DNA of 64,000 nt from Pseudomonas lini (GTDB lineage Bacteria > Pseudomonadota > Gammaproteobacteria > Pseudomonadales > Pseudomonadaceae). The notes under the pieces were generated by a model, which saw nothing but the letters and a program-made list of their open reading frames with translations, was not told the origin of the DNA and made no database searches. Both the position numbers and the translations under genes were made by a program. The DNA lies in assembly GCF_964063345.1 (NCBI RefSeq), contig NZ_OZ061318.1, forward strand, positions 4,588,001 to 4,652,000, in the 5' to 3' direction. Of this stretch, positions 1-64,000 are shown one piece after another (position 1 is the first letter of the stretch; every line of letters begins with the position of its first letter).

Positions 1-1743
1 CGGCAGCGCTTCAATGGCCTGTTTGAGCGGCTGAGCCATGCCCGGCGCTTCAAACACCTTCTTCAGCTTGGCAGCGAAGGTGGTGGTCTGGTCGTATTGC
101 ATGGCGATCAGGCTACGCGTGTCGTGTTTGCCCACGCCCGCCAGTTCGGCCATGCGTTCACCGCGCTCCGGCGCCGACCAGGAATTGGACAGCTGCATGC
201 CATAGCCATGGGGAATGACCCGCTGGTTGGCGGTGCCGAGCCAGCCTTGAGCCGGGTCCTGGTCATACGGATGGAGCATCGGGTCGGCGTAACCGTCCCA
301 GTCGTAGCGACCTTCCCAGCCCGGCGACGGCAGCAAGCCTTCGCCTTCGCGACGGTTCGGGTAGCGCCCGGTGACTTGCCAGCCGATATTGCTGGCATCG
401 GCAAACACCAGATTCAGGGCGATGGCGCGTATTTCACGGCTGGCGTCCGAGGCCTTCTCGACGCTTTGCGCTCGGGACAGGTCGAAAAAGGCGTCCAGGG
501 TTTTGTCGTCGGTGAAGTTCGGCGTCTGCAAGGCCAGGCCGAAACCATTCGCCAGTGCGCTGCCTTGGGCGCTATTGAGCAGCGGCCCGTGGCGGGTTTC
601 GTACACCGCTTCGCGAATCGGCCGCTGGCCTTTGACGAAGTAGGTTTCGTTGCGCACGATCGCCGGCTGCCATTTGCCGCCCACTTCGTAGGAAAGGCCG
701 TTTCCCTGACGTTTGATTTTTTCCAGGAACAGGTCCTGGTTGTCGCCCATGACCGTGGTCATGCTCCACGCCACTTTGCCGTTGAAACCACCGAGTACCA
801 TGGGTAACCCGGCAATGGTCACGCCGGAGGCCTGGTATTTCGGCGCGCGAATCTGCACGTAACTGAACAGCGACGGCACGCCCAGCGGCCCATGGCTATC
901 GCTGGCCAACAAGCTTTTACCGCTGCGGCTGCGTTGCGGGGCGATCGCCCAGTTGTTCGAAGACGTGGCGCCCAACAGGTTCAGATCCGATAGGCGAGCG
1001 GTAGCCTTGCTGATTTCGCTCAGCCCCGGGATTTGCCCGTTGAGTTTGATGCCCTGAAGTTTTTCGGCTTCAGCGACCGGCAGTTTTTCGTCAGGGGCGG
1101 ACGGCGCAAGCCACGCCAGCTTGTCGGTACTGACCGTCTGGGCCAGCATCAATGAGGAAATTTCTTCCGGCAGGTTCGCCGATTGACTGAAATTCAGCAG
1201 GCAGAAAATCAGCGCCGAATCTTCCGGTTTCCAGTACTCAGGCTTGTAGCCGGTGGCCGCAAGGTCCGCAGGCAGTTTGTCGCGATAGCGGAACAGGTAG
1301 GCGTTGACCCCACGGGCATAGACTTCGAAGAAACGCTTGAGGCGTGGCGAGGAGGCCTTGTACAGCTCACCCGCGTTTTTCTTCAGATTGACTGCACGCA
1401 TGTAGCGGTCGGCATCGAGCAGATCCGAACCGGACATCTCCGCCAGACGGCCCTGGGCGAGCAAACGCAGAGTGACCATTTGGCTGATGCGGTCGCTGGC
1501 ATGCACGTAGCCGAGGGTGAACAGCGCATCGTGGAAGCTGTTGCTCTCTATCAGCGGCATGCCCATGGAATTGCGCCGAACCGAAACGTTCTGCGCCAAG
1601 CCTTTGAGCGGTTGCACGCCGGAGGCTGGCGGGAGGGTGTCCTGGGTGTTCCAGGTCTGACAACCAGTCAGGCTCAAAACACTGGCCACTGCTGCGGCAA
1701 CGCCGAACCGGGGAAGAAAATATGTAAGGGCTGGCGAGGCCAT
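1..1743 (-). CDS. quiP: Acyl-homoserine-lactone acylase QuiP-type, penicillin amidase family (3' end outside window)
   Basis: N-terminal nucleophile amidase that, in the characterised QuiP, removes the acyl chain of long-chain homoserine lactones in the cell envelope. Reading the minus strand from ATG 1743 gives 581 codons to the window edge, so roughly the last third is missing (QuiP is about 850 aa). Residues 1-28 are a lipoprotein-type signal ending in LTGC. The autoprocessing motif GATSSNNW is present; by my count the nucleophile is Ser262, the position reported for QuiP. The gene order that follows (dinG, ompA-like, pdxH) resembles the region around P. aeruginosa quiP, which supports this paralogue over PvdQ or HacB. 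Substrate range is inferred. Confidence 0.85.
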
Positions 1744-1837
1744 GGCAAAGCTCCTGCGGGGGTAGTGACGCGATAAAGGCGCTACGTTAGTGAGCAGGAG
1801 ATGGTCGCGCAAGCGGCGGCGGGGTTATTTCTTTATT

Positions 1838-1949
1838 GATCGTTCCCACGCTCTGCGTGGGAATGCAGCCCGTGACGCTCTGCGTCACATCCAGAGCCGA
1901 ACGCGGAGCGTCCGTTGAAGCATTCCCACGCGGAGCATGGGAACGATCA
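1838..1949. repeat. Intergenic inverted repeat, CGTTCCCACGCTCTGCGTGG type
   Basis: A 112-bp palindromic element whose ends are GATCGTTCCCACGC and its near complement GGGAACGATC, with internal GACGC/GCGTC arms. It is the same family as the copy at 7552-7653. It occupies much of the 385-bp gap between the start of the acylase gene and the isochorismatase-like gene; nothing else was recognised in that gap. Such elements are dispersed non-coding repeats of P. fluorescens-type genomes. Confidence 0.85.
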
Positions 1950-2128
1950 GAGTGCAGGGCCTCAGGGTTTAGGCGGATTAATGAAGTGCTCCAAATCAAG
2001 AGGCATCGTCAGGTACGGACAGCGACCGCGAGCATCAGGTCGTCCTGTTTGCGTTTGATGGCTTGCCAGTAGGAAGAGGTGATGCTGAAGTGCGGGAAAT
2101 TCAATGCCCCAGCAGGAGAGAAGTCGGC

Positions 2129-2686
2129 ATGGAGCTCAAGACAGACGCGGCGCTGATCATCATCGATCAACAAAAAGGCATCCTGCATCCCAAACTGGGT
2201 CGTCGAAACAACCCTCAAGCCGAAGAGCGCATCCTGGAATTGCTGGAGCATTGGCGCCGAACCGGGCGGCCGGTGATTCATGTGCAGCATCTGTCCCGCT
2301 CAGAGGATTCGGTGTTCTGGCCACAGCAATCGGGGGTGGAGTTTCAGGAGCGTTTTCAACCATCGATGGGTGAGTGGCTGATTCAGAAGCAGGTGCCGGA
2401 TGCCTTTTGTTCGACGGGGCTGGAGGCACGTTTGCGCGAGGCGGGGATCGATCAGTTGATCATCGTGGGTGTGGCGACCCACAACTCGGTGGAGTCGACG
2501 GCGCGAACGGCCGGGAATCTGGGGTTTGAAACGTGGGTTGCGCAGGATGCGTGCTTTACCTTCGACAAGGCGGACTTTTTCGGTAATGCCCATTCAGCCG
2601 AGGAAGTGCATGCGATGTCGCTGGGTAATTTGCATGGCGAATATGCGACGGTCGTCAGTACCGCAAAAATTCTGCAGGCCGACTAA
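2129..2686 (+). CDS. Isochorismatase-family hydrolase, Ser in place of the usual Cys
   Basis: 185-aa single-domain alpha/beta hydrolase of the isochorismatase (cysteine hydrolase) superfamily. The start ATG 2129 follows AGGAGAG by 8 nt; an upstream in-frame start at 2063 lacks such a site. The first catalytic Asp lies in ALIIIDQQKGIL (about residue 13). The loop that normally carries the nucleophile reads GVATHNSVEST, so Ser stands where RutB or nicotinamidase-type enzymes have Cys (compare NVCVEST). This may mean a non-hydrolytic or different chemistry, or a subfamily trait. It stands alone between repeats and the substrate cannot be predicted. Confidence 0.8.
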   Translation: MELKTDAALIIIDQQKGILHPKLGRRNNPQAEERILELLEHWRRTGRPVIHVQHLSRSEDSVFWPQQSGVEFQERFQPSMGEWLIQKQVPDAFCSTGLEARLREAGIDQLIIVGVATHNSVESTARTAGNLGFETWVAQDACFTFDKADFFGNAHSAEEVHAMSLGNLHGEYATVVSTAKILQAD

Positions 2687-2690
2687 AAAA

Positions 2691-2759
2691 CCTGTGGGAG
2701 TTCGGCTGTCTATCAATATGCCTTCAAAATAAAGACCATCAAGACAGTTGCTCCCACAG
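2691..2759. repeat. Degenerate REP pair
   Basis: CCTGTGGGAGTTCGGCTGTC is followed after about 30 bases by the inverse arm GACAGTTGCTCCCACAG, giving a long stem. It starts 4 bases after the isochorismatase-like stop codon and may act as its transcription terminator. A single REP (CTGTGGGAGCGGGCTTGCTC) follows at about 2802-2822. Confidence 0.75.
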
Positions 2760-2864
2760 TTGATCGGTGGTGTTCACAATTTTGTGGTTCACAAAAGATC
2801 CCTGTGGGAGCGGGCTTGCTCGCGAAGGCGATTCAACAGGCGAAAATGATATCCGCCCGAAGCA

Positions 2865-3074
2865 TCAAGCGCCGTGGCACTTCTTGAATTTCTTGCCGTT
2901 GCCGCATGGGCAAGGGTCGTTGCGGCCGACGTCTTTCAGGGCGTTACGCACCGGTTCCTGGTGGGCGTGGCCGCAGTTCGGACCGTGGACATGGCCATGG
3001 TCGTGATCATGGTGGTCGTGATGGTCATGATCGTGGTTGCAGTCAGGGCCATGGACATGAGGTTGCTGGGTCAT
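2865..3074 (-). CDS. Small His-rich SEC-C metal-binding protein
   Basis: 69-aa protein. The N-terminal half is dominated by His and Asp ([18 protein letters not shown]) and the C terminus is a SEC-C zinc motif, [16 protein letters not shown]. The ATG at 3074 has GGAG 8 nt upstream; a GTG nine bases earlier is less likely. It follows the LEA-2 lipoprotein gene by 5 nt, so they are probably co-transcribed. The SEC-C module (as at the SecA C terminus) binds Zn and often mediates ribosome or SecB contacts. The His tract suggests Ni/Zn/Cu buffering, which is inference. Confidence 0.8.
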
Positions 3075-3079
3075 CGGGG

Positions 3080-3571
3080 TCACTCCGGAATTAAATCGGC
3101 GGCGATTATCACGCCATTGCGCGCCAGGTGCACGTAGTGCGCGATGAATAAACCGGTTTCCAGTTCACCTTCCAGACGATAGGGAATGGGTTGGTCGGGT
3201 TTTTTCAGCAATTTCACCAGATCCCGGACTTTCGGCCACAGGTTGGTGCGAATCGGTACCTTGAAATAGGCACTGCGCTTGGGGCCGATCGTGAACCAAT
3301 GTTCGTGCTCGCCTTCGGTCAGCAGGATGTCCCCGAGGTGAATGCGATATTCCAGGGCGCGCACCGTCAGGTCTTGGTCATTGGGATTGTCGACGCGAAA
3401 GTGCAGCAGGAACTTCTGCTCCAGCAATTTGGCCCGTACCACCTCGACCTTGACCAAGTGCACTTGCGGCTCCGGGAGGTCGTTGTCGAAGTCGAACCAC
3501 GATGCACAACCGCCGAGCCCCAGAAACAGGAGCAGGGTGAGCAGCTGTAATGCGCGCCGTTGACGGGTCAT
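3080..3571 (-). CDS. LEA type 2 family lipoprotein
   Basis: 163 aa with a type II signal peptide (hydrophobic [13 protein letters not shown], Cys at about residue 22), so probably a periplasm-facing lipoprotein. The remainder fits the LEA-2/WHy beta-sandwich: [19 protein letters not shown], then [23 protein letters not shown]-2 proteins bind hydrophobic partners or stabilise proteins under stress; the bacterial envelope role is unknown. It sits directly upstream of the His-rich SEC-C gene (5-nt gap) and downstream of ychJ across a 114-bp gap holding a strong inverted repeat. Confidence 0.8.
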
Positions 3572-3606
3572 GGTGAGGTATCTCCCTTGAGACCCAGTCT
3601 AGCCTT

Positions 3607-3672
3607 AAAAAGATCGCAGCCTTCGGCAGCTCCTACGCGCCTGTGGACGCTGCCCAAGGCTGCGATCTTTTT
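3607..3672. repeat. Inverted repeat AAAAAGATCGCAGCC, terminator-like
   Basis: Perfect 15-bp arms AAAAAGATCGCAGCC (3607-3621) and GGCTGCGATCTTTTT (3658-3672) flank 36 bases. The T tract on each strand makes it terminator-like for ychJ. The arm is a common dispersed Pseudomonas motif; a single related half-copy (AAAAGATCGCAGGCTGCG) lies at about 46060. Confidence 0.7.
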
Positions 3673-3685
3673 ACTGTTGGTCAAC

Positions 3686-4162
3686 TCAAGCGCCGAAATA
3701 ACTCGCGCAACACTTCTTGAACTTCTGCCCGCTGGCGCACGGGCACGCGTCATTGCGTCCCGCCTTGAGTGACACGGTAGGGTCGATGAAATACCAGCGG
3801 CCGGCGTTCTGCACGAATGACGAACGTTCGCGGTGACTGTGTTCGCCGCTGCTGTCGTGCCAGCGAGCGGTGAAAGTGACGAAAGCGTGCTCCGGTTGTC
3901 CGCCAAAGACCTCGGCGCTTTCCACCTCCAGACCCAGCCAGGTGCTTTGGGCGCTCCAGTCGCTGATCGACTGGCGATCCAGGCCGGCCTGTTGTGCGGG
4001 CAGGGTGGTCGTCACCAGATAGTCGATCAGCCCCAATACATAGGCGCTGTAGCGCGAACGCATCAAGACTTCGGCGCTGGGGGCGGGGTGGCCGGCGTGG
4101 TAATGGCCGCAGCAGGCATCGAGCAACGTGCCGCTGCCGCAAGGGCAAATAGATGTACTCAT
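3686..4162 (-). CDS. YchJ family protein with two SEC-C motifs
   Basis: 158 aa, close to the usual YchJ length of about 152-160. It has an N-terminal zinc motif [14 protein letters not shown], a central NTF2-like YchJ domain ([19 protein letters not shown], later [10 protein letters not shown]) and a C-terminal SEC-C motif [16 protein letters not shown] 4162 was chosen because the protein then starts [11 protein letters not shown] as in the family; an in-frame extension to 4255 overlaps the upstream gene. The gene begins 4 nt after the stop of the methyltransferase-like gene, so they form an operon. Molecular function is unknown. Confidence 0.88.
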
Positions 4163-4166
4163 TGCG

Positions 4167-4664
4167 TTACCACCAATATTTCCCGAAGTTTTCCGGGTTG
4201 GCCCAGAAGCGCGAGTTGAGCCAGTCGGGCACCTGTTTATAGTCAAGCAGATCATAGGTAAACAGGGTCAGCACTTGATCGTCGCGCTGGAAGCGTTCAC
4301 TGGCTTGCAGCGCCAGGGAAAAAAAGTCCGTCTCCTGCCAACCGCTGGCCGGCAAGTCGGCCAGCACCGCAATGCGACTGGCATTGAGGTTGCGTATGCC
4401 TCCGAGCAGATTGAGGCCGTCGCGCTTGGGCAAATGTTCGAGACAATCGACCACCAGCGCCAGATCAAACCGTTGCGCCGCCAGCTCGGCCGGCAATGGC
4501 CCGGGCGTCGCAAAGGCGACGATGCTATCCGGGTGCGCGGTTTTGAACGCTTCGAGCGCGGGGAATTCGCTGGCGCCAATCAGCAACAGTCGCGCGGGGG
4601 CGTAACGATCAAGCAAAGCGGCCAACGCCTGTTGGGGCGTGCGCGAAGAGATACCTGCAATCAT
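4167..4664 (-). CDS. Methyltransferase-like Rossmann-fold protein, conserved in Pseudomonas
   Basis: 165 aa. A Rossmann pattern is visible: [17 protein letters not shown] (beta1 and nucleotide loop), [10 protein letters not shown], then [19 protein letters not shown], which resembles motif IV/post-IV of class I SAM methyltransferases (D-x-LEHL). The glycine-rich loop is degenerate (GASEFPA rather than GxGxG), so SAM binding is uncertain. It is the first gene of a minus-strand operon with ychJ. I recall this family only as an uncharacterised Pseudomonas protein. Confidence 0.65.
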
Positions 4665-4808
4665 CGAAGATCCTCAATCAGATCGCCAAGACTAGCCTGC
4701 CCAGACGTCCGAGCCTAGTTCCTGTCTAGCGGATTAGCCAAAAAGCACCGATCTTCCATGAACAGGGGGCCAAACAGCAATGGCCTATTGCTGGCGGAGA
4801 TTAAAAGT

Positions 4809-4863
4809 CGGGTCTTTACTCCCTAGAATCGGTTTTAAGCCGATCCCTCAGGAGAAGAACTAG
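4809..4863 (+). promoter_or_regulatory. Shared leader element of OmpA gene 1
   Basis: The 14-mer CGGGTCTTTACTCC (4809-4822) lies 41 nt before ATG 4864, followed by a small hairpin ATCGG/CCGAT and an AGGAG ribosome site. The identical 14-mer with the same layout precedes the paralogue at 5650. Confidence 0.6.
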
Positions 4864-5559
4864 ATGAGCATAATTCGGACAGCATTACCCTTGGTTCTGC
4901 TAACCAGTGTGTTGACTGGTTGCGCAGGTTTACAGAAAACCGACTGGCCGACCTGTGCGGCGGTCGGCGGTGTCATCGGTGCAGGGCTCGGCGCGACCGA
5001 AAGCTCGGCATGGGCGGGGTATGGCGCGCTGCTGGTCGGCGGCACGGCAGCGGCCTATTGCTGGGTGCACGGCGATGGCGATGAAGACGGCGATGGTGTG
5101 CTGGACAGCCGCGACAAGTGCCCGGGTACACCTAAAGGCGTGCGGGTCGATGCCGACGGCTGCCCTCCACCAGCGCCTGCGCCGGTGGTCGAAGAGACGG
5201 CGGTGGTCAAGGAAGAAGTCATCGTTATCCGTGATGTGCACTTCCAGTTCGACTCGGCCAAGCTCACCCCTGCCGATAAAGACGTACTCAACACCATTGC
5301 CACGCGCCTGAAACAGGAATCCTCCAGCGCCCAACTGACCGTGACCGGTCATACCGATAGCGTCGGCAGTGATGCCTACAACCAGAAACTGTCGGATAGA
5401 CGCGCCCATTCGGTGGTGGAATACTTGATTTCCCAAGGCGTGCCACGCAGCAGTTTCGTGACTGTGACCGGTGCCGGTGAAAGCCAGCCGGTGGCCGATA
5501 ACAAAACTGCGGACGGCCGTGCGTTGAATCGTCGCACGGAAATCAAAATCAACCGCTAG
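4864..5559 (+). CDS. OmpA-family lipoprotein with calcium-type repeat (paralogue 1)
   Basis: 231 aa. Lipobox VLTGC puts the lipidated Cys at residue 20. A glycine-zipper segment (AVGGVIGAGLGA) follows. Next is an acidic thrombospondin-type-3-like motif (DGDEDGDGVLDSRDKCPGTP) that usually binds Ca2+. The C-terminal OmpA/Pal domain, about residues 115-231, carries GHTDSVGSDAYNQKLSDRRA for peptidoglycan binding. It therefore probably ties the outer membrane to the wall. It is one of two tandem homologues (next at 5650) with a shared leader element, so a local duplication is likely. AGGAG precedes the ATG. Confidence 0.85.
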   Translation: MSIIRTALPLVLLTSVLTGCAGLQKTDWPTCAAVGGVIGAGLGATESSAWAGYGALLVGGTAAAYCWVHGDGDEDGDGVLDSRDKCPGTPKGVRVDADGCPPPAPAPVVEETAVVKEEVIVIRDVHFQFDSAKLTPADKDVLNTIATRLKQESSSAQLTVTGHTDSVGSDAYNQKLSDRRAHSVVEYLISQGVPRSSFVTVTGAGESQPVADNKTADGRALNRRTEIKINR

Positions 5560-5595
5560 ATCCCTTGTGCTCCGCGGCTTGTACAGTCGCGGATG

Positions 5596-5649
5596 CGGGT
5601 CTTTACTCCTGTGTGACCGGTATGGGCCGGTGACACAGGAGCATTCACA
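5596..5649 (+). promoter_or_regulatory. Shared leader element of OmpA gene 2
   Basis: CGGGTCTTTACTCC (5596-5609) lies 40 nt before ATG 5650 and is followed by a strong hairpin (TGTGTGACCGG / CCGGTGACACA, one mismatch) that abuts the AGGAG ribosome site. Layout and spacing copy the upstream paralogue although the hairpin sequence differs. Confidence 0.6.
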
Positions 5650-6363
5650 ATGAGCGTTCTTACAAGGACCGTCTTGCCGGTTCTGCTGCTTGGCAGTCTT
5701 CTGACCGGTTGTGCGACTCACAGCGATGGCACTGCCCCCCTCAATCAACGTACCTGGCCGATCTGCAGTGTCATAGGCGGACTGGTCGGCGGCGGTTTGG
5801 GCGCAATTGAAAGCAGTGGCTGGGCAGCGGGTGGAGCGGCGCTCGGGATCTTGACCGGCGGCCTGATCTGTTACGCCCAGGATGGCGATGAAGATGATGA
5901 TGGCGTCTTCGATCGACGTGATCGCTGCCCCGATACACCCGCCGATACGCCTGTCGAACATCACGGTTGTCCGCTGCCGCAATACCCGGCCAGCGTGAAA
6001 CCAGTTGAACCACCGGTATCGGAAGTCATCACCCTGAACGGCAACGTGCTGTTCGCCTACAACCAATCCGACCTGATGCCCGAAGCGCGCAGTCAGCTGG
6101 ATTCGTTGATGGCCAAGTTGCAGAGCGCCGATGTGGTGAGCGTTAAAGTTATCGGTCATACCGACAGCCAGGGTTCGGACACCTATAACCAGAAACTGTC
6201 GGAACGGCGTGCCAGCAGCGTGGCGGCCTACCTGTTGAGCCAGGGGCTGGCGCCGAACAAACTCACCAGCGAAGGCCGGGGCGAAAGCCAACCGATAGCC
6301 GATAACGACACGGAAGAAGGGCGGGCGCAAAACCGTCGCGTGGAGTTGCATATCAATCGCTGA
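5650..6363 (+). CDS. OmpA-family lipoprotein with calcium-type repeat (paralogue 2)
   Basis: 237 aa with the same architecture as its upstream neighbour: signal ending LLTGC (Cys about 21), Gly-rich segment (GGLVGGGLGAIES), acidic type-3-like motif (DGDEDDDGVFDRRDRCPDTP) and C-terminal OmpA domain with GHTDSQGSDTYNQKLSERRA. The two copies have diverged most between the acidic motif and the OmpA domain. Both are predicted outer-membrane-anchored, peptidoglycan-binding lipoproteins. The 90-bp gap holds the conserved leader, so each copy probably has its own promoter. Confidence 0.85.
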   Translation: MSVLTRTVLPVLLLGSLLTGCATHSDGTAPLNQRTWPICSVIGGLVGGGLGAIESSGWAAGGAALGILTGGLICYAQDGDEDDDGVFDRRDRCPDTPADTPVEHHGCPLPQYPASVKPVEPPVSEVITLNGNVLFAYNQSDLMPEARSQLDSLMAKLQSADVVSVKVIGHTDSQGSDTYNQKLSERRASSVAAYLLSQGLAPNKLTSEGRGESQPIADNDTEEGRAQNRRVELHINR

Positions 6364-6511
6364 GCCATGTGATAGAGCCGTCGGATGACGATTCAGGCTT
6401 GTCCGACGGCCAATTCGCGACCTTCGAGAAGAATTTTTTGCTGCCCTCTGGCTTATCGCGCGCGTAAGCCGTTACTGTGCGTGCAAAGAATAATTCTCAA
6501 CGGAGGAGCGT

Positions 6512-6790
6512 ATGAAGGTGTTTTGGGGGCTGGGGAAGTTACTGACCCTGCTGTTCTGGTTGGTGGCGCTAGTCAACCTGCTCATACCGTTTGTTCATCC
6601 GCTGCACCTGTTGGTCAATCTGGCGGGCTGCGTGTTGGCAGGGCTCCATCTTCTGGAGCTGGTGTTCTGCAACCGCAGCCTCAAAGGTCGAGCCCACCCT
6701 TGGCGTGATCGCCTGAAGATTGTTTTTTTCGGCGTTTTCCACCTGCAAACCATTCCGGCCCCGGCCGCTTCGAAGGCCTCCCATGCGTAA
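6512..6790 (+). CDS. DUF1145 small membrane protein
   Basis: 92 aa with two hydrophobic segments (LLTLLFWLVALVNLLIPF and LHLLVNLAGCVLAGLHLLEL), then a basic tail, as in DUF1145 inner-membrane proteins of unknown function. A strong ribosome site GGAGGAG precedes ATG 6512. The last 8 bases overlap the start of the collagen-like gene, so translation of the two is likely coupled. Confidence 0.75.
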   Translation: MKVFWGLGKLLTLLFWLVALVNLLIPFVHPLHLLVNLAGCVLAGLHLLELVFCNRSLKGRAHPWRDRLKIVFFGVFHLQTIPAPAASKASHA

Positions 6791-7541
6791 ACTCTGTCTG
6801 CTCGCTGCACTTATCAGCCCATTGGCCTGCGCGCAGGTGGTGAGCGTCGAAACCAACTCGCTGATGCGCTTGCCCAACACCGCCAGTACCTTGCAACTGG
6901 AACGGCTGGAAGTTGCCGATTACGGCACCTTGCTGATTCCCTCGAACGTGACCGAAGTGACGGTCGGCGAGCTGCACCTGGGACGTGATGCGCGGATCGC
7001 CATCGTGCCGAGCGAGCAAGCCCTGGTGTTGAAGGTCAGTCGTGCCGAGTTGGCCGAAGGCAGCCAGATCACTGCGCGAGGCGCGCCGGGGACTTACCTC
7101 AAGGCCGCTCGTTCCGGGCGCAATCTGGATCTGCAGATCAAAGCGTTGAACGCGCCGCAATTGTCGGTAGACGCTCGCGGTGGCGCGGGCGCTCCAGGTT
7201 TTGTCGGCCTTGATGGGGCCAACGGTCAAGCACCGGGTTGTACCTGGGGCCAGGCCGGTCGCGGCGCCGATGGCAGTAATGGCAGCGATGGCCAGCCGGG
7301 TGCGCCAGGGGCGTTGGTTCGACTGGAAGTGCCGCGTGATTACCCTGCGCAACAGATCAAGGTCGAGATTGCCGGTGGGGTGGGTGGCGCGGCAGGACCA
7401 GGTGGCAAACCGGGAGCGGGCGGCAAATCCAAGGGCTGCTTTGTTTATAAAGCCGACGGCGGCAAGAGTGGTCACGCCGGTGCCGATGGTCAGCCTGGGC
7501 CTGCGGGAGTGGCGGGTTCGGTGACGATTCAGCGGTTATAA
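6783..7541 (+). CDS. Secreted collagen-like Gly-rich protein
   Basis: 252 aa. ATG 6783 gives a clean Sec signal (MRKLCLLAALISPLACA). The middle (residues about 20-140) is beta-rich, with repeated short strands (YGTLLIPSNVTEVTVGEL, DARIAIVP). The C-terminal half has Gly-X-Y-like runs (GGAGAPGFVGLDGANGQ, GRGADGSNGSDGQPGAPG, GADGQPGPAGVAG) and two isolated Cys (PGCTWGQ, KGCFVYK) that could form a disulphide. Likely periplasmic or surface-exposed. Function unknown. It overlaps the DUF1145 gene by 8 nt. Confidence 0.75.
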   Translation: MRKLCLLAALISPLACAQVVSVETNSLMRLPNTASTLQLERLEVADYGTLLIPSNVTEVTVGELHLGRDARIAIVPSEQALVLKVSRAELAEGSQITARGAPGTYLKAARSGRNLDLQIKALNAPQLSVDARGGAGAPGFVGLDGANGQAPGCTWGQAGRGADGSNGSDGQPGAPGALVRLEVPRDYPAQQIKVEIAGGVGGAAGPGGKPGAGGKSKGCFVYKADGGKSGHAGADGQPGPAGVAGSVTIQRL

Positions 7542-7551
7542 GCCCTCAAGC

Positions 7552-7653
7552 GATGGTTCCCACGCTCTGCGTGGGAACGCAGGCCGTGACGCTCCGCGTC
7601 ACTGGACGCGGAGCGTCCCTTGAGGCATTCCCACGCAGAGCGTGGGAACGATC
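7552..7653. repeat. Intergenic inverted repeat, second copy of the 1838 family
   Basis: 102-bp palindrome, GGTTCCCACGCTCTGCGTGG at the left and CACGCAGAGCGTGGGAACGA at the right, with inner GTGACGCTCCGCGTCAC. It fills the space between the convergent collagen-like and CopD-type genes and may serve as a bidirectional terminator. Confidence 0.85.
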
Positions 7654-8110
7654 ACGGCCGAGCCGCAGCAATCGCCACCAGCACCAACCCCACCATCAGG
7701 TTAATCCCCACCAGGCGCCGAATTTTACCCAGCACCGCCGCGCCCGTCGGCCAATCCTGAGCCGCCACCGCCGTGCGCAGTTCCGGCAGCAACAACGCCT
7801 GAATCCGGATAAACAGCGCCGTCATCACCACATACAATCCCATCATCACCTGCACATACCGCGGCGCCGCTTCAAATCCGGCGAACTGCAGATGAATCAT
7901 GCCCACGCCGCTGATCGGCAAAAGCACCACCGCAATCCAGACCCAGCGGAAAAAACCTTGAAACACTTCCACCCACAGCTTCAACCGGGCAGGGCCTTCC
8001 AGCGCCTTCATCGCCGCGGGGCGCAAGACCATCCAGGCGAAAAACATGCCGCCGACCCACACCAGGGCGGCCAGGACATGCAGGGTATAAACGATGCCAA
8101 AAGGTGTCAT
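7652..8110 (-). CDS. CopD family membrane protein
   Basis: 152 aa with four predicted helices (YTLHVLAALVWVGGMFFAW; WVWIAVVLLPISGVGMIHL; VQVMMGLYVVMTALFI; LVGINLMVGLVLVAIAAA). The early His in TLHVLAALVWVGGM, the HxxxxxxWxG pattern, is the signature of the CopD/PCuAC-associated membrane family linked to copper uptake or haem-type electron transfer. No copC partner is adjacent, so copper transport is only inferred. Divergent from dinG. Confidence 0.75.
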   Translation of the reverse strand: MTPFGIVYTLHVLAALVWVGGMFFAWMVLRPAAMKALEGPARLKLWVEVFQGFFRWVWIAVVLLPISGVGMIHLQFAGFEAAPRYVQVMMGLYVVMTALFIRIQALLLPELRTAVAAQDWPTGAAVLGKIRRLVGINLMVGLVLVAIAAARP

Positions 8111-8196
8111 TGAGGTACTCCGTTCTGCGCGGGATTGATTAGCGGGGTATGATAGCGGCCGATCCGAACCACTGAAAATTTATCCAGCCTTTTTTG

Positions 8197-10341
8197 ATGA
8201 TCAGCACCGAACTCAAAACCACGATCCAGGGCGCCTACTCGCGTTTTCTCGAAGCCAAGAGCCTCAAGCCGCGCTACGGTCAACGCCTGATGATTGCCGA
8301 AATTGCCAAGGTCCTCGGTGCCATCGACACCGACGACGAAGGCCGGCGCAGTGGCGACCCCGCGATTGTCGCGGTGGAAGCCGGCACCGGTACCGGCAAA
8401 ACCGTGGCCTACAGCCTGGCGGCCATCCCGACCGCAAAAGCCGCTGGCAAGCGTCTGGTGATCGCCACGGCCACCGTGGCCCTGCAAGAACAGATCGTCT
8501 ACAAGGATTTGCCCGACCTGATGCGCAACAGCGGGCTGAATTTCAGCTTCGCCCTGGCCAAGGGCCGCGGGCGCTATATGTGCCTGTCCAAGCTCGACAT
8601 GTTGCTCCAGGAAGGTCACGCGCAGACTGCCACCGCGCAGTTGTTCGAAGAAGAAGGCTTCAAGATCGAGGTCGATGAGGCCAGCCAGAAGCTGTTCACC
8701 AGCATGATCGAGAAGCTCGCCGGCAATAAGTGGGACGGCGATCGCGACAGTTGGTCGACGGCGCTGGAAGACGCCGATTGGGCGCGCCTGACCACCGATC
8801 ACAGCCAGTGCACCAACCGTCATTGCCCGAACTTCGGCCAGTGCGCCTTCTACAAGGCTCGTGAAGGCATGGGCAAGGTCGACGTGATTGTCACCAACCA
8901 TGACATGGTCCTGGCCGACCTGGCCCTGGGCGGCGGCGCGGTTCTGCCCGATCCGCGTGACACCATCTACGTGTTTGACGAAGGCCATCACCTGCCGGAC
9001 AAGGCTATCGGTCACTTCGCTCACTACACGCGTCTGCGTTCCACCGCCGACTGGCTGGAAACCACCGCCAAGAACCTCACCAAATTGTTGGCCCAACACC
9101 CGCTGCCGGGCGATCTGGGCAAATTGATCGAGCAGGTGCCGGAGCTGGCTCGGGAGATCAAGACCCAGCAGCAGTTCATGTTCAGTGCCTGCGAGCAAGC
9201 CGCCGACTTCAAGCCCGGCGAAGACGTCGAAGGTCGCGAGCGGCCACGTCACCGTTTCGTCGGCGGGGTGATTCCCGAGCACATGCGCGAAATGGGCATT
9301 GAGCTGAAGAAGGGCTTTGCCCGCCTGACCGACCTGTTCACCCGGCTCACCGAACTGCTCAAGGAAGGCATGGACGGCGAGGTCAACATCGGCATCGCCA
9401 GTAATCAGGCCGAAGAGTGGTATCCGCTGTTCGGCAGCCTGTTGTCCCGATCTTCGGGCAACTGGGAGTTGTGGACCGCCTTCACCGTCGAAGACCCGGA
9501 AGACAACCCGCCCATGGCCCGTTGGCTGACCCTGGCCGAAAGTGGTTCGCTGTTCGACATCGAGGTCAATGCCAGCCCGATCCTCGCGGCGGACATGCTC
9601 CGGCGCAATCTGTGGAACGTAGCTTATGGGGCGCTGGTGACATCGGCGACCCTCACCGCCCTCGGCACTTTCGACCGCTTCCGCATGCGCGCCGGCCTGC
9701 CTAAAACAGCCGTGACCGCCGTGGTGCCGAGCCCGTTCCATCACGCCGACGCCGGCGTGCTGCGGGTGCCGGACCTGAAAGCCGACCCGCGTGACGCGCC
9801 GGCGCACACCGCGGCGATCATCCGCGACCTGCCGCAACTGGTAGAAGGTTCACGAGGCACCCTGGTGCTGTTCTCGTCTCGCAAGCAGATGCAGGACGTA
9901 TTCGACGGTCTGGACCGCGACTGGCGCAAGCAAGTGTTCATTCAAGGCAACCTGTCGAAACAGGAAACCCTGAACAAGCACAAGGCGCGGGTTGATGGCG
10001 GGGATTCCAGTGTGTTGTTCGGCTTGGCGAGTTTTGCTGAAGGCGTGGATTTGCCTGGTGCCTATTGCGAGCACGTGGTGATCGCCAAGATTCCGTTCTC
10101 GGTACCCGACGATCCTGTCGAAGCGGCGCTGGCGGAATGGATCGAGGCTCGCGGCGGCAATCCGTTCATGGAAATCTCCGTGCCGGATGCCTCGCTGAAG
10201 CTGGTCCAGGCCTGCGGTCGCTTGCTGCGGACCGAAGAAGACCGCGGCACCATCACCTTGCTCGACCGTCGTCTGGTCACGCAGCGCTACGGCAAAGCTA
10301 TTCTCAATGCATTGCCGCCATTCCGTCGTGAAATTTCCTGA
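8197..10341 (+). CDS. dinG: ATP-dependent DNA helicase DinG
   Basis: 714-aa superfamily 2 (XPD-like) 5'-3' helicase. Walker A is EAGTGTGKT and the DEAH-type box is DEGHHL. Iron-sulphur cluster cysteines are visible at MCLSKL and in CTNRHCPNFGQC. Motif VI is QACGRLLRTEEDRG. E. coli DinG unwinds R-loops and forked DNA and is SOS-induced; no LexA box was recognised here. The frame can start at TTG 8194 but ATG 8197 is preferred. Translation signals are weak. Length matches the family. Confidence 0.93.
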   Translation: MISTELKTTIQGAYSRFLEAKSLKPRYGQRLMIAEIAKVLGAIDTDDEGRRSGDPAIVAVEAGTGTGKTVAYSLAAIPTAKAAGKRLVIATATVALQEQIVYKDLPDLMRNSGLNFSFALAKGRGRYMCLSKLDMLLQEGHAQTATAQLFEEEGFKIEVDEASQKLFTSMIEKLAGNKWDGDRDSWSTALEDADWARLTTDHSQCTNRHCPNFGQCAFYKAREGMGKVDVIVTNHDMVLADLALGGGAVLPDPRDTIYVFDEGHHLPDKAIGHFAHYTRLRSTADWLETTAKNLTKLLAQHPLPGDLGKLIEQVPELAREIKTQQQFMFSACEQAADFKPGEDVEGRERPRHRFVGGVIPEHMREMGIELKKGFARLTDLFTRLTELLKEGMDGEVNIGIASNQAEEWYPLFGSLLSRSSGNWELWTAFTVEDPEDNPPMARWLTLAESGSLFDIEVNASPILAADMLRRNLWNVAYGALVTSATLTALGTFDRFRMRAGLPKTAVTAVVPSPFHHADAGVLRVPDLKADPRDAPAHTAAIIRDLPQLVEGSRGTLVLFSSRKQMQDVFDGLDRDWRKQVFIQGNLSKQETLNKHKARVDGGDSSVLFGLASFAEGVDLPGAYCEHVVIAKIPFSVPDDPVEAALAEWIEARGGNPFMEISVPDASLKLVQACGRLLRTEEDRGTITLLDRRLVTQRYGKAILNALPPFRREIS

Positions 10342-10437
10342 TGCACCGGTGGGCAAATAAGCCCACCGCGTTGTCTATCTCACTGCCACCGCTTTTCCAC
10401 TGGCCCATTGATGGTCGCTTGAGAGAACCACGTTCCT

Positions 10438-12960
10438 ATGATTCGCCGTTCGTTGCCCGCTGTTTTTGCCTTGATGTTCGCAGCCCCTTTGCTGGCGGCC
10501 CCTGCCGGGCAGCAAACGCTGTTCAACTTTGTGCGTCCCGCCGACGTGGTCCAGGTGGCGACCCAGGACGCCAGCCTGCCGCAATCGAACGCGGAGCAAA
10601 CGGCCGAAGGTGAAGTGCTGCGCCGCGTGACCTTCAATCCGGTCGCCCAGCCGACGTTGCGCCTGACGCCGCAGACCGGTGCCTGGGACTGGTCGCAGTC
10701 GGGTGTCATGAGCCTGCGGATCCAGAGCGCGATGAACTGGGCCGTGACCCTGTACGTGAAAATTCAGAGCAATGACGGCAAGACCCTGATCAGTCGCGTC
10801 GATCTGCCGGCCGGCCCTGCGCAAACCCTGCTGGTGCCTTTGGTCGCCAGTTCGCCGCTGAGCCAGGGGATGAAAGCCGGCCCGCCGATGCCGATCAATT
10901 TCGAAGGCCAGCGTGTATTGCTGGCCAGCAGCGCCGGTGAGCTGGACCGCAGCCAGGTGGTGTCGGTGACCTTGTCGATGGATCAGCCGAAAGTCGCCCA
11001 AAGCATCCTGCTCGAGCGCTTCGGCGTGCAGGATGGCGAGGCGGTCACCAAGGCCGCTTATGGCGCTCTGGTGGATGCCTATGGCCAATCGACTCGGGCA
11101 AAGTGGCCGGAGAAGGTCAGCAGCGACGAGCAACTGAAGTCCGCGGCGGCCAAAGAACAGCAACAACTGAAAACCTGGTTGGCCGAGCGCGAGAAGGCCT
11201 CGCTGGACAAGTTCGGCGGCTGGACCAAAGGCCCGGCGTTCAAGGCCAGCGGCTTTTTCCGCACTGAAAAGCGTGACGGCCGCTGGTATCTGGTGACCCC
11301 GGAAGGGCATCCGTTCTATTCCCTCGGCATCAATAGCGTGACCCCAAGCGTCAACCAGACCTACGTCGCCGGTCGCGAGTGGATGTTCGAGTCCCTGCCC
11401 AAACCCGACGAGCCCCTTGCCAGCTATTATGGCGAAGGCGACAACCGTGGCGGCAATGGCGCCGATCAGGGCCGAGCCTACAACGCCGGTCGCTGGTACG
11501 ATTTCTATGGCGCCAACCTGCAGCGTCTGTATGGCAAACCTTGCGTGCCGGGCAGCGATACCAAGGCCGGTGTCGCCGAAGCGGCCAAGGCCGATGCGGT
11601 CGAGGCGACGGCCGATAAGGCCACCGAACAATCAGCCGCTCCTGCGGCAACCGAATCCGCGGCTGGTGTTGCCGACGCGGCCAAGACCGGCGCCGTTGAA
11701 GCGTCAGTCGAAAAAGCCGCCGAGCAAACGACCGCCGAACCCTGCAAAGTGGTTTTCGACGAACAACGCTGGGCCAGTCATACCCTCGATCGCCTGCAAG
11801 CCTGGGGTTTCAACACCCTCGGCAACTGGAGTGCACCGGTGTTGGGCAACGCTGACCGAGTGCCGTACACCTTGCCGCTGTCGATCGTCGGTGATTACGC
11901 CAGCATCAGCACCGGTACCGATTGGTGGGGCGGCATGCCCGACCCGTTCGATCCGCGTTTCGCCATGGCCACCGAGCGGGCCGTGGCCATCGCTGCCCGC
12001 GACCATCGCGACGATCCGTGGCTGATCGGTTACTTCGCCGACAATGAACTGGGCTGGGCCGGTCCCGGCGATGATCCGAAGGCCCGTTACGCGCTGGCCT
12101 ATGGCACTTTGAAAATGACCACCGATGTGCCGGCCAAACGTGCCTTCCTCAAACAGCTGCGTGATAAGTACCGCAACCAGGCGGGCCTTTCCAAAGCCTG
12201 GGGCATTGATCTGCCGGCCTGGGAATTGATGGAAGACCCGGGCTTCGTACCGCCGCAGCCGAGCGCCGAATACCCGGAAATCGAAGCCGACTTCAAATAC
12301 TTCCAGAAAGTGTTCGCAGATACCTACTTCAAAACCGTCTCCGATTCGCTCAAATGGCATGCGCCGAACCAGTTGTTGCTGGGCGGCCGCTTTGCCGTCA
12401 GCACCCCAGAAACCGTCGAGTCCTGCGCGCAATACTGCGACGTACTGAGCTTCAATATGTACACCCTGCAACCTCAGGACGGTTACGACTTCGCCAGACT
12501 GCGCAGCCTGGACAAGCCGGTACTGATCACCGAATTCAACTTCGGATCAAAGGATCGCGGCCCGTTCTGGGGTGGCGTGACGCAACTGGCGAAAGAAGAA
12601 GACCGCGGCCCGGCCTACGCCAATTTCCTTAAACAGGCGATGAGCGAACCGTCAATTGTCGGGGTGCACTGGTTCCAGTACCTCGATCAACCGGTGACGG
12701 GTCGCCTGCTGGACGGCGAGAACGGTCACTTCGGGTTGGTGGGTATTACTGACCTGCCATTCCAGGGCTTTGTCGACACGGTGCGCAAAAGCAACTTGCT
12801 GACTGTCGATCAACTCGGCAAAGAGGCCGAGAAGGCCAAAGCCGAGGCGGAAAAAGCCACCGAGAACCATGAGGGCGAGGGCGGCAAGCAAGGCGCTGCC
12901 GACAAAGGTGCGGAGCAGGGCGCCGGTCATGCGGGTGGGCATTCGGGTAATGGTCATTAA
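10438..12960 (+). CDS. Secreted GH50/agarase-like glycoside hydrolase with Ala-rich insertion
   Basis: 840 aa with a Sec signal (MIRRSLPAVFALMFAAPLLAAP). An N-terminal carbohydrate-binding-like beta domain (about 60-200) precedes a clan GH-A catalytic barrel. The barrel contains YLVTPEGHPFYSLGINSV, the acid/base motif YFADNELGW and the nucleophile motif VLITEFNFGSKDRGPF, as in GH50 beta-agarases and relatives. An Ala/Glu/Lys-rich insert (about residues 377-435) consists of two imperfect copies of AGVA(E/D)AAK...AVEA. The C terminus (about 795-840) is a charged Gly/His/Ala tail. Agar degradation is doubtful in this genus; an endogenous or plant beta-galactan-like substrate is more plausible. 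Convergent or operonic partners are absent. Confidence 0.7.
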   Translation: MIRRSLPAVFALMFAAPLLAAPAGQQTLFNFVRPADVVQVATQDASLPQSNAEQTAEGEVLRRVTFNPVAQPTLRLTPQTGAWDWSQSGVMSLRIQSAMNWAVTLYVKIQSNDGKTLISRVDLPAGPAQTLLVPLVASSPLSQGMKAGPPMPINFEGQRVLLASSAGELDRSQVVSVTLSMDQPKVAQSILLERFGVQDGEAVTKAAYGALVDAYGQSTRAKWPEKVSSDEQLKSAAAKEQQQLKTWLAEREKASLDKFGGWTKGPAFKASGFFRTEKRDGRWYLVTPEGHPFYSLGINSVTPSVNQTYVAGREWMFESLPKPDEPLASYYGEGDNRGGNGADQGRAYNAGRWYDFYGANLQRLYGKPCVPGSDTKAGVAEAAKADAVEATADKATEQSAAPAATESAAGVADAAKTGAVEASVEKAAEQTTAEPCKVVFDEQRWASHTLDRLQAWGFNTLGNWSAPVLGNADRVPYTLPLSIVGDYASISTGTDWWGGMPDPFDPRFAMATERAVAIAARDHRDDPWLIGYFADNELGWAGPGDDPKARYALAYGTLKMTTDVPAKRAFLKQLRDKYRNQAGLSKAWGIDLPAWELMEDPGFVPPQPSAEYPEIEADFKYFQKVFADTYFKTVSDSLKWHAPNQLLLGGRFAVSTPETVESCAQYCDVLSFNMYTLQPQDGYDFARLRSLDKPVLITEFNFGSKDRGPFWGGVTQLAKEEDRGPAYANFLKQAMSEPSIVGVHWFQYLDQPVTGRLLDGENGHFGLVGITDLPFQGFVDTVRKSNLLTVDQLGKEAEKAKAEAEKATENHEGEGGKQGAADKGAEQGAGHAGGHSGNGH

Positions 12961-12971
12961 GCACTGATATC

Positions 12972-13083
12972 CCCTGTGGCGAGGGAGCTTGCTCCCGTTG
13001 GACTGCGTAGCAGTCCCATTCTTTTTGAAGATAAGGGGGACCGCTGCGCAGCCCAACGGGAGCAAGCTCCCTCGCCACATGGG
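12972..13083. repeat. REPIN (GTGGCGAGGGAGCTTGCTCC type)
   Basis: CCTGTGGCGAGGGAGCTTGC and its complement GCAAGCTCCCTCGCCACA are the outer arms of a ~112-bp palindrome with inner arms GACTGCGTAGCAGTC-like. It lies between the glycosidase and the serine hydrolase. Confidence 0.85.
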
Positions 13084-13195
13084 TTTCTGACTAATTCTAT
13101 GGGCGCGACCGCCCGGCCCGACCCTGTTCCCAAAACCCTCAAGGGCTGGAACAATGCGGGCCACTTTGTAGAGTGTTTATCCGGGAGAGTTGTGG

Positions 13196-14341
13196 GTGCA
13201 GATTCAGGGTCATTACGAGCTTAAGTTCGAAGCGGTGCGCGAAGCTTTTGCGGCGCTGTTCGACGATCCTCAGGAGCGTGGCGCGGCGTTGTGCATCCGC
13301 ATTGGCGGGGAAACCGTTCTCGACCTTTGGGGCGGTACCGCCGACAAGGACGGCACCGAAGCCTGGCACAGCGACACCATTGCCAACCTGTTTTCCTGCA
13401 CCAAGACCTTCACCGCCGTGACCGCGCTGCAACTGGTGGCCGAAGGCAAGCTGCAACTGGATGCCCCGGTCGCCCGCTACTGGCCCGAGTTTGCTGCCGC
13501 CGGCAAAGAATCCGTGACCCTGCGCCACTTGCTCTGCCATCAGGCAGGCCTGCCTGCGCTGCGCGAGTTGCTGGCCCCTGAAGCACTTTATGACTGGCAG
13601 ACCATGGTCGATGCCCTGGCCGCCGAAGCGCCATGGTGGACGCCGGGTGAAGGTCACGGTTATGCGGCGATCACCTATGGTTGGCTGGTCGGTGAGTTGC
13701 TGCGTCGCGCCGACGGACGTGGGCCGGGTGAATCCATCGTGGCACGGGTCGCGAAGCCTTTGGGGCTGGACTTCCACGTTGGCCTCGCCGACAAAGAGTT
13801 CCATCGCGTGGCGCATATTGCCCGTAGCAAGGGCAACCTTGGAGATGCCGCGGCCCAGCGCTTGCTGCAAGTGACCATGCGCGAGCCGACAGCCATGAGC
13901 ACGCGGGCCTTCACCAACCCGCCGTCTATAATGACCAGTACCAACAAACCGGAATGGCGGCGCATGCAGCAGCCCGCCGCCAATGGCCACGGCAATGCCC
14001 GCAGCCTGGCCGGGTTCTACGCCGGTCTGCTCGACGGCAGCTTGCTGGAAAGCGAAATGCTCGACGAGCTGACCCGCGAACACAGCATCGGCGAAGACAA
14101 GACTTTATTGACCCGGACCCGCTTCGGCCTGGGTTGCATGCTCGATCAACCGGACGTACCCAACGCCACCTACGGCCTCGGCCCACGGGCGTTCGGTCAC
14201 CCCGGCGCCGGCGGCTCCATCGGTTTTGCTGACCCAGAATACGATGTGGCCTTCGGCTTTGTGACAAATACCCTGGGGCCGTACGTCTTGATGGATCCAC
14301 GAGCCCAACAGCTTGTGCGAGTACTGGCCACTTGTCTGTAA
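13196..14341 (+). CDS. Serine beta-lactamase-like hydrolase/esterase (EstB type)
   Basis: 381 aa, cytoplasmic (no signal). The class C beta-lactamase/penicillin-binding fold is shown by the SxxK motif in FSCTKTF (about residue 68) and the Tyr of GHGYAAITYGWLVGEL in the YxN/YxS position. The C-terminal GHPGAGGSIGFADPE replaces the KTG triad, as in EstB-like esterases. GTG 13196 follows GGGAGAG by 7 nt; the alternative TTG 13190 overlaps that site. Such enzymes hydrolyse esters or D-amino-acid peptides. The natural substrate is unknown. Confidence 0.78.
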   Translation: MQIQGHYELKFEAVREAFAALFDDPQERGAALCIRIGGETVLDLWGGTADKDGTEAWHSDTIANLFSCTKTFTAVTALQLVAEGKLQLDAPVARYWPEFAAAGKESVTLRHLLCHQAGLPALRELLAPEALYDWQTMVDALAAEAPWWTPGEGHGYAAITYGWLVGELLRRADGRGPGESIVARVAKPLGLDFHVGLADKEFHRVAHIARSKGNLGDAAAQRLLQVTMREPTAMSTRAFTNPPSIMTSTNKPEWRRMQQPAANGHGNARSLAGFYAGLLDGSLLESEMLDELTREHSIGEDKTLLTRTRFGLGCMLDQPDVPNATYGLGPRAFGHPGAGGSIGFADPEYDVAFGFVTNTLGPYVLMDPRAQQLVRVLATCL

Positions 14342-14453
14342 ATCACGCTTAAGGGGGCCAGGGCCGGAACCCGAAAGCCTTTGTGGTTTCAAAGCGCTGT
14401 TTATCCGGGGCAACCCGGTCTGATTTTTCATTACTTCATTTTGTGGATATCCA

Positions 14454-15551
14454 ATGTCATCCAATAAAACTCTCGCCCTGGCCCTGTGCTTCGCTATCAC
14501 CGGTTGCGCACAAACCCCACAAAATGATGCAGACGGCGGCAGCTGGTGGCCGTTCGGCTCTTCCGACAAGGTTGCGACCAAAGCGCCGGCCCCGGCCCCG
14601 CTGAAACCTGCTGCAACAGCACCCGTCGCCAAGGCTGACAGTGCATCCCCTTGGTACTGGCCGTTCGGTTCCGATGATGGCGCCGGCAAGGTCGCCAAGC
14701 CCGACGTGAAGCCTGAGGTTAAACCTGAAGCCAAACCGGTCGCTGTGGCCAAGGCTGAAGCCGATGCCGGTGGCAATTGGTGGTGGCCGTTCGGCGGCAA
14801 GGAGCAGAGCACCGCTAAAGCCGTGCCGATGCCCGATCCGAAAGTAACCCAGGCCTGGCTCGACGACTACGAACCGCGCCTGCGCGAGGCGATCAAGGAC
14901 AGCAACCTGAAGCTCGAGCGCCGTGAAAACGTGCTGGTCGTCACGGCACCGGTAGAAGGCTCGTTCAACCCTGATCGTCCGGCCATGCTGCTGCCGGTGA
15001 CCCTCGGCCCGTTCACCCGTGTCGCGAAAATCCTCGAAGTCGATCCAAAGACTGCTGTGTTGGTACTCGGTCACAGTGATACGTCGGGCGCCGCACCGGC
15101 CAACGTGAAGCTGAGCCAGGAGCGCGCCCAGGCAGTGGCGGCGATCTTCCGTCTCAGCGGTCTGCAGCGTGATCGCCTGATGCTGCGCGGCATGGGTGGT
15201 GAGGCTCCGCGTGCCGCCAACGACAGTTCCGAAGGTCGTGCCTTGAACCGTCGCGTCGAGCTGTTGGTGACGCCGGCAAACACCATGGTCGCGTTGCTGA
15301 GCAAGTACAACATGCCGGCTCCCGCACCGATGAAAACTATGGTCGCTGCGCAAGACATCAAGCCAGTGGCCAAGCCTGTGACCCCGGCTCCTGCTGCGAA
15401 GAAAGCGGCTGTGCCGGCGACGAAAAAGGCACCGGCCAAGAAAGCGGCCGCCAAGGCTCCAGCCAAAAAAGCCGTCGCGAAAAAGACTGCGCCTGCCAAA
15501 GCAGCTGTCGACACCAAAAAAGTCGCTGTCGCCGATGACACAAAGAAGTGA
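14454..15551 (+). CDS. OmpA-family lipoprotein with three WPFG motifs and histone-like tail
   Basis: 365 aa. The lipobox AITGC gives Cys at about residue 17. The Pro/Ala/Lys-rich spacer (20-125) holds three copies of a W-x-W/W-WPFG motif (GSWWPFGSSD, SPWYWPFGSDD, GNWWWPFGGKE). An OmpA-C domain follows (GHSDTSGAAPANVKLSQERA, later NDSSEGRALNRRVEL). The last ~75 residues are Lys/Ala/Pro-rich (repeats of KKAPAKKAAAK), like AlgP or histone H1 tails. It probably anchors the outer membrane to peptidoglycan, with the basic tail possibly contacting acidic polymers. The gene lies 24 nt upstream of pdxH. Confidence 0.82.
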   Translation: MSSNKTLALALCFAITGCAQTPQNDADGGSWWPFGSSDKVATKAPAPAPLKPAATAPVAKADSASPWYWPFGSDDGAGKVAKPDVKPEVKPEAKPVAVAKAEADAGGNWWWPFGGKEQSTAKAVPMPDPKVTQAWLDDYEPRLREAIKDSNLKLERRENVLVVTAPVEGSFNPDRPAMLLPVTLGPFTRVAKILEVDPKTAVLVLGHSDTSGAAPANVKLSQERAQAVAAIFRLSGLQRDRLMLRGMGGEAPRAANDSSEGRALNRRVELLVTPANTMVALLSKYNMPAPAPMKTMVAAQDIKPVAKPVTPAPAAKKAAVPATKKAPAKKAAAKAPAKKAVAKKTAPAKAAVDTKKVAVADDTKK

Positions 15552-15575
15552 TTCGTTAACCAAAAGGAATGCGCC

Positions 15576-16223
15576 ATGACCCGGCCCTTGGCAGATATGC
15601 GTCGCGACTACACCCGAGATGGCCTGACCGAGGCGCAAGCCCCGGACGAGCCGTTCGCGCTGTTCCATCAGTGGTTTGCCGATGCGGTGAAAACCGAGCA
15701 GGTACCGGTGGAGGCGAATGCCATGACGCTGGCCACCGTCGATCAGGACGGTCGGCCGCATTGCCGCATCCTGCTGCTCAAGGGTTTGGACGAGCAGGGC
15801 TTCACCTTCTTCACCAACTACGAAAGCGACAAGGGTCAGCAACTGGCAGCCAATCCATTTGCGGCCATGACGTTCTTCTGGCCAGCCCTGGAGCGTCAGG
15901 TACGCATCGAAGGGCGGGTGGTGAAGGTCACGCCTGAAGAGTCCGACGCCTACTATCAGGTTCGTCCTCTGGGCAGCCGTCTCGGTGCCTGGGCCTCGCC
16001 CCAGAGCCGGGTGATTGCTGATCGCGGCGAACTGGAAGCGCTGCTCAAGAACACCGAGCAACGTTTCAGCGATACTCAGCCTCACTGCCCCGAGCACTGG
16101 GGCGGTTATCGCTTGCTACCCGAGCGCATCGAATTCTGGCAGGGCCGTGCGAGCCGTCTGCACGATCGCCTCAACTACCGCTTGCAGGCCGCCGAATGGG
16201 TTCGTGAACGCCTGGCGCCATAA
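15576..16223 (+). CDS. pdxH: Pyridoxamine 5'-phosphate oxidase
   Basis: 215 aa, the usual PdxH length. It uses FMN to oxidise pyridoxine or pyridoxamine 5'-phosphate to pyridoxal 5'-phosphate. Family motifs are clear: N-terminal [10 protein letters not shown], the FMN-binding [19 protein letters not shown] and [31 protein letters not shown], and the C-terminal [13 protein letters not shown] with the PLP-contacting Arg/His. AAGGAA precedes ATG 15576. It is probably co-transcribed with the preceding OmpA gene. Confidence 0.95.
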
Positions 16224-16228
16224 ACAGC

Positions 16229-16465
16229 CTACCGATCGGGATACCCTGCCGCAGCGGCCTCAAGCCACTGCGGCAGGTCCCGCCGCTTGATCTTCTGCGT
16301 TTGAGCGTTCGCCAGTTGCTGGAGCATAAACGCTCTTTTCTGTTGGTCTTTACCCGCCAGTGACAACGCCAGATCGCGGTCCATCCAGCGTTTGATCCGC
16401 ACGTACAGCCACCAATGGAAGTACAAGCCGGCGACGGTCGTGACGACAATGATGAAGTAATCCAT
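16229..16465 (-). CDS. Small single-pass membrane protein
   Basis: 78 aa beginning MDYFIIVVTTVAGLYFHWWL, an N-terminal hydrophobic segment, then a basic helical cytoplasmic part (RIKRWMDRDLAL, KRAFMLQQLANAQTQKIKRR). ATG 16465 was chosen over an in-frame extension to 16558 because the membrane segment then sits at the N terminus. Convergent with pdxH (5-nt gap). Function unknown; conserved-hypothetical in appearance. Confidence 0.65.
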   Translation of the reverse strand: MDYFIIVVTTVAGLYFHWWLYVRIKRWMDRDLALSLAGKDQQKRAFMLQQLANAQTQKIKRRDLPQWLEAAAAGYPDR

Positions 16466-16633
16466 GAAAATCCTTGGGTCGGTGGCGCAGATTTTGTAAT
16501 TTGACGCTACTGTGTGTGGGTTCGAGAAAGCGCCTGTACTTGGCCTGAATGAAACCAATTTTATCCGGGCGATGCCGTGACAGGCGTCAAGCTGCGGAGT
16601 TTAATGGATACCTGTCCTATGGAGTTTGATGCT

Positions 16634-17098
16634 ATGCGTAAGTCTGTTCTGCTGGTTGCTTCCTTTTCCACGATGGCGATGTTGCTCACTGGCTGCCAAT
16701 CGAGCTTGACCGGTGACTCCTACTCCCGTGACGAAGCGCGTCGTGTGCAGACGATTCGCATGGGTACCATCGAAGCCCTGCGCCCAGTGAAAATCGAAGG
16801 CACCAAAACCCCAATCGGCGGCGCCGCCGGTGCAGTCGTGGGCGGTGTCGGCGGTAGCGCCATCGGCGGCGGTCGCGGCAGCATCGTCGCGGCAGTCATC
16901 GGCGCTGTCGCCGGCGGCCTGATGGGCTCGGCTGCCGAAGAAGGCCTGACCCGCACTCAAGGTGTTGAAATCACCGTGCGCGAAGACGATGGCAGCATGC
17001 GCGCCTACGTGCAGGAAGTTCAGCCAAACGAAGTGTTCCGCGTGGGTGAGCGGGTGCGGATCTCCACTGTGGGTGGTACGAGCCGCGTTGCGCACTAA
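16634..17098 (+). CDS. SlyB-like glycine-zipper lipoprotein
   Basis: 154 aa. Signal peptide with lipobox LLTGC (Cys about 21). The centre (about 60-110) is a glycine-zipper 2TM domain, GGAAGAVVGGVGGSAIGGG followed by AVIGAVAGGLMGS. The C-terminal part is a small beta domain (GVEITVREDDGSMRAYVQE, VGERVRISTV). This matches the SlyB/PcP outer-membrane lipoprotein family, which in enterics forms PhoP-induced stabilising complexes. GGAG lies 9 nt before ATG 16634; the reading frame is open further upstream without a better start. Confidence 0.87.
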   Translation: MRKSVLLVASFSTMAMLLTGCQSSLTGDSYSRDEARRVQTIRMGTIEALRPVKIEGTKTPIGGAAGAVVGGVGGSAIGGGRGSIVAAVIGAVAGGLMGSAAEEGLTRTQGVEITVREDDGSMRAYVQEVQPNEVFRVGERVRISTVGGTSRVAH

Positions 17099-17119
17099 GC
17101 GGAGCGAAGGGTAAAAGAA

Positions 17120-17151
17120 AACCCCGATCAGGTGACTGGTCGGGTTTTTTT
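17120..17151 (+). terminator. Rho-independent terminator of the SlyB-like gene
   Basis: Stem CCCGATCA/TGGTCGGG with a 5-6 nt loop, followed by seven T residues, 22 bases after the stop codon. Confidence 0.85.
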
Positions 17152-17186
17152 GTATCTGCTGCTTTCAGTTACGTCAGATTCAATCG

Positions 17187-17447
17187 TTAGTCTTGGCAAA
17201 GTCCCATGTAGTACACCAAGTCGTCTCTGAAAGAGTCGCCAACCAGTTCCATAATTGTGCTGGATTGAGTAGTGGATAATTTGTGCTCGCCCATGGGTAC
17301 ATCCCACAAGGTTGACCAGCCCATGACATTAAGCACCACTCCCTCTAAGGCCTGCGACACATCCTTTTTGTATTGCAATGAATCGTCCGGGTTCGGTTCG
17401 TCGAAGAAACCGGAGATTGCGATAAATATCATTCTCTTCCCCATCAT
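17187..17447 (-). CDS. Small AT-rich gene next to bacteriocin immunity gene
   Basis: 86 aa if started at 17447; ATG 17432 is better placed behind GGGGAAG and would give 81 aa (MIFIAISGFFDEPNPDD...). Composition is visibly more AT-rich than the flanks, as in the neighbouring immunity gene, suggesting joint acquisition. It is small and acidic, like many immunity proteins, but I recognise no family. It could be a second, orphan immunity gene; that is inferred from position only. Confidence 0.5.
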   Translation of the reverse strand: MMGKRMIFIAISGFFDEPNPDDSLQYKKDVSQALEGVVLNVMGWSTLWDVPMGEHKLSTTQSSTIMELVGDSFRDDLVYYMGLCQD

Positions 17448-17548
17448 TACTTTATCGATATGCGCCTCTCAGGTATGTCACTGACAGTCTTGGCCTACTG
17501 CGTCGGTGCGTTATGGGGCTAGGTTCTGGAAAATATCGGCCTTGGATC

Positions 17549-17803
17549 TCACCATACTTGCCGATATCGAAACGCAACTTGGTAGTCAAAAGCGGTGATA
17601 TCAATTTGATGGTTGAACAGAGATTGAAGCTCCGGCACCCAAGACGCTAAAACATCAAATCCTCCATCATAGATCTCGCTTTCTCCCATCAAACCTAATG
17701 CTTCGATGATTGAACCATCGTCGCCAAGGTCTGCGGAGTACTCCTTTCCTTCCGCTATTTCCGTTTCCTTGTCATACCAATCCAATCTGACTTTCAGTCC
17801 CAT
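17549..17803 (-). CDS. Cloacin/colicin E3-type immunity protein
   Basis: 84 aa, the exact size class of ImmE3 (about 85). It matches that family along its length: MGLKVRLDWYDKETE, then GDDGSIIEALG, FDVLASWVPELQSLFNHQID and the aromatic end YQVAFRYRQVW. In the family this acidic protein binds the C-terminal rRNase domain of the cognate bacteriocin. The ATG lies 7 nt after the toxin stop codon, the standard toxin-immunity arrangement. The reading frame is intact although the toxin gene is interrupted. Confidence 0.9.
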   Translation of the reverse strand: MGLKVRLDWYDKETEIAEGKEYSADLGDDGSIIEALGLMGESEIYDGGFDVLASWVPELQSLFNHQIDITAFDYQVAFRYRQVW

Positions 17804-17810
17804 GCCATCC

Positions 17811-19034
17811 TCACAAGTACTTTTTAATGCTGCGGTTTTTCTTGGGCGGATCTATTTGCTCGCCTGTTGTATGGTCGAACGAGCCTAGATGGCTCCCATC
17901 GCTTGCCCGATAAGCTTCCAGCTCCCCATGCAAAGAGTCCCATTCATAAATTGTTCGACCTTTGGCATCAATCCAACGCTCTCGAAGTCCACCGCCCCCT
18001 TGTCGTGGGGTTTTCTTTTTTGCTTCTTTCAAACCCGAGAAGCCAGTGATTTCCTCTGTTTCAGGTGCAGAGTGATAGTCGTGATCGGGGTTAGGAATTC
18101 GTCTTCCAGCATTACTCACCACAATATAAACCGGCAACACCCCCGAATCCGCCGGAAACACAAGAATGAAATCCTTGTACTCCGGCGGATATACCGGGTT
18201 CACGATGATGTTGTCAGCCGCCTTCGTCGGCGGATAAACCCAAATATGCGGCGCTTGCGGTGCGGCTTCCAGCGCGGGGATGCCGAGGATGTTTGAACCG
18301 TCCTCGGCCGGTGTCCAGATCAGTTCAACACCATCCCCAAGATCAGCCACCTGCTGACTGCCACGCAAGGTGAATTGCGCGACATCGACCATCTCCCAGT
18401 CACGGTTTTTGCCGGTATAGAACCCGTATCCCTTCAGACTGCCGTCAGCCTGTTGCTCGACACGCAGGCGAACGCGAGTGCGGGCCTGTTTAAGGGCGCG
18501 CAGTTGGTCTTCGGTGTAGAGCGAGCTGTCGCCAAGGCTCGACGGTATGACCAGGGCCACCAAACCTGCCAGGGTGGCCGCAGCGGTACTGGCTGCAACT
18601 GCGGGCAGTGCGGCGAACGCTGAGCCGGTCAAAGCAAAGCTGCCGAAACCTGCTGGAATGGCCGTGCCACTGATTTTCTTCAGCGGTACGACGCCACTTT
18701 CATCGGCCTCACGAGCACCAAGCAGAACCAGTTCGCCGTAGTCTTTCAGGCTGTCAGTCGGAACAACGCTGGAGGGATTCGTGTAGTCGATGATTGCATC
18801 GGGCAGTTTGCAGGACTTGGCGAACACGCATCCCACGCGGACAACGTCGTCCTTTTTTGCCGTGACCTGAAGGCTGTCTTCGAAGGCCTGCTGCCTCGCC
18901 AGCATGGCGTCGTAGGCGTTTTACCTGGCGTCGCGCTCGGCCAGTTCGGTGGCCGTCATGTAGCGGTGGGTGACGTGATGCCCGTCGCCTGATGGTGGGT
19001 TTTTAACCCGCGGGATGTCCTTGTTGCCAACCAC
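17811..19034 (-). pseudogene. S-type bacteriocin with colicin E3-type rRNase domain, interrupted by a stop at codon 38
   Basis: Starting at GTG 19034 (AAAGGA 7-8 nt upstream), the frame reads MVGNKDIPRVKNPPSGDG, the usual N terminus of Pseudomonas S-type bacteriocins. It meets TAA at 18921-18923 in RDAR-stop-NAYDAM, then stays open to 17811. A single C-to-T change from CAA (Gln) would explain it. The full product would be 407 aa: a hydrophobic Ala/Gly segment (about 95-140), a pyocin-S domain (WVYPPTKAADNIIVNPVYPP) and a C-terminal E3-like 16S rRNase domain. Catalytic residues are intact: Asp366, His369 and Glu373 in WDSLHGELE, and Arg401. It is shorter than classical S pyocins and lacks a clear receptor-binding domain. 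Internal initiation at ATG 18905 could give a 364-aa product. Confidence 0.85.
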
Positions 19035-19060
19035 TGATTGTCCTTTCGCTCGTCCATCGG

Positions 19061-19080
19061 CAACCCCCGAAAGAGGGTTG
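19061..19080. promoter_or_regulatory. Hairpin upstream of the bacteriocin gene
   Basis: CAACCC/GGGTTG arms around an 8-base loop lie 27 bases before the GTG start, between the bacteriocin and the end of nhaA. It may be part of the leader or operator. No LexA box or clear P-box was found. Confidence 0.35.
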
Positions 19081-19134
19081 CGCGACGTTAACGAACGTGG
19101 CTAATCGTGGCTGTAGGACGAATCCTGAATGTCG

Positions 19135-20343
19135 TTAAGAGTGTTCTTTTTCGCTCAGGAAAACAGGTGCAGTGCTCTTGCGACTCGCCGCCGCCGTCAC
19201 CGCATAACCGATCAATGCCGCCAGTATCGAGCCGGTCAGAATCCCCATTCGATCCATCCCGGCGTATTCACTGCTGCCGGGCACGAAGGCCAGGGAGCCG
19301 ACGAACAGGCTCATGGTGAAACCGATGCCGCAGAGGATCGCCACACCCAGTACCTGGCCCCAGTTGGCGCCTTGGGGCAGGGTAGCGATGCCGATTTTCA
19401 CCGCCAGCCAGGTCAGGCCGAACACGCCGACCATCTTGCCCAGCAGCAGGCCGACGGCGATGCCCATCGGCACGTCGTGAGTGAAGCTTTCGACGGTCAC
19501 GCCGCTCAGTGACAGGCCGGCGTTGGCGAAGGCAAACAGCGGCAGGATGCCGTAGGCCACCCACGGGTGCAGGGCATGTTCCAGGGTCAGCAGCGGCGAA
19601 GGTTCAGCGTTTTTCGTGCGCAGTGGAATGCAGAAGGCCAGCGTCACGCCGGCCAGCGTGGCGTGCACGCCGCTCTTGAGCACGCAGACCCAGAGGATCA
19701 GCCCGATGATCATGTACGGCCCAAGCTTGACCACGCCGAGTCGATTCATCCCGACCAAGGCCGCGATGCAGGCCGCAGCCAACGCGAGGGATAAGGTCGA
19801 CAACGCGCCGGAATAGAAGATCGCGATGATGATGATCGCGCCCAGGTCGTCGATGATCGCCAGGGTCATCAGGAACAGTTTCAGCGATACCGGCACGCGT
19901 TTGCCCAGCAGGGCCAGTACGCCGAGGGCGAAGGCGATGTCGGTGGCGGTCGGAATGGCCCAGCCACCCAAGGCGGACGGGTTGTCGCGATTGAGGAACC
20001 AGTAAATCAGCGCCGGCACCACCATGCCGCCAATCGCCGCCGCGCCGGGCAGGACGATCTGCGATGGTTTCGACAGTTGGCCGTCGAGGACTTCGCGCTT
20101 CACTTCCAGCCCGATCAGCAGGAAGAACAGGGCCATCAGGCCATCGTTGATCCACAGCAGCAGCGGTTTGGCGATTTTCAGCGCGCCGATCTGAGCCACC
20201 ACGGGGGTGTCCAGCAGGCCGCTATAGAGCCACGACAGCGATGAATTGTTTATGATCAGGGCGAGAGCGGCCGCGGCGATCAATAACAGACCGCTGGCAG
20301 CTTCCAACTGAAAGAAACGCGTGAACGTGCTACGCAGAGGCAA
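19135..20343 (-). CDS. nhaA: Na+/H+ antiporter NhaA
   Basis: 402 aa, about twelve membrane segments. NhaA hallmarks: [37 protein letters not shown] and the ion-binding pair of aspartates in [17 protein letters not shown], with VHATLAGV and [13 protein letters not shown] nearer the C terminus. It exports Na+ in exchange for protons in the inner membrane. The start codon is TTG (20341-20343), with GGAGAG 5 nt upstream; no closer ATG is available in a sensible position. Confidence 0.93.
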
Positions 20344-20395
20344 GGTCGCTCTCCATCGATGAATTCAAAAGGTGGCACACCCTAACCCGTACCGT

Positions 20396-20440
20396 TAGTT
20401 GTTAAAACAAAAGTTATATTCTTTTTTGTTATATGTCGTT
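20396..20440. promoter_or_regulatory. AT-rich direct repeat in the nhaA/PLP-enzyme divergent promoter region
   Basis: Two GTTATAT copies (20413-20419 and 20428-20434) are separated by TCTTTTTT-type sequence in an otherwise GC-rich genome. The 250-bp divergent gap must hold promoters for both neighbours. The layout recalls CysB-type activation sites of sulphur genes, which would suit the PLP enzyme, but the match is loose. Confidence 0.3.
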
Positions 20441-20593
20441 ACAACGCGGACGGTCAGCAAAGGCCTGAGCCTAGCAGTTGCCGGACGTATTGGACCTCAG
20501 CTGTATCTGTGCATGATGTAGGTTCTTTCCTAAGCTTGTGGGCTGAGCCTTGCGACAAGGCCGACTCTTGCCTGATTCAACGAGAAAACCATC

Positions 20594-21688
20594 ATGAGCG
20601 ACAACCGACAGTGGGCCCGCGAAGCCATCCGGATCATCGAGGCCGACTTCCAGCGCAGCGCTGATACCCACCTGATCCCCTTGCCTCTGCCGGGGTTGCC
20701 GGGCATCGAGTTGTATTTCAAGGATGAGTCGAGCCATCCCACCGGTAGCCTGAAACATCGGCTGGCGCGCTCGTTGTTCCTCTACGCCCTGTGTAACGGC
20801 TGGCTCAAACCCGGTGCGCCAGTGATCGAAGCCTCCAGCGGTTCGACGGCGATTTCCGAGGCGTACTTCGCCCGCTTGCTGGGGTTGCCGTTCATTGCGG
20901 TGATGCCCGCGACCACGTCCAAGGAAAAGATCGCGCAGATCGCTTTCTACGGTGGCAAGAGTCATTTGGTGGACGATCCGACGCAGATCTACGCCGAGTC
21001 CGAACGCCTGGCTCGCGAACATGACGGGCACTTCATCGACCAGTTCACCTACGCCGAACGCGCCACCGACTGGCGGGCGAACAACAACATCGCCGAATCG
21101 ATCTTCCAGCAGATGCGTTTCGAGCAGCACCCGGAACCGAGCTGGCTGATTTCCAGCCCCGGCACCGGCGGCACCACCGCGACGCTCGGCCGTTACGTGC
21201 GCTATCGCCAGCATTGCACCCGCGTGCTGTGCGCCGATGCGGAGCGTTCGGTGTTCTTCGATTATTACCAGACCGGCGATGCCAGCCTGCGTCTGGATTG
21301 CGGGTCACGGATTGAAGGCATTGGTCGGCCGCGAGTGGAAGCGTCGTTCCTGCCCAAGGTGATCGATGCGATGGTCAAAGTGCCGGATGCGTTGTCGCTG
21401 GCGGCCATGCATTACCTGGCGCAGCATTTGGGGCGACGGGTTGGCGGATCGAGCGGGACCAACCTGATCGGTGCCTTGGTGGCAGCCCAGCAGATGGTGG
21501 CGGCGGGGGAGTCGGGGTCGATCGTGGCGATTCTGTGCGATGGCGGCGAGCGCTATGCCACCACCTATTACGATCAGGCCTGGCTCAAGGCCCAAGGGTA
21601 TGAGTTGAGTGGTTTGCTGGATGCCGTGGCGGCGAGTGTCGAGCGCGGCGAGCCGCTGCCGGCCAGCGTGTTGCGCGCCAATATCTAA
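20594..21688 (+). CDS. PLP-dependent cysteine synthase-family enzyme
   Basis: 364-aa fold-type II PLP enzyme. The Schiff-base lysine lies in [13 protein letters not shown] (about residue 55), the substrate loop is [12 protein letters not shown], and the phosphate-binding loop is [17 protein letters not shown]-terminal [10 protein letters not shown] and [14 protein letters not shown] complete the family pattern. Relatives act as O-acetylserine sulphhydrylases or as cysteine desulphhydrases (Cds1-like). The sequence does not decide which. It is divergent from nhaA behind an AT-rich promoter region. Confidence 0.82.
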
Positions 21689-21710
21689 GATCTTTCAGAC
21701 GCTGAAGACC

Positions 21711-21806
21711 CTTGTGGGAGCCGGGCTTGCCCGCGATGGCGAATTCACATTCAACAGAAATGTTGACTGATCCACCGCTATCGCGGGCAAGCCCGGCTCC
21801 CACAGG
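21711..21806. repeat. REPIN
   Basis: Inverted REP pair: CTTGTGGGAGCCGGGCTTGC at the left and GCAAGCCCGGCTCCCACAGG at the right, with about 45 bases between. It lies between convergent genes. Confidence 0.9.
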
Positions 21807-21832
21807 TTTTGTGTTATTTCGGTGATTTCGTG

Positions 21833-23446
21833 TCAGGCCTCTAGGCCAAGGATGTCACGGGCCACAGCTTCTGCAATCCGAATCCCGTCGACGCCCGCCG
21901 ACAGAATCCCGCCCGCATAACCCGCGCCTTCACCGGCCGGGAACAAGCCCTTCACGTTCAGACTCTGCATCGACTCGTTACGGGTAATCCGCAGCGGCGA
22001 TGATGTGCGCGTCTCGATCCCGGTCAACACCGCGTCGTGCAGCGAGTAGCCACGAATCTGCTTCTCGAACGCTGGCAAGGCTTCGCGTATCGCTTCGATG
22101 GCGAATGCCGGCAAGGCCAGGGCCAGATCGCCCAAGGCAACGCCCGGTTTGTAGGACGGCTCGACGCTGCCCAATTCGGTCGACGGTTTGCCTGCAATGA
22201 AGTCACCGACCAATTGTGCCGGTGCTTCATAGTTGCTGCCGCCCAACACAAAGGCGTGGGATTCCAGGCGTTCCTGCAACTCGATGCCAGCCAGTGGGCC
22301 ACCTGGATAATCGACTTCCGGGGTGATCCCGACGACGATCCCGGAGTTGGCGTTGCGCTCGTTACGCGAGTACTGGCTCATGCCGTTGGTGACCACGCGG
22401 TTCGGCTCGGAGGTCGCCGCCACTACGGTGCCGCCCGGGCACATGCAGAAGCTGTAGACCGAACGACCGTTGCTGGCGTGGTGCACCAGTTTGTAATCGG
22501 CAGCGCCGAGTTTCGGGTGCCCGGCGTATTTGCCCAGGCGCGCGCGGTCGATCAGCGATTGTGGGTGCTCGATGCGGAAACCCACCGAAAACGGCTTGGC
22601 CTCCATGTACACGCCACGGCCGTGGAGCATGCGGAAGGTGTCCCGCGCGCTGTGGCCGAGGGCCAGAATTACGTGTTTCGAATGGATCTGCTCGCCGCCA
22701 TTGAGCTCGACGCCGACCAGTTGGCCGTCCTCGATCAAGACGTCAGTGACGCGTTGCTGGAAGCGCACTTCGCCGCCCATGGCGCGAATCTGCTCACGCA
22801 TGTTTTCCACAACACCGGTCAGACGGAATGTACCAATGTGCGGTTTGCTGACGTAGAGGATTTCTTCCGGCGCGCCGGCCTTGACGAACTCGTGCAAGAC
22901 TTTGCGACCGATGAATTTCGGGTCCTTGATCTGGCTGTAGAGCTTGCCGTCGGAGAACGTACCCGCGCCGCCTTCACCGAATTGCACGTTGGATTCGGGG
23001 TTGAGCACGCTTTTGCGCCACAGGCCCCAGGTGTCCTTGGTGCGCTGACGCACTTCGGTGCCACGTTCGAGAATGATCGGCTTGAAGCCCATCTGCGCCA
23101 GCAGCAGGCCGGCGAAGATTCCGCATGGGCCGAAACCCACGACGACAGGACGTTGCTCAAGATCAGCCGGCGCCTGGCCGACTACTTTGTAGCTGACATC
23201 CGGCGCCACGTTGACGTTACGGTCATCGGCGAATGTGTGCAGTACCGACGCCTCATCGCGAACGTTGAGGTCGATGGTGTAGATGAAGCACAGTTCGGAG
23301 GACTTTTTGCGCGCATCGTAGCTGCGCTTGAACAAGGTGAAATCGAGCAGGTCATCACTGGCGATGCCCAGGCGCAGCACGATGGCAGGGCGCAGGTCTT
23401 CTTCGGGATGGTCGATCGGCAACTTGAGTTCGGTGATTCGTAACAT
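21833..23446 (-). CDS. NAD(P)/FAD-dependent dehydrogenase (COG2509 type)
   Basis: 537 aa, full length. A ferredoxin-like N-terminal region (1-95) precedes a Rossmann FAD-binding motif, VVVGFGPCGIFAGLLLAQMG. NVQFGEGGAGTFSDGKLYS is the signature of this uncharacterised FAD dehydrogenase family. A second nucleotide segment (HVILALGHSARDTF) and the C-terminal FAD motif GLFPAGEGAGYAGGILSAGVDG follow. It is cytoplasmic, with no signal. Substrate unknown. It is a monocistronic unit convergent with the PLP enzyme. Confidence 0.85.
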   Translation of the reverse strand: MLRITELKLPIDHPEEDLRPAIVLRLGIASDDLLDFTLFKRSYDARKKSSELCFIYTIDLNVRDEASVLHTFADDRNVNVAPDVSYKVVGQAPADLEQRPVVVGFGPCGIFAGLLLAQMGFKPIILERGTEVRQRTKDTWGLWRKSVLNPESNVQFGEGGAGTFSDGKLYSQIKDPKFIGRKVLHEFVKAGAPEEILYVSKPHIGTFRLTGVVENMREQIRAMGGEVRFQQRVTDVLIEDGQLVGVELNGGEQIHSKHVILALGHSARDTFRMLHGRGVYMEAKPFSVGFRIEHPQSLIDRARLGKYAGHPKLGAADYKLVHHASNGRSVYSFCMCPGGTVVAATSEPNRVVTNGMSQYSRNERNANSGIVVGITPEVDYPGGPLAGIELQERLESHAFVLGGSNYEAPAQLVGDFIAGKPSTELGSVEPSYKPGVALGDLALALPAFAIEAIREALPAFEKQIRGYSLHDAVLTGIETRTSSPLRITRNESMQSLNVKGLFPAGEGAGYAGGILSAGVDGIRIAEAVARDILGLEA

Positions 23447-23541
23447 GACGGGATCCGGTTCGCGGGGCGCACAACTGCGCCAAGGCGTGTGAAGCCCGCG
23501 ATTATAAGCCCCAAAGAATGATTCCCGTGAGGCTAAAACGA

Positions 23542-24204
23542 TCAGTCGTTACGCGATCCGCCGAAATACCCACAGCCGCGTTGCACCTGGCCATCGATGC
23601 GCAGCTCGGCGCTCATGTGCTGCACGCTGCCGCTGCTGCTGTCGACGCAGCGTTGCGGCGCGACCCAGAGCTCGATGCGCTGGTTATTGGCTTCGGTGCT
23701 GAGGTTGAAGCGACCATCGCCCAGTTGCTCTTCAACGTACGGCAGGGCCAAGGGTGGCTGACCGGCGCGGTCGATGACCATGCCTTTGCCACTGACTTTG
23801 ACGTTCCATTCAGGACCATGGCCGGCGGCACGCAGTATCAGCAGTTTGAAATTGGGATCGTCGCACGCCGTACCTGAGCGCTCGACGCGGTATAGCTGCC
23901 CCAGATCGAGCCGGCTATCGGCACCATTGGCGATCCGGCCACGTACGTCGGCAAACAACTTGCCCTGATCATCGGCCAGGGTTGCGGCCTCTTGCAGGAC
24001 GCTGGTGCCGCCGGTGTCGTTGACCACATAACTGCGCTGCTCATTACACGGCTGAAACAGTAACTTGCCGTCGGCCGCCGTCAACTGGCCTTGCATACGG
24101 GTCTGGCCCACATGGGAGGCACTTTCGCGCGGGCCATCCAGCAACTGGCAGGCGGCGAACAGCGGAAGCAGGGCAACAAGCACCATGGAACGGGCAACAC
24201 GCAT
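23542..24204 (-). CDS. Envelope lipoprotein, COG3650-like
   Basis: 220 aa. Lipobox LFAAC gives Cys at about residue 19. The mature part contains two related beta-rich modules: MQGQLTAADGKLLFQPCNEQ with LFADVRGRI, and a C-terminal module PEWNVKVSGKGMVIDR ending in four cysteines spread over HMSAELRIDGQVQRGCGYFG and earlier PQRCVD. This fits the COG3650 putative membrane lipoprotein family with META/MliC-like folds. Function unknown. Located upstream of the FAD dehydrogenase with a 95-bp gap. Confidence 0.75.
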   Translation of the reverse strand: MRVARSMVLVALLPLFAACQLLDGPRESASHVGQTRMQGQLTAADGKLLFQPCNEQRSYVVNDTGGTSVLQEAATLADDQGKLFADVRGRIANGADSRLDLGQLYRVERSGTACDDPNFKLLILRAAGHGPEWNVKVSGKGMVIDRAGQPPLALPYVEEQLGDGRFNLSTEANNQRIELWVAPQRCVDSSSGSVQHMSAELRIDGQVQRGCGYFGGSRND

Positions 24205-24338
24205 CTTTTAGTCTCCAGACAAGTGTCGCCACGTTACTCAGGCAAGCCTGTGATCACAAGGCTTGTGTGCAAGGGATTGAGTTGCCAGGTGCGTCACAGC
24301 ATAGTGGCGCACTTGTCCAGGATCGGGCTCCATTTTGC

Positions 24339-25439
24339 ATGAACCAACACCTGTCTATTTTCCCCAAACGTCTGTATGCACTGGATGCACTGCGCGGTAT
24401 CGCGGCATTGGCAGTAGTGTTCTGGCATTGGCAGCACTTCTTTTTTCAAGGGGCGTTACCGGGTCCACTGCAGATTGAACAGCAACCTTTTTACAATGCG
24501 TTCTCATTGTTTTATCGGCACGGTGGCGATGCGGTTGCGTTGTTTTTCAGCCTGTCCGGGTTCATCTTTTTTTGGCTATTCGGTCATGCGGTGGCGCAGC
24601 GGGAGCTGACTGGAAAACAGTTTTTCATCGAGCGTTTCAGCCGTATCTATCCATTGCATCTGGCAACATTCGTCAGCGTTGCGCTGTTGCAGATGGTCTA
24701 CACGCGGTATACGGGAAACGCTTTTGTTTATCCGTTCAACGATCTCTATCACGGCGTGTTGAATGTTCTTCTCGCCCCTGCGTGGGGATTGGAGCAAGGC
24801 TGGTCATTCAACGGCCCGGCTTGGTCCATCTCTATTGAAGCGATGCTGTACGCCGCTTTCTTCCTGCTGTGGCGTTATTCGCCCCATCCAGCATTGATCA
24901 GCGTTTTATCGATCGCTGTGGCCGCTTACCTGTTTCCATCGCACTACAAAATCACCTTGGGAGTGTTCAGTTTTTTCTGCGGTGGCATTGGCTACCTATT
25001 GGTGACGTGGTTGCTGCAACGGGCACCCGCCCGTTGGGCAGGAAGTAGTTTGGCGATAGGTTGTGTAACCGGGTGGTGGCTGTTCGGCGCCGATCAGCCG
25101 TTGATCAAGTTTGCGCTGTTGTTTCCACTGACGATCATGGCCATTGCAGCCTGTCATCAGTTGCTGGAACCGGCCGCCCGGCGCTTGGCTTGGTTGGGCG
25201 ATATCAGCTATGCCTCTTATTTGCTGCACTTCCCCCTGCAAATCATCGCCGCGCTGCTTGCCGATAAATTCTTCCCGGGGCGTAGCGTCTTTTATCAGCC
25301 GTGGACGTTGCTGCTGTTCTTCGCGGTACTGATCGGGACCAGTCTGTTGTGCCATCGCTTGTTCGAACGACCGATGCAGCAGTGGCTGAGACAGTTCGGG
25401 CGCGAGCGCCTGGCGAGCGGCGAAATCGCTCGCCAGTAA
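24339..25439 (+). CDS. Acyltransferase family 3 membrane protein (OafA/YrhL-like)
   Basis: 366 aa, about ten membrane helices. The family N terminus LYALDALRGIAALAVVFWHW carries the conserved Arg and His of acyltransferase-3 proteins, and LFFSLSGFIFFWLFGH supplies the SGF motif. ERFSRIYPLHLATF is the conserved R-x-x-R/YP loop. These enzymes O-acylate sugars of LPS, exopolysaccharide or peptidoglycan at the inner membrane. ATG 24339 is used; an in-frame extension to 24267 precedes the family N terminus. It has no glycan genes around it, so the acceptor is unknown. Confidence 0.82.
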   Translation: MNQHLSIFPKRLYALDALRGIAALAVVFWHWQHFFFQGALPGPLQIEQQPFYNAFSLFYRHGGDAVALFFSLSGFIFFWLFGHAVAQRELTGKQFFIERFSRIYPLHLATFVSVALLQMVYTRYTGNAFVYPFNDLYHGVLNVLLAPAWGLEQGWSFNGPAWSISIEAMLYAAFFLLWRYSPHPALISVLSIAVAAYLFPSHYKITLGVFSFFCGGIGYLLVTWLLQRAPARWAGSSLAIGCVTGWWLFGADQPLIKFALLFPLTIMAIAACHQLLEPAARRLAWLGDISYASYLLHFPLQIIAALLADKFFPGRSVFYQPWTLLLFFAVLIGTSLLCHRLFERPMQQWLRQFGRERLASGEIARQ

Positions 25440-25455
25440 CGTCGCAAAAGGGTGT

Positions 25456-26055
25456 TTAGCCGACGCGGTAAGTCTGGCCGGTCTGTAAGCCTTCTACGCT
25501 TTTGGCGTAGGCCAGCGCCACTTCGGCGGCGGGAACCGGTTTGAAACCACGGAAGTACGGGGCGTAGCTACCCATGGCTTCCACCAGCACGTTCGGGCTG
25601 ACCGAGTTGATGCGCAAGCCACGCGGCAGTTCGATCGCTGCAGCGCGGACGAAGCTGTCGAGGGCGCCGTTGACCAGGGAGGCCGAGCTGCCGGTACGAA
25701 TCGGATCGTGGCTGAGGATGCCGGTGGTGAAGGTGAATGATGCACCGTCATTGGCGAATTCCCGGCCGATCAGCAGCAGGTTGACCTGACCCATCAGCTT
25801 ATCCCGCAAGCCGAGCTCGAAGTCTTGTTCGGTCATGGTCGCCAGCGGCACGAAGTTGACGCTGCCAGCGGCGCAGATCAACGCATCGAAGTTGCCGGTC
25901 TGTTGGAACAATTTGCGGATCGAGGCACTGTCACTGATGTCGACCTGAAACTCACCGCTTTTACGGCCGATACGGATGATTTCGTGGCGCTGGGACAGTT
26001 CATGGTCAATCGCCGAGCCGACGGTGCCAGAGGCGCCAATCAAAAGAATTTTCAT
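25456..26055 (-). CDS. Short-chain dehydrogenase/reductase
   Basis: 199 aa. It begins MKILLIGASGTVGSAI, a TGxxGxxG-like NAD(P) loop, with DISDSASIRKLFQ and ICAAGSVNFVPLATM (NAAG-like). The catalytic Tyr-x-x-x-Lys is absent: the region reads GSSASLVNGALDSFVRAAA, as in several short atypical SDRs. ATG 26055 was chosen; a longer frame to 26385 runs into the LysR gene. It is divergently transcribed from the LysR regulator, which probably controls it. Confidence 0.8.
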   Translation of the reverse strand: MKILLIGASGTVGSAIDHELSQRHEIIRIGRKSGEFQVDISDSASIRKLFQQTGNFDALICAAGSVNFVPLATMTEQDFELGLRDKLMGQVNLLLIGREFANDGASFTFTTGILSHDPIRTGSSASLVNGALDSFVRAAAIELPRGLRINSVSPNVLVEAMGSYAPYFRGFKPVPAAEVALAYAKSVEGLQTGQTYRVG

Positions 26056-26160
26056 CGTGCTGTACCTGAATGGGTTGGATTGAAATTCAAGTTTAGAGTG
26101 GTTTTTTCCATTGATAAGCGTGCTAATAGGCAACCTTTGGTTTTCAAATGGAAACAATCC

Positions 26161-27075
26161 ATGAGCGAGATGGATGACCTGGCGGCGTTTGCGGTGTTGA
26201 TTGAAGCAGGCAGTTTCACCTTGGCAGCCCAGCAATTGGGTTGCAGCAAAGGCCAATTGTCCAAGCGCATCAGCCTGCTGGAGATGCGTTTTTCGGTGGT
26301 GTTGCTGCAACGCACCACTCGACGTTTGAGTCTGACGGCAGCGGGCGCGGCGCTGTTGCCGCAAGCCCAGGCGCTGGTGATTCATGTCGAGCGAGCGCGT
26401 CAGGCCTTGGCGCGATTGAAAGACGACATGGCTGGCCCGGTGCGGATGACGGTTCCGGTGTCATTGGGGGAAAGCTTCTTTGACGGCGCACTGCTGGAGT
26501 TTTCCCGGCAGTACCCCGAGGTGCAGATCGAACTGGAGCTCAACAATCACTACCGCGACCTGTCCCGGGACGGTTTCGACCTGGCGATCCGTTCGGAAGT
26601 GGCCAACGATGAACGCCTGGTCGCCCGACCGCTGTTGGCCTGGCACGAGATGACCTGCGCCAGCCCTGCGTACCTTGAGCGATTCGGTGAACCACTGACG
26701 CCTCAGGCCCTGGCGGAACACCGCTGCCTGCTCAACAGCCATTACAGCGGTCGCGAAGAATGGCTCTATCACCAACAGCACGAGTTACTGCGGGTGCGGG
26801 TGTCGGGGCCGTTCGCCAGCAACCATTACAACCTCTTGAAGAAAGCCGCGCTGGCGGATGCGGGCATTGCGCGTTTGCCGTCCTATTTGTTGCAAGAGGA
26901 ATTGGCTGACGGGCGTTTGAGATGGCTCCTGCGCGATTATCAGACTCGCAGCATGCCGATGTACCTGGTGCACCCGTATCAGGGTGGTTTGCCGAAACGC
27001 ACCCAAGTGCTGGCGGATTATTTGATGGGTTGGTTCAAGCGTAGCGGCGAGGCATTGGATCGGCTTCAACGATAG
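26161..27075 (+). CDS. LysR-family transcriptional regulator
   Basis: 304 aa. An N-terminal winged helix-turn-helix (AFAVLIEAGSFTLAAQQLGC, SKGQLSKRISLLE, LLQRTTRRLSLTAAG) is followed by the LysR substrate domain (PVRMTVPVSLGESFFDG, FDLAIRSEVANDERLVARPL), of the subgroup with short effector pockets. ATG 26161 is preferred; a second ATG lies at 26170. It shares a 105-bp divergent promoter region with the SDR gene, the usual layout for a LysR regulator and its target. Confidence 0.88.
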   Translation: MSEMDDLAAFAVLIEAGSFTLAAQQLGCSKGQLSKRISLLEMRFSVVLLQRTTRRLSLTAAGAALLPQAQALVIHVERARQALARLKDDMAGPVRMTVPVSLGESFFDGALLEFSRQYPEVQIELELNNHYRDLSRDGFDLAIRSEVANDERLVARPLLAWHEMTCASPAYLERFGEPLTPQALAEHRCLLNSHYSGREEWLYHQQHELLRVRVSGPFASNHYNLLKKAALADAGIARLPSYLLQEELADGRLRWLLRDYQTRSMPMYLVHPYQGGLPKRTQVLADYLMGWFKRSGEALDRLQR

Positions 27076-27108
27076 CGTCTCACCACGCAACCCTGTGGGA
27101 GCGGGCTT

Positions 27109-27206
27109 CTGTGGCGAGGGGGCTTGCCCCCGTTCGGCTGCGAAGCAGTCGCAAAGCTTTTGGGGCCGCTTCGCGACCCAACGGGGGCAAGCCCCCTCGC
27201 CACAGA
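27109..27206. repeat. REPIN (GTGGCGAGGGGGCTTGCCCC type)
   Basis: CTGTGGCGAGGGGGCTTGCC and the complement GGCAAGCCCCCTCGCCACAG bound a ~98-bp palindrome with inner GCTGCGAAGCAGTCGC arms. It separates the LysR gene from the end of the bufferin operon, and can terminate both. Confidence 0.88.
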
Positions 27207-27228
27207 AGCTCGCTCACACAGTGGGGCT

Positions 27229-27723
27229 TCATTGTCTGGAGTGGGCGTAACGCTTGGCAATCAGATGATCAATCGACAACTTGCCCGGCCCGGTCGCCAT
27301 CAAGTACAGCAACACCGCCGCCCAGGTGCCGTGAGTCGGATAGGCATCTGGGTACACGAACAGCTGAATAGTCAGCGTCATACCCAGCAGTGCCACCGCC
27401 GAAAAACGTGTGGCGAAGCCGATCAGAATCAGCACTGGAAAGAAATGCTCGGCGAAGGCCGCCAGGTGCGCCGCCAGTTCCGGGGAGAGCAGTGGCAGGT
27501 GATATTCGCTCTGGAACAACGCAATAGTCGAGTCCGCCAGCCTTGGTACGCCGAGTTGAAAGGTGCCGTCGATCAAGTCAATGGCCAGACCTTCCACCTT
27601 GGTTTGCCCGGACTTCCAGAACACCGCGGCAATGGAAAAGCGCGCGATAAAGGCGATCAGGCTGTGGGGGATTTTTTCCAGCAGCGCGATGACGCGGGCG
27701 ATGGGGTTCCGATGGGTGTTCAT
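27229..27723 (-). CDS. DoxX family membrane protein of the bufferin operon
   Basis: 164 aa, four predicted helices (SLIAFIARFSIAAVFWKSG; AAFAEHFFPVLILIGFATRF; AVALLGMTLTIQLFVYP; AAVLLYLMATGPG). It carries the DoxX pattern, including the conserved RFxxxxxFWxSGQ start. Its ATG overlaps the stop of bufC by 4 nt (ATGA), so it is translationally coupled as the last gene of the operon. In homologous gig/buf operons this DoxX protein accompanies copper- or gold-induced genes. Its role, possibly redox-linked, is unproven. Confidence 0.85.
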   Translation of the reverse strand: MNTHRNPIARVIALLEKIPHSLIAFIARFSIAAVFWKSGQTKVEGLAIDLIDGTFQLGVPRLADSTIALFQSEYHLPLLSPELAAHLAAFAEHFFPVLILIGFATRFSAVALLGMTLTIQLFVYPDAYPTHGTWAAVLLYLMATGPGKLSIDHLIAKRYAHSRQ

Positions 27724-28481
27724 GGCGATACCTGATTGTGGTGAAAATGGGTGATGACGTTGTGGCTGATCAGCAGCGCCAGGGTTTGGCTGAGGTCGAA
27801 GGCGGGCGCTGTCTCTAACGCTTGGGTCAAGGATTGGCCGTTTTGCAGGTGCTGAATGAAGGTACTGGCGCCGTGGTCGATGGCGAAAACCTCAACCTCC
27901 AGACCATTGCGCAACACCAGCGCGTTTTGCCCGTGGTCGAGGTCGATTCCGGCCAGCGTCGCGTCCTGTTGATGCGCCGCCCAGATCGCAACCACGGTGA
28001 AGGCTGAAGTCAGTAGATTCAGGGAGGGATGAAACCCCACCGTCAGCTCGCTCAGCGCCTGCGGGTCCGACAGCGCGGCAGCGATCTGCTCATGGCTCAG
28101 GGGCTGCGCGTCGGCGGCGTGATAGGCCTGAACGCGCAAGCGCTCCAGCCGTGCCATATCGGCCAGATAAGGCACGCTGGCTGCCGGTTCAAAGCTGTCG
28201 ATGAACTCGGCGAAGTCCTTGCCGTAATCGTTGATGAGTGGGCCTTGAGGCGGGCAACGCTGCACATACAGCCCGGCCATCGCCCGAAAGAATTCATCGC
28301 CCACCAACTGCGAAACCACGGGGTAACTGTCGGCCAGGGCATTGATCAGCGAACTCTGCACATTGTTGCGATACACCGCGAAACGGCTGGCGGGATCGGC
28401 GCCATTGGCACTGAGCAAACCATCGGGGCAGGGCCGTTGCGGATCGAGCAGGGCGGCGGCAAACGCGGCTTGAGTGCTCAT
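27720..28481 (-). CDS. bufC: BufC: DUF2063 partner of the DUF692 enzyme
   Basis: 253 aa. The N-terminal DUF2063 domain reads [16 protein letters not shown], then [29 protein letters not shown], the RxxVYRNN signature. A C-terminal half follows, with [19 protein letters not shown]. In MNIO systems (MbnC, BufC) such a partner recognises the peptide precursor and presents it to the iron enzyme. The old label putative DNA-binding protein is not supported by this context. It overlaps bufB upstream and doxX downstream by 4 nt each. Confidence 0.85.
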
Positions 28482-29332
28482 TGCCGGCCCCCCGCGTAAT
28501 GCAGCAACTCATCGGCCTGACGGGCTTCGGCATGCAGCACGCTGAAGGCCGGTAACTGGTTATCGCGCTCGATCAACGTGGCGATCGGGCCAATTCGCTC
28601 CAGCACCTGCCTGTACAGCGCCCACACCGCGTGATCGATGGGCGCGCCGTGATCGTCGATCAGCAGACGGTCGCCGAGGCTGTCCGTATCTTCGGCGAAC
28701 CCGGCCAGATGAATCTCTCCCACCGCATGCAGCGGCAGCGCGTCGATGTAGGCCAGTGGATCTCTTTGATGATTGATGCAGGAGACGTAGACGTTGTTGA
28801 CGTCCAGCAGCAGGCCGCAGCCAGTGCGGTGAATGACTTCGCTGATGAAGTCGGCTTCATCGATTGTCGAGCGCTGAAACGCCAGATACGTCGCCGGGTT
28901 CTCCAGCAACATCGGACGTTTGAGGGTGCTCTGCACCTGATCGATGTGCTCGCAGACGCGGTTCAGCGTCGGCGCATCGTAGGCCAGGGGCAGCAGGTCA
29001 TTGAGAAACACCGGGCCATGGCTGGACCAGGCCAGGTGTTCGGAAAAGGATTGGGGTTGATAGCGTTCGATCAGTACGGCAAGCCTTTGCAGGTGCTGAC
29101 TATCCAGCGGACCGTCGGCACCAATGGACAGGCCAACGCCGTGCAACGACAGCGGATATTGCTCGCGGATCAACCCCAGAAAATGATGAAACGGGCCGCC
29201 GGCAACCATGTAGTTTTCGGCGTGGACTTCGAAGAAACCGATGTCCGGTTGTGCACCGAGCACTTCACGAAAGTGCTCGGTCTTGAGCCCCAGCCCGGAG
29301 CGGGGCGGGAGCCCGGAAGATGAATGGTTCAT
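28478..29332 (-). CDS. bufB: BufB: DUF692 multinuclear non-haem iron oxygenase (MNIO)
   Basis: 284 aa from ATG 29332 (a GTG nine bases upstream is possible). TIM-barrel DUF692/MbnB/TglH family: [71 protein letters not shown] and [10 protein letters not shown] show the His/Asp/Glu metal ligands spaced as in the family. With BufC such enzymes convert Cys residues of bufferin precursors to thiooxazole-type groups that bind copper. It is the second gene of the operon, 25 nt after bufA. Confidence 0.88.
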
Positions 29333-29357
29333 GGTCGACACTCAGGCTGGGTTCTGA

Positions 29358-29663
29358 TTACGACTTGGCTTTGTAGGCTTCCATCTGGCCGAAACCGGTT
29401 GGCGAGGTTTTGCTCATCGTGGTGGCGCAGGTGCCTTTAGGGACGAGTTTCCAGGCATTGGCCTGGTAGTCGGTTTTTGCGGTACCGGCGCAAGTAGTGC
29501 CAGCGCCTGCGGCGCAATCGTTCTTGCCTTTCATGGCCACGCCGAAGCATTTTTCCATGTTGGCGTCAGCGGCATGGGCAGTGGAGACAGCGGCAATGCT
29601 CAGGGCAGAACCGAGGGCCAGAACCAGGGCGGTGGCGGACAGGGTGCGGGTGGTAGCAGTCAT
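29358..29663 (-). CDS. bufA1: BufA1-type bufferin precursor (DUF2282 metallophore peptide)
   Basis: 101-aa secreted precursor. ATG 29663 has CGGAGA 7 nt upstream. A Sec signal ends at AHA-AD (about residue 31). The mature peptide has four cysteines, Cys39, Cys50, Cys58 and Cys79, in [33 protein letters not shown] and KGTCATT, the DUF2282/BufA1 pattern. In characterised bufferins, BufB/BufC modify the core Cys before export and the product binds copper in the periplasm. It heads the bufABC-doxX operon behind an ECF-like promoter. Confidence 0.88.
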
Positions 29664-29721
29664 GATGTTTCTCCGAAATTGAGCTTGGATTGGCAAGCGT
29701 TTGTGCTTGCTTACTGCTCTA

Positions 29722-29747
29722 GAGAAACGACAGGGTGATGCGTTACA
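29722..29747 (-). promoter_or_regulatory. ECF-sigma-like promoter of the bufferin operon
   Basis: On the minus strand TGTAACG (29747-29741) is followed 11 nt later by CGTTTCTC (29729-29722), about 60 nt before the bufA1 start. A GTAAC-type -35 and CGT-type -10 are typical of ECF sigma factors, which are known to control bufferin-type operons. No sigma or anti-sigma gene is in this window. Confidence 0.5.
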
Positions 29748-29805
29748 GCCTCAACGAAAAAAACTCAAAAAAATACTTCATTGTTATCAGGTTTGTGCCA
29801 GGCAT

Positions 29806-29834
29806 AAAAAAACGGCCGCGAAGGCCGTTTTTTT
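29806..29834 (-). terminator. Terminator of the bra operon
   Basis: AACGGCC/GGCCGTT stem with flanking A and T tracts (seven T on either strand) 16 bases past the braG stop. It can act in both directions. Confidence 0.88.
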
Positions 29835-29849
29835 GTTTACCGCCAAGGC

Positions 29850-30551
29850 TCAACCACCAAGATACGCTTCGCGCACTTTCGGGTCGGTCAACAGCGCTTC
29901 ACCTGTCCCTGTCATCACCACCCGGCCGTTTTCCAGCACGTAGGCACGGTCAGCGATTTTCAGGGCCTGGTTGGCGTTTTGCTCCACCAGAAACACCGTT
30001 ACACCGTCCTTGCGCAGTTGTTCGATGATGTCGAAGATCTGCTGGATGATGATCGGTGCCAGGCCCAGCGATGGCTCGTCAAGCAGCAACAGCTTGGGCT
30101 TGCTCATCAGTGCACGGCCGATGGCGAGCATTTGCTGTTCACCGCCCGACATGGTGCCGCCGCGCTGGGCGAAGCGCTCTTTCAGGCGTGGGAAAAGTCC
30201 GAGGACCTTGTCCATCTGTTCCTGATAGTCGCCCTTGTCGGTGAAGAATCCGCCCATGGCGAGGTTCTCTTCCACGGTCAGACGGGCAAACACCCGACGA
30301 CCTTCCGGGACCACGGCGATGCTTTTACGCATGATCTGCGACGAGTCCTGGCCGACGAGCTCTTCGCCCATGTAGCGGATGCTGCCGCTGTGGGCTCGCG
30401 GCGAACCGCAGAGGGTCATCAGCAAGGTCGACTTGCCGGCACCGTTGGCGCCAATCAGGGTCACAATCTCGCCCTGGCGGACTTCGACGTTGACGCTGTG
30501 CAGTGCCTGGATCTTGCCGTAGAAGGTGGAAACGTTTTCGAACTGCAGCAT
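29850..30551 (-). CDS. braG: Branched-chain amino acid ABC transporter ATPase BraG (LivF)
   Basis: 233-aa ATPase. Walker A GANGAGKST, signature MSGGEQQMLAIGRALM and Walker B LLLLDEPSLGLAP are all intact; the switch His is replaced by VEQNANQA, as is normal in LivF. It pairs with BraF to drive Leu/Ile/Val uptake through the BraDE channel. It starts immediately after the braF stop, and is the last gene before the terminator. Confidence 0.95.
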   Translation of the reverse strand: MLQFENVSTFYGKIQALHSVNVEVRQGEIVTLIGANGAGKSTLLMTLCGSPRAHSGSIRYMGEELVGQDSSQIMRKSIAVVPEGRRVFARLTVEENLAMGGFFTDKGDYQEQMDKVLGLFPRLKERFAQRGGTMSGGEQQMLAIGRALMSKPKLLLLDEPSLGLAPIIIQQIFDIIEQLRKDGVTVFLVEQNANQALKIADRAYVLENGRVVMTGTGEALLTDPKVREAYLGG

Positions 30552-31319
30552 TTACGCTTCCCCCAGGTAGGCTTTGATCACTTCAGGATTGTCGCGGATC
30601 TGTTCCGGCGTGCCGTTGGCCAGAGGCGTGCCCTGGTTGATCACGACGATGTGGTCGGAAATGCTCATGACCAGTTTCATGTCGTGTTCGATCAGCAGCA
30701 CGGTGACGTTGTGCTCTTCACGCAGCATGCCGATCAGCGCCTTGAGGTCTTCGGTTTCCTTCGGGTTCAGGCCGGCGGCCGGTTCGTCGAGCATGATGAT
30801 CCGTGGGCGGGTCATCATGCAGCGAGCGATTTCCAGGCGACGTTGCTGACCGTAGGCCAGCGTGCCGGCCGGACGGTTGGCGAACGCCTTGAGGTTGACC
30901 TTGTCCAGCCAATACTCGGCGAACTCCATGGCCTCGCGCTCACTCTTGCGGAACCCCGGGGTCTTGAACAGGCCAGCCAGGAAGTTGGTGTTCAGGTGAC
31001 GGTGCTGGGCGATCAAGAGGTTCTCGACCGCGGTCATGTCCTTGAACAGCCGCACGTTCTGGAAGGTACGTACCACGCCTTTGAGGGCGATCTTGTGGCC
31101 GGGCAAGCCTTCGATCGCTTCGCCGTCCAGCAGGATGCTGCCGCCGCTCGGTTTGTAGAAACCGGTCAGGCAGTTGAACACGGTGGTCTTGCCGGCGCCG
31201 TTGGGGCCGATCAGTGCCACGACCTGTTTTTCCTTCACGCTCAGGGCTACGCCGTTGACCGCGAGCAAGCCGCCGAAGCGCATGCTCAGATTTTCTACTT
31301 TCAGGATCTCACGGCTCAT
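30552..31319 (-). CDS. braF: Branched-chain amino acid ABC transporter ATPase BraF (LivG)
   Basis: 255-aa ATPase with Walker [10 protein letters not shown], the LivG-specific long helical insertion ([18 protein letters not shown]), signature [16 protein letters not shown] and Walker [14 protein letters not shown]. Its switch region is LIEHDMKLV. Its ATG overlaps the TGA of braE, giving translational coupling. It acts as a heterodimer with BraG on the cytoplasmic side. Confidence 0.95.
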
Positions 31320-32584
31320 TTGCGCAGCTCCGCTCTTAATTTAAGTTCGGGGCGTTGCATCGGCAGCAGACCTTGAGGACGCCAGATCATCATCAGCACC
31401 ATCAAGGCGCCGAACATCAACATGCGATATTCACTGAACTCACGCATCATTTCCGGTAACAGGATCATCACCGTAGCGGCGAGCACAACGCCCAGTTGCG
31501 AGCCCATGCCGCCCAACACCACGATGGCGAGGATGGTCGCCGATTCGATGAAGGTGAAGGATTCAGGTGTCACCAGGCCTTGGCGCGCGGCGAAGAAGCT
31601 ACCGGCGAAACCGGCGAACGCAGCACCGAGGGTGAAGGCCGACAGCTTGATGATCGTAGGATTGAGACCCAGCGCACGGCAGGCGATTTCGTCTTCACGC
31701 AGCGCTTCCCAGGCACGGCCCAGGGGCATGCGCAGCAGACGGTTGATGACGAACAGGGCGAACAGCGACAACAACACCGCGATCAGGTAAAGGAAGATCA
31801 CCTTGTTTACCGGGTTGTAGGTCAGGCCGAAGTACTCGTGGAAGGTCTGCAGTCCGTCTGCGGCAGTTCTATCGAAGGTCAGTCCGAAAAGCGTTGGCTT
31901 GGGAATGTTGCTGATGCCGTTCGGGCCGCCGGTGAGGTCGGTCAGGTTACGCAGGAACAGCCGGATGATTTCACCGAAACCCAGGGTCACGATGGCCAGG
32001 TAGTCACCGCGCAAACGCAGTACCGGGAAGCCGAGCAGGAAGCCAAACGTGGCCGCCATCATCCCGGCGATCGGCAGGCAGATCCAGAAGCTCAGGCCAT
32101 AGTAGTGCGACAGCAGCGCGTAGCTGTAGGCGCCTACGGCGTAGAAACCGACGTAACCGAGGTCGAGCAGGCCGGCCAGGCCGACCACGATGTTCAGGCC
32201 CAGGCCGAGCATCACGTAGATCAGCACCAGGGTAGCGATGTCCACCGCCCCGCGGGAGCCGAAGAACGGCCACACCAGTGCACCGATGATCAGCGCAATG
32301 ATGATCCAGCGCTGGGTGGTCGGCAGGGTCAGGAAGGTACTGGCCTTGGCCGGCATCACCGGCAGGTTGGGCGAGGCTTTCCAGGCCGAACTGATTTGCT
32401 GGTCGAACAGCACCCGCAGGAACATCAGCACCGAGCATACGGCGATGGTGATCAGCGTTGCAGTACTGGTGCCATGGACTTCGAGGTTGATGCCGACAAT
32501 AGTCAGTTTCAGACCGAGTACCGGGTAGGCAACAGCCCACACCAGCAAGGCGCTGAACAACGCCTGTTTAAGATTCCTAGTCAT
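31316..32584 (-). CDS. braE: Branched-chain amino acid ABC transporter permease BraE (LivM)
   Basis: 422 aa. Like other LivM proteins it has an extra N-terminal membrane region (about 1-110), then the permease core with [20 protein letters not shown], the [18 protein letters not shown] loop and the cytoplasmic coupling motif [16 protein letters not shown] (EAA-like). It forms the inner-membrane channel with BraD. Both ends overlap its neighbours by 4 nt. Confidence 0.94.
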
Positions 32585-33504
32585 ACTTTTTCAACCTCCG
32601 GACGGCCCAACAGGCCGGTTGGCCGGAACAACAACACCAGGACCAATAGACCGAACGCCACGACGTCCTTGTACTGGTCGCCGAAGATATCGGCACCAAA
32701 GGCTTCCGCCACCCCAAGCACCAGCCCGCCGAGCATCGCGCCGGGGATGCTGCCGATACCGCCCAATACGGCTGCGGTGAAGGCCTTGAGGCCGACCAGG
32801 AAACCGGCGTTCGGGTTGATCACGCCGTATTGCATGCTCAGCAGCACGGCCGCGATGGCCGCCAGTGCGGCACCGATGACGAAGGTCAGGGCGATGATGT
32901 TGTTGGTGTTGATACCCAGGAGGTTGGCCATCTTGATGTCTTCGGCACAGGCGCGGCAGGCGCGACCCAGACGAGAACGGGAGATGAACAGCGTCAGGCC
33001 GAGCATGGCGACCAGGGTCACCACGAACACCACGATTTGCATGTAGGAAATCAGCACTTCATGTGCGCCACCTGGCCCAATGGCGAAATTGCCGGGAATC
33101 AGGTTGGAGATGGATTTGTCCTTGGAGTCTTGCGCCAGCAGAACCGTGTTCTGCAGGAAGATCGACATGCCGATGGCGGAGATCAGCGGGATCAGACGGT
33201 TGCTGCCGCGCAGGGGGCGGTAGGCAATCCGTTCGATGCTGTAACCGTAGGCACTGGTAACGACGATGGTCGCGATGAAAGCCGCGGTCATCAATAACGG
33301 GACACTCTCGAGTCCCAGCATAGCCAGCCCGGCGATGGCGATGAACGCCACGTAAGAGCCAATCATGTACACCTCGCCGTGGGCGAAGTTGATCATTCCA
33401 ATGATGCCGTAAACCATCGTATAGCCGATGGCGATCAGGGCATACGTGCTGCCAATGGTCAGACCATTAACCAGCTGTTGGAAAAAGTGATAGATGTCAG
33501 GCAT
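32581..33504 (-). CDS. braD: Branched-chain amino acid ABC transporter permease BraD (LivH)
   Basis: 307-aa LivH-type permease starting [20 protein letters not shown], with [16 protein letters not shown], the [18 protein letters not shown] coupling loop and [17 protein letters not shown]. It partners BraE. It is the first gene after the hairpin that separates braC from the rest, so its level is probably set by read-through from braC. Confidence 0.94.
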
Positions 33505-33686
33505 TACAGCGCTCCTAAAAACCTGATACGCATTTCACTGGTGGAGTCATTTTCCCGCTCGAGCCCCATGGATCTGCATCCACTTCGAATTCGAGGTTTG
33601 CCAGCGAACCGCTGATGACGGTTTTGAGATTTTCAGGTGGGGAGACTGGCGGATCACGCCAGCGCGGCCCAATACGTTCGTAAAAC

Positions 33687-33712
33687 AAAGCCCACGGCAC
33701 GCCGTGGGCTTT
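33687..33712 (-). terminator. Intra-operon hairpin between braC and braD
   Basis: AAAGCCCACGGC/GCCGTGGGCTTT is a perfect stem 25 bases after the braC stop. A strong hairpin here probably causes partial termination, so that the binding protein is made in excess over the membrane complex. The remaining 180 bases up to braD hold no other recognised element. Confidence 0.75.
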
Positions 33713-33736
33713 ATTGGCAGTCAGTCAGGCAAGGCC

Positions 33737-34864
33737 TTACTGAGGCGAAACTTCAGTTTTAGGTTTGCCGAAGTGCCACTGGTAAACCACGAATTTGAAG
33801 TCCTTCAGGTCGCCCTTTTCGTCGAAAGACAGGTCGCCGGTCGGGGTTTTGAACGTGCCTTTGTGGATGGCTTCAGCCACTTTGGCGGTGTCTTCGCTCT
33901 TGGCGGCCTTGATGCCTTCGGCGATGACTTGCACAGCCGAGTAGGACGGGAACACGAACGGACCGCTCGGGTCTTCTTTCTTGGCTTTGAACGCGTCAGC
34001 CAGGGCGATGTTGGCCGGATCCTGGTCGAAGGATTTCGGCAGGGTCACCAGCAGGCCTTCGGAAGCTTCCTTGGCGATCTGCGAAATGGAGTCGTTGCCC
34101 ACGCCTTCCGGACCCATGAACTTGGCTTTCAGGCCTTTTTCCTGGGATTGACGCAGAAGCAGACCCAGCTCCGGGTGGTAGCCGCCGTAGTAGACGAAGT
34201 CGACGTTGGCTTGCTTGAGCTTGGAGACCATCGAAGAGAAGTCTTTGTCGCCGGCGTTGATGCCTTCGAACACGGCAACCTTGATGCCTTTGCCTTCCAG
34301 GGTTTTCTTCACGGCGCTGGCGATGCCTTCACCGTATTGCTGTTTGTCGTGCAGCACGGCAACGATTTTTGGTTTGACGTGGTCGGCGATGTAGTTACCA
34401 GCGGCAGGGCCCTGGGCGCTGTCCAGACCGATGGTGCGGAACACCATTTTATAACCACGGGAAGTGATGTCCGGGCTGGTGGCAGCCGGGGTGATCATGA
34501 TCACGCCTTCATCTTCGTAGATGTCGGACGCCGGTTGAGTGGAGCTGGAGCACAGGTGACCAACCACGAACTTGACGCCGTCGTTGACGACTTTGTTCGC
34601 GACAGCAACCGCTTGTTTTGGATCGCAGGCATCGTCGTATTCAACGGCTTCAAGCTTCTTGCCATCGATGCCGCCCTTGGCGTTGATTTGTTCGATGGCC
34701 ATTTTGGAGCCACTGAACTGCATGTCGCCGTATTGGGCTACAGGGCCGGTTTTAGGGCCGGCGATGCCGATCTTGATGGTGTCAGCGGCGAACGAATGGC
34801 TGGCAACCCCGGCCAGAACCATAGCGGCAAACAGTTTTGAAATCTGCTTAGTAGCCTTAGTCAT
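33737..34864 (-). CDS. braC: Branched-chain amino acid binding protein BraC
   Basis: 375-aa periplasmic solute-binding protein. The Sec signal runs KLFAAMVLAGVASHSFA and is followed by ADTIKIGIAGPKTGPVAQYG. A LivJ-type core contains LEAVEYDDACDPKQAVAVA (disulphide loop, with VVGHLCSSSTQPAS), ITPAATSPDIT and VYYGGYHPELGLLLRQ. It delivers Leu, Ile, Val and probably Ala/Thr to BraDEFG. It is the promoter-proximal gene of the operon; the upstream region holds two perfect palindromes. Confidence 0.95.
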   Translation of the reverse strand: MTKATKQISKLFAAMVLAGVASHSFAADTIKIGIAGPKTGPVAQYGDMQFSGSKMAIEQINAKGGIDGKKLEAVEYDDACDPKQAVAVANKVVNDGVKFVVGHLCSSSTQPASDIYEDEGVIMITPAATSPDITSRGYKMVFRTIGLDSAQGPAAGNYIADHVKPKIVAVLHDKQQYGEGIASAVKKTLEGKGIKVAVFEGINAGDKDFSSMVSKLKQANVDFVYYGGYHPELGLLLRQSQEKGLKAKFMGPEGVGNDSISQIAKEASEGLLVTLPKSFDQDPANIALADAFKAKKEDPSGPFVFPSYSAVQVIAEGIKAAKSEDTAKVAEAIHKGTFKTPTGDLSFDEKGDLKDFKFVVYQWHFGKPKTEVSPQ

Positions 34865-34927
34865 AGTGCTCCACTCTTACTGTTGTAGTTTTTATAGTCC
34901 TGGCGCCGTAGCAGCAGAACCGGGTCA

Positions 34928-34979
34928 GATATCGTCGATATCCTCCGGAAAATGCCCCCGGCAACTGTACCGGTACAGT
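34928..34979. promoter_or_regulatory. Two palindromes upstream of braC
   Basis: GATATCGTCGATATC (34928-34942, 7-bp arms, 1-base centre) and the perfect 16-bp palindrome ACTGTACCGGTACAGT (34964-34979) lie 64-115 nt before the braC start. They look like regulator binding sites. The second resembles sites of PLP-binding GntR/MocR-type regulators. The 350-bp divergent region also contains the promoter of the DUF2288 gene; nothing else was recognised. Confidence 0.55.
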
Positions 34980-35214
34980 GTAGAGCGCCGATTGTTAGCC
35001 TGGGAAGCTGGCGCCAGGGGGCAAAACCTGAGGGTGTCGCTTTATTGAAAGAAAAAGACAGAATCACGGCGGGATGTTAGCTGGCTAATACTTGATTCAG
35101 CAGCATTCCTTGGCTTTCCTACGTTTTTCAATCGGTAACGCAATTGCATCCGGGTTTTTCTGGCGCAATACCGACGTTATCATTCACGTCGATTTTCTTT
35201 GCGGACAGAAACCC

Positions 35215-35520
35215 ATGACTCAAGAACCTAGCACCCTCTATGCCAAGCTGCTTGGTGAGACCGCATCTATTACCTGGAAAGAGTTGGAGCCGTTCTTCGC
35301 CCGGGGTGCCCTATTGTGGGTCGCTCCAGGCCTGGATTTGATCGCTGCGGCAGAAGCAGTGGCAACCGATGAAGGCGAGAAAGTCGCTGCCTGGCTGGCC
35401 GCCGACAAGGTCGCCAAGCTGTCTGAAACGCGGGCGCTGGATCTTTTCGAACGCGATCCGGAGCTGTGGGCCGTGGTGGTTTCGCCGTGGATTCTGATCC
35501 AGGAAAGGGCGACGAGCTGA
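35215..35520 (+). CDS. DUF2288 family protein
   Basis: 101 aa, soluble, mostly helical. It starts MTQEPSTLYAKLLGETASIT, with WKELEPFFARGALLWVAPGLDL and a C-terminal ELWAVVVSPWILIQE, the DUF2288 pattern; length fits. ATG 35215 was chosen because the family begins there, though the frame is open to 35092. Function unknown. Divergent from braC. Confidence 0.8.
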   Translation: MTQEPSTLYAKLLGETASITWKELEPFFARGALLWVAPGLDLIAAAEAVATDEGEKVAAWLAADKVAKLSETRALDLFERDPELWAVVVSPWILIQERATS

Positions 35521-35716
35521 ATGCTTGCACTTGATTGGTGCGCTGGTTTGCCAGTTAAAAGTGTGTAGGCGAGTAGCGTGATGGCATGTTGCCGTAGAGA
35601 AAGGCCACAGAAGGGTCTTGGCGAGGGTGACGTAAACGTAACGGGAACAGTTTATTGAGCAGCCGATGGGCTGCTTAATTGTTTCTGGATGTTGGGATTT
35701 GTGGTGAATTTTACGC
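35521..35716. other. Gap with a terminator-like hairpin, possible small transcript
   Basis: No reading frame is convincing. Near the end AGCAGCC-GATG-GGCTGCT (about 35658-35675) followed by TAATTGTTT forms a hairpin with a weak T tract, which could end the DUF2288 transcript or a small RNA. Evidence is limited to the hairpin. Confidence 0.3.
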
Positions 35717-35801
35717 CGCCATCGCGGGCAAGCCCGCTCCCACAGGTACTGCGTTTTTTCAAAGAGTACGCAGTCCTTGTGGGAGCGGGCTTGCCCGCGA
35801 T
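35717..35801. repeat. REPIN
   Basis: GCCATCGCGGGCAAGCCCGC at left and GCGGGCTTGCCCGCGATTGG at right, with CCCACAGG...CCTTGTGGGAG inside; it lies at the 3' side of the tubulin-like gene. Confidence 0.9.
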
Positions 35802-35816
35802 TGGGGTCAGTGCGGT

Positions 35817-38012
35817 TTAAGCGGTCTTACCCGTATGGTTATTCAAAGAAATAACCTTGGTCTTGCCAATCCGGTGACGGTAAATCTCGCGCAGATACTT
35901 GATCGCCTTCTTCACGCAATCCCGAGAGAGGCGGATGTCATTGATCGAGACAAACTTGTCCTTGTCGTTGATCAGCTCACGGTACTTCTTCTCGTACATC
36001 GGTTTGATCGCGTACCAGTTGGTATCGAGGATCTTCGCCGGGTTTTCGAATTCGTTGAGCAGTTCGTCGATGCGGTCTTCGTCGAAGTCTTCATGGATGA
36101 TGAAGTCCAGGATCGAGTTATCCAGTGTCTCGTCGAAGCGATACGGGTTTTTCGCGAAGCAGCGCTTGATGAAGGCGACGATCAGGGTCAGAAAGTCGTC
36201 CGACAGGCACGGGCTCTTGGCAATCAGGGTGGTTAGCGACAGGTTGGCCGAGGCGCCGATCACTAGCGCATAACGCTTGAGCGTGGTGTTGGGGAACAGG
36301 CTGTTGAGATGCGTCTTCAACCGGTTCAGGTCCATGTAGGACAGCTTGTAGTCTTTGGGCAAGGACACAATCGACACCACCGACGAGCAATTCTTGAAGA
36401 AGTGCAGGTCGTGCAACGCGGCTGCGTCATAGCCGGAATTCTTGTACTGCTCAAGCGAGGCGCGATAGCGCTTGGACTCGATCGGCAACAGGCTGATGCC
36501 TTCGATCGCCTGGGTGACCTTGTTGAAGTGCGGCAGGTCGATCGAACGGAAGAACAGATCGTCGATGTTCAGGCGCTGTGGCTCTTTCTCGAACACTTTG
36601 AACTTGTCGCTGCTCGGCGGCGGAGTTTCCGGCACCACGGATTCGGCGTAGGCAATCGCCACCGGGCCGGCCAGGCTCATGAACAGGTCGTTGGCGTCTA
36701 GCCGAATGGTTTCGCCGATGTCGATGCCGGCGCGACGGAAATAGTTCTGGTCGTAGTCGGTGGTGACCGCCTGCGCCGTCAGAATGTTGAAGATCTGCTG
36801 TGAGATGTACTGGTTGGCATGCTTTTCCATGGCATTGACATCAATGTTCTGGATGTTGCCGTCATCGCTTTCTTCGGCATAACGCATGATGTCGTTGGAG
36901 ATCAGCATCATCGCGTTCCATGGGCGGATACGGCCCATGACGCTGGCTTCGCTGCTGTCTTCATTGGCGAAGTTGTAGGAGAAGTCCCACTCTTCCGACA
37001 GATATTTGCACAGCAGACGGCCGGCGTTGATGTGCAGCGCCTCGGACATTTCGCTGCGGTGATCGGAAATGTTCGGCAGTACGCAAATGCCGCTGGTGAA
37101 GATCGGCTCGAAGACGAAGGAATGACCGCTCTTGCTGTCGTGCTCGTCCATCGGTTTGGTGTCGAACGTCTTGTTCATGTACGAGTGCTGCTGGGCCAGG
37201 CCGAACTCCGAGGCCATGCCCGAACCGGTACCGCCGCCAGCGCTGAAGATCGAGAAATACAGGCGCGACTGGTTGGCCTTGATCCCGCAGCTGTCGATCA
37301 GGTACGAGTGAATCATCTTCCAGTCAGGGCTGGAGAACCGCTGGGTGTCCTTGTTCAGGATGATCTTGGCCAGGTACTGGCCGAGGATCGGCGCGTTACC
37401 GGCGCCACCGGCGTGGACTTCCGACAAGTCCATGATTTTCATTTTGCTGTAGTCGCGCAAAAAGCCGCTTTTTTCGCCCTTGCGCGAGAAACGGATGCGG
37501 CCGGCGATGTCTTTGTCCAGGTCGCCGAGCATCACCAGCGGCTCGACCAGGAACACCGGTTTGCTGGCCTTGTTCGACCCCAGGCGCAGGTTGTTGCGGA
37601 TCCACTGCGCCGGGCTGTAGCCCTTTTCGGCGTAGCGTTTTTCCGGCGACAGGCGGTCTTCGTTGTTGAATTCGTTGAGGTAGAACTTGCGGGCGTTGTA
37701 CACCAGTTCCGCCACGTCCAGCGCGATGTTCGAACCGCAGCGGCCCAGGCCGATCAGGCACACCGACGGGAATTCCTGATCGCTGTGTTGTTCGCTGTCG
37801 CCTTCCAGATGGGGCGGGCGCGGGAACACCATGTCGCGCAGGCCGTCGAGGTTATCGAGAATGCGGTCGGTATTGGTTTCGGTGAAGTACAGGTATTGCT
37901 GAGTCGCCAGCGGACGCGACGGGGTCAATGGCTTCGACGATGAGGGGCTGTTCGCCGCGGGGCTCAGGGTCAGGTCGGATACCGCGGTGGCCGGATTGTT
38001 TTTAGAAGTCAT
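35817..38012 (-). CDS. Large tubulin/FtsZ-like GTPase (Tubulin_2 type)
   Basis: 731 aa from ATG 38012; starts at about 38057 or 38111 are also open, and no ribosome site is decisive. A low-complexity Ser/Pro N terminus (1-45) precedes a Rossmann-like start VCLIGLGRCGSNIA (residues 84-97; T1 loop). The T4 tubulin signature is exact: GGGTGSG at residues 259-265 (minus-strand codons 37238-37218). A T7-like segment RLDANDLF (about 437-444) carries the acidic residues that complete GTP hydrolysis in FtsZ-type proteins. Unlike FtsZ (~390 aa) it has a ~280-residue extra C-terminal region ending in a basic stretch (KKAIKYLREIYRHRIGKTK). No signal or membrane segment. It is a single-gene unit. Function unknown. 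Confidence 0.75.
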   Translation of the reverse strand: MTSKNNPATAVSDLTLSPAANSPSSSKPLTPSRPLATQQYLYFTETNTDRILDNLDGLRDMVFPRPPHLEGDSEQHSDQEFPSVCLIGLGRCGSNIALDVAELVYNARKFYLNEFNNEDRLSPEKRYAEKGYSPAQWIRNNLRLGSNKASKPVFLVEPLVMLGDLDKDIAGRIRFSRKGEKSGFLRDYSKMKIMDLSEVHAGGAGNAPILGQYLAKIILNKDTQRFSSPDWKMIHSYLIDSCGIKANQSRLYFSIFSAGGGTGSGMASEFGLAQQHSYMNKTFDTKPMDEHDSKSGHSFVFEPIFTSGICVLPNISDHRSEMSEALHINAGRLLCKYLSEEWDFSYNFANEDSSEASVMGRIRPWNAMMLISNDIMRYAEESDDGNIQNIDVNAMEKHANQYISQQIFNILTAQAVTTDYDQNYFRRAGIDIGETIRLDANDLFMSLAGPVAIAYAESVVPETPPPSSDKFKVFEKEPQRLNIDDLFFRSIDLPHFNKVTQAIEGISLLPIESKRYRASLEQYKNSGYDAAALHDLHFFKNCSSVVSIVSLPKDYKLSYMDLNRLKTHLNSLFPNTTLKRYALVIGASANLSLTTLIAKSPCLSDDFLTLIVAFIKRCFAKNPYRFDETLDNSILDFIIHEDFDEDRIDELLNEFENPAKILDTNWYAIKPMYEKKYRELINDKDKFVSINDIRLSRDCVKKAIKYLREIYRHRIGKTKVISLNNHTGKTA

Positions 38013-38208
38013 TGTGCGCCATATACCTGGACTGGTCGGCTCGGCGACAAGTGTCATCGAGTCATCACGGAATGAGATCTCGCGTCTTTTTGCAGCGCGA
38101 ATGTGGCCCAAGCGTCAGGGCTTGGGCCTGAGCATCGCTGGGGGAATCCTTTCCTTAATCATGATGAATCGGCCAATATTCGATGATCTTTAATCAAAAA
38201 GAGGCTAA

Positions 38209-39105
38209 ATGATGGCAGCGTTACCTTCGCTGGGGTTTGCCGGTATCGGCCTGATGGGTTTGCCAATGTGCCGACGCCTGTTGGCGGCGGGTTATCCGCT
38301 GACGGTGTGGAACCGCAACCCCGACAAGTGCGTAGCGCTGGTCGAGGCCGGAGCACGGCAAGTGGCGACACCGGCCGAATTGTGTCAGCACGCTGATGTG
38401 GTGATGCTGTGTCTGGCTGACACTGCCGTTGTACGTGAGGTGGTGTTTGGCCCGGCAGGCGTTGCCGAGGGGGCGAAAAGCGGCCAGTTGCTGGTGGATT
38501 TTTCCAGCCTGGAACCCACCGCGACGCGGGAAATGGCAAGCGCATTGGCCAGTAAAACCGGTATGAGTTGGCTCGATGCGCCAGTGTCCGGCGGGGTGGT
38601 CGGTGCCGAGGCCGGCAGCCTGGCGATCATGGTCGGTGGCGAAGCGGCAGACCTTGAGCGCGTGCGGCCGGTGTTGTTGACCCTTGGCCTGCGCGTGACC
38701 CACATGGGCGCCGTCGGTGCGGGGCAGGTGACCAAGGCCTGCAATCAGATGATCGTGGCCTGCAATGCCTTGGTCATTGCCGAAGTGGTGGCCCTGGCCG
38801 AGCGTTCCGGGGTCGACGCACGCCTGATCGCCGAAGCGTTGGCCGGTGGTTTTGCCGATTCAAAACCCTTGCAGATTCTCGCGCCGCAAATGGCCGAAAG
38901 CCGTTTCGAACCGGTGAAATGGCACGTGCGCACGCTGCTCAAGGACCTCGACACCGCCGTGAAATTCTCCCGCGAACAAGGCTCGGCCACACCGATCAGC
39001 GGATTGGCCGCACAACTGATGCGCCTCCATGGGGGGCAGGGGTTCCTGGAAAAGGATCCGTCGACGCTAGTGCAGCTATACCGCGAGCCAGACTCAGAGG
39101 ATTGA
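38209..39105 (+). CDS. NAD(P)-dependent oxidoreductase, 3-hydroxyisobutyrate dehydrogenase family
   Basis: 298 aa. N-terminal GFAGIGLMGLPMCRRLL is the GxGxMGxxM cofactor loop, with VWNRNPDKC after it (an Arg there favours NADP). DAPVSGGVVGAEAGSLAIMVGG is the substrate-binding signature, and the catalytic Lys lies in GQVTKACNQMIVACN (about 172). Relatives reduce or oxidise tartronate semialdehyde, 3-hydroxyisobutyrate or succinic semialdehyde; the substrate is not decided here. ATG 38209 and 38212 are both possible. The 3' end overlaps the convergent c-di-GMP gene by 110 bp. Confidence 0.85.
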   Translation: MMAALPSLGFAGIGLMGLPMCRRLLAAGYPLTVWNRNPDKCVALVEAGARQVATPAELCQHADVVMLCLADTAVVREVVFGPAGVAEGAKSGQLLVDFSSLEPTATREMASALASKTGMSWLDAPVSGGVVGAEAGSLAIMVGGEAADLERVRPVLLTLGLRVTHMGAVGAGQVTKACNQMIVACNALVIAEVVALAERSGVDARLIAEALAGGFADSKPLQILAPQMAESRFEPVKWHVRTLLKDLDTAVKFSREQGSATPISGLAAQLMRLHGGQGFLEKDPSTLVQLYREPDSED

Positions 39106-41311
39106 CGGTGTGCATGTGCTTGCGCTGATTGATTTCGGCCAGCACCGGACGCAACTCGGCCAGCGGCACCGGACGACTGAGCAGGTAGCCCTGAACGAAA
39201 TCGCAGCCGTGGCGTTCAAGAAAGTCGTATTGCTCGAAGGTTTCAACGCCTTCAGTGACGACCTGTAAATGCAGGGTGTGGGCCATGACGATGATGGCCT
39301 GGACGATTTCCATGTCCTGGGTGGCCTTGGGGATGTCCTGAATGAACGAGCGGTCGATCTTCAACGTGTTTAATGGCAGGCGCCTGAGGTAGGCCAGGGA
39401 TGAATAGCCGGTGCCGAAGTCATCGATCGACAACGAGACTCCGAGGGCGCGAATCTGCCGCAGCAATACCAGGGTGTTGCTGATATTGCCCATCAACGCA
39501 TTCTCGGTGACTTCCAGTTCCAGCCGGTGTGGCGCCACCCCGAAGGCGTGCAGGGCGTGTTCGATTTCATTGGCCAGTTCTTCTCGCGCCAGGTTCAGGG
39601 GCGAGCAATTCACCGCGATTTTGAGTTCTTCGCAATCGTGTCGGGACAGTTCGCCCAAGTCCTCGCAGGCCTTGCGCAGCACCCAGTTGTCCAGGTCGGC
39701 GATCAGGCCATTGGCTTCGGCAATGGCGATGAACCGATCCGGCGTGAGCAATCCGTGAACCGGATGCTGCCAGCGAATCAGTGCTTCAAGTTTGGTGACC
39801 TGGCCGATTCTCAGGTCATAGATGGGTTGGTAATACAGCATCAACCCGGTGTTTTCGCGCAGGGCGTGGCGCAATTCCTCTTCGAGTTGCAACTCCAGGG
39901 TGGCGCGGGTTTTCAGGTTTGAACTGAAAAAATGCAGGGCATTGCGACCGCAGTCTTTGGACTGGTACAGCGCCAGGTCGGCGTTTTTCAGCAGTTCTTC
40001 ACAGGTCTTGCCGTCTTCCGGAAACAGGCTGATGCCGATGCTGGTGGTCATGACCATGCGCCGTCCGGACAACTCGATGGGCTCCTTCATTTTCAGCATG
40101 ATGCGCTGGGCCATTTGCCGCGCTTCTTCACGGTCGTACAGGGTGATGAGGATGCAGAATTCGTCGCCTCCGAAGCGCGCCACCACGTCTTCGTGACTGC
40201 GTACCGAAGCCTTGATGTGGCCGGCCAGGACTTTGAGCAATTCGTCGCCGGCGTCATGGCCGAGGCTGTCATTGATTCGCTTGAAGTGGTCGATGTCGAG
40301 GAACATCACCGCCAGCATGCCGCCTTCGTTGGTTTTCTCAATGAGTTTCTCGGCGAAGATCTGGTTGAAGCCTCGGCGGTTGATCAGGTTGGTCAGGGGG
40401 TCGTAGTGCGCCACTTGTTGCAGCGACATGCGTGCCTGATCCAGTTGACTGAGCAGAGCGTTGACCCGCTGCAGGTCATGCTCCTTGTGTTGCAGCTTTT
40501 TGTCTGCCAGGGCAGCGCTGATGCTGCTGCCGATGATCAGCAGCGTCATCACCGCCACCGTCAACCCCAGTTGCAGGTGATTATTGTCGCTGGGCAGCGG
40601 CTGAAGGCTGCCAGCGGGCAGCACCAGGTTGAATGCCGCCATGCCGGTGAAATGCATGCTGACGATGCCGGCCCCGAGCACCAGGCTGGCGGTGTATTTG
40701 AGCAATTGATGAAACACGCCGGCGCCATCGCGCAGGTGACTGGAAATCAACAGGGCGGCCAGGCTGGCACCGATGGCGATCACAATGGAAAGCACGAACA
40801 GCACGGGTTGGTAGTAGGCCATCGCATTCGATCGCAGGGCGGCCATGCCCACGTAATGCATGGTTGCGATGCCCAGGCCGATCCACACCGCGGCCCGCAG
40901 GTATTGCCAGAAATTCAGCTGAGGATGGCTGAGGGTGTGCATGGCCAGCCACGAGGCGGTCAGGGCGAACAACAGCGAGAGCAGGGTAGTGGGCAGGTGG
41001 TAATGGATTTCGATCGGCGCCTGGAACGCCAGCATGCTGATGAAATGCATGGCCCAGATACCGCCTGCCAGGCACCCGGCACCGACCCAGCGCCAGAGTC
41101 GTTGGGAGGCGGATTTTTCCACATGACCGACCCGCTCGGTCATGTCCAGCGTGGCGAAGCCAGCCGCACAAGCGACCAGATAAGCCAGCAACACCAGAAA
41201 AGGGTTATGGGTGCAATTGAGTATGACCTGCCCGCTCTCCGGTAGCCCGGTCATGAAATGCAAACCAAGCCACTCCATAGCATGCCCCATCTCTGAATCA
41301 TCCTGCGCCAT
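38996..41311 (-). CDS. nbdA: MHYT-GGDEF-EAL c-di-GMP protein, NbdA-like
   Basis: 771 aa from ATG 41311 (ATG 41290 has AGGA upstream and is possible). The MHYT sensor (about 25-250) has seven helices and three M-H-x-x-x-M motifs, MHFISM, MHYVGM and MHFTGM, proposed to bind a metal or diatomic gas such as NO. The GGDEF domain is RFGGDEFCILI (intact). The EAL domain has LEALIRWQHP, the metal-binding IDDFGTGYSSLAYL and EGVET. Neighbourhood (3-hydroxyisobutyrate dehydrogenase-like gene on one side, rapA near) matches P. aeruginosa nbdA, whose GGDEF is degenerate (AGDEF). The dominant activity here cannot be read from sequence. Confidence 0.82.
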   Translation of the reverse strand: MAQDDSEMGHAMEWLGLHFMTGLPESGQVILNCTHNPFLVLLAYLVACAAGFATLDMTERVGHVEKSASQRLWRWVGAGCLAGGIWAMHFISMLAFQAPIEIHYHLPTTLLSLLFALTASWLAMHTLSHPQLNFWQYLRAAVWIGLGIATMHYVGMAALRSNAMAYYQPVLFVLSIVIAIGASLAALLISSHLRDGAGVFHQLLKYTASLVLGAGIVSMHFTGMAAFNLVLPAGSLQPLPSDNNHLQLGLTVAVMTLLIIGSSISAALADKKLQHKEHDLQRVNALLSQLDQARMSLQQVAHYDPLTNLINRRGFNQIFAEKLIEKTNEGGMLAVMFLDIDHFKRINDSLGHDAGDELLKVLAGHIKASVRSHEDVVARFGGDEFCILITLYDREEARQMAQRIMLKMKEPIELSGRRMVMTTSIGISLFPEDGKTCEELLKNADLALYQSKDCGRNALHFFSSNLKTRATLELQLEEELRHALRENTGLMLYYQPIYDLRIGQVTKLEALIRWQHPVHGLLTPDRFIAIAEANGLIADLDNWVLRKACEDLGELSRHDCEELKIAVNCSPLNLAREELANEIEHALHAFGVAPHRLELEVTENALMGNISNTLVLLRQIRALGVSLSIDDFGTGYSSLAYLRRLPLNTLKIDRSFIQDIPKATQDMEIVQAIIVMAHTLHLQVVTEGVETFEQYDFLERHGCDFVQGYLLSRPVPLAELRPVLAEINQRKHMHTVNPLSLARGIAALASTDPFPGTPAPHGGASVVRPIR

Positions 41312-41564
41312 GTACGCTGGCGAATGCTTGCAGTATAGAGGCCTTGCATGGAGCGCAAGAGGTGGTGGCATATTAGTGCCAATGTTTTTGGAATGGCTTT
41401 TAGAACGATTGGAAATAAATTGTTTCATGGCCCGCATGGGTGGCCATAGAGGGGTATCAGGATTACGAATAATTACAGACAGCGCTGGCGGGCCTGACTA
41501 GATTGACGGTTCCGGGCTCGATGCGTTGGCAGTGAAGCCCCAATAACAATAAAGAGACGGACCC

Positions 41565-42914
41565 ATGCAGAACTCGACCCAAGCGGCGAATGCCTGGCGC
41601 ATTCTGTTCCTGCTGTTCCTGGCCAACCTGTTCAATTTCTTCGACCGCACCATTCCAGCCATCATCATCGAGCCGATCCGCATGGAATGGCACCTCAGCG
41701 ACTTTCAACTGGGGATCATCGGGACCGCATTCACCATCGTTTACGCCATTGCCGGCCTGCCCCTGGGGCGATTGGCCGATACCGGTTCGCGCAGCAAGTT
41801 GATGGGTTGGGGGCTGGCAGCCTGGAGCGGGCTGACTGCGGTCAACGGGCTGGTGGGCAGTTTCTGGAGTTTTCTGATCGTGCGCATGGGCATCGGCATC
41901 GGTGAAGCCAGTTATGCACCGGCCGCCAACTCGCTGATCGGCGATTTATTCCCGGCTCATCGTAGGGCGCGGGCCATGGGGATTTTCATGCTTGGCCTGC
42001 CGCTGGGGTTACTGCTGGCGTTTTTCACCATCGGCTGGATGGTCAAGGCGTTCGACAGCTGGCGCGCGCCGTTCTTTATCGCGGCAGTGCCGGGGCTGAT
42101 CCTGGCGGTCTTCATGTTCTTCATTAAGGAGCCGAAACGCGGTGCGGCGGAAAGCGTGCAAGTGTCTCAGGAGCGCGTAGACCGGCCGATCCGTCGAGTG
42201 CTGGCGGTGCCGACTTTCCTGTGGCTGGTGATGGCGGGGCTGTGCTTCAACTTCGCCACTTATGCCTGCAACTCGTTTCTGGTGCCGATGCTGCAGCGCT
42301 ATTTCCTGATGCCGTTGCAGGACGCAGCAGTGGCCACCGGGGTGATCGTCGGGGTGACCGGGTTGTTCGGCCTGACGCTTGGCGGCTGGATAGCCGACAA
42401 GATTCACCAGCGTGTGGCCAATGGGCGGCTGCTGTTCGCGGCGTTCAGCCTGATCATTTCGACCGTGTGCACCGCCTGGGCGCTGCACGCTGGACGCATT
42501 GAGATCGGGGTATTTGTTGCGGTGTTCAGCTTGGGTTGGTTGTTCGCCTACAACTTCTATACCTGCGTGTACACGGCGATCCAGGACGTGGTCGAACCGC
42601 GCCTGCGGGCCACGGCGATGGCGTTGTTTTTTGCCGGTCTGTATTTGTTGGGTGGCGGATTGGGGCCGGTGGTGGTGGGCGGATTGTCGGATCACTTTGC
42701 CCATAGCGCGATGCTCTCGGCGGGGGCCGAACAGATGAACGAGGCGTACAAGGCTGTCGGCCTGCATGACGCGATGTATCTGATCCCGGTGGCATTGTTC
42801 TTTACGATGGTGTTTCTGTTTTTGGCCTCGCGGTGTTTTGTAAGGGATGCGAAGCGGATGAAGGAAGGGTTGGTGGCGGTGGTTGAGCCTGTGGGGGCTG
42901 CGGCGACTGCTTAA
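41565..42914 (+). CDS. MFS transporter, spinster-like
   Basis: 449 aa, twelve predicted helices. It shows the N-terminal NLFNFFDRTIPAIIIEPIR (helix 1 with the N-x-x-D-R motif of spinster-type transporters), GRLADTGSRSKLMGWG (motif A) and IGIGEASYAPAANSLIGDLFP. Substrate cannot be assigned; relatives carry lipids, sugars or aromatic acids. It is a single-gene unit between the c-di-GMP gene and rapA, bounded by a REPIN. Confidence 0.82.
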   Translation: MQNSTQAANAWRILFLLFLANLFNFFDRTIPAIIIEPIRMEWHLSDFQLGIIGTAFTIVYAIAGLPLGRLADTGSRSKLMGWGLAAWSGLTAVNGLVGSFWSFLIVRMGIGIGEASYAPAANSLIGDLFPAHRRARAMGIFMLGLPLGLLLAFFTIGWMVKAFDSWRAPFFIAAVPGLILAVFMFFIKEPKRGAAESVQVSQERVDRPIRRVLAVPTFLWLVMAGLCFNFATYACNSFLVPMLQRYFLMPLQDAAVATGVIVGVTGLFGLTLGGWIADKIHQRVANGRLLFAAFSLIISTVCTAWALHAGRIEIGVFVAVFSLGWLFAYNFYTCVYTAIQDVVEPRLRATAMALFFAGLYLLGGGLGPVVVGGLSDHFAHSAMLSAGAEQMNEAYKAVGLHDAMYLIPVALFFTMVFLFLASRCFVRDAKRMKEGLVAVVEPVGAAATA

Positions 42915-42917
42915 CCG

Positions 42918-43010
42918 CCATCGCGGGCAAGCCCGCTCCCACAGGGCTTCGGGTGAATATAAACTTTGTGAGCAACCGAGATCATTGTGGGAGCGGGCTT
43001 GCCCGCGATG
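42918..43010. repeat. REPIN
   Basis: GCCATCGCGGGCAAGCCCGC at the left and GCGGGCTTGCCCGCGATGAG at the right; separates the convergent MFS and rapA genes. Confidence 0.9.
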
Positions 43011-43043
43011 AGGCCCTCAGAACACCGCAACAATCAAGCAGAC

Positions 43044-43077
43044 AAAAAAAGGCCCGCATCGCTGCGGGCCTTCTTTT
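43044..43077 (-). terminator. Terminator of rapA
   Basis: GGCCCGCA-TCGC-TGCGGGCC stem with a run of seven A on the plus strand (T on the minus strand), 21 bases past the rapA stop. Confidence 0.9.
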
Positions 43078-43097
43078 ATAGCGGTGGAGGAGGGTTG

Positions 43098-45944
43098 TTA
43101 ACCCGCCACCAACACCCGAATCGCTTCCAGTCGCAGCGCAGCCTTGTCGAGCATGGCCAGGCCTTGCTCGCGTTGCTTGCGCAGGGCAACCAGTTCGCTG
43201 TCGCGCACGGTCGGGTTGACCGCTTGCAACGCGGTCAGGCGTGCCAGTTCTTCGTCGGTATCCGCCGCCAGACGACGTTGCGCCTCGGCCACGCGCTCGG
43301 CGTGACGCGGGGTGATCTTCTCTTCGCCGGCGTTGATCCGTGGCGTCAGCTGATCGCGCTGGGCCTGGATGAACTTGTTGGCGCTGGCGCGGGGCACGCT
43401 TTCCAGTTGATCGTTCAGGGTTTCGAACGACACTCGGGTCGACAGATCATTGCCGTTGGCGTCGAGCAGGCAGCGCAGGGCGGCCGGCGGCAGGTAACGG
43501 CCCAGTTGCAGCGAACGCGGGGCAACCACTTCGCTGACGTAGAGCAGTTCCAGCAGCACGGTGCCCGGTTTCAGCGCCTTGTTCTTGATCAGCGCCACGG
43601 CGGTGTTGCCCATCGAGCCAGACAGGACCAGGTCCATGCCGCCCTGAACCATCGGGTGTTCCCAGGTGATGAATTGCATGTCTTCGCGAGACAACGCCTG
43701 GTTGCGGTCGTAGGTGATGGTTACGCCTTCGTCGTCGCCCAGCGGGAAGCTGGCGTCGAGCATTTTTTCGCTTGGCTTGAGGATTAGCGCGTTTTCCGAA
43801 TGGTCTTCGCTGTCGATGCCGAAGGCGTCAAACAGGGTTTCCATGTAGATCGGCAGGGCGAACTGATCATCTTGTTCGAAGATGTCCTCGACCAGCGCAT
43901 CACCTTCGCCAGCGCCGCCGGAGTTGAGTTCCAGCAAGCGGTCGCGTCCGGTGTGCAGTTCAGCTTCCAGACGTTCACGTTCGGCGCGGGCTTCGTCGAT
44001 CAGCGCTTGCCACTCACCATCGTCGGCGGTTTCCAGCAGCGGCAGCAGGCGCGGGCCGAACTGATGCTGCAAGGCGTTGCCGGTCGGGCAGGTATTGAGG
44101 AACGCGTTCAGCGCTTCGTGGTACCACTGGTACAGCCGTTCTTGCGGGCTGGTTTCCAGGTACGGCACGTGCAGTTCGATGATGTGCTTCTGACCGATCC
44201 GGTCGAGACGACCGATACGCTGCTCCAGCAGGTCCGGGTGCGACGGCAGATCGAACAGCACCAGATGGTGCGAGAACTGGAAGTTGCGACCTTCACTGCC
44301 GATTTCCGAGCAGATCAGCACCTGAGCGCCGAATTCTTCGTCGGCGAAGTAGGCGGCGGCGCGGTCACGCTCGAGGATGTTCATGCCTTCGTGGAAGACC
44401 GTGGCGGGAATGCCGGAACGTACGCGCAAGGCGTCTTCCAGGTCCATGGCGGTTTCGGCGTGGGCGCAGATCACCAGCACTTTGGTGCGCTTGAGCATTT
44501 TCAGGGTGTCGATCAGCCACTCGACACGCGGGTCGAATTTCCACCAGCGCTCTTCTTCGTTGGCATCCGGCTGGGCCTGGAAGCTGACTTCCGGGTACAG
44601 CTCGGCGTGATCGCCCAATGGCAGTTCGAGGTATTCGGCCGGGCACGGCAGCGGGTACGGGTGCAGTTTGCGCTCCGGGAAACCCTGCACGGCGGCGCGG
44701 GTGTTACGGAACAGCACGCGGCCGGTGCCGTGACGGTCCAGCAATTCGCGGACCAGACGGGCGCTGGCTTCGGTGTCGCCATCATTGACGGCGGTCAGCA
44801 GGGCTTCGCCTTCGTTGCCGAGGAAACCGTGAATGGTCTTGTGCGCTTCAGGCGACAGGCGCCCTTTGTCCAGCAACTCCTGAACGGCTTCGGCCACCGG
44901 GCGATAGTTTTCGCTCTCGGCGCGGAAGGCGTGCAGGTCATGGAAACGGTTCGGGTCGAGCAGGCGCAGACGGGCGAAGTGACTGTCCTGGCCCAGTTGT
45001 TCCGGGGTCGCGGTCAGCAGCAATACGCCGGGAATGACTTCGGCCAGTTGCTCCACCAGTGAGTACTGAGGGCTGACCTGGTCTTCGTGCCACACCAAGT
45101 GGTGCGCTTCGTCGACCACCAGCAAATCCCAGCCGGCCGCGAACAACGCGTCCTGGGCCTTTTCGTCGTCCACCAGCCATTCGAGCGCAACCAGTGCAAG
45201 CTGGGTGTCTTCGAACGGGTTGGCGGCATCGCTTTCGATGAAGCGTTCTTCGTCGAACAGCGCGACTTGCAGGTTGAAGCGGCGGCGCATCTCCACCAGC
45301 CACTGGTGTTGGAGGTTTTCCGGCACCAGGATCAACACGCGATTGGCGCGGCCCGAGAGCAGTTGGCGATGGATCACCAGACCGGCTTCGATGGTCTTGC
45401 CCAGGCCCACTTCGTCTGCCAGCAGAACGCGTGGCGCGATGCGGTCGGCGACTTCACGGGCGATGTGCAATTGGTGCGCGATCGGTTGCGCCCGCACGCC
45501 GCCCAGGCCCCAAAGGGAGGATTGCAACTGGCGGCTGGTGTGTTCCAGGGTGTTGTAGCGCAGGGAGAACCAGGCGAGCGGGTCGATCTGTCCGGCGAAC
45601 AAACGGTCGCTGGCCAGACGGAACTGAATGAAGTTCGACAGTTGGGTTTCCGGCAGGGTGACCACTTCGTTCTGCGCGTTGAGGCCGTGGTAGACCAGCA
45701 GGCCATCGACGTCGTCGACTTCCTGGACGGTCAGTTTCCAGCCTTCGAAGTGAGTGATGCTGTCACCCGGCGAAAACCGCACGCGGGTGAGGGGCGCATT
45801 CCGTAGCGCGTACTGGCGGGTCTCGCCAGTGGCCGGGTAGAGCACGGTCAACAAGCGGCCGTCCTGTGCCAGAACGGTGCCCAAACCCAGCTCGGCTTCG
45901 CTGTCACTGATCCAGCGTTGCCCCGGTTGATACTGCTGCGCCAT
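43098..45944 (-). CDS. rapA: RNA polymerase-associated ATPase RapA (HepA)
   Basis: 948 aa, as in gamma-proteobacterial RapA (about 950-970). An N-terminal pair of Tudor-like domains ([17 protein letters not shown], then [13 protein letters not shown]) precedes the Swi2/Snf2 ATPase. Walker A is [15 protein letters not shown] and motif [14 protein letters not shown]; motif V/VI region reads [20 protein letters not shown] and [13 protein letters not shown] RapA-specific C-terminal domain follows. It recycles RNA polymerase from stalled complexes. Single gene with its own terminator. Confidence 0.96.
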
Positions 45945-46173
45945 GCTGCCTGACTCCCACCTTGAAAAAGCGGGCTATCTTAACGGAATGAGCCTTCAGG
46001 ACCAAAGGATTACATGCGCGCGCTGAGGGCGGATGCGAACTTTTCGGGAGATGAAGATCAAAAGATCGCAGGCTGCGCCAGCTCCTACGGTGCCAAGTGG
46101 ATTACAAGTTTGCGACCGATGGCTCAAGTCGCCATTCCCGCAGCCGACAGCCTGCTGACAGGAGACTAATAAT

Positions 46174-46515
46174 ATGCTGCCACCGATGCTCCCCTTGAGC
46201 GCCGTACCGATCACTTCACAGCAGGATCCGATTCGCCAGCGCCCGGATATTCCGCCCGTGGTGCCGGTGCAGGAAAGCTCCAACGAAAGCACCATCGACC
46301 TGCAAAAGCGCGATCCGGAAGAGGCAGGCCTGCAACTGCGCGAGGAACAGCGTCGGCAGCAGGAACGGGAACGGCGCCGTCGTGAGGCCGATGAAGATCC
46401 CGAAGAGCACCTGGCGATTCCCGGTAATGAGCTCAATGCTGACAACACCGTACCGGTGGTGCCGTTGATGGAGGATCAGCCACGTCAGGGATTGTGGGTC
46501 GATATTGAAATCTGA
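46174..46515 (+). CDS. Small Pro- and charge-rich conserved protein
   Basis: 113 aa, no hydrophobic segment. N-terminal Pro-rich part (MLPPMLPLSAVPITSQQ, RPDIPPVVPVQ), then a strongly charged helix QLREEQRRQQERERRRREAD that could form a coiled coil, and an acidic end. ACAGGAGAC lies 9 nt before ATG 46174. It resembles Pseudomonas proteins once mislabelled as aspartate-semialdehyde dehydrogenase; it has no enzyme features. Function unknown. Confidence 0.65.
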   Translation: MLPPMLPLSAVPITSQQDPIRQRPDIPPVVPVQESSNESTIDLQKRDPEEAGLQLREEQRRQQERERRRREADEDPEEHLAIPGNELNADNTVPVVPLMEDQPRQGLWVDIEI

Positions 46516-46619
46516 AGTGTCGGATGACTGGTAAGCGCCCGCGCCAGACCGCATTATTCGCGTAATCCTGTCGCCTTTACCGGCAGTTGAATTCATTTCC
46601 AAGCGATGCACTGAACGCC

Positions 46620-46781
46620 ATGAGCCAAGATGACAAGCTGATCGACCTCAACACCGAACGCGCCAAGCGGGTTCATGACCTTAATGAAAAGCGCCTGAAC
46701 GAAGTGCGCCAGGCGTTCGAGCAGGCGATGCCGTTGGGCAAAGCGAAGAAAAAGCCGAAGAACAAACCGAAAAAGCGTTGA
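46620..46781 (+). CDS. Small basic protein
   Basis: 53 aa beginning MSQDDKLIDLNTERAKRVHD and ending in a Lys-rich tail (KAKKKPKNKPKKR). ATG 46620 was chosen from its conserved-looking start; an extension to 46587 adds 11 residues. The helical body plus basic tail suggests nucleic-acid or ribosome contact, which is speculation. Confidence 0.6.
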   Translation: MSQDDKLIDLNTERAKRVHDLNEKRLNEVRQAFEQAMPLGKAKKKPKNKPKKR

Positions 46782-46925
46782 AACACCCTGCATCGGTTGA
46801 TGCAGGTCAGTTATTTCCCTTCCTTTTACGCCTGTCTCGGGCGGCATTGATCCCGGTCAATTTTCTCTCCTGCCCGATTGGTTAACTTAGCCCCATCGCA
46901 ACACGGCAAGTGCAGGAGGCTAGTC

Positions 46926-47036
46926 ATGTTTTTCGACAACGTGGTGATCGCCGGAGTGCTGACAGTCGGCCTCATGGTTCTGTTTTTTGCAGGGTTTGGA
47001 TTTTTTATCTGGAAGGATTCGCATAAGCGGAAATAA
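46926..47036 (+). CDS. 36-residue single-span membrane peptide
   Basis: ATG 46926 with a strong GCAGGAGGC site 6 nt upstream. The product is MFFDNVVIAGVLTVGLMVLF then FAGFGFFIWKDSHKRK: one membrane helix followed by a basic end, Nout-Cin by the positive-inside rule. The good ribosome site and a terminator 40 nt downstream make a real gene likely. Small peptides of this shape often attach to larger membrane complexes; no partner is evident. Confidence 0.65.
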   Translation: MFFDNVVIAGVLTVGLMVLFFAGFGFFIWKDSHKRK

Positions 47037-47076
47037 CCGTAGGTCTTTCTGGAGCAATGAGCACGCAAGGCATTTT

Positions 47077-47103
47077 GGGCGACTTCGGTCGCCCTTTTTT
47101 TTG
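47077..47103 (+). terminator. Terminator after the 36-residue gene
   Basis: GGGCGAC-TTCG-GTCGCCC with a UUCG-type tetraloop and eight T residues. Confidence 0.92.
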
Positions 47104-47135
47104 TCTGTAGTTTTCTATCAGAGTGCGCAGAACCA

Positions 47136-47227
47136 GTGTGGGAGCGAGCCTGCTCGCGATGACAGTGTCCGGCGCGATGAAAATGTTGACTGATTAGCCG
47201 CTATCGCGAGCAGGCTCGCTCCCACAG
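47136..47227. repeat. REPIN (GAGCGAGCCTGCTCGC type)
   Basis: GTGTGGGAGCGAGCCTGCTC and GAGCAGGCTCGCTCCCACAG bound a ~92-bp palindrome between convergent genes. Confidence 0.9.
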
Positions 47228-47260
47228 TCGATCGGTTGTGTAGCTAAAATTGCGGCAATA

Positions 47261-47294
47261 AAAAAGGCGCGAACCTCACGGAACGCGCCTTTTT
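47261..47294 (-). terminator. Terminator of the phosphate transporter gene
   Basis: AAAAAGGCGCG/CGCGCCTTTTT perfect arms with a 12-base loop, 14 bases beyond the stop codon on the minus strand. Confidence 0.9.
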
Positions 47295-47307
47295 CAGTAG
47301 CGGTGTA

Positions 47308-48783
47308 TCAGCTACCCAGTGCCTTCGACGCCAGCCAGAACAGGCCGGCCGACAGGGCCACGGTGGCGGGCAGGGTCAAGACCCAGGCCAGCAGGATGGT
47401 TCTGACGGTGCCGCCTTGCAGGCCGCTTTTGTTGGCGACCATGGTACCGGCCACGCCTGAAGACAGGACGTGGGTGGTGGAAACCGGCAGGCTGAAGATG
47501 TTGGCCAGACCGATCATGCACGCTGTGGTGATCTGCGCCGACATGCCTTGGGCATAGGTCATGCCTTGCTTGCCGATCTTCTCGCCAATGGTCAGTACCA
47601 CGCGTTTCCAGCCCACCATGGTACCCAGCCCCAGTGCCAGTGCGACCGCCAGAATCACCCAGAACGGGGCGTATTCGGTGGTGGTGGTCAGGTCTTTGCG
47701 CAGCTTGTCCAGGTCTGCCTTTTCACGGGCTGCGAGGCCAGGCAACTTACTGACTTTCTTCGCCGTGTCGTCCAGGCAGAGCAGGTAACGACGCACTTCA
47801 ATGCGGCTTTCCGACGGCAGCGAGTGGTAGTCGGCTACGCCTTTGAGAGTGTCTAGCAGGGCGGAGATGGTCGGCTCGGTCTGTTGCGGGTTGCAACGGA
47901 ATTTTTCTGGCAGATCACCTTCCACGCTTTTGCCCAAGGCCAGGAATTCACCCAGCGTATCGGCATTGCGCTTGTAGAACTGGCTCAGGTGCAGGGTCGC
48001 ATCGCGAGTCCGCTCGATCTGGTAGGTGGTGCTGTTCAGGTCGAGAACGAACTGCGCCGGCACGATACCGATCAGCACGAGCATGATCAGGCCGATACCT
48101 TTCTGGCCATCGTTCGAGCCGTGCACGAAGCTGACTGCCATCGCCGAAATCACCAGCACCAGACGGTTCCAGAACGGCGGGTGTTTCTTGTCGTCGATCT
48201 TGCGGCGCTGTTCCGGGGTCTTGTGCATCTTGGACAGCGGACGCCACCATTTAAGGCCGATCAGCACCAGGGCAGCGACCAGGAAGCCAGCCATCGGCGA
48301 GAACACCAGGGACGCACCGATATCGATCGCCTTCTGCCAGTTCACGCCATCGGCCAACGGAATATCGTTGATCAGGGCGTTGGCCAGGCCGACACCGAGG
48401 ATCGAACCAATCAGCGTGTGGGAGCTGGAGGCGGGGATACCGAAGTACCAAGTGCCCAGGTTCCAGGTGATGGCGGCGGCGAGCAACGAGAACACCATGG
48501 CCAGTCCGTGACCGGTGTTCACATTGATCAGCAGTTCTACCGGCAGCAAATGGACGATGGCATATGCCACGCCCACACCGCCCAGCAGCACGCCGAGGAA
48601 GTTGAACACACCGGAAAAGAACACCGCCAGATGAGGCGGCATGGCTTTGGTGTAGATAACAGTGGCCACCGCGTTTGCGGTGTCATGAAAGCCGTTGATG
48701 AACTCGAACGCGAGGACAAAGGCCAGGGCGAGCAAGAGGCTCACAAGCACCCAAGCATCCAGTCCGCTGAATAAATCGATCAT
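47308..48783 (-). CDS. Low-affinity inorganic phosphate transporter, Pit family
   Basis: 491 aa, about ten helices in two inverted halves. The PiT signature occurs twice: EFINGFHDTANAVATV near the N terminus and AVSFVHGSNDGQKGIG in the second half, with GIPASSSHTLIGSILG and LPVSTTHVLSSGVAGTM as the paired re-entrant motifs. The large cytoplasmic loop (about 190-370) is typical of bacterial PitA. It imports metal-phosphate using the proton gradient. Monocistronic; the 377-bp upstream gap contains three hairpins. Confidence 0.92.
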   Translation of the reverse strand: MIDLFSGLDAWVLVSLLLALAFVLAFEFINGFHDTANAVATVIYTKAMPPHLAVFFSGVFNFLGVLLGGVGVAYAIVHLLPVELLINVNTGHGLAMVFSLLAAAITWNLGTWYFGIPASSSHTLIGSILGVGLANALINDIPLADGVNWQKAIDIGASLVFSPMAGFLVAALVLIGLKWWRPLSKMHKTPEQRRKIDDKKHPPFWNRLVLVISAMAVSFVHGSNDGQKGIGLIMLVLIGIVPAQFVLDLNSTTYQIERTRDATLHLSQFYKRNADTLGEFLALGKSVEGDLPEKFRCNPQQTEPTISALLDTLKGVADYHSLPSESRIEVRRYLLCLDDTAKKVSKLPGLAAREKADLDKLRKDLTTTTEYAPFWVILAVALALGLGTMVGWKRVVLTIGEKIGKQGMTYAQGMSAQITTACMIGLANIFSLPVSTTHVLSSGVAGTMVANKSGLQGGTVRTILLAWVLTLPATVALSAGLFWLASKALGS

Positions 48784-49040
48784 GAAGGTTTTCTGACCCG
48801 GTCGTAAGGGGGCGCGATTATGCCAGAAAAGACTGCAAATCGATGCACTTGCTGCTCATCGGTAACATTCTTCAACGAATTAATTTGTGGCAATCCCCCG
48901 CGCCCCAGGTTTTTTCGGGGTTCTACAAGTCATTGAATTTACTTGGAAAGGCCGCAGCCACAAGGGTTTCTCCCGTCGGGGCGAGAGGCTTGAACGCTTG
49001 TGTGAAATATCTGAGAAAAGGGTCAGACAGGAGCCATTTG

Positions 49041-49123
49041 CCTCATCCAACGGATGAGGGGGACCGCTGCCCGCTTGTAGCGGGCGCGAAAAGCATCATC
49101 GACACAACCCGCTTTTAACGGGT
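49041..49123. other. Three consecutive GC-rich hairpins upstream of the Pit gene
   Basis: CCTCATCC-AAC-GGATGAGG (49041-49059), GCCCGCT-TGT-AGCGGGC (49069-49085) and ACCCG-CTTTTAA-CGGGT (49107-49123) follow one another. No T tract follows the first two. They could be structured leader RNA for the Pit gene, a small RNA, or a termination zone for the 66-aa gene. No known RNA family was recognised. Confidence 0.4.
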
Positions 49124-49160
49124 GCAGACGCAGGCTCTTGAAAGGATCAGGCCGAGGCGG

Positions 49161-49361
49161 TCATGGCTCTTCGGCTTTGAGTTCCTTTTCCATCTTCTGC
49201 AATTCCTGGGAGAAGGCCTGGTCCTGAACGGTGGCGCGTTTACGCCAGGGTTTGCGTTCGGGTTCGGGCTGAGCGGCGTAGGTGGTGACTTCCCCGCCGT
49301 AAACTTCCTTGTAACGTTGTTCCTGGCGCTCAAGTTCCGCGCGCAGTTCGTCTTTCGTCAC
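49161..49361 (-). CDS. Small charged helical protein
   Basis: 66 aa from GTG 49361 (AGGT 7 nt upstream): [20 protein letters not shown], then [18 protein letters not shown] and a C-terminal acidic helix [15 protein letters not shown]. The frame is open to 49472 but the added sequence looks non-coding. Soluble, probably coiled-coil; function unknown. It belongs to the group of tiny conserved genes lying between rapA and pcaR. Confidence 0.6.
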
Positions 49362-49892
49362 AGTGCTACCTGATTGAGTTGAGATTAATTCTGGTGAAAC
49401 GCGCTGCATCGATTTATTGACCACGCTCGTTGAAGGGACAATGCCTGACACGGCATCGTTCCCTCGGAGCAATCAATTCGTCCTTGTTGCAGGCGGCCAC
49501 GGCACCAGAGAAAAACAGCTGACGTAGCATCAGTCTCCTGTTTCAGCGAGCGCGTTGGCGGTGCATATGAAATGAGCGTCAGGCGCTTGCTGCGGACAGC
49601 GGCAATGGATATTGCGCTGCCGGTTGGCAGAATCGGCACGTAAAAAACCGCTCGCCACTGAGATGCATTATAGCGGTCGATCCGAAGAACACTATCTCTT
49701 GAGAGTTAAAAGTAGTTCCTCGTGTGTGATTGTTTTGTTACTCGCAAACTTTTACTGGTAACTACGGTGCAGGTGATGCCAGTTACAGTGCTGACTTTCT
49801 GGCGCCATTAAGCCGAATGAATTAGTACACCTGTGCTTCTTTAAAGTAGTGACCAAAAATAACAATCGTATTGCATGAGGAGTGAAAGCAGT
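49362..49892. other. Gap of about 530 bases without recognised features
   Basis: Both strands were read; short frames exist but none has a ribosome site and protein-like composition together. The segment 49660-49880 is AT-richer than its surroundings and probably carries promoter sequence for pcaR. No repeat of the REP family is present. Confidence 0.5.
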
Positions 49893-50009
49893 ATGGCTCA
49901 CCCTAAGCAACCATCGATTGCGATTATCGGCCTGCGGTTCGATAATCGCCCAATCTTGGTGGCCGGTGGCTTGTGTGTCAGACCGGGAGCCGCTTGTAAT
50001 AGTCGCTGA
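49893..50009 (+). CDS. Possible 38-residue upstream peptide of pcaR
   Basis: ATG 49893 has GAGGAG 9-10 nt upstream and reads MAHPKQPSIAIIGLRFDNRP, ILVAGGLCVRPGAACNSR, then TGA, 21 nt before the pcaR start. It spans the palindromic PcaR-like site 49920-49949, so it may be an accidental frame. If real it would be a leader peptide. No homologue is recalled. Confidence 0.3.
   Translation: MAHPKQPSIAIIGLRFDNRPILVAGGLCVRPGAACNSR
49920..49949. promoter_or_regulatory. PcaR-like site upstream of pcaR
   Basis: GCGATTATCG (49920-49929) and CGATAATCGC (49940-49949) are perfect 10-bp arms. The right arm is part of GTTCGATAATCGC, the motif reported for PcaR binding in P. putida. It lies 81-111 nt before the pcaR start, consistent with autoregulation. 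Confidence 0.7.
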
Positions 50010-50030
50010 TCCGTGTGGGAAACAACTGAT

Positions 50031-50873
50031 ATGAACGATCAAATGCGCAATTCCTTCGCTTCAGTGGCACCGCCGATCGTTGCCTCGCCCGCCAAGCGAA
50101 TCCAGGCCCTGACCGGTGACCCGGATTTCATGACCTCCCTGGCCCGTGGTCTGGCGGTGGTGCAAGCGTTCCAGGAGCGCAAGCGGCACCTGACCATTGC
50201 GCAGATCAGCCATCGCACGGAAATTCCCCGCGCCGCAGTGCGACGTTGCCTGCATACCCTGATAAAGCTCGGCTACGCCACCACCGACGGACGTACCTAT
50301 TCGCTGCTGCCCAAAGTACTGACCCTGGGCCATGCCTATTTGTCGTCGACGCCATTGGCGGTTTCTGCCCAGCCGTACCTGGACCGCATGAGCGAGCAAC
50401 TGCATGAGGCCTGCAACATGGCCACGCTGGAAGGCGATGACATTTTGTACATTGCGCGCTCGGCGACCACCCAGCGACTGATTTCCGTAGACCTCTCGGT
50501 GGGTGGACGTTTACCGGCCTATTGCACGTCCATGGGCAGGATTCTTCTCGCCGCGCTGGACGACACGTCACTGCGCGAATATCTCGACCATGCAGAGCTG
50601 CAAGCCAAGACCAGTCGCACGTTGCATACCCCCGAGGCGTTGCTCGAATGCCTGCAAGAGGTACGGCAACAAGGCTGGTGCATCGTTGATCAGGAACTGG
50701 AGCAGGGCCTGCGCTCGATTGCCGTTCCGGTGTACGACGCTTCCGGGCAAGTGGTGGCGGCGTTAAACGTCAGCACCCACGCCGGCCGGGTCAGTCGCAG
50801 CGAGCTGGAACAGCGTTTCCTGCCCGGTCTGCTAAGCGCCAGTCGTGACCTGAGCGCGCAACTCTTCGCCTAA
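50031..50873 (+). CDS. pcaR: IclR-family regulator of the beta-ketoadipate pathway, PcaR
   Basis: 280 aa. An IclR-type winged helix (DFMTSLARGLAVVQAFQE, LTIAQISHRTEIPRAAVRRC, LIKLGYATTDGRTYSL) precedes the GAF-like effector domain (LYIARSATTQRLISVDLSVG, YCTSMGRILLAALDD). PcaR responds to beta-ketoadipate and activates pca genes. ATG 50031 follows GGGAAA; MW... at 50013 is less likely. The gene opens the cluster and its operator-like motif recurs before pcaK, pcaI and the porin, supporting the assignment. Confidence 0.93.
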   Translation: MNDQMRNSFASVAPPIVASPAKRIQALTGDPDFMTSLARGLAVVQAFQERKRHLTIAQISHRTEIPRAAVRRCLHTLIKLGYATTDGRTYSLLPKVLTLGHAYLSSTPLAVSAQPYLDRMSEQLHEACNMATLEGDDILYIARSATTQRLISVDLSVGGRLPAYCTSMGRILLAALDDTSLREYLDHAELQAKTSRTLHTPEALLECLQEVRQQGWCIVDQELEQGLRSIAVPVYDASGQVVAALNVSTHAGRVSRSELEQRFLPGLLSASRDLSAQLFA

Positions 50874-50877
50874 GCTG

Positions 50878-50909
50878 TTCGATAAACGCACAGAGTCGCG
50901 TTTATCGAA
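50878..50909. promoter_or_regulatory. PcaR-like operator upstream of pcaK
   Basis: Perfect inverted repeat: TTCGATAAACGC (50878-50889), 8-base spacer, GCGTTTATCGAA (50898-50909). A TTGACG hexamer, possible -35, begins at 50910. The remaining 245 bases to pcaK include a 26-codon frame (51001-51081) with little support. Confidence 0.8.
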
Positions 50910-51160
50910 TTGACGCTCTTTCCCTTGGATCATTAATGTCGCGGCAGCGTCATCCGGCACTGTTGGCCTTCAGTCAGCCGCCGGATCCGCCCCAATAATA
51001 ATGAGAAGAGGCATCGTCATGCGCACGTTTCCCGACTGTCGCTGTTCCCACCGGTTTAGCTGCCGAAACCGGAACGCCTGATCCCGACCTCCTTTTCCAG
51101 TGACCGCGTCAGCCCTGACTGGCACTTGTTCGACTGCGTTCTTTGCGTGGAATAAAAATA

Positions 51161-52507
51161 ATGAACCAGCCTCAGTCTGCCGTAGGAAACTGCCTCGACG
51201 TGCAGTCCTTCATCAACGCTCAACCCATTTCGCGCTACCAATGGCGGGTGGTGATTCTATGTTTCCTGATTGTTTTCCTCGATGGCCTCGACACCGCGGC
51301 CATGGGTTTTATCGCGCCTGCACTGTCCCAGGACTGGGGCATCGATCGCGCCAGTCTCGGCCCGGTGATGAGTGCGGCGTTGATCGGCATGGTCTTCGGC
51401 GCCTTGGGTTCCGGCCCTTTGGCTGACCGCTTCGGACGAAAAGTCGTACTGGTGGGCGCGGTGCTGTTGTTCGGCGCTTTCAGCCTGGCGTCGGCCTACA
51501 GCACCAACGTCGATCAGCTGCTGGTACTGCGTTTCCTCACCGGCCTGGGCCTGGGTGCCGGCATGCCGAATGCCACCACGCTGCTGTCCGAATACACCCC
51601 GGAGCGCAAGAAATCCCTGCTGGTGACCAGCATGTTTTGTGGCTTCAACCTTGGCATGGCCGGGGGCGGATTCATCTCGGCCAAACTGATCCCGGCCTTC
51701 GGCTGGCACAGTCTGTTGATGATCGGCGGGGTTCTGCCGTTGATCCTCGCCGTCGTCTTGCTGTTCTGGTTGCCGGAATCGGCACGCTATCTGGTGGTGC
51801 GCAATCGCGGCACGGACAAAGTGCGCAAGGCCCTGGCGCCGATCGACCCGACGGTGGTGGCCCAGGCTTCGAGCTTCAGCGTGCCGGAACAGAAAACCGT
51901 GAAGGCGCGCAATGTGTTTGCGGTGATCTTCTCCGGCACTTACAGCACCGGCACGTTGTTGCTGTGGCTGACGTACTTCATGGGCCTGGTGATCGTTTAC
52001 CTGCTGACCAGTTGGCTGCCGACGCTGATGCGCGACAGCGGCGCGAGCATGGAGCAGGCCGCATTCATTGGTGCGCTGTTCCAGTTCGGTGGGGTGTTGA
52101 GCGCAGTGGGTGTGGGCTGGGCGATGGACCGGTTCAATCCGCACAAGGTCATCGGCATTTTCTACTTGTTCGCCGGGGTGTTTGCCTACGCGGTAGGGCA
52201 GAGCCTGGGCAACATCACATTGCTGGCGACCTTGGTACTGGTGGCCGGGATGTGTGTCAACGGCGCGCAATCGGCGATGCCGTCGCTGGCGGCGCGGTTC
52301 TACCCGACTCAAGGGCGGGCGACCGGTGTGTCGTGGATGCTCGGGATTGGCCGCTTCGGCGCGATCCTCGGTGCATGGATGGGCGCAACGTTGCTGGGTC
52401 TGGGCTGGAATTTCGAACAGGTGCTGACGGCGCTGGTGATTCCGGCTGCGTTGGCGACTACTGCGGTGGTGATCAAGGGCATGGTCAGCCATGCAGATGC
52501 GACCTGA
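51161..52507 (+). CDS. pcaK: 4-hydroxybenzoate/protocatechuate MFS transporter PcaK
   Basis: 448 aa, twelve helices, aromatic acid:H+ symporter family. Helix 1 holds the family motif FLDGLDTAAMGFIAPAL (DGxD), the loop 2-3 motif is GPLADRFGRKVVLVG, and FWLPESARYLVVR follows helix 6. PcaK imports 4-hydroxybenzoate and protocatechuate and in P. putida also serves chemotaxis. ATG 51161 was chosen; the frame is open to 51143. It is preceded by a PcaR-like palindrome. Confidence 0.92.
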   Translation: MNQPQSAVGNCLDVQSFINAQPISRYQWRVVILCFLIVFLDGLDTAAMGFIAPALSQDWGIDRASLGPVMSAALIGMVFGALGSGPLADRFGRKVVLVGAVLLFGAFSLASAYSTNVDQLLVLRFLTGLGLGAGMPNATTLLSEYTPERKKSLLVTSMFCGFNLGMAGGGFISAKLIPAFGWHSLLMIGGVLPLILAVVLLFWLPESARYLVVRNRGTDKVRKALAPIDPTVVAQASSFSVPEQKTVKARNVFAVIFSGTYSTGTLLLWLTYFMGLVIVYLLTSWLPTLMRDSGASMEQAAFIGALFQFGGVLSAVGVGWAMDRFNPHKVIGIFYLFAGVFAYAVGQSLGNITLLATLVLVAGMCVNGAQSAMPSLAARFYPTQGRATGVSWMLGIGRFGAILGAWMGATLLGLGWNFEQVLTALVIPAALATTAVVIKGMVSHADAT

Positions 52508-52537
52508 GGACGGATTTCAGATTCTTTAGCGAGTCTG

Positions 52538-52627
52538 ATGGCCTCTTCGCGGGCAAGTCGGATCGCCGCACCGCCGCTCCCACAAGGATTGCGCATCAAC
52601 CTGTGGGAGCGGGCTTGCCCGCGATGC
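52538..52627. repeat. REPIN with a variant left arm
   Basis: The left arm TTCGCGGGCAAGTCGGATCG continues CCGCACCGCCGCTCCCACA, about 16 bases longer than the usual REP, and the right arm is standard (CTGTGGGAGCGGGCTTGCCC). It lies between pcaK and the pcaI operator. Confidence 0.8.
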
Positions 52628-52658
52628 TTTTAGGGATCGGTAGGGAGACAACAATCTG

Positions 52659-52690
52659 TTCGATAAACGAACACTCAGTCGATTATCGGA
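52659..52690. promoter_or_regulatory. PcaR-like operator upstream of pcaI
   Basis: TTCGATAAACGA (52659-52670), 8-base spacer, TCGATTATCGGA (52679-52690): the same 12-8-12 geometry as the pcaK site with two mismatches between the arms. It is 103 nt before the pcaI start. Confidence 0.78.
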
Positions 52691-52792
52691 TTGTTTGGCG
52701 TTTTCCAGGGGCTTACTCTTCAGTCATTCCGGCGCTGAACCTCGCGCCTTTTTCTACCACTGTCGGTTCATAACAAAACGGGAGCCTGCCCC

Positions 52793-53650
52793 ATGGCTGA
52801 AATCCTTTCGCTGCATGACGCGGTAAAGCAGTTCGTCAACGACGGCGATACCGTCGCGCTCGAAGGCTTTACTCACCTGATTCCTACGGCGGCCGGTCAT
52901 GAAATCATCCGTCAGGGCAAGAAAGATCTGACCCTGGTGCGGATGACGCCCGACTTGATCTATGACCAGTTGATTGGTGCCGGTTGTGCTCGCAAGCTGA
53001 TTTTCTCCTGGGGCGGTAACCCAGGCGTGGGCTCGCTGCACCGTCTGCGTGACGCGGTCGAAAGGCAGTGGCCGCATGCGCTGGAAATCGAAGAACACAG
53101 CCACGCTGACCTGGCCAATGCCTACGTCGCGGGCGCTTCGGGCTTACCGTTCGCGGTGCTGCGTGCCTACGCCGGCTCCGACCTGCCAAAGGTCAACCCG
53201 CTGATCAAAACCGTCACGTGCCCGTTCACCGGCGAAGTGCTGGCGGCGGTGCCGTCGGTGCGCCCGGACATCACTGTGATTCACGCGCAGAAAGCCGATC
53301 GCAAAGGCAACGTACTGCTCTGGGGCATTCTCGGCGTGCAGAAAGAAGCGGCGCTGGCCGCCAAGCGCTGCATCGTCACTGTTGAAGAAATCGTCGACGA
53401 CCTCAACGCACCGATGAACGCTTGCGTGCTGCCGACCTGGGCCTTGAGCGCGGTCTGCCATGTACCGGGTGGCGCGCATCCGTCCTACGCCCACGGTTAC
53501 ACCGAACGGGACAATCGCTTCTATCAAGCCTGGGACCCGATTGCCCGCGACCGTGAAACCTTCACCGCGTGGATCAACGAGTACATCCACGGTAGCGCTG
53601 ACTTCAGCGAGTTCCAGGCCAAACTGGCCGCCGCTTCGGAGGCCAAGTAA
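52793..53650 (+). CDS. pcaI: 3-oxoadipate CoA-transferase subunit A
   Basis: 285 aa. Together with PcaJ it moves CoA from succinyl-CoA to beta-ketoadipate. The subunit A pattern of family I CoA-transferases is present: ALEGFTHLIPTAAGHEIIRQ, LIGAGCARKLIFSWGGNPG (the G-G-N-P glycine loop) and ADRKGNVLLWGILGVQKEAA. The length is larger than the 231-aa P. putida PcaI and matches the longer CatI/GctA-like form, so the subtype could be CatI-like. Its stop overlaps the pcaJ start (TAATG). Confidence 0.9.
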   Translation: MAEILSLHDAVKQFVNDGDTVALEGFTHLIPTAAGHEIIRQGKKDLTLVRMTPDLIYDQLIGAGCARKLIFSWGGNPGVGSLHRLRDAVERQWPHALEIEEHSHADLANAYVAGASGLPFAVLRAYAGSDLPKVNPLIKTVTCPFTGEVLAAVPSVRPDITVIHAQKADRKGNVLLWGILGVQKEAALAAKRCIVTVEEIVDDLNAPMNACVLPTWALSAVCHVPGGAHPSYAHGYTERDNRFYQAWDPIARDRETFTAWINEYIHGSADFSEFQAKLAAASEAK

Positions 53651-54429
53651 TGACTTACACCACCAATGAAATGATGACCGTCGCCGCCGCCCGCCGTCTG
53701 AAAAACGGTTCGGTGTGCTTCGTCGGCATCGGCCTGCCGTCGAAAGCCGCCAACCTGGCACGTCTGACTTCCTCGCCAGATGTAGTCCTGATCTATGAAT
53801 CGGGTCCGATCGGTGCCAAGCCCAGCGTACTGCCGCTGTCGATCGGTGACGGTGAACTGGCGGAAACCGCCGACACTGTCGTCCCGACCGGTGAGATTTT
53901 TCGCTACTGGTTGCAGGGCGGGCGCATCGACGTCGGTTTTCTCGGCGCCGCGCAAGTCGACCGCTTCGGCAACATCAACACCACGGTGGTGGGCGACTAC
54001 CATCAGCCGAAAGTTCGCCTGCCGGGTGCCGGTGGCGCGCCGGAGATCGCCGGTTCCGCCAAGAGTGTGCTGATCATCCTCAAGCAGTCGGCGCGTTCCT
54101 TTGTCGACAAACTCGACTTCATCACCTCGGTCGGTCATGGCGAAGGCGGTGATTCGCGTAAGCGTCTCGGCCTGCCGGGTGCCGGTCCCGTCGGCATCAT
54201 TACCGACCTGTGCATCATGGAGCCCGAAGCGGATACCCATGAATTCGTGGTCACCGCGCTGCACCCAGGCGTGACTCGCGAGCAAGTGATTGCCGCCACC
54301 GGTTGGGCGATTCGCTTCGCTGATCAGGTAGAAAACACTGCCGAGCCAACCGATGTCGAGCTGACCGCACTGCGCGATCTGGAAGCCCGCACCGCTGCGG
54401 CCCACGGCCAAGCACCCGGAGAAGCCTGA
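53650..54429 (+). CDS. pcaJ: 3-oxoadipate CoA-transferase subunit B
   Basis: 259 aa. Subunit B carries the catalytic glutamate, here in VLIYESGPIGAKP (Glu at about residue 50), followed by the GxGG-like stretch LPGAGGAPEIAGSAK. It is of the CatJ-like length class, like its partner. Overlaps pcaI by one base and pcaF by one base (TGATG), so the three are translationally coupled. Confidence 0.92.
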   Translation: MTYTTNEMMTVAAARRLKNGSVCFVGIGLPSKAANLARLTSSPDVVLIYESGPIGAKPSVLPLSIGDGELAETADTVVPTGEIFRYWLQGGRIDVGFLGAAQVDRFGNINTTVVGDYHQPKVRLPGAGGAPEIAGSAKSVLIILKQSARSFVDKLDFITSVGHGEGGDSRKRLGLPGAGPVGIITDLCIMEPEADTHEFVVTALHPGVTREQVIAATGWAIRFADQVENTAEPTDVELTALRDLEARTAAAHGQAPGEA

Positions 54430-55631
54430 TGCGTGACGTTTATATCTGTGACGCCATTCGCACCCCCATCGGCCGTTTCGGCGGTGGCCTGTCGGCGGTT
54501 CGCGCCGACGACTTGGCCGCCGTGCCGATCAAGGCGCTGATGGCGCGCAACCCGTCAGTGGACTGGAGTGCGGTGGACGAGGTGTTCCTCGGTTGCGCCA
54601 ACCAGGCCGGCGAAGACAACCGCAACGTGGCACGCATGGCGTTGCTGCTGGCGGGCCTGCCGGAAACCATTCCCGGGGTCACCCTCAACCGTCTTTGCGC
54701 TTCGGGCATGGATGCGATCGGCACGGCGTTCCGGGCCATCGCCAGTGGCGAGATGGAGTTGGCGATTGCCGGCGGCGTCGAGTCGATGTCTCGCGCACCG
54801 TTCGTGATGGGCAAGGCCGATGCGGCGTTCTCGCGCAACATGAAGCTCGAAGACACCACCATTGGCTGGCGCTTCATTAACCCGTTGATGAAAGCCCAGT
54901 ACGGCGTGGACGCGATGCCGCAGACCGCCGATAACGTGGCCGACGACTACCAGGTTTCCCGCGCCGATCAGGATGCTTTCGCCCTGCGCAGTCAGCAACG
55001 CACAGCGGCCGCGCAAGCCGCAGGTTTTTTTGCCGAAGAAATCGTCGAAGTGCGCATTGCCCACAAGAAGGGTGAAAGTGTCGTTACACAAGACGAGCAT
55101 CCCCGCGCTGACACGACATTGGAAACCCTGGCCAAACTCAAACCGGTCAATGGCCCGGACAAAACCGTTACCGCCGGCAATGCCTCGGGTGTGAACGACG
55201 GTGCGGCGGCGTTGATTCTGGCCTCCGGCGACGCCGTAAAAAAACACGGCCTGACCGCCCGCGCCAAAGTGCTGGGCATGTCGAGTGCCGGTGTCGCACC
55301 TAGGGTGATGGGCATCGGCCCGGTGCCGGCGGTGCGTAAATTGACCGAGCGCCTGGGCCTGGCGGTCAGCGATTTCGACGTGATCGAGCTCAACGAAGCC
55401 TTCGCCAGCCAAGGCTTGGCCGTGCTGCGTGAACTGGGATTGGCGGATGACGCGGCCCAGGTCAACCCGAACGGTGGCGCCATTGCCTTGGGCCATCCGC
55501 TGGGCATGAGCGGCGCACGCTTGGTACTGACCGCGCTGCATCAATTGGAAAAGACCGGTGGCAAGAAAGGTCTGGCGACCATGTGCGTCGGTGTCGGCCA
55601 AGGTCTGGCCTTGGCGATCGAGCGCGTCTGA
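54429..55631 (+). CDS. pcaF: 3-oxoadipyl-CoA thiolase
   Basis: 400 aa, canonical length. It cleaves beta-ketoadipyl-CoA to acetyl-CoA and succinyl-CoA, the last step of the pathway. Nucleophile Cys90 lies in TLNRLCASGMDAIGTA; the C-terminal acid/base motifs are NPNGGAIALGHPLGMSGAR (His) and TMCVGVGQGLAL (Cys). NEAFASQGLAV is the thiolase NEAF motif. Coupled to pcaJ. Confidence 0.95.
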   Translation: MRDVYICDAIRTPIGRFGGGLSAVRADDLAAVPIKALMARNPSVDWSAVDEVFLGCANQAGEDNRNVARMALLLAGLPETIPGVTLNRLCASGMDAIGTAFRAIASGEMELAIAGGVESMSRAPFVMGKADAAFSRNMKLEDTTIGWRFINPLMKAQYGVDAMPQTADNVADDYQVSRADQDAFALRSQQRTAAAQAAGFFAEEIVEVRIAHKKGESVVTQDEHPRADTTLETLAKLKPVNGPDKTVTAGNASGVNDGAAALILASGDAVKKHGLTARAKVLGMSSAGVAPRVMGIGPVPAVRKLTERLGLAVSDFDVIELNEAFASQGLAVLRELGLADDAAQVNPNGGAIALGHPLGMSGARLVLTALHQLEKTGGKKGLATMCVGVGQGLALAIERV

Positions 55632-55668
55632 CGCGTAGCAGTGACTAATAAGAACTGAGGAATGCTTC

Positions 55669-56373
55669 ATGACTGACAAGCCTGGTTACCGCCGCCCGCA
55701 AGAGGGCACCCAGCCGGAGTACCTGCACCCGGCCTATCAATCCACCAACCTCCGCTCGCCGTCCAAGCCGTTGGTGTTTTTGCCTCATTCGCTGTCGGAA
55801 ATCACCGGCCCGACCATTGGCGCCGAGCGCATCCAGGAGCAGGACAGCGACCTGACCGTCCAGCACTCGGGTGAGCCATTGGGCGAACGGATCATCATTC
55901 ACGGCCGTGTGCTGGATGAAAACGGTCTGCCGGTGGCGGGGATTCTGGTGGAGATCTGGCAGGCCAACGCCGCTGGTCGTTACAACCACGCGCGCGACCT
56001 GCACGATGCGCCGCTGGACCCGAACTTCACCGGCACTGGCCGCACCGTGACCGACGCCGATGGCTGGTATCAGTTCCAGACCATCAAGCCTGGCGCCTAT
56101 CCGTGGGGTAACCATCACAACGCCTGGCGCCCGGCGCACATCCATTTCTCACTGTTCGGGCCGAGTATTCTCACGCGCCTGGTGACCCAGATGTATTTTC
56201 CGGGCGACCCGTTGCTGGCCTACGACCCGATCTACAACTGCGTGCCTGATACGAGTGCCAAAGAGCGCCTGATCGCCCGTTTCGACCTGGAAAAAACCAT
56301 CCCTTCCTACGCCCTCGGTTATCGCTGGGACATCGTCTTGCGCGGCCGCGATGCCACGCCGATGGAGAAATAA
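55669..56373 (+). CDS. pcaH: Protocatechuate 3,4-dioxygenase beta subunit
   Basis: 234 aa. Intradiol ring-cleaving Fe(III) dioxygenase opening protocatechuate to 3-carboxymuconate. All four iron ligands can be placed: Tyr in WQANAAGRYNH, Tyr in GAYPWGNHHN, and two His in WRPAHIHFSL, with the Arg of WRP near the active site. GAGG-type site precedes ATG 55669. It starts 37 nt after pcaF and is followed immediately by pcaG. Confidence 0.96.
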   Translation: MTDKPGYRRPQEGTQPEYLHPAYQSTNLRSPSKPLVFLPHSLSEITGPTIGAERIQEQDSDLTVQHSGEPLGERIIIHGRVLDENGLPVAGILVEIWQANAAGRYNHARDLHDAPLDPNFTGTGRTVTDADGWYQFQTIKPGAYPWGNHHNAWRPAHIHFSLFGPSILTRLVTQMYFPGDPLLAYDPIYNCVPDTSAKERLIARFDLEKTIPSYALGYRWDIVLRGRDATPMEK

Positions 56374-56374
56374 G

Positions 56375-56941
56375 ATGACGCTGAACGCGACCACGTCCCA
56401 CACCGTCGGGCCGTATTACCACATCGGCCTGACCTGGCTGAACCGCGAAGACCTGACCGTTGCGCAGACCCGCGGCGAGCGCGTGGCGATCACCGGGCAA
56501 GTCGTCGATGGCAATGGCGACTTCGTCAACGACGCCATGCTGGAAGTGTGGCAGGCCAACGCCGCCGGCAAGTACGACCACCCCGAAGACGATCAAGACA
56601 AACCCCTGGACCCGAACTTTGAAGGGTTTGGCCGGGTGCCGGTGGATGCGCAAGGGCGCTTCCGCTTTACCACGATCAAACCGGGCACAGTGGAAGGCTT
56701 GAAAGGCACGACCCAGGCGCCGCATTTGGTGGTGCTGGTGTTTGCTCGCGGGTTGGTGAAGCACTTGCTGACGCGGATTTACTTTGGCGGCGAACCGGCC
56801 AACGTGGCGGACCCACTGCTGGAGTGCGTACCTGCCGAACGCCGTGGGACCTTGCTGGCGAAGCAGGATGCTGCGGGTGTTTATCAGTGGAATGTGATTC
56901 TGCAAGGGACGGATGCGGAGACGGTGTTTTTTGATTATTGA
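56375..56941 (+). CDS. pcaG: Protocatechuate 3,4-dioxygenase alpha subunit
   Basis: 188 aa, non-catalytic partner of PcaH with the same intradiol fold: HTVGPYYHIGL, EVWQANAAGKYDHPED and APHLVVLVFARGLVKHLLTR, in which the His iron ligands of the beta subunit are absent, as is normal. It contributes substrate-binding residues to each active site. ATG 56375 follows GGAGAAATAAG; an extension to 56351 would overlap pcaH. Confidence 0.95.
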   Translation: MTLNATTSHTVGPYYHIGLTWLNREDLTVAQTRGERVAITGQVVDGNGDFVNDAMLEVWQANAAGKYDHPEDDQDKPLDPNFEGFGRVPVDAQGRFRFTTIKPGTVEGLKGTTQAPHLVVLVFARGLVKHLLTRIYFGGEPANVADPLLECVPAERRGTLLAKQDAAGVYQWNVILQGTDAETVFFDY

Positions 56942-56955
56942 TTGAGCGCCGCAAA

Positions 56956-57049
56956 CCTGTGGGAGCGGGCTTGCCCGCGATAGCGTTGGGTCAGTCACCA
57001 TTAATGCTGGATATGACTCAGTCATCGCGGGCAAGCCCGCTCCCACAGG
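56956..57049. repeat. REPIN between pcaG and pcaT
   Basis: CTGTGGGAGCGGGCTTGCCC and GGGCAAGCCCGCTCCCACAG are perfect arms. It divides the cluster into pcaIJFHG and pcaTBDC and could limit read-through. Confidence 0.92.
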
Positions 57050-57127
57050 GATAGCATTGCCAATTGTGGAACGGGATTGTTGCTAAATGTGTCTAGACTC
57101 TCACGGTCCCCAAAAGAGTGAAGAACG

Positions 57128-58423
57128 ATGACAACCCTCACAGCTCTCTACACCAGTGAAGAACGCAACAAAAGGATCTTTGCGATTGTCGGCGCCTCGT
57201 CCGGCAACCTGGTTGAATGGTTCGACTTTTACGTTTACGCGTTCTGCGCAATCTATTTCGCCCCGGCGTTTTTCCCCTCCGACAACCCCACGGTGCAGCT
57301 GGTGAACACGGCGGGCGTATTCGCTGCCGGGTTTCTGATGCGGCCTATCGGCGGCTGGATCTTCGGTCGAGTGGCGGACAAACACGGGCGCAAGAATTCG
57401 ATGTTGATCTCGATTCTGATGATGTGCTTCGGGTCGTTGCTCATCGCCTGCCTGCCGACCTACGACAGCATCGGGGTCTGGGCGCCGATCATGCTGTTGT
57501 TCGCGCGCTTGCTGCAGGGCTTGTCGGTGGGCGGCGAGTACGGCACCACCGCGACCTACATGAGCGAAGTGGCCCTCAAGGGCCAGCGCGGTTTCTTTGC
57601 CTCATTCCAGTACGTCACGCTGATTGGCGGGCAGCTGCTGGCGGTGTCGCTGGTGGTGATCCTGCAACAGTTCCTCAGCGAGGATGAATTGCGTGCCTAT
57701 GGCTGGCGAATTCCGTTCATGGTCGGTGCGGCCGCTGCGTTGATTTCGTTGTTCCTGCGTCGTGCGCTCAAGGAAACCAGTAGCAAGGAAATGCGTGAAA
57801 ACAAGGACGCCGGCAGCATCCGTGCGCTGTTCCGCGATCACAAGGCTGCCTTCATTACCGTGCTGGGTTATACCGCCGGTGGTTCGCTGATTTTCTACAC
57901 CTTCACCACGTACATGCAGAAGTACCTGGTGAATACCGCCGGCATGCACGCCAAGACCGCGAGCTACATCATGACCGGCGCGCTGTTCCTATATATGTGC
58001 ATGCAACCGTTCTTCGGCATGCTCGCCGACAAGATCGGCCGGCGCAATTCGATGCTGTGGTTCGGCGCCCTCGGGACGTTGTTCACCGTACCGATCCTGT
58101 TGAGCCTGAAAAGTGTCAGCAGTCCGTTCCTGGCCTTTGTCCTGATTACACTGGCGCTGGCGATCGTGAGTTTCTACACCTCTATCAGCGGTCTGGTGAA
58201 AGCCGAAATGTTCCCGCCAGAGGTGCGCGCCTTGGGCGTCGGCCTGGCGTATGCGGTGGCCAATGCAATCTTCGGCGGTTCGGCGGAGTATGTGGCGCTG
58301 AGTCTCAAAGCCGGCGGCATGGAAAACTCGTTCTATTGGTACGTGACGGTGATGATGGCGGTCGCGTTCCTGTTCAGCCTGCGTCTGCCGAAACAGGCGA
58401 AGTATTTGCAAAACGACCTTTGA
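57128..58423 (+). CDS. pcaT: MFS dicarboxylate transporter PcaT
   Basis: 431 aa, twelve helices, metabolite:H+ symporter (KgtP/ProP-like) family: the start [37 protein letters not shown] (motif A) and [20 protein letters not shown] are typical. In P. putida PcaT takes up beta-ketoadipate. Its place before pcaB supports the name; alpha-ketoglutarate is the main alternative substrate. Confidence 0.9.
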
Positions 58424-58468
58424 TCTTTACGCGGGGGCCTGACCGGCCCGCGCCTGCAAGGACTGTTT

Positions 58469-59833
58469 ATGAACCAGCGACCGGGCAATCAATTGTTCGA
58501 TGCCTACTTCACCGCACGCGACATGCGTGAGGTGTTCTGCGATCAGGGCCGGGTTCAGGCCATGCTTGATTTCGAAGCAGCACTGGCTCGGGCCGAGGCG
58601 CGGGTCGGGCTGATTCCGCAGACGGCTGTCGCGTCTATCGAAGCGGCATGTCGGGCTGAGCATTACGACTTCGTCGCGCTTGGTGAGGCGATTGCCACGG
58701 CAGGGAATTCGGCGATTCCACTGGTCAAGGCATTGGGCAAGCAGATCGCCAAGAGCGATGCCGAAGCCGAGCGTTACGTGCATCTGGGCGCGACCAGCCA
58801 GGATGTAATGGACACCGGCCTGGTGCTGCAAATGCGCCGCGCGCTGGAACTGATCGAAGCTGATCTGGCGCAACTGGGGGAAACCCTCGCGACCCAGGCC
58901 TGGCGTTACGTCGCCACGCCGTTGGCCGGGCGCACCTGGTTGCAACACGCGACGCCCGTCACCCTCGGCATGAAAATCGCCGGTTGGTTGGGGGCGGTGA
59001 CGCGCAGCCGTCAGCGCCTGCTGGAGCTCAAACCGCGCCTGCTGGTGCTGCAATTCGGTGGCGCCTCCGGCACCCTCGCGGCCCTCGGCGAGCAGGCGAT
59101 GCCGATTGCCGAAGCCTTGGCCGCAGAACTGCAACTGACCTTGCCGGATCAACCCTGGCACACCCAGCGTGATCGTCTGGTGGAGTTCGGCGCGGTGCTT
59201 GGATTGATCGCCGGCAGCCTCGGCAAACTCGGCCGCGATATCAGCCTGTTGATGCAGACCGAGGCCGGCGAAGTGTTCGAGCCGTCGGCGCCGGGCAAGG
59301 GCGGTTCCTCGACCATGCCGCACAAACGCAACCCGGTGGGCGCAGCGGTGCTGATCGGCGCGGCGACGCGGGTGCCGGGTTTGCTCTCGACCTTGTTCAG
59401 CGCCATGCCGCAGGAGCACGAACGCAGTCTGGGCCTGTGGCATGCCGAATGGGAAACCCTGCCGGAGATCTGCTGTTTGGTGTCAGGCAGCCTGCAGCAA
59501 GCGCTGCAGGTGGCCGACGGACTGGAAGTGGACGCCGACCGAATGACGCGCAACCTCGACCTGACCCAGGGCCTGGTGCTGGCCGAAGCCGTGAGCATCG
59601 TGCTGGCGCAACGAGTCGGTCGCGACACCGCGCACCATCTGCTGGAGCAATGCTGCAAGCGCGCAGTGGCCGAACAACGTCATCTGCGCGCGGTACTCGG
59701 CGACGAGCCGCAGGTGACTGCCGAGCTGTCGGACGCTGAACTCGATCGTCTGCTGGACCCCGCCCATTACCTCGGTCAGGCCCATACTTGGGTCGAGCGA
59801 GCGGTGGCTGAACATTTTGCGTTGACCGCTTGA
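58469..59833 (+). CDS. pcaB: 3-carboxy-cis,cis-muconate cycloisomerase
   Basis: 454-aa member of the fumarase/aspartase superfamily. It lactonises 3-carboxymuconate to 4-carboxymuconolactone. Superfamily signature GKGGSSTMPHKRNPVGA (GSxxMPxKxN) is intact, as is the LGATSQDVMDTGLVLQ region. It follows pcaT by 45 nt and ends 12 nt before pcaD. Confidence 0.95.
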   Translation: MNQRPGNQLFDAYFTARDMREVFCDQGRVQAMLDFEAALARAEARVGLIPQTAVASIEAACRAEHYDFVALGEAIATAGNSAIPLVKALGKQIAKSDAEAERYVHLGATSQDVMDTGLVLQMRRALELIEADLAQLGETLATQAWRYVATPLAGRTWLQHATPVTLGMKIAGWLGAVTRSRQRLLELKPRLLVLQFGGASGTLAALGEQAMPIAEALAAELQLTLPDQPWHTQRDRLVEFGAVLGLIAGSLGKLGRDISLLMQTEAGEVFEPSAPGKGGSSTMPHKRNPVGAAVLIGAATRVPGLLSTLFSAMPQEHERSLGLWHAEWETLPEICCLVSGSLQQALQVADGLEVDADRMTRNLDLTQGLVLAEAVSIVLAQRVGRDTAHHLLEQCCKRAVAEQRHLRAVLGDEPQVTAELSDAELDRLLDPAHYLGQAHTWVERAVAEHFALTA

Positions 59834-59844
59834 AGGAGACTGCT

Positions 59845-60651
59845 GTGGCATTCGTACAACTCGCCGAGGGCGAACTGCACTACCTAATTCAAGGGCCGCA
59901 ACTCGATGGCCCGGTCGAGGCGCCGGTGCTGGTGCTGTCCAACTCACTGGGCACCGACTTGCATATGTGGGACGCGCAGATCCCGGCGCTCACCGAGCAT
60001 TTTCGCGTGCTGCGTTTTGATACCCGTGGTCACGGCCAATCGTTGGTGACGCCGGGGCCGTACAGCATCGAGCAACTGGGCCGCGACGTGCTGGCGCTGC
60101 TGGATGCCTTGCACATCGAACGCGCACATTTCTGTGGACTGTCCATGGGCGGGTTGATCGGTCAGTGGCTGGGGATCAATGCCGGTCAACGTTTGAACAC
60201 ACTGATCGTGTGCAACACAGCGGCGAAAATCGGCGATCCGTCGGTGTGGAATCCACGGATCGAAACTGTGCTGCGTGACGGCGCGGCGGCAATGGTTGCC
60301 CTGCGCGATGCATCGATTGCGCGCTGGTTTACCGCGGATTTTTCCGAGGCTAATCCGGCAGTGGTGAAGCGGATTACCGACATGCTCGCGGCGACTTCGC
60401 CTGAAGGTTACGCGGCCAATTGCGCGGCGGTACGTGATGCCGATTTCCGCGATCAGTTGTCCTCGATTCAGGTGCCGCTGCTGGTGATCGCCGGCACTGA
60501 AGATGCGGTGACGCCGCCGTCCGGTGGGCGATTCATTCAGGAGCATGTGCAAGGAGCCGAGTACGCCGAGTTCTACGCCGCGCACCTGTCCAACGTCCAG
60601 GCCGGCGCTGCGTTCAGCAAGCGGGTGCTGGCGTTTCTGTCGGCTCATTGA
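59845..60651 (+). CDS. pcaD: 3-oxoadipate enol-lactonase
   Basis: 268-aa alpha/beta hydrolase that opens the enol-lactone to beta-ketoadipate. The oxyanion region is LSNSLGTDLHMWD, the nucleophile elbow HFCGLSMGGLIGQW, the acid Asp in AGTEDAVTPP and the catalytic His in AAHLSNVQAG. The start is GTG 59845 with AAGGAG 7 nt upstream; the TTG at 59830 overlaps the pcaB stop. Confidence 0.95.
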   Translation: MAFVQLAEGELHYLIQGPQLDGPVEAPVLVLSNSLGTDLHMWDAQIPALTEHFRVLRFDTRGHGQSLVTPGPYSIEQLGRDVLALLDALHIERAHFCGLSMGGLIGQWLGINAGQRLNTLIVCNTAAKIGDPSVWNPRIETVLRDGAAAMVALRDASIARWFTADFSEANPAVVKRITDMLAATSPEGYAANCAAVRDADFRDQLSSIQVPLLVIAGTEDAVTPPSGGRFIQEHVQGAEYAEFYAAHLSNVQAGAAFSKRVLAFLSAH

Positions 60652-60661
60652 GGGTTCTTTC

Positions 60662-61054
60662 GTGGATGAGAAACAACGTTACGACGAAGGGCTGAAAGTC
60701 CGCCGTGCAGTCCTCGGCGACGCCCATGTCGACCGCAGCCTGAACGCGCTGACCGAATTCAACTCGGAGTTCCAGGAGATGATCACCCGCCACGCCTGGG
60801 GCGATATCTGGACCCGCCCGGGCCTGCCGCGCCACACCCGCAGCCTGATCACCATCGCCATGCTGATCGGCATGAACCGCAACGAAGAACTCAAACTGCA
60901 CCTGCGCGCCGCCGCCAACAACGGTGTGACCCGCGGCGAGATCAAGGAAGTGATCATGCAGAGCGCGATCTACTGCGGCATCCCGGCGGCCAACGCGACC
61001 TTCCACCTGGCTGAATCGGTGTGGGATGAGTTGGGGGTTGAGTCCCGGGAGTGA
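60662..61054 (+). CDS. pcaC: 4-carboxymuconolactone decarboxylase
   Basis: 130 aa, single-domain PcaC (not fused to PcaD as in some bacteria). AhpD-like helical fold with GLPRHTRSLITIAMLIGMN, LKLHLRAAANNGVTRGEIKE and IYCGIPAANATFHLAE; the conserved His of FHLAE is retained. Start GTG 60662 lies 10 nt after the pcaD stop with GAGGG upstream. Last gene of pcaTBDC. Confidence 0.95.
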   Translation: MDEKQRYDEGLKVRRAVLGDAHVDRSLNALTEFNSEFQEMITRHAWGDIWTRPGLPRHTRSLITIAMLIGMNRNEELKLHLRAAANNGVTRGEIKEVIMQSAIYCGIPAANATFHLAESVWDELGVESRE

Positions 61055-61127
61055 TCCGCGAAAGTTGTTGCCTGAGCTGACGCCTTCGCGGGCAAGCCTC
61101 GCTCCTACAGGTGTGCGGCGTGACGCT

Positions 61128-61374
61128 AATTTTGTGTTCACCGAAGATCCCTGTGGGAGCCGGGCTTGCCCGCGATGGCGGCAGAGCATTCAATATTGAT
61201 GTGATTGGAAGATTGCCATCGCGGGCAAGCCCCCTCCCACAGTTGTCCGGCATGAACGCCAATTTTGTGTTCACCGAAGATCCCTGTGGGAGCCGGGCTT
61301 GCCCGCGATGGCGGCAGTGCATTCAATATTGATGTGATTGGAAGATTGCCATCGCGGGCAAGCCCGCTCCCACA
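61128..61374. repeat. Tandem duplication of a REPIN, 133-bp period
   Basis: Two near-identical units, each opening with TTTTGTGTTCACCGAAGATC and containing an inverted REP pair around GCATTCAATATTGATGTG, start 133 bases apart (TTTTGTG at 61130 and 61263). Differences are few (AG/TG and CC/CG positions). A degenerate REP (CTTCGCGGGCAAGCCTCGC) lies just before, at about 61083. They fill the 331-bp convergent gap. Confidence 0.88.
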
Positions 61375-61386
61375 TTTGGTCTGTGT

Positions 61387-62643
61387 TTACAGCAGGCTGA
61401 TCGGATAGCTGACGATCAACCGGTTCTCGTCGAACTCGTTGTTGCTGAAGTCGCGGCGAATGGTCGAGTTGCGCCACTTGACGTTGAGGTCTTTGAGCGT
61501 GCCGCTCTGCACTGTGTAGCCCAGTTCGCTTTCGCGGCCCCATTCCTTGCCGTCGGTGGTGGTTGCGGTGTGTACGTTGTCGCCGCTGATGTAGCGGTTC
61601 ATCAGGGTCAGGCCTGGCACGCCAAGGGCGGCGAAGTTGTAGTCGTGGCGCAGTTGCCAGGATTTTTCCTTCGCGTTGTCGTAGCTGGCGTTGTAGCTGT
61701 CGTTGGCCAGGGTGCCGCCGCTGGTGCCATTGACCCGCATCCAGGCACTGTCGCCGGTAAGTTTTTGCAGGCCGACGTAGAAGGTGTTGCCGCCATATTT
61801 GGCCGAGAACAGGCCCGACCAGGTCTTGTTGTCCAACTCACCCGCCCGGGCGCTGCCGTCATCCTTGCCGTAGAAAAACCCCAAATTGGCGCCGAATGTC
61901 CAGTCGCCCAGCGGTTGGGTGTGGATCAGGTTGACGTATTGCTGGCTGTAGATGTCCTTGAGTTCAGCGTTCCATAGGCCGATTTGAGTGCGCTTGCCGT
62001 TGAAGGCGTATTCGCCGCCCTGGAAGTTGAAGCGGTCTGAGGTGAACGCCGCTTTGCCGGTCATCGACATGTCATTCATGCTGCTGTCGTCGCGCGGGCT
62101 GTTGGCGCGGAACTGACCGCCGTAGAGGGTCAGGCCGTCGATTTCCTTCGAGGTGATCTGGCCGCCACGGAAGGTTTGCGGCAGCGAGCGACCGTCGTCC
62201 GAACGCAGGATCGGCAATACCGGCATCCATTCGCCGACCTTCACTTCGGTCTGGGACAGCTTGGCCTTGAACGCCACGTTGGTGCGACCGAAGTTATCCG
62301 CCGGGCGACCATCGTGGTCCAGCGGCAACAACTGCGTACCACCAGTGCCTTTGCCTCCGTCGAGCTTGACCGAATACAAACCCAGCACGTCCATGCCGAA
62401 CCCGACGGTGCCTTGGGTGAGCCCGGATTTAGCGTCCAGGATGAAGCTTTGCGTCCACTCTTCTGCCTTGCCCTGGTTCTTGGTCGGGTTGGTGAAGTTA
62501 CGGTTGATGTAGAAATTGCGCAGGTTCAGGTTGACCTTGGTACCTTCGACAAAACCGGCTTCCTCGGCCATGGCGGGCAGGGCCGCGCCGGCTAGGGCGA
62601 TGGCGATCAGGCTGGGAAAGAAATACTGCGTGGAAGGCGTCAT
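61387..62643 (-). CDS. OprD-family outer-membrane porin (OccK-like, near pca genes)
   Basis: 418 aa. A Sec signal ends in ALPAMAEEAG; then an 18-strand barrel of the OprD type: GTKVNLNLRNFYINRNF (strand 1), KAEEWTQSFILDAKSG, VGFGMDVLGLYSVKLDGG, and the C-terminal NRLIVSYPISLL ending in a hydrophobic residue pattern. OccK/OpdK members take up benzoate- and vanillate-type acids. Its place beside pcaC (a BenF-like porin follows pca genes in P. putida) and a PcaR-like half-site upstream suggest it admits pathway substrates. Confidence 0.88.
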   Translation of the reverse strand: MTPSTQYFFPSLIAIALAGAALPAMAEEAGFVEGTKVNLNLRNFYINRNFTNPTKNQGKAEEWTQSFILDAKSGLTQGTVGFGMDVLGLYSVKLDGGKGTGGTQLLPLDHDGRPADNFGRTNVAFKAKLSQTEVKVGEWMPVLPILRSDDGRSLPQTFRGGQITSKEIDGLTLYGGQFRANSPRDDSSMNDMSMTGKAAFTSDRFNFQGGEYAFNGKRTQIGLWNAELKDIYSQQYVNLIHTQPLGDWTFGANLGFFYGKDDGSARAGELDNKTWSGLFSAKYGGNTFYVGLQKLTGDSAWMRVNGTSGGTLANDSYNASYDNAKEKSWQLRHDYNFAALGVPGLTLMNRYISGDNVHTATTTDGKEWGRESELGYTVQSGTLKDLNVKWRNSTIRRDFSNNEFDENRLIVSYPISLL

Positions 62644-62858
62644 GGGCTCGGGTCTCTCTAATTCCTGGAGGTGAAACAGGGCGATGCCGCAACGTTCGGG
62701 TTGCAGACAAAAGATTCGAATTCAGAAAAGCGGGGGAGAAGTCAGCCAGACAGGGCAGGGCGCGGGGGCATGGTGTCGAACCTGTTGTTATTGGTTTTGT
62801 ACGACAGATGGTGAGGGAAACGGACTAAATGGTTCAATCGGGGGAGGGCGGGTTCTGG

Positions 62859-62871
62859 GCGATTATCGAAC
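62859..62871 (-). promoter_or_regulatory. PcaR-like half-site upstream of the OprD-family porin
   Basis: GCGATTATCGAAC is the exact reverse complement of the 13-mer GTTCGATAATCGC found before pcaR. It lies 216 nt before the porin ATG. An imperfect partner GTTCAATCG lies at 62832-62840. Apart from this the 62644-62907 gap holds nothing recognised. Confidence 0.55.
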
Positions 62872-62907
62872 GTAAGATTGATCCGGACTTTGTGGTGTCG
62901 GGACCGT

Positions 62908-62936
62908 CCCCATCGCGGGCAAGCCCGCTCCCACAG
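62908..62936. repeat. Left REP bounding the minisatellite
   Basis: CATCGCGGGCAAGCCCGCTC followed by CCACAG, the inverse orientation of the REP at 63390-63415; the 60-bp repeat array lies between them. Confidence 0.88.
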
Positions 62937-63354
62937 TGTCCGTATCGAACCCAGATTCTGTGGGCCTCGCTGAGCCTGTAGGAATGGGCCCTACAGTGTC
63001 CGTGTCGAACCCAGATTCTGTGGGCCTCGCTGAGCCTGTAGGAATGGGCCCTACAGTGTCCGTATCGAACCCAGATTCTGTGGGCCTCGCTGAGCCTGTA
63101 GGAATGGGCCCTACAGTGTCCGTGTCGAACCCAGATTCTGTGAGTCCCCGCTGAGTCTGTAGGAATGGGCCCTACAGTGTCCGTATCGAACCCAGATTCT
63201 GTGGGCCTCGCTGAGCCTGTAGGAATGGGCCCTACAGTGTCCGTGTCGAACCCAGATTCTGTGGGCCTCGCTGAGCCTGTAGGAATGGGCCCTACAGTGT
63301 CCGTGTCGAACCCAGATTCTGTGAGTCCCCGCTGAGTCTGTAGGAGTGGTGTCC
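62937..63354. repeat. 60-bp minisatellite, seven units
   Basis: Seven tandem units begin at about 62941, 63001, 63061, 63121, 63182, 63242 and 63302. Each starts CGT(A/G)TCGAACCCAGATTC and ends in a hairpin CTGTAGG-AATGGGC-CCTACAG. Units 4 and 7 carry GAGTCCCC/GAGTCTG variants and unit 4 is 61 bp. A diverged eighth unit (CGTATCGAACACAAAATTTG) runs into the right REP. Reading frames through the array are by-products of the 60-bp period. Confidence 0.93.
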
Positions 63355-63389
63355 GTATCGAACACAAAATTTGTGGGCTCCCGCTGAAC

Positions 63390-63415
63390 CTGTGGGAGCG
63401 GGCTTGCCCGCGATT
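63390..63415. repeat. Right REP bounding the minisatellite
   Basis: CCTGTGGGAGCGGGCTTGCC followed by CGCGAT, complementary to the left REP at 62908. Confidence 0.88.
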
Positions 63416-63456
63416 GGGACAGCATGGCCAATACAACTTTTCCGATGGCCAACAAA

Positions 63457-63478
63457 AAGCCCACCAATCGGTGGGCTT
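63457..63478 (-). terminator. Terminator of the efflux channel gene
   Basis: AAGCCCACC-AATC-GGTGGGCTT stem with T residues following on the minus strand, 17 bases past the stop codon. Confidence 0.88.
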
Positions 63479-63494
63479 CGTGTTTACCGCGCTA

Positions 63495-64000
63495 TCAGAA
63501 CAACTTCATCTTCGGCGCTTCTTCTTTCAACGGCTCGTTCTTCGCCGTCTGTTCATTCCAGCCACCACCCAACGCCTTGTACAGATTGACCGCGCTGACC
63601 AGCTGCGCCAGACGGTCGGTGATCAGCGCTTGTTGGGCACTGAACAGCTGACGCTGGGCATCGAGGAAGGTCAGGTTGCTGTCGACACCGATGCGGTAGC
63701 GACGCTCGGCCAGACGGTAGTAGTCCTGGTTGGCGCTGACGAAGTCACGCTGGGCCTGCAATTGCTCGGTGTAAGTCTGGCGTGCGGCCAGGCCATCGGC
63801 GACTTCCTGGAAGGCCGTTTGAATGGACTTCTCGTAGTTCGCCACGCCGATGTCTTTCTGGATCTTGGAGTAATCCAGGCTGGCGCGCAGGCTGCCGGCG
63901 TTGAAGATCGGCAGGTTGATTTGCGGCTGGAACAACCAAGTGCCCGAACCGCCCTTGAACAGACCGGACAGGTCCGGGCTCAGGGAGCCGGCATTGGCGG
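63495..64000 (-). CDS. OprM/TtgC-type outer-membrane efflux channel (5' part outside window)
   Basis: Only the C-terminal ~168 residues are inside the window. They match the TolC-like OMF family of RND pumps: [58 protein letters not shown], and the end [18 protein letters not shown]. The closest recalled proteins are OprM, TtgC and EmhC of multidrug pumps in Pseudomonas. The RND pump and adaptor genes would lie beyond the right edge. Confidence 0.92.

Follow-up and report, generated by a model that had tools for sequence, protein, structure and literature searches.

A conserved FtsZ-like protein of Pseudomonas assigned to the FtsZl2 family and its possible role as a stand-alone scaffold

The members of the tubulin superfamily characterised so far in bacteria and phages organise large things: the division ring, plasmids and the centring of phages. 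The window analysed here, a 64-kb stretch of a Pseudomonas chromosome, encodes a 731-residue protein with a tubulin-type signature in a genome that also has a normal FtsZ. What is this protein, and what might it do? A second, larger probable relative of FtsZ, showing strong conservation in the P. fluorescens group as well as in other Gammaproteobacteria, marks a concrete gap in knowledge.

The gene and the parts of its product

The gene, called FtsZl2 below, lies on the minus strand (35817..38012) and runs from 38012 to 35817 as 731 codons plus a stop codon; its assignment is based on ORF analysis, the family alignment and a low median dN/dS (see below). Translation from the ATG at 38012 gives 731 residues; the open frame reaches further upstream, as far as a TTG at 38111, which would give 764. 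Two Marinomonas-type copies (675 and 676 residues) begin near residue 34 of the window protein. Residues 1–40 (37893..38012, minus strand) form a variable Ser/Pro-rich tail that is barely alignable among 18 sequences, and the 87-sequence family alignment starts at residue 36 of the window protein (offset +35). A frame of six codons (ATGGCGCACAATGACTTCTAA; 38002-38022, minus strand) overlaps the putative start codon. The consensus of 80 close relatives retains most of this short frame, which may encode a leader peptide or have arisen by chance. The region upstream of the gene is conserved in patches across 80 loci, but these are all close relatives and no regulatory motif is therefore claimed. 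A sigma-70 scan of 35600-38300 found no site, with 1.2 expected.

The reading frame and the three motifs named in the preliminary description were confirmed in place. The T1-like loop GLGRCGSN comprises residues 88–95 (37728..37751, minus strand), the T4 loop GGGTGSG residues 259–265 (37218..37238, minus strand) and the T7-like RLDANDLF residues 437–444 (36681..36704, minus strand), the last of which was placed by eye and did not emerge from the piecewise profile comparison. Gly-88, Gly-90, Gly-93, Asn-95, all of residues 259–265, Asp-439 and Asp-442 are invariant in the 87 sequences and Arg-91 nearly so, an invariance that is less telling because many columns of this alignment are invariant. 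Two further elements were labelled by eye: a T6-like LISND (residues 370–374; 36891..36905, minus strand), which is crossed by a sub-threshold PF13809 match, and an H7-like ANQYI (residues 399–403; 36804..36818, minus strand), in which Asn-400 is invariant and which profile comparison did not recover. Because the fold was not recovered here, the T6, H7 and T7 labels rest on the published description (PMC2875224), the sub-threshold PF13809 match in the case of T6, and reading of the alignment.

The C-terminal region (residues 445–731; 35820..36680, minus strand) matches no Pfam family above cut-off. Some of its stretches have a block-mean pLDDT of 82–91, within an AlphaFold model of low overall pLDDT. 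It had been described as an extra region; 287 residues do follow the T7-like motif, but they probably include the equivalent of the C-terminal domain of FtsZ itself, and 'extra' may overstate the case.

Similarity to the tubulin superfamily and family membership

In hmmscan the window protein matches PF00091 (Tubulin) with an E-value of 0.0032 and 18.2 bits, below the cut-off of 33, and PF13809 (Tubulin_2) with an E-value of 0.0047 and 16.7 bits, below the cut-off of 27. The genome's one normal FtsZ scores 169 bits against PF00091, compared with 18 bits for FtsZl2. Both sub-threshold matches fall on the motif regions. In hmmscan PF00091 positions 113–128 lie on residues 253–268, around T4. In the whole-genome scan PF00091 covers first the T1 region (profile positions 2–34 on residues 84–115) and then the T4 region, and PF13809 spans residues 203 to 374, through the T6-like SND. 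Among 20 diverse family members scanned at E<=0.1, PF00091 was matched in 19 and PF13809 in 16; in the same scan the unrelated DUF6562 reached an E-value of 0.00076 and matched 6 of the 20, which places the PF00091 and PF13809 E-values near noise. An NCBIfam scan of the protein gave two rows, both at noise level, PADLOC and PHROGs scans gave no match, and searches of the PDB by sequence or profile gave no significant match (all rows at E 0.85 or worse).

Structure prediction and profile tests did not recover the fold. Two AlphaFold runs reached a pLDDT of 33 and 45, lowest in the GTPase region, and Foldseek and VIA-align found no usable structural match for these low-pLDDT models. Alignment of the FtsZl2 family with FtsZ by hhalign gave a probability of 1.9% (E 0.026), and a second comparison 3.8% (E 0.011). 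In a profile comparison with FtsZl2, 30 FtsZ sequences had a median score of 24.8, under the 95th percentile of 116 decoy ORFs (25.9; decoy median 17.6, maximum 33.4), and the top two ranks were taken by decoys. The six Tubulin_2 entries of this test (median 17.55) were the longest frames left per locus, three of them far shorter than the reported frame, so their row is not usable. One of ten FtsZ pieces, T4, fell at its expected place on FtsZl2 when profiles were compared piecewise, and the reversed T4 piece scored 28.3 versus 31.0 for the true one. A genome search with the back-translated GGGTG[ST]G pattern of T4 gave two sites, ftsZ and the FtsZl2 gene, and the reversed pattern gave six, which makes the T4 motif alone weak evidence.

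These failed tests, and a reversed pattern no rarer than the forward one, are what would be expected if the protein lay outside the tubulin superfamily and GGGTGSG were a chance glycine loop. Such a loop would not readily account for PF00091 matching T1 and T4 in order and PF13809 extending from T4 to T6, albeit sub-threshold, in most members scanned, or for the published HHpred match of the P. fluorescens Pf-5 protein PFL_1302 to PF00091 (E=0.0033; PMC2875224), and we regard the chance-loop explanation as improbable. A tubulin-like GTPase fold is inferred with high, if incomplete, confidence. The kinship with tubulin and FtsZ advanced in the preliminary description thus stands as far as PF00091 and PF13809 support it, with both scores below the Pfam cut-offs.

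The family was described in 2010 by Makarova and Koonin as FtsZl2 ("FtsZ-like 2"), typified by PFL_1302 (PMC2875224). According to the accessible part of that paper, T1, T4, T6, T7 and H7 are present, there is no coiled coil and there are no linked genes, and the C-terminal region of ∼300 residues is predicted to be mixed α/β and to be devoid of relatives; its authors count all filament elements as present and predict filaments. The window gene almost certainly belongs to this family, a membership judged against the published description and the number of T4 sites in the genome. That genome belongs to the species group of Pf-5 and has no T4-pattern sites other than ftsZ and this gene, which makes PFL_1302 very probably an orthologue of the latter; the inference also draws on the genus scan, which returned one FtsZl2 match per matching genome and two matches in three genomes. 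On this sub-threshold sequence support, FtsZl2 would constitute a gammaproteobacterial branch of the FtsZ/tubulin superfamily.

Two earlier assignments have to be replaced. The protein had been taken for the Tubulin_2 type, yet it falls short of the PF13809 cut-off and the published family that fits is FtsZl2, which is separate from FtsZl1. It had also been presented as an unrecognised orphan, and the accessible part of PMC2875224 describes the family from the P. fluorescens group; the family has been known since 2010. PF13809 itself was passed in 6 of 398 genomes, with matching open frames of 462–1540 residues. A study from 2023, in its accessible part, ties the Makarova-Koonin FtsZ-like proteins that it found to Tubulin_2 and sets them aside as divergent (PMC9871819). 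A search of the open literature, a scope outside which most subscription papers lie, found no functional follow-up on FtsZl2, PFL_1302 or Tubulin_2.

Locus, distribution and transfer

The flanks of the gene are ordinary. Pfam assigned the eight genes scanned to a branched-chain amino-acid transporter and its binding protein, DUF2288, a 3-hydroxyisobutyrate-dehydrogenase-like protein, an MHYT-GGDEF-EAL protein, an MFS transporter and RapA. The DUF2288 gene (35215..35520, plus strand) lies on one side, and the divergent dehydrogenase gene (38209..39105, plus strand; identified by Pfam and locus comparison) on the other. In the best 80 of 451 Pseudomonas loci, chosen by FtsZl2 similarity and not a random sample, the dehydrogenase gene was present in all 80 and DUF2288 in 79; nine genes sought were in identical order in 69, and each of the remaining 11 missed one or more within the stretch covered. 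A head-to-head REP pair (REPIN-like; 35724..35798) stands directly behind the FtsZl2 stop codon. The REP-type element (GTGGGAGCGGGCTTGCCCGC, up to three mismatches) has 14 matches in the 64 kb versus 0.02 expected, including those at 35724-35798, 42923-43006, 47138-47225 and 56959-57046.

When the genes of 26 loci from many genera were clustered, FtsZl2 was recovered in 25 (at the other, L198, the ORF caller had picked a longer antisense frame), and no other gene family occurred in more than five neighbourhoods. Families in at least three loci stayed within Pseudomonas or the family f203, except for an ABC-transporter ATPase found in L115 and three Pseudomonas loci; a few pairs also cross genera, among them the GGDEF proteins of L093 and L116. 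Pfam analysis of 20 of 30 immediate neighbours gave varied enzymes, transporters and two GGDEF proteins, with four left unassigned at E<=1e-5. In two unrelated loci (L116:5568-8630 and L184:11016-12908) FtsZl2 directly adjoins a GGDEF or GGDEF-EAL gene on the same strand, and the GGDEF-EAL gene of the window (38996-41437) is one gene away; as GGDEF genes are common, the adjacency may be due to chance. A phosphofructokinase family gene (Pfam, tested in L190) adjoins FtsZl2 in all four f203 loci examined (L117, L190, L191 and L192), and the rest of the L190 neighbourhood differs from the other f203 loci.

FtsZl2 is under purifying selection. Its median dN/dS of 0.033 (n=80 relatives) was the lowest of seven genes compared at the locus, a value biased low because the 80 loci were picked by FtsZl2 similarity. 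The medians of its neighbours were 0.044 for RapA (n=72), 0.046 for the MFS transporter (78), 0.072 for the dehydrogenase (76), 0.074 for the transporter ATPase (79), 0.118 for braC (79) and 0.161 for the GGDEF/EAL gene (74).

Three protein searches with FtsZl2 queries returned 667, 651 and 645 matches at E<=0.001, the best 120 of each being 77–97%, 73–100% and 69–99% identical to the respective query. The matches listed included Pseudomonas, Ectopseudomonas, Marinomonas, Rheinheimera, Arsukibacterium, Celerinatantimonas, Agarivorans, Aliagarivorans, Corallincola, Alkalimonas, Motiliproteus and Paraglaciecola, among others. Chromobacterium, which appears in a figure legend in the accessible part of PMC2875224, was absent from the matches listed here. 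Within the genus, 194 of 298 Pseudomonas genomes had a match and 104 did not. The class sample gave matches in 3 of 369 genomes, counting the genome itself and one chance partial match. In the phylum sample 9 of 398 were strong matches, six of them in the same genus (its own genome included), and the other 12 of the 21 matches listed, at E-values of 0.15–0.82, were taken as chance. The order of G1023 had 27 matching genomes of 247, which include a broken copy in G1023 and a partial one in G1148. The 'core chromosome' location claimed previously is therefore right in being chromosomal, and too strong in view of the genus count.

Genomes lacking the gene offer a view of the empty site. DUF2288 was present and adjoined braC in all 20 of the 104 FtsZl2-lacking Pseudomonas genomes that were examined, and in five of these 20 the dehydrogenase gene adjoined DUF2288 with no FtsZl2 between them. 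In one such genome, G406 (DUF2288 91% identical), a base-by-base reading showed that the flanks align to the window and that ∼230–240 bases stand in place of the 2.7 kb of the window; it found no FtsZl2 remnant. Partial copies are present in G436 and G623. Together with the broken G1023 copy, these sites argue that FtsZl2 is dispensable over evolutionary time, with the G406 site reflecting either loss or a gene never gained. At the broken locus (L117, 8693-11108) a 210-residue frame, resembling an SGNH/GDSL hydrolase by eye, lies between the two FtsZl2 parts. Another FtsZl2-bearing genome encodes a second FtsZ-type protein (L220, G1066:C22:2640-3560), a 347-residue frame 36% identical to the FtsZ of the window genome.

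FtsZ and FtsZl2 were compared across 30 genomes. Within Pseudomonas FtsZl2 is the less conserved of the two (86.2 versus 91.9% identity; more identical in none of 36 pairs), and in comparisons of Pseudomonas with the other genomes the order is reversed, FtsZl2 being the better conserved (70.2 versus 61.3%; 189 of 189 pairs, not independent of one another). Among non-Pseudomonas genomes it was more identical than FtsZ in 107 of 182 between-family and 7 of 28 within-family pairs. In the FtsZ tree (FastTree) the Marinomonas-type genomes (f185, of the same order) join Pseudomonas with a support of 0.957. The FtsZl2 tree places them instead with the Celerinatantimonas/Agarivorans-type family f203, with supports of 0.994 and 1.0, 'Agarivorans-type' being a guess for the remainder of f203. 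AU tests, applied to FtsZl2 only and all after the tree had been seen, rejected Pseudomonas plus f185 as one clade (lnL difference 245, p 2e-57) and f203 alone (p 0.0008), marginally rejected Pseudomonas alone (p 0.016) and did not reject f192 alone (p 0.165). The conflict between the two trees suggests horizontal transfer.

No carrier was seen. Neither 72,556 plasmid records nor 50,697 phage records nor a scan of viral contigs yielded an FtsZl2 match; together with the ordinary flanks, these empty searches bear out the earlier statement that the gene is chromosomal and free of phage or plasmid carriage. A mobile origin is not supported, and a plasmid or phage role is unlikely given that no such carrier was found.

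A patchy, horizontally spread, stand-alone gene could also act in single-gene anti-phage defence through a tubulin-like assembly, and tubulin-domain proteins do occur in predicted conflict systems (PMC7159879, accessible part). The conflict-system tubulins described there sit with GTPase and vWA genes, whereas none of 28 Pfam-scanned FtsZl2 neighbours (8 in the window and 20 elsewhere) is a vWA, kinase or GTPase gene. PADLOC was likewise empty for FtsZl2 and for the 10 of 30 immediate neighbours tested. The very low dN/dS and the same flanking dehydrogenase gene in all 80 selected Pseudomonas loci also speak against defence, which we consider very improbable.

The protein might instead regulate or co-polymerise with the cell's own FtsZ in division under special conditions, being of the same superfamily and accompanied by FtsZ in all 29 FtsZl2-bearing genomes tested. 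FtsZl2 is, however, missing from about a third of the genus genomes scanned, lies far from the ftsAZ operon and has a tree that departs from that of FtsZ. Since FtsZ was present in each of these 29 genomes and FtsZl2 is often missing, a division role is unlikely, and we give the co-polymer only a slim chance.

A possible mechanism and comparison with known systems

The best explanation, in our view somewhat better than an even bet, is that the window gene is an FtsZl2 orthologue whose product forms a head-to-tail GTP-dependent polymer and serves as a stand-alone conditional scaffold beside FtsZ. Cytoplasmic FtsZl2 would bind GTP through its T1/T4/T6 side, subunits would stack head to tail, and Asp-439/Asp-442 of the next subunit would trigger GTP hydrolysis at the contact. 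The C-terminal region may mediate lateral contacts or the binding of a host factor, and with the inserts it would provide a geometry or partner of its own. The protein would act beside ordinary FtsZ, free of a dedicated operon partner, as a useful, non-essential component; its partner, if any, would be a host factor common to these bacteria. The invariant T1, T4 and T7-like residues and the strong constraint fit a GTP-bound head-to-tail subunit, and a GTP-dependent polymer is fairly likely. A self-sufficient scaffold, to which we give an even chance, would agree with a dispensable gene that has spread horizontally and has no operon.

A tubulin-like GTPase may also function as a monomeric or small-oligomer switch or enzyme that does not polymerise. 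The inserts are long, with 171 residues between T1 and T4 versus 88 in a compared FtsZ, and RLDANDLF lacks the Asn that starts NVDFADV of that FtsZ. Both T7-like Asp residues are nevertheless invariant in the 87 sequences, and the filament elements were all found by the 2010 authors (PMC2875224, accessible part), which leaves a non-polymerising GTPase as an unlikely candidate. Extending the polymer reading, we tentatively envisage FtsZl2 as a second, autonomous cytoskeleton of the tubulin type in Gammaproteobacteria. It would consist of a single gene with no operon partner that has moved between families with no carrier seen; it would be under strong purifying selection in some lineages and cleanly absent from others, and the geometry of its polymer would depend on inserts and a C-terminal region of its own.

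The protein is real, conserved and uncharacterised, and its strong conservation and stand-alone gene make it a good experimental target rather than a discovery. Deletion of this single unlinked gene would disturb no operon, and naturally lacking species serve as negatives. New here are the genus count, the named relatives, the neighbourhood survey, the G406 empty site, the broken copies, the tree conflict, the absence from mobile collections and the dN/dS values.

TubZ and PhuZ share the tubulin superfamily signature with the window protein and are about half its length. They are carried by plasmids and phages, unlike FtsZl2, which had no match in the plasmid, phage and viral records searched. 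FtsZ has in common with the window protein the T4 signature GGGTG[ST]G and a T1-like loop; the window protein differs from it in being nearly twice as long, missing from many genomes, unlinked to ftsA and far weaker in its PF00091 score. The likeness to FtsZl1/Tubulin_2 is the weak sub-threshold match from T4 to T6, under the curated PF13809 cut-off; most FtsZl1 proteins carry an extended coiled coil, and their operons often include vWA, kinase or GTPase genes (PMC2875224, accessible part). The closest counterpart is FtsZl2 as published: by its description in the accessible part of PMC2875224 no difference from the window protein was found, with T6, H7 and T7 placed here by eye or from a sub-threshold match. 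The two are alike in the T4 signature, the T1-like loop, the marginal PF00091 similarity, a C-terminal region of ∼300 residues with no known relatives and the absence of linked genes, and the published family, as in this analysis, is common to Pseudomonas and Marinomonas.
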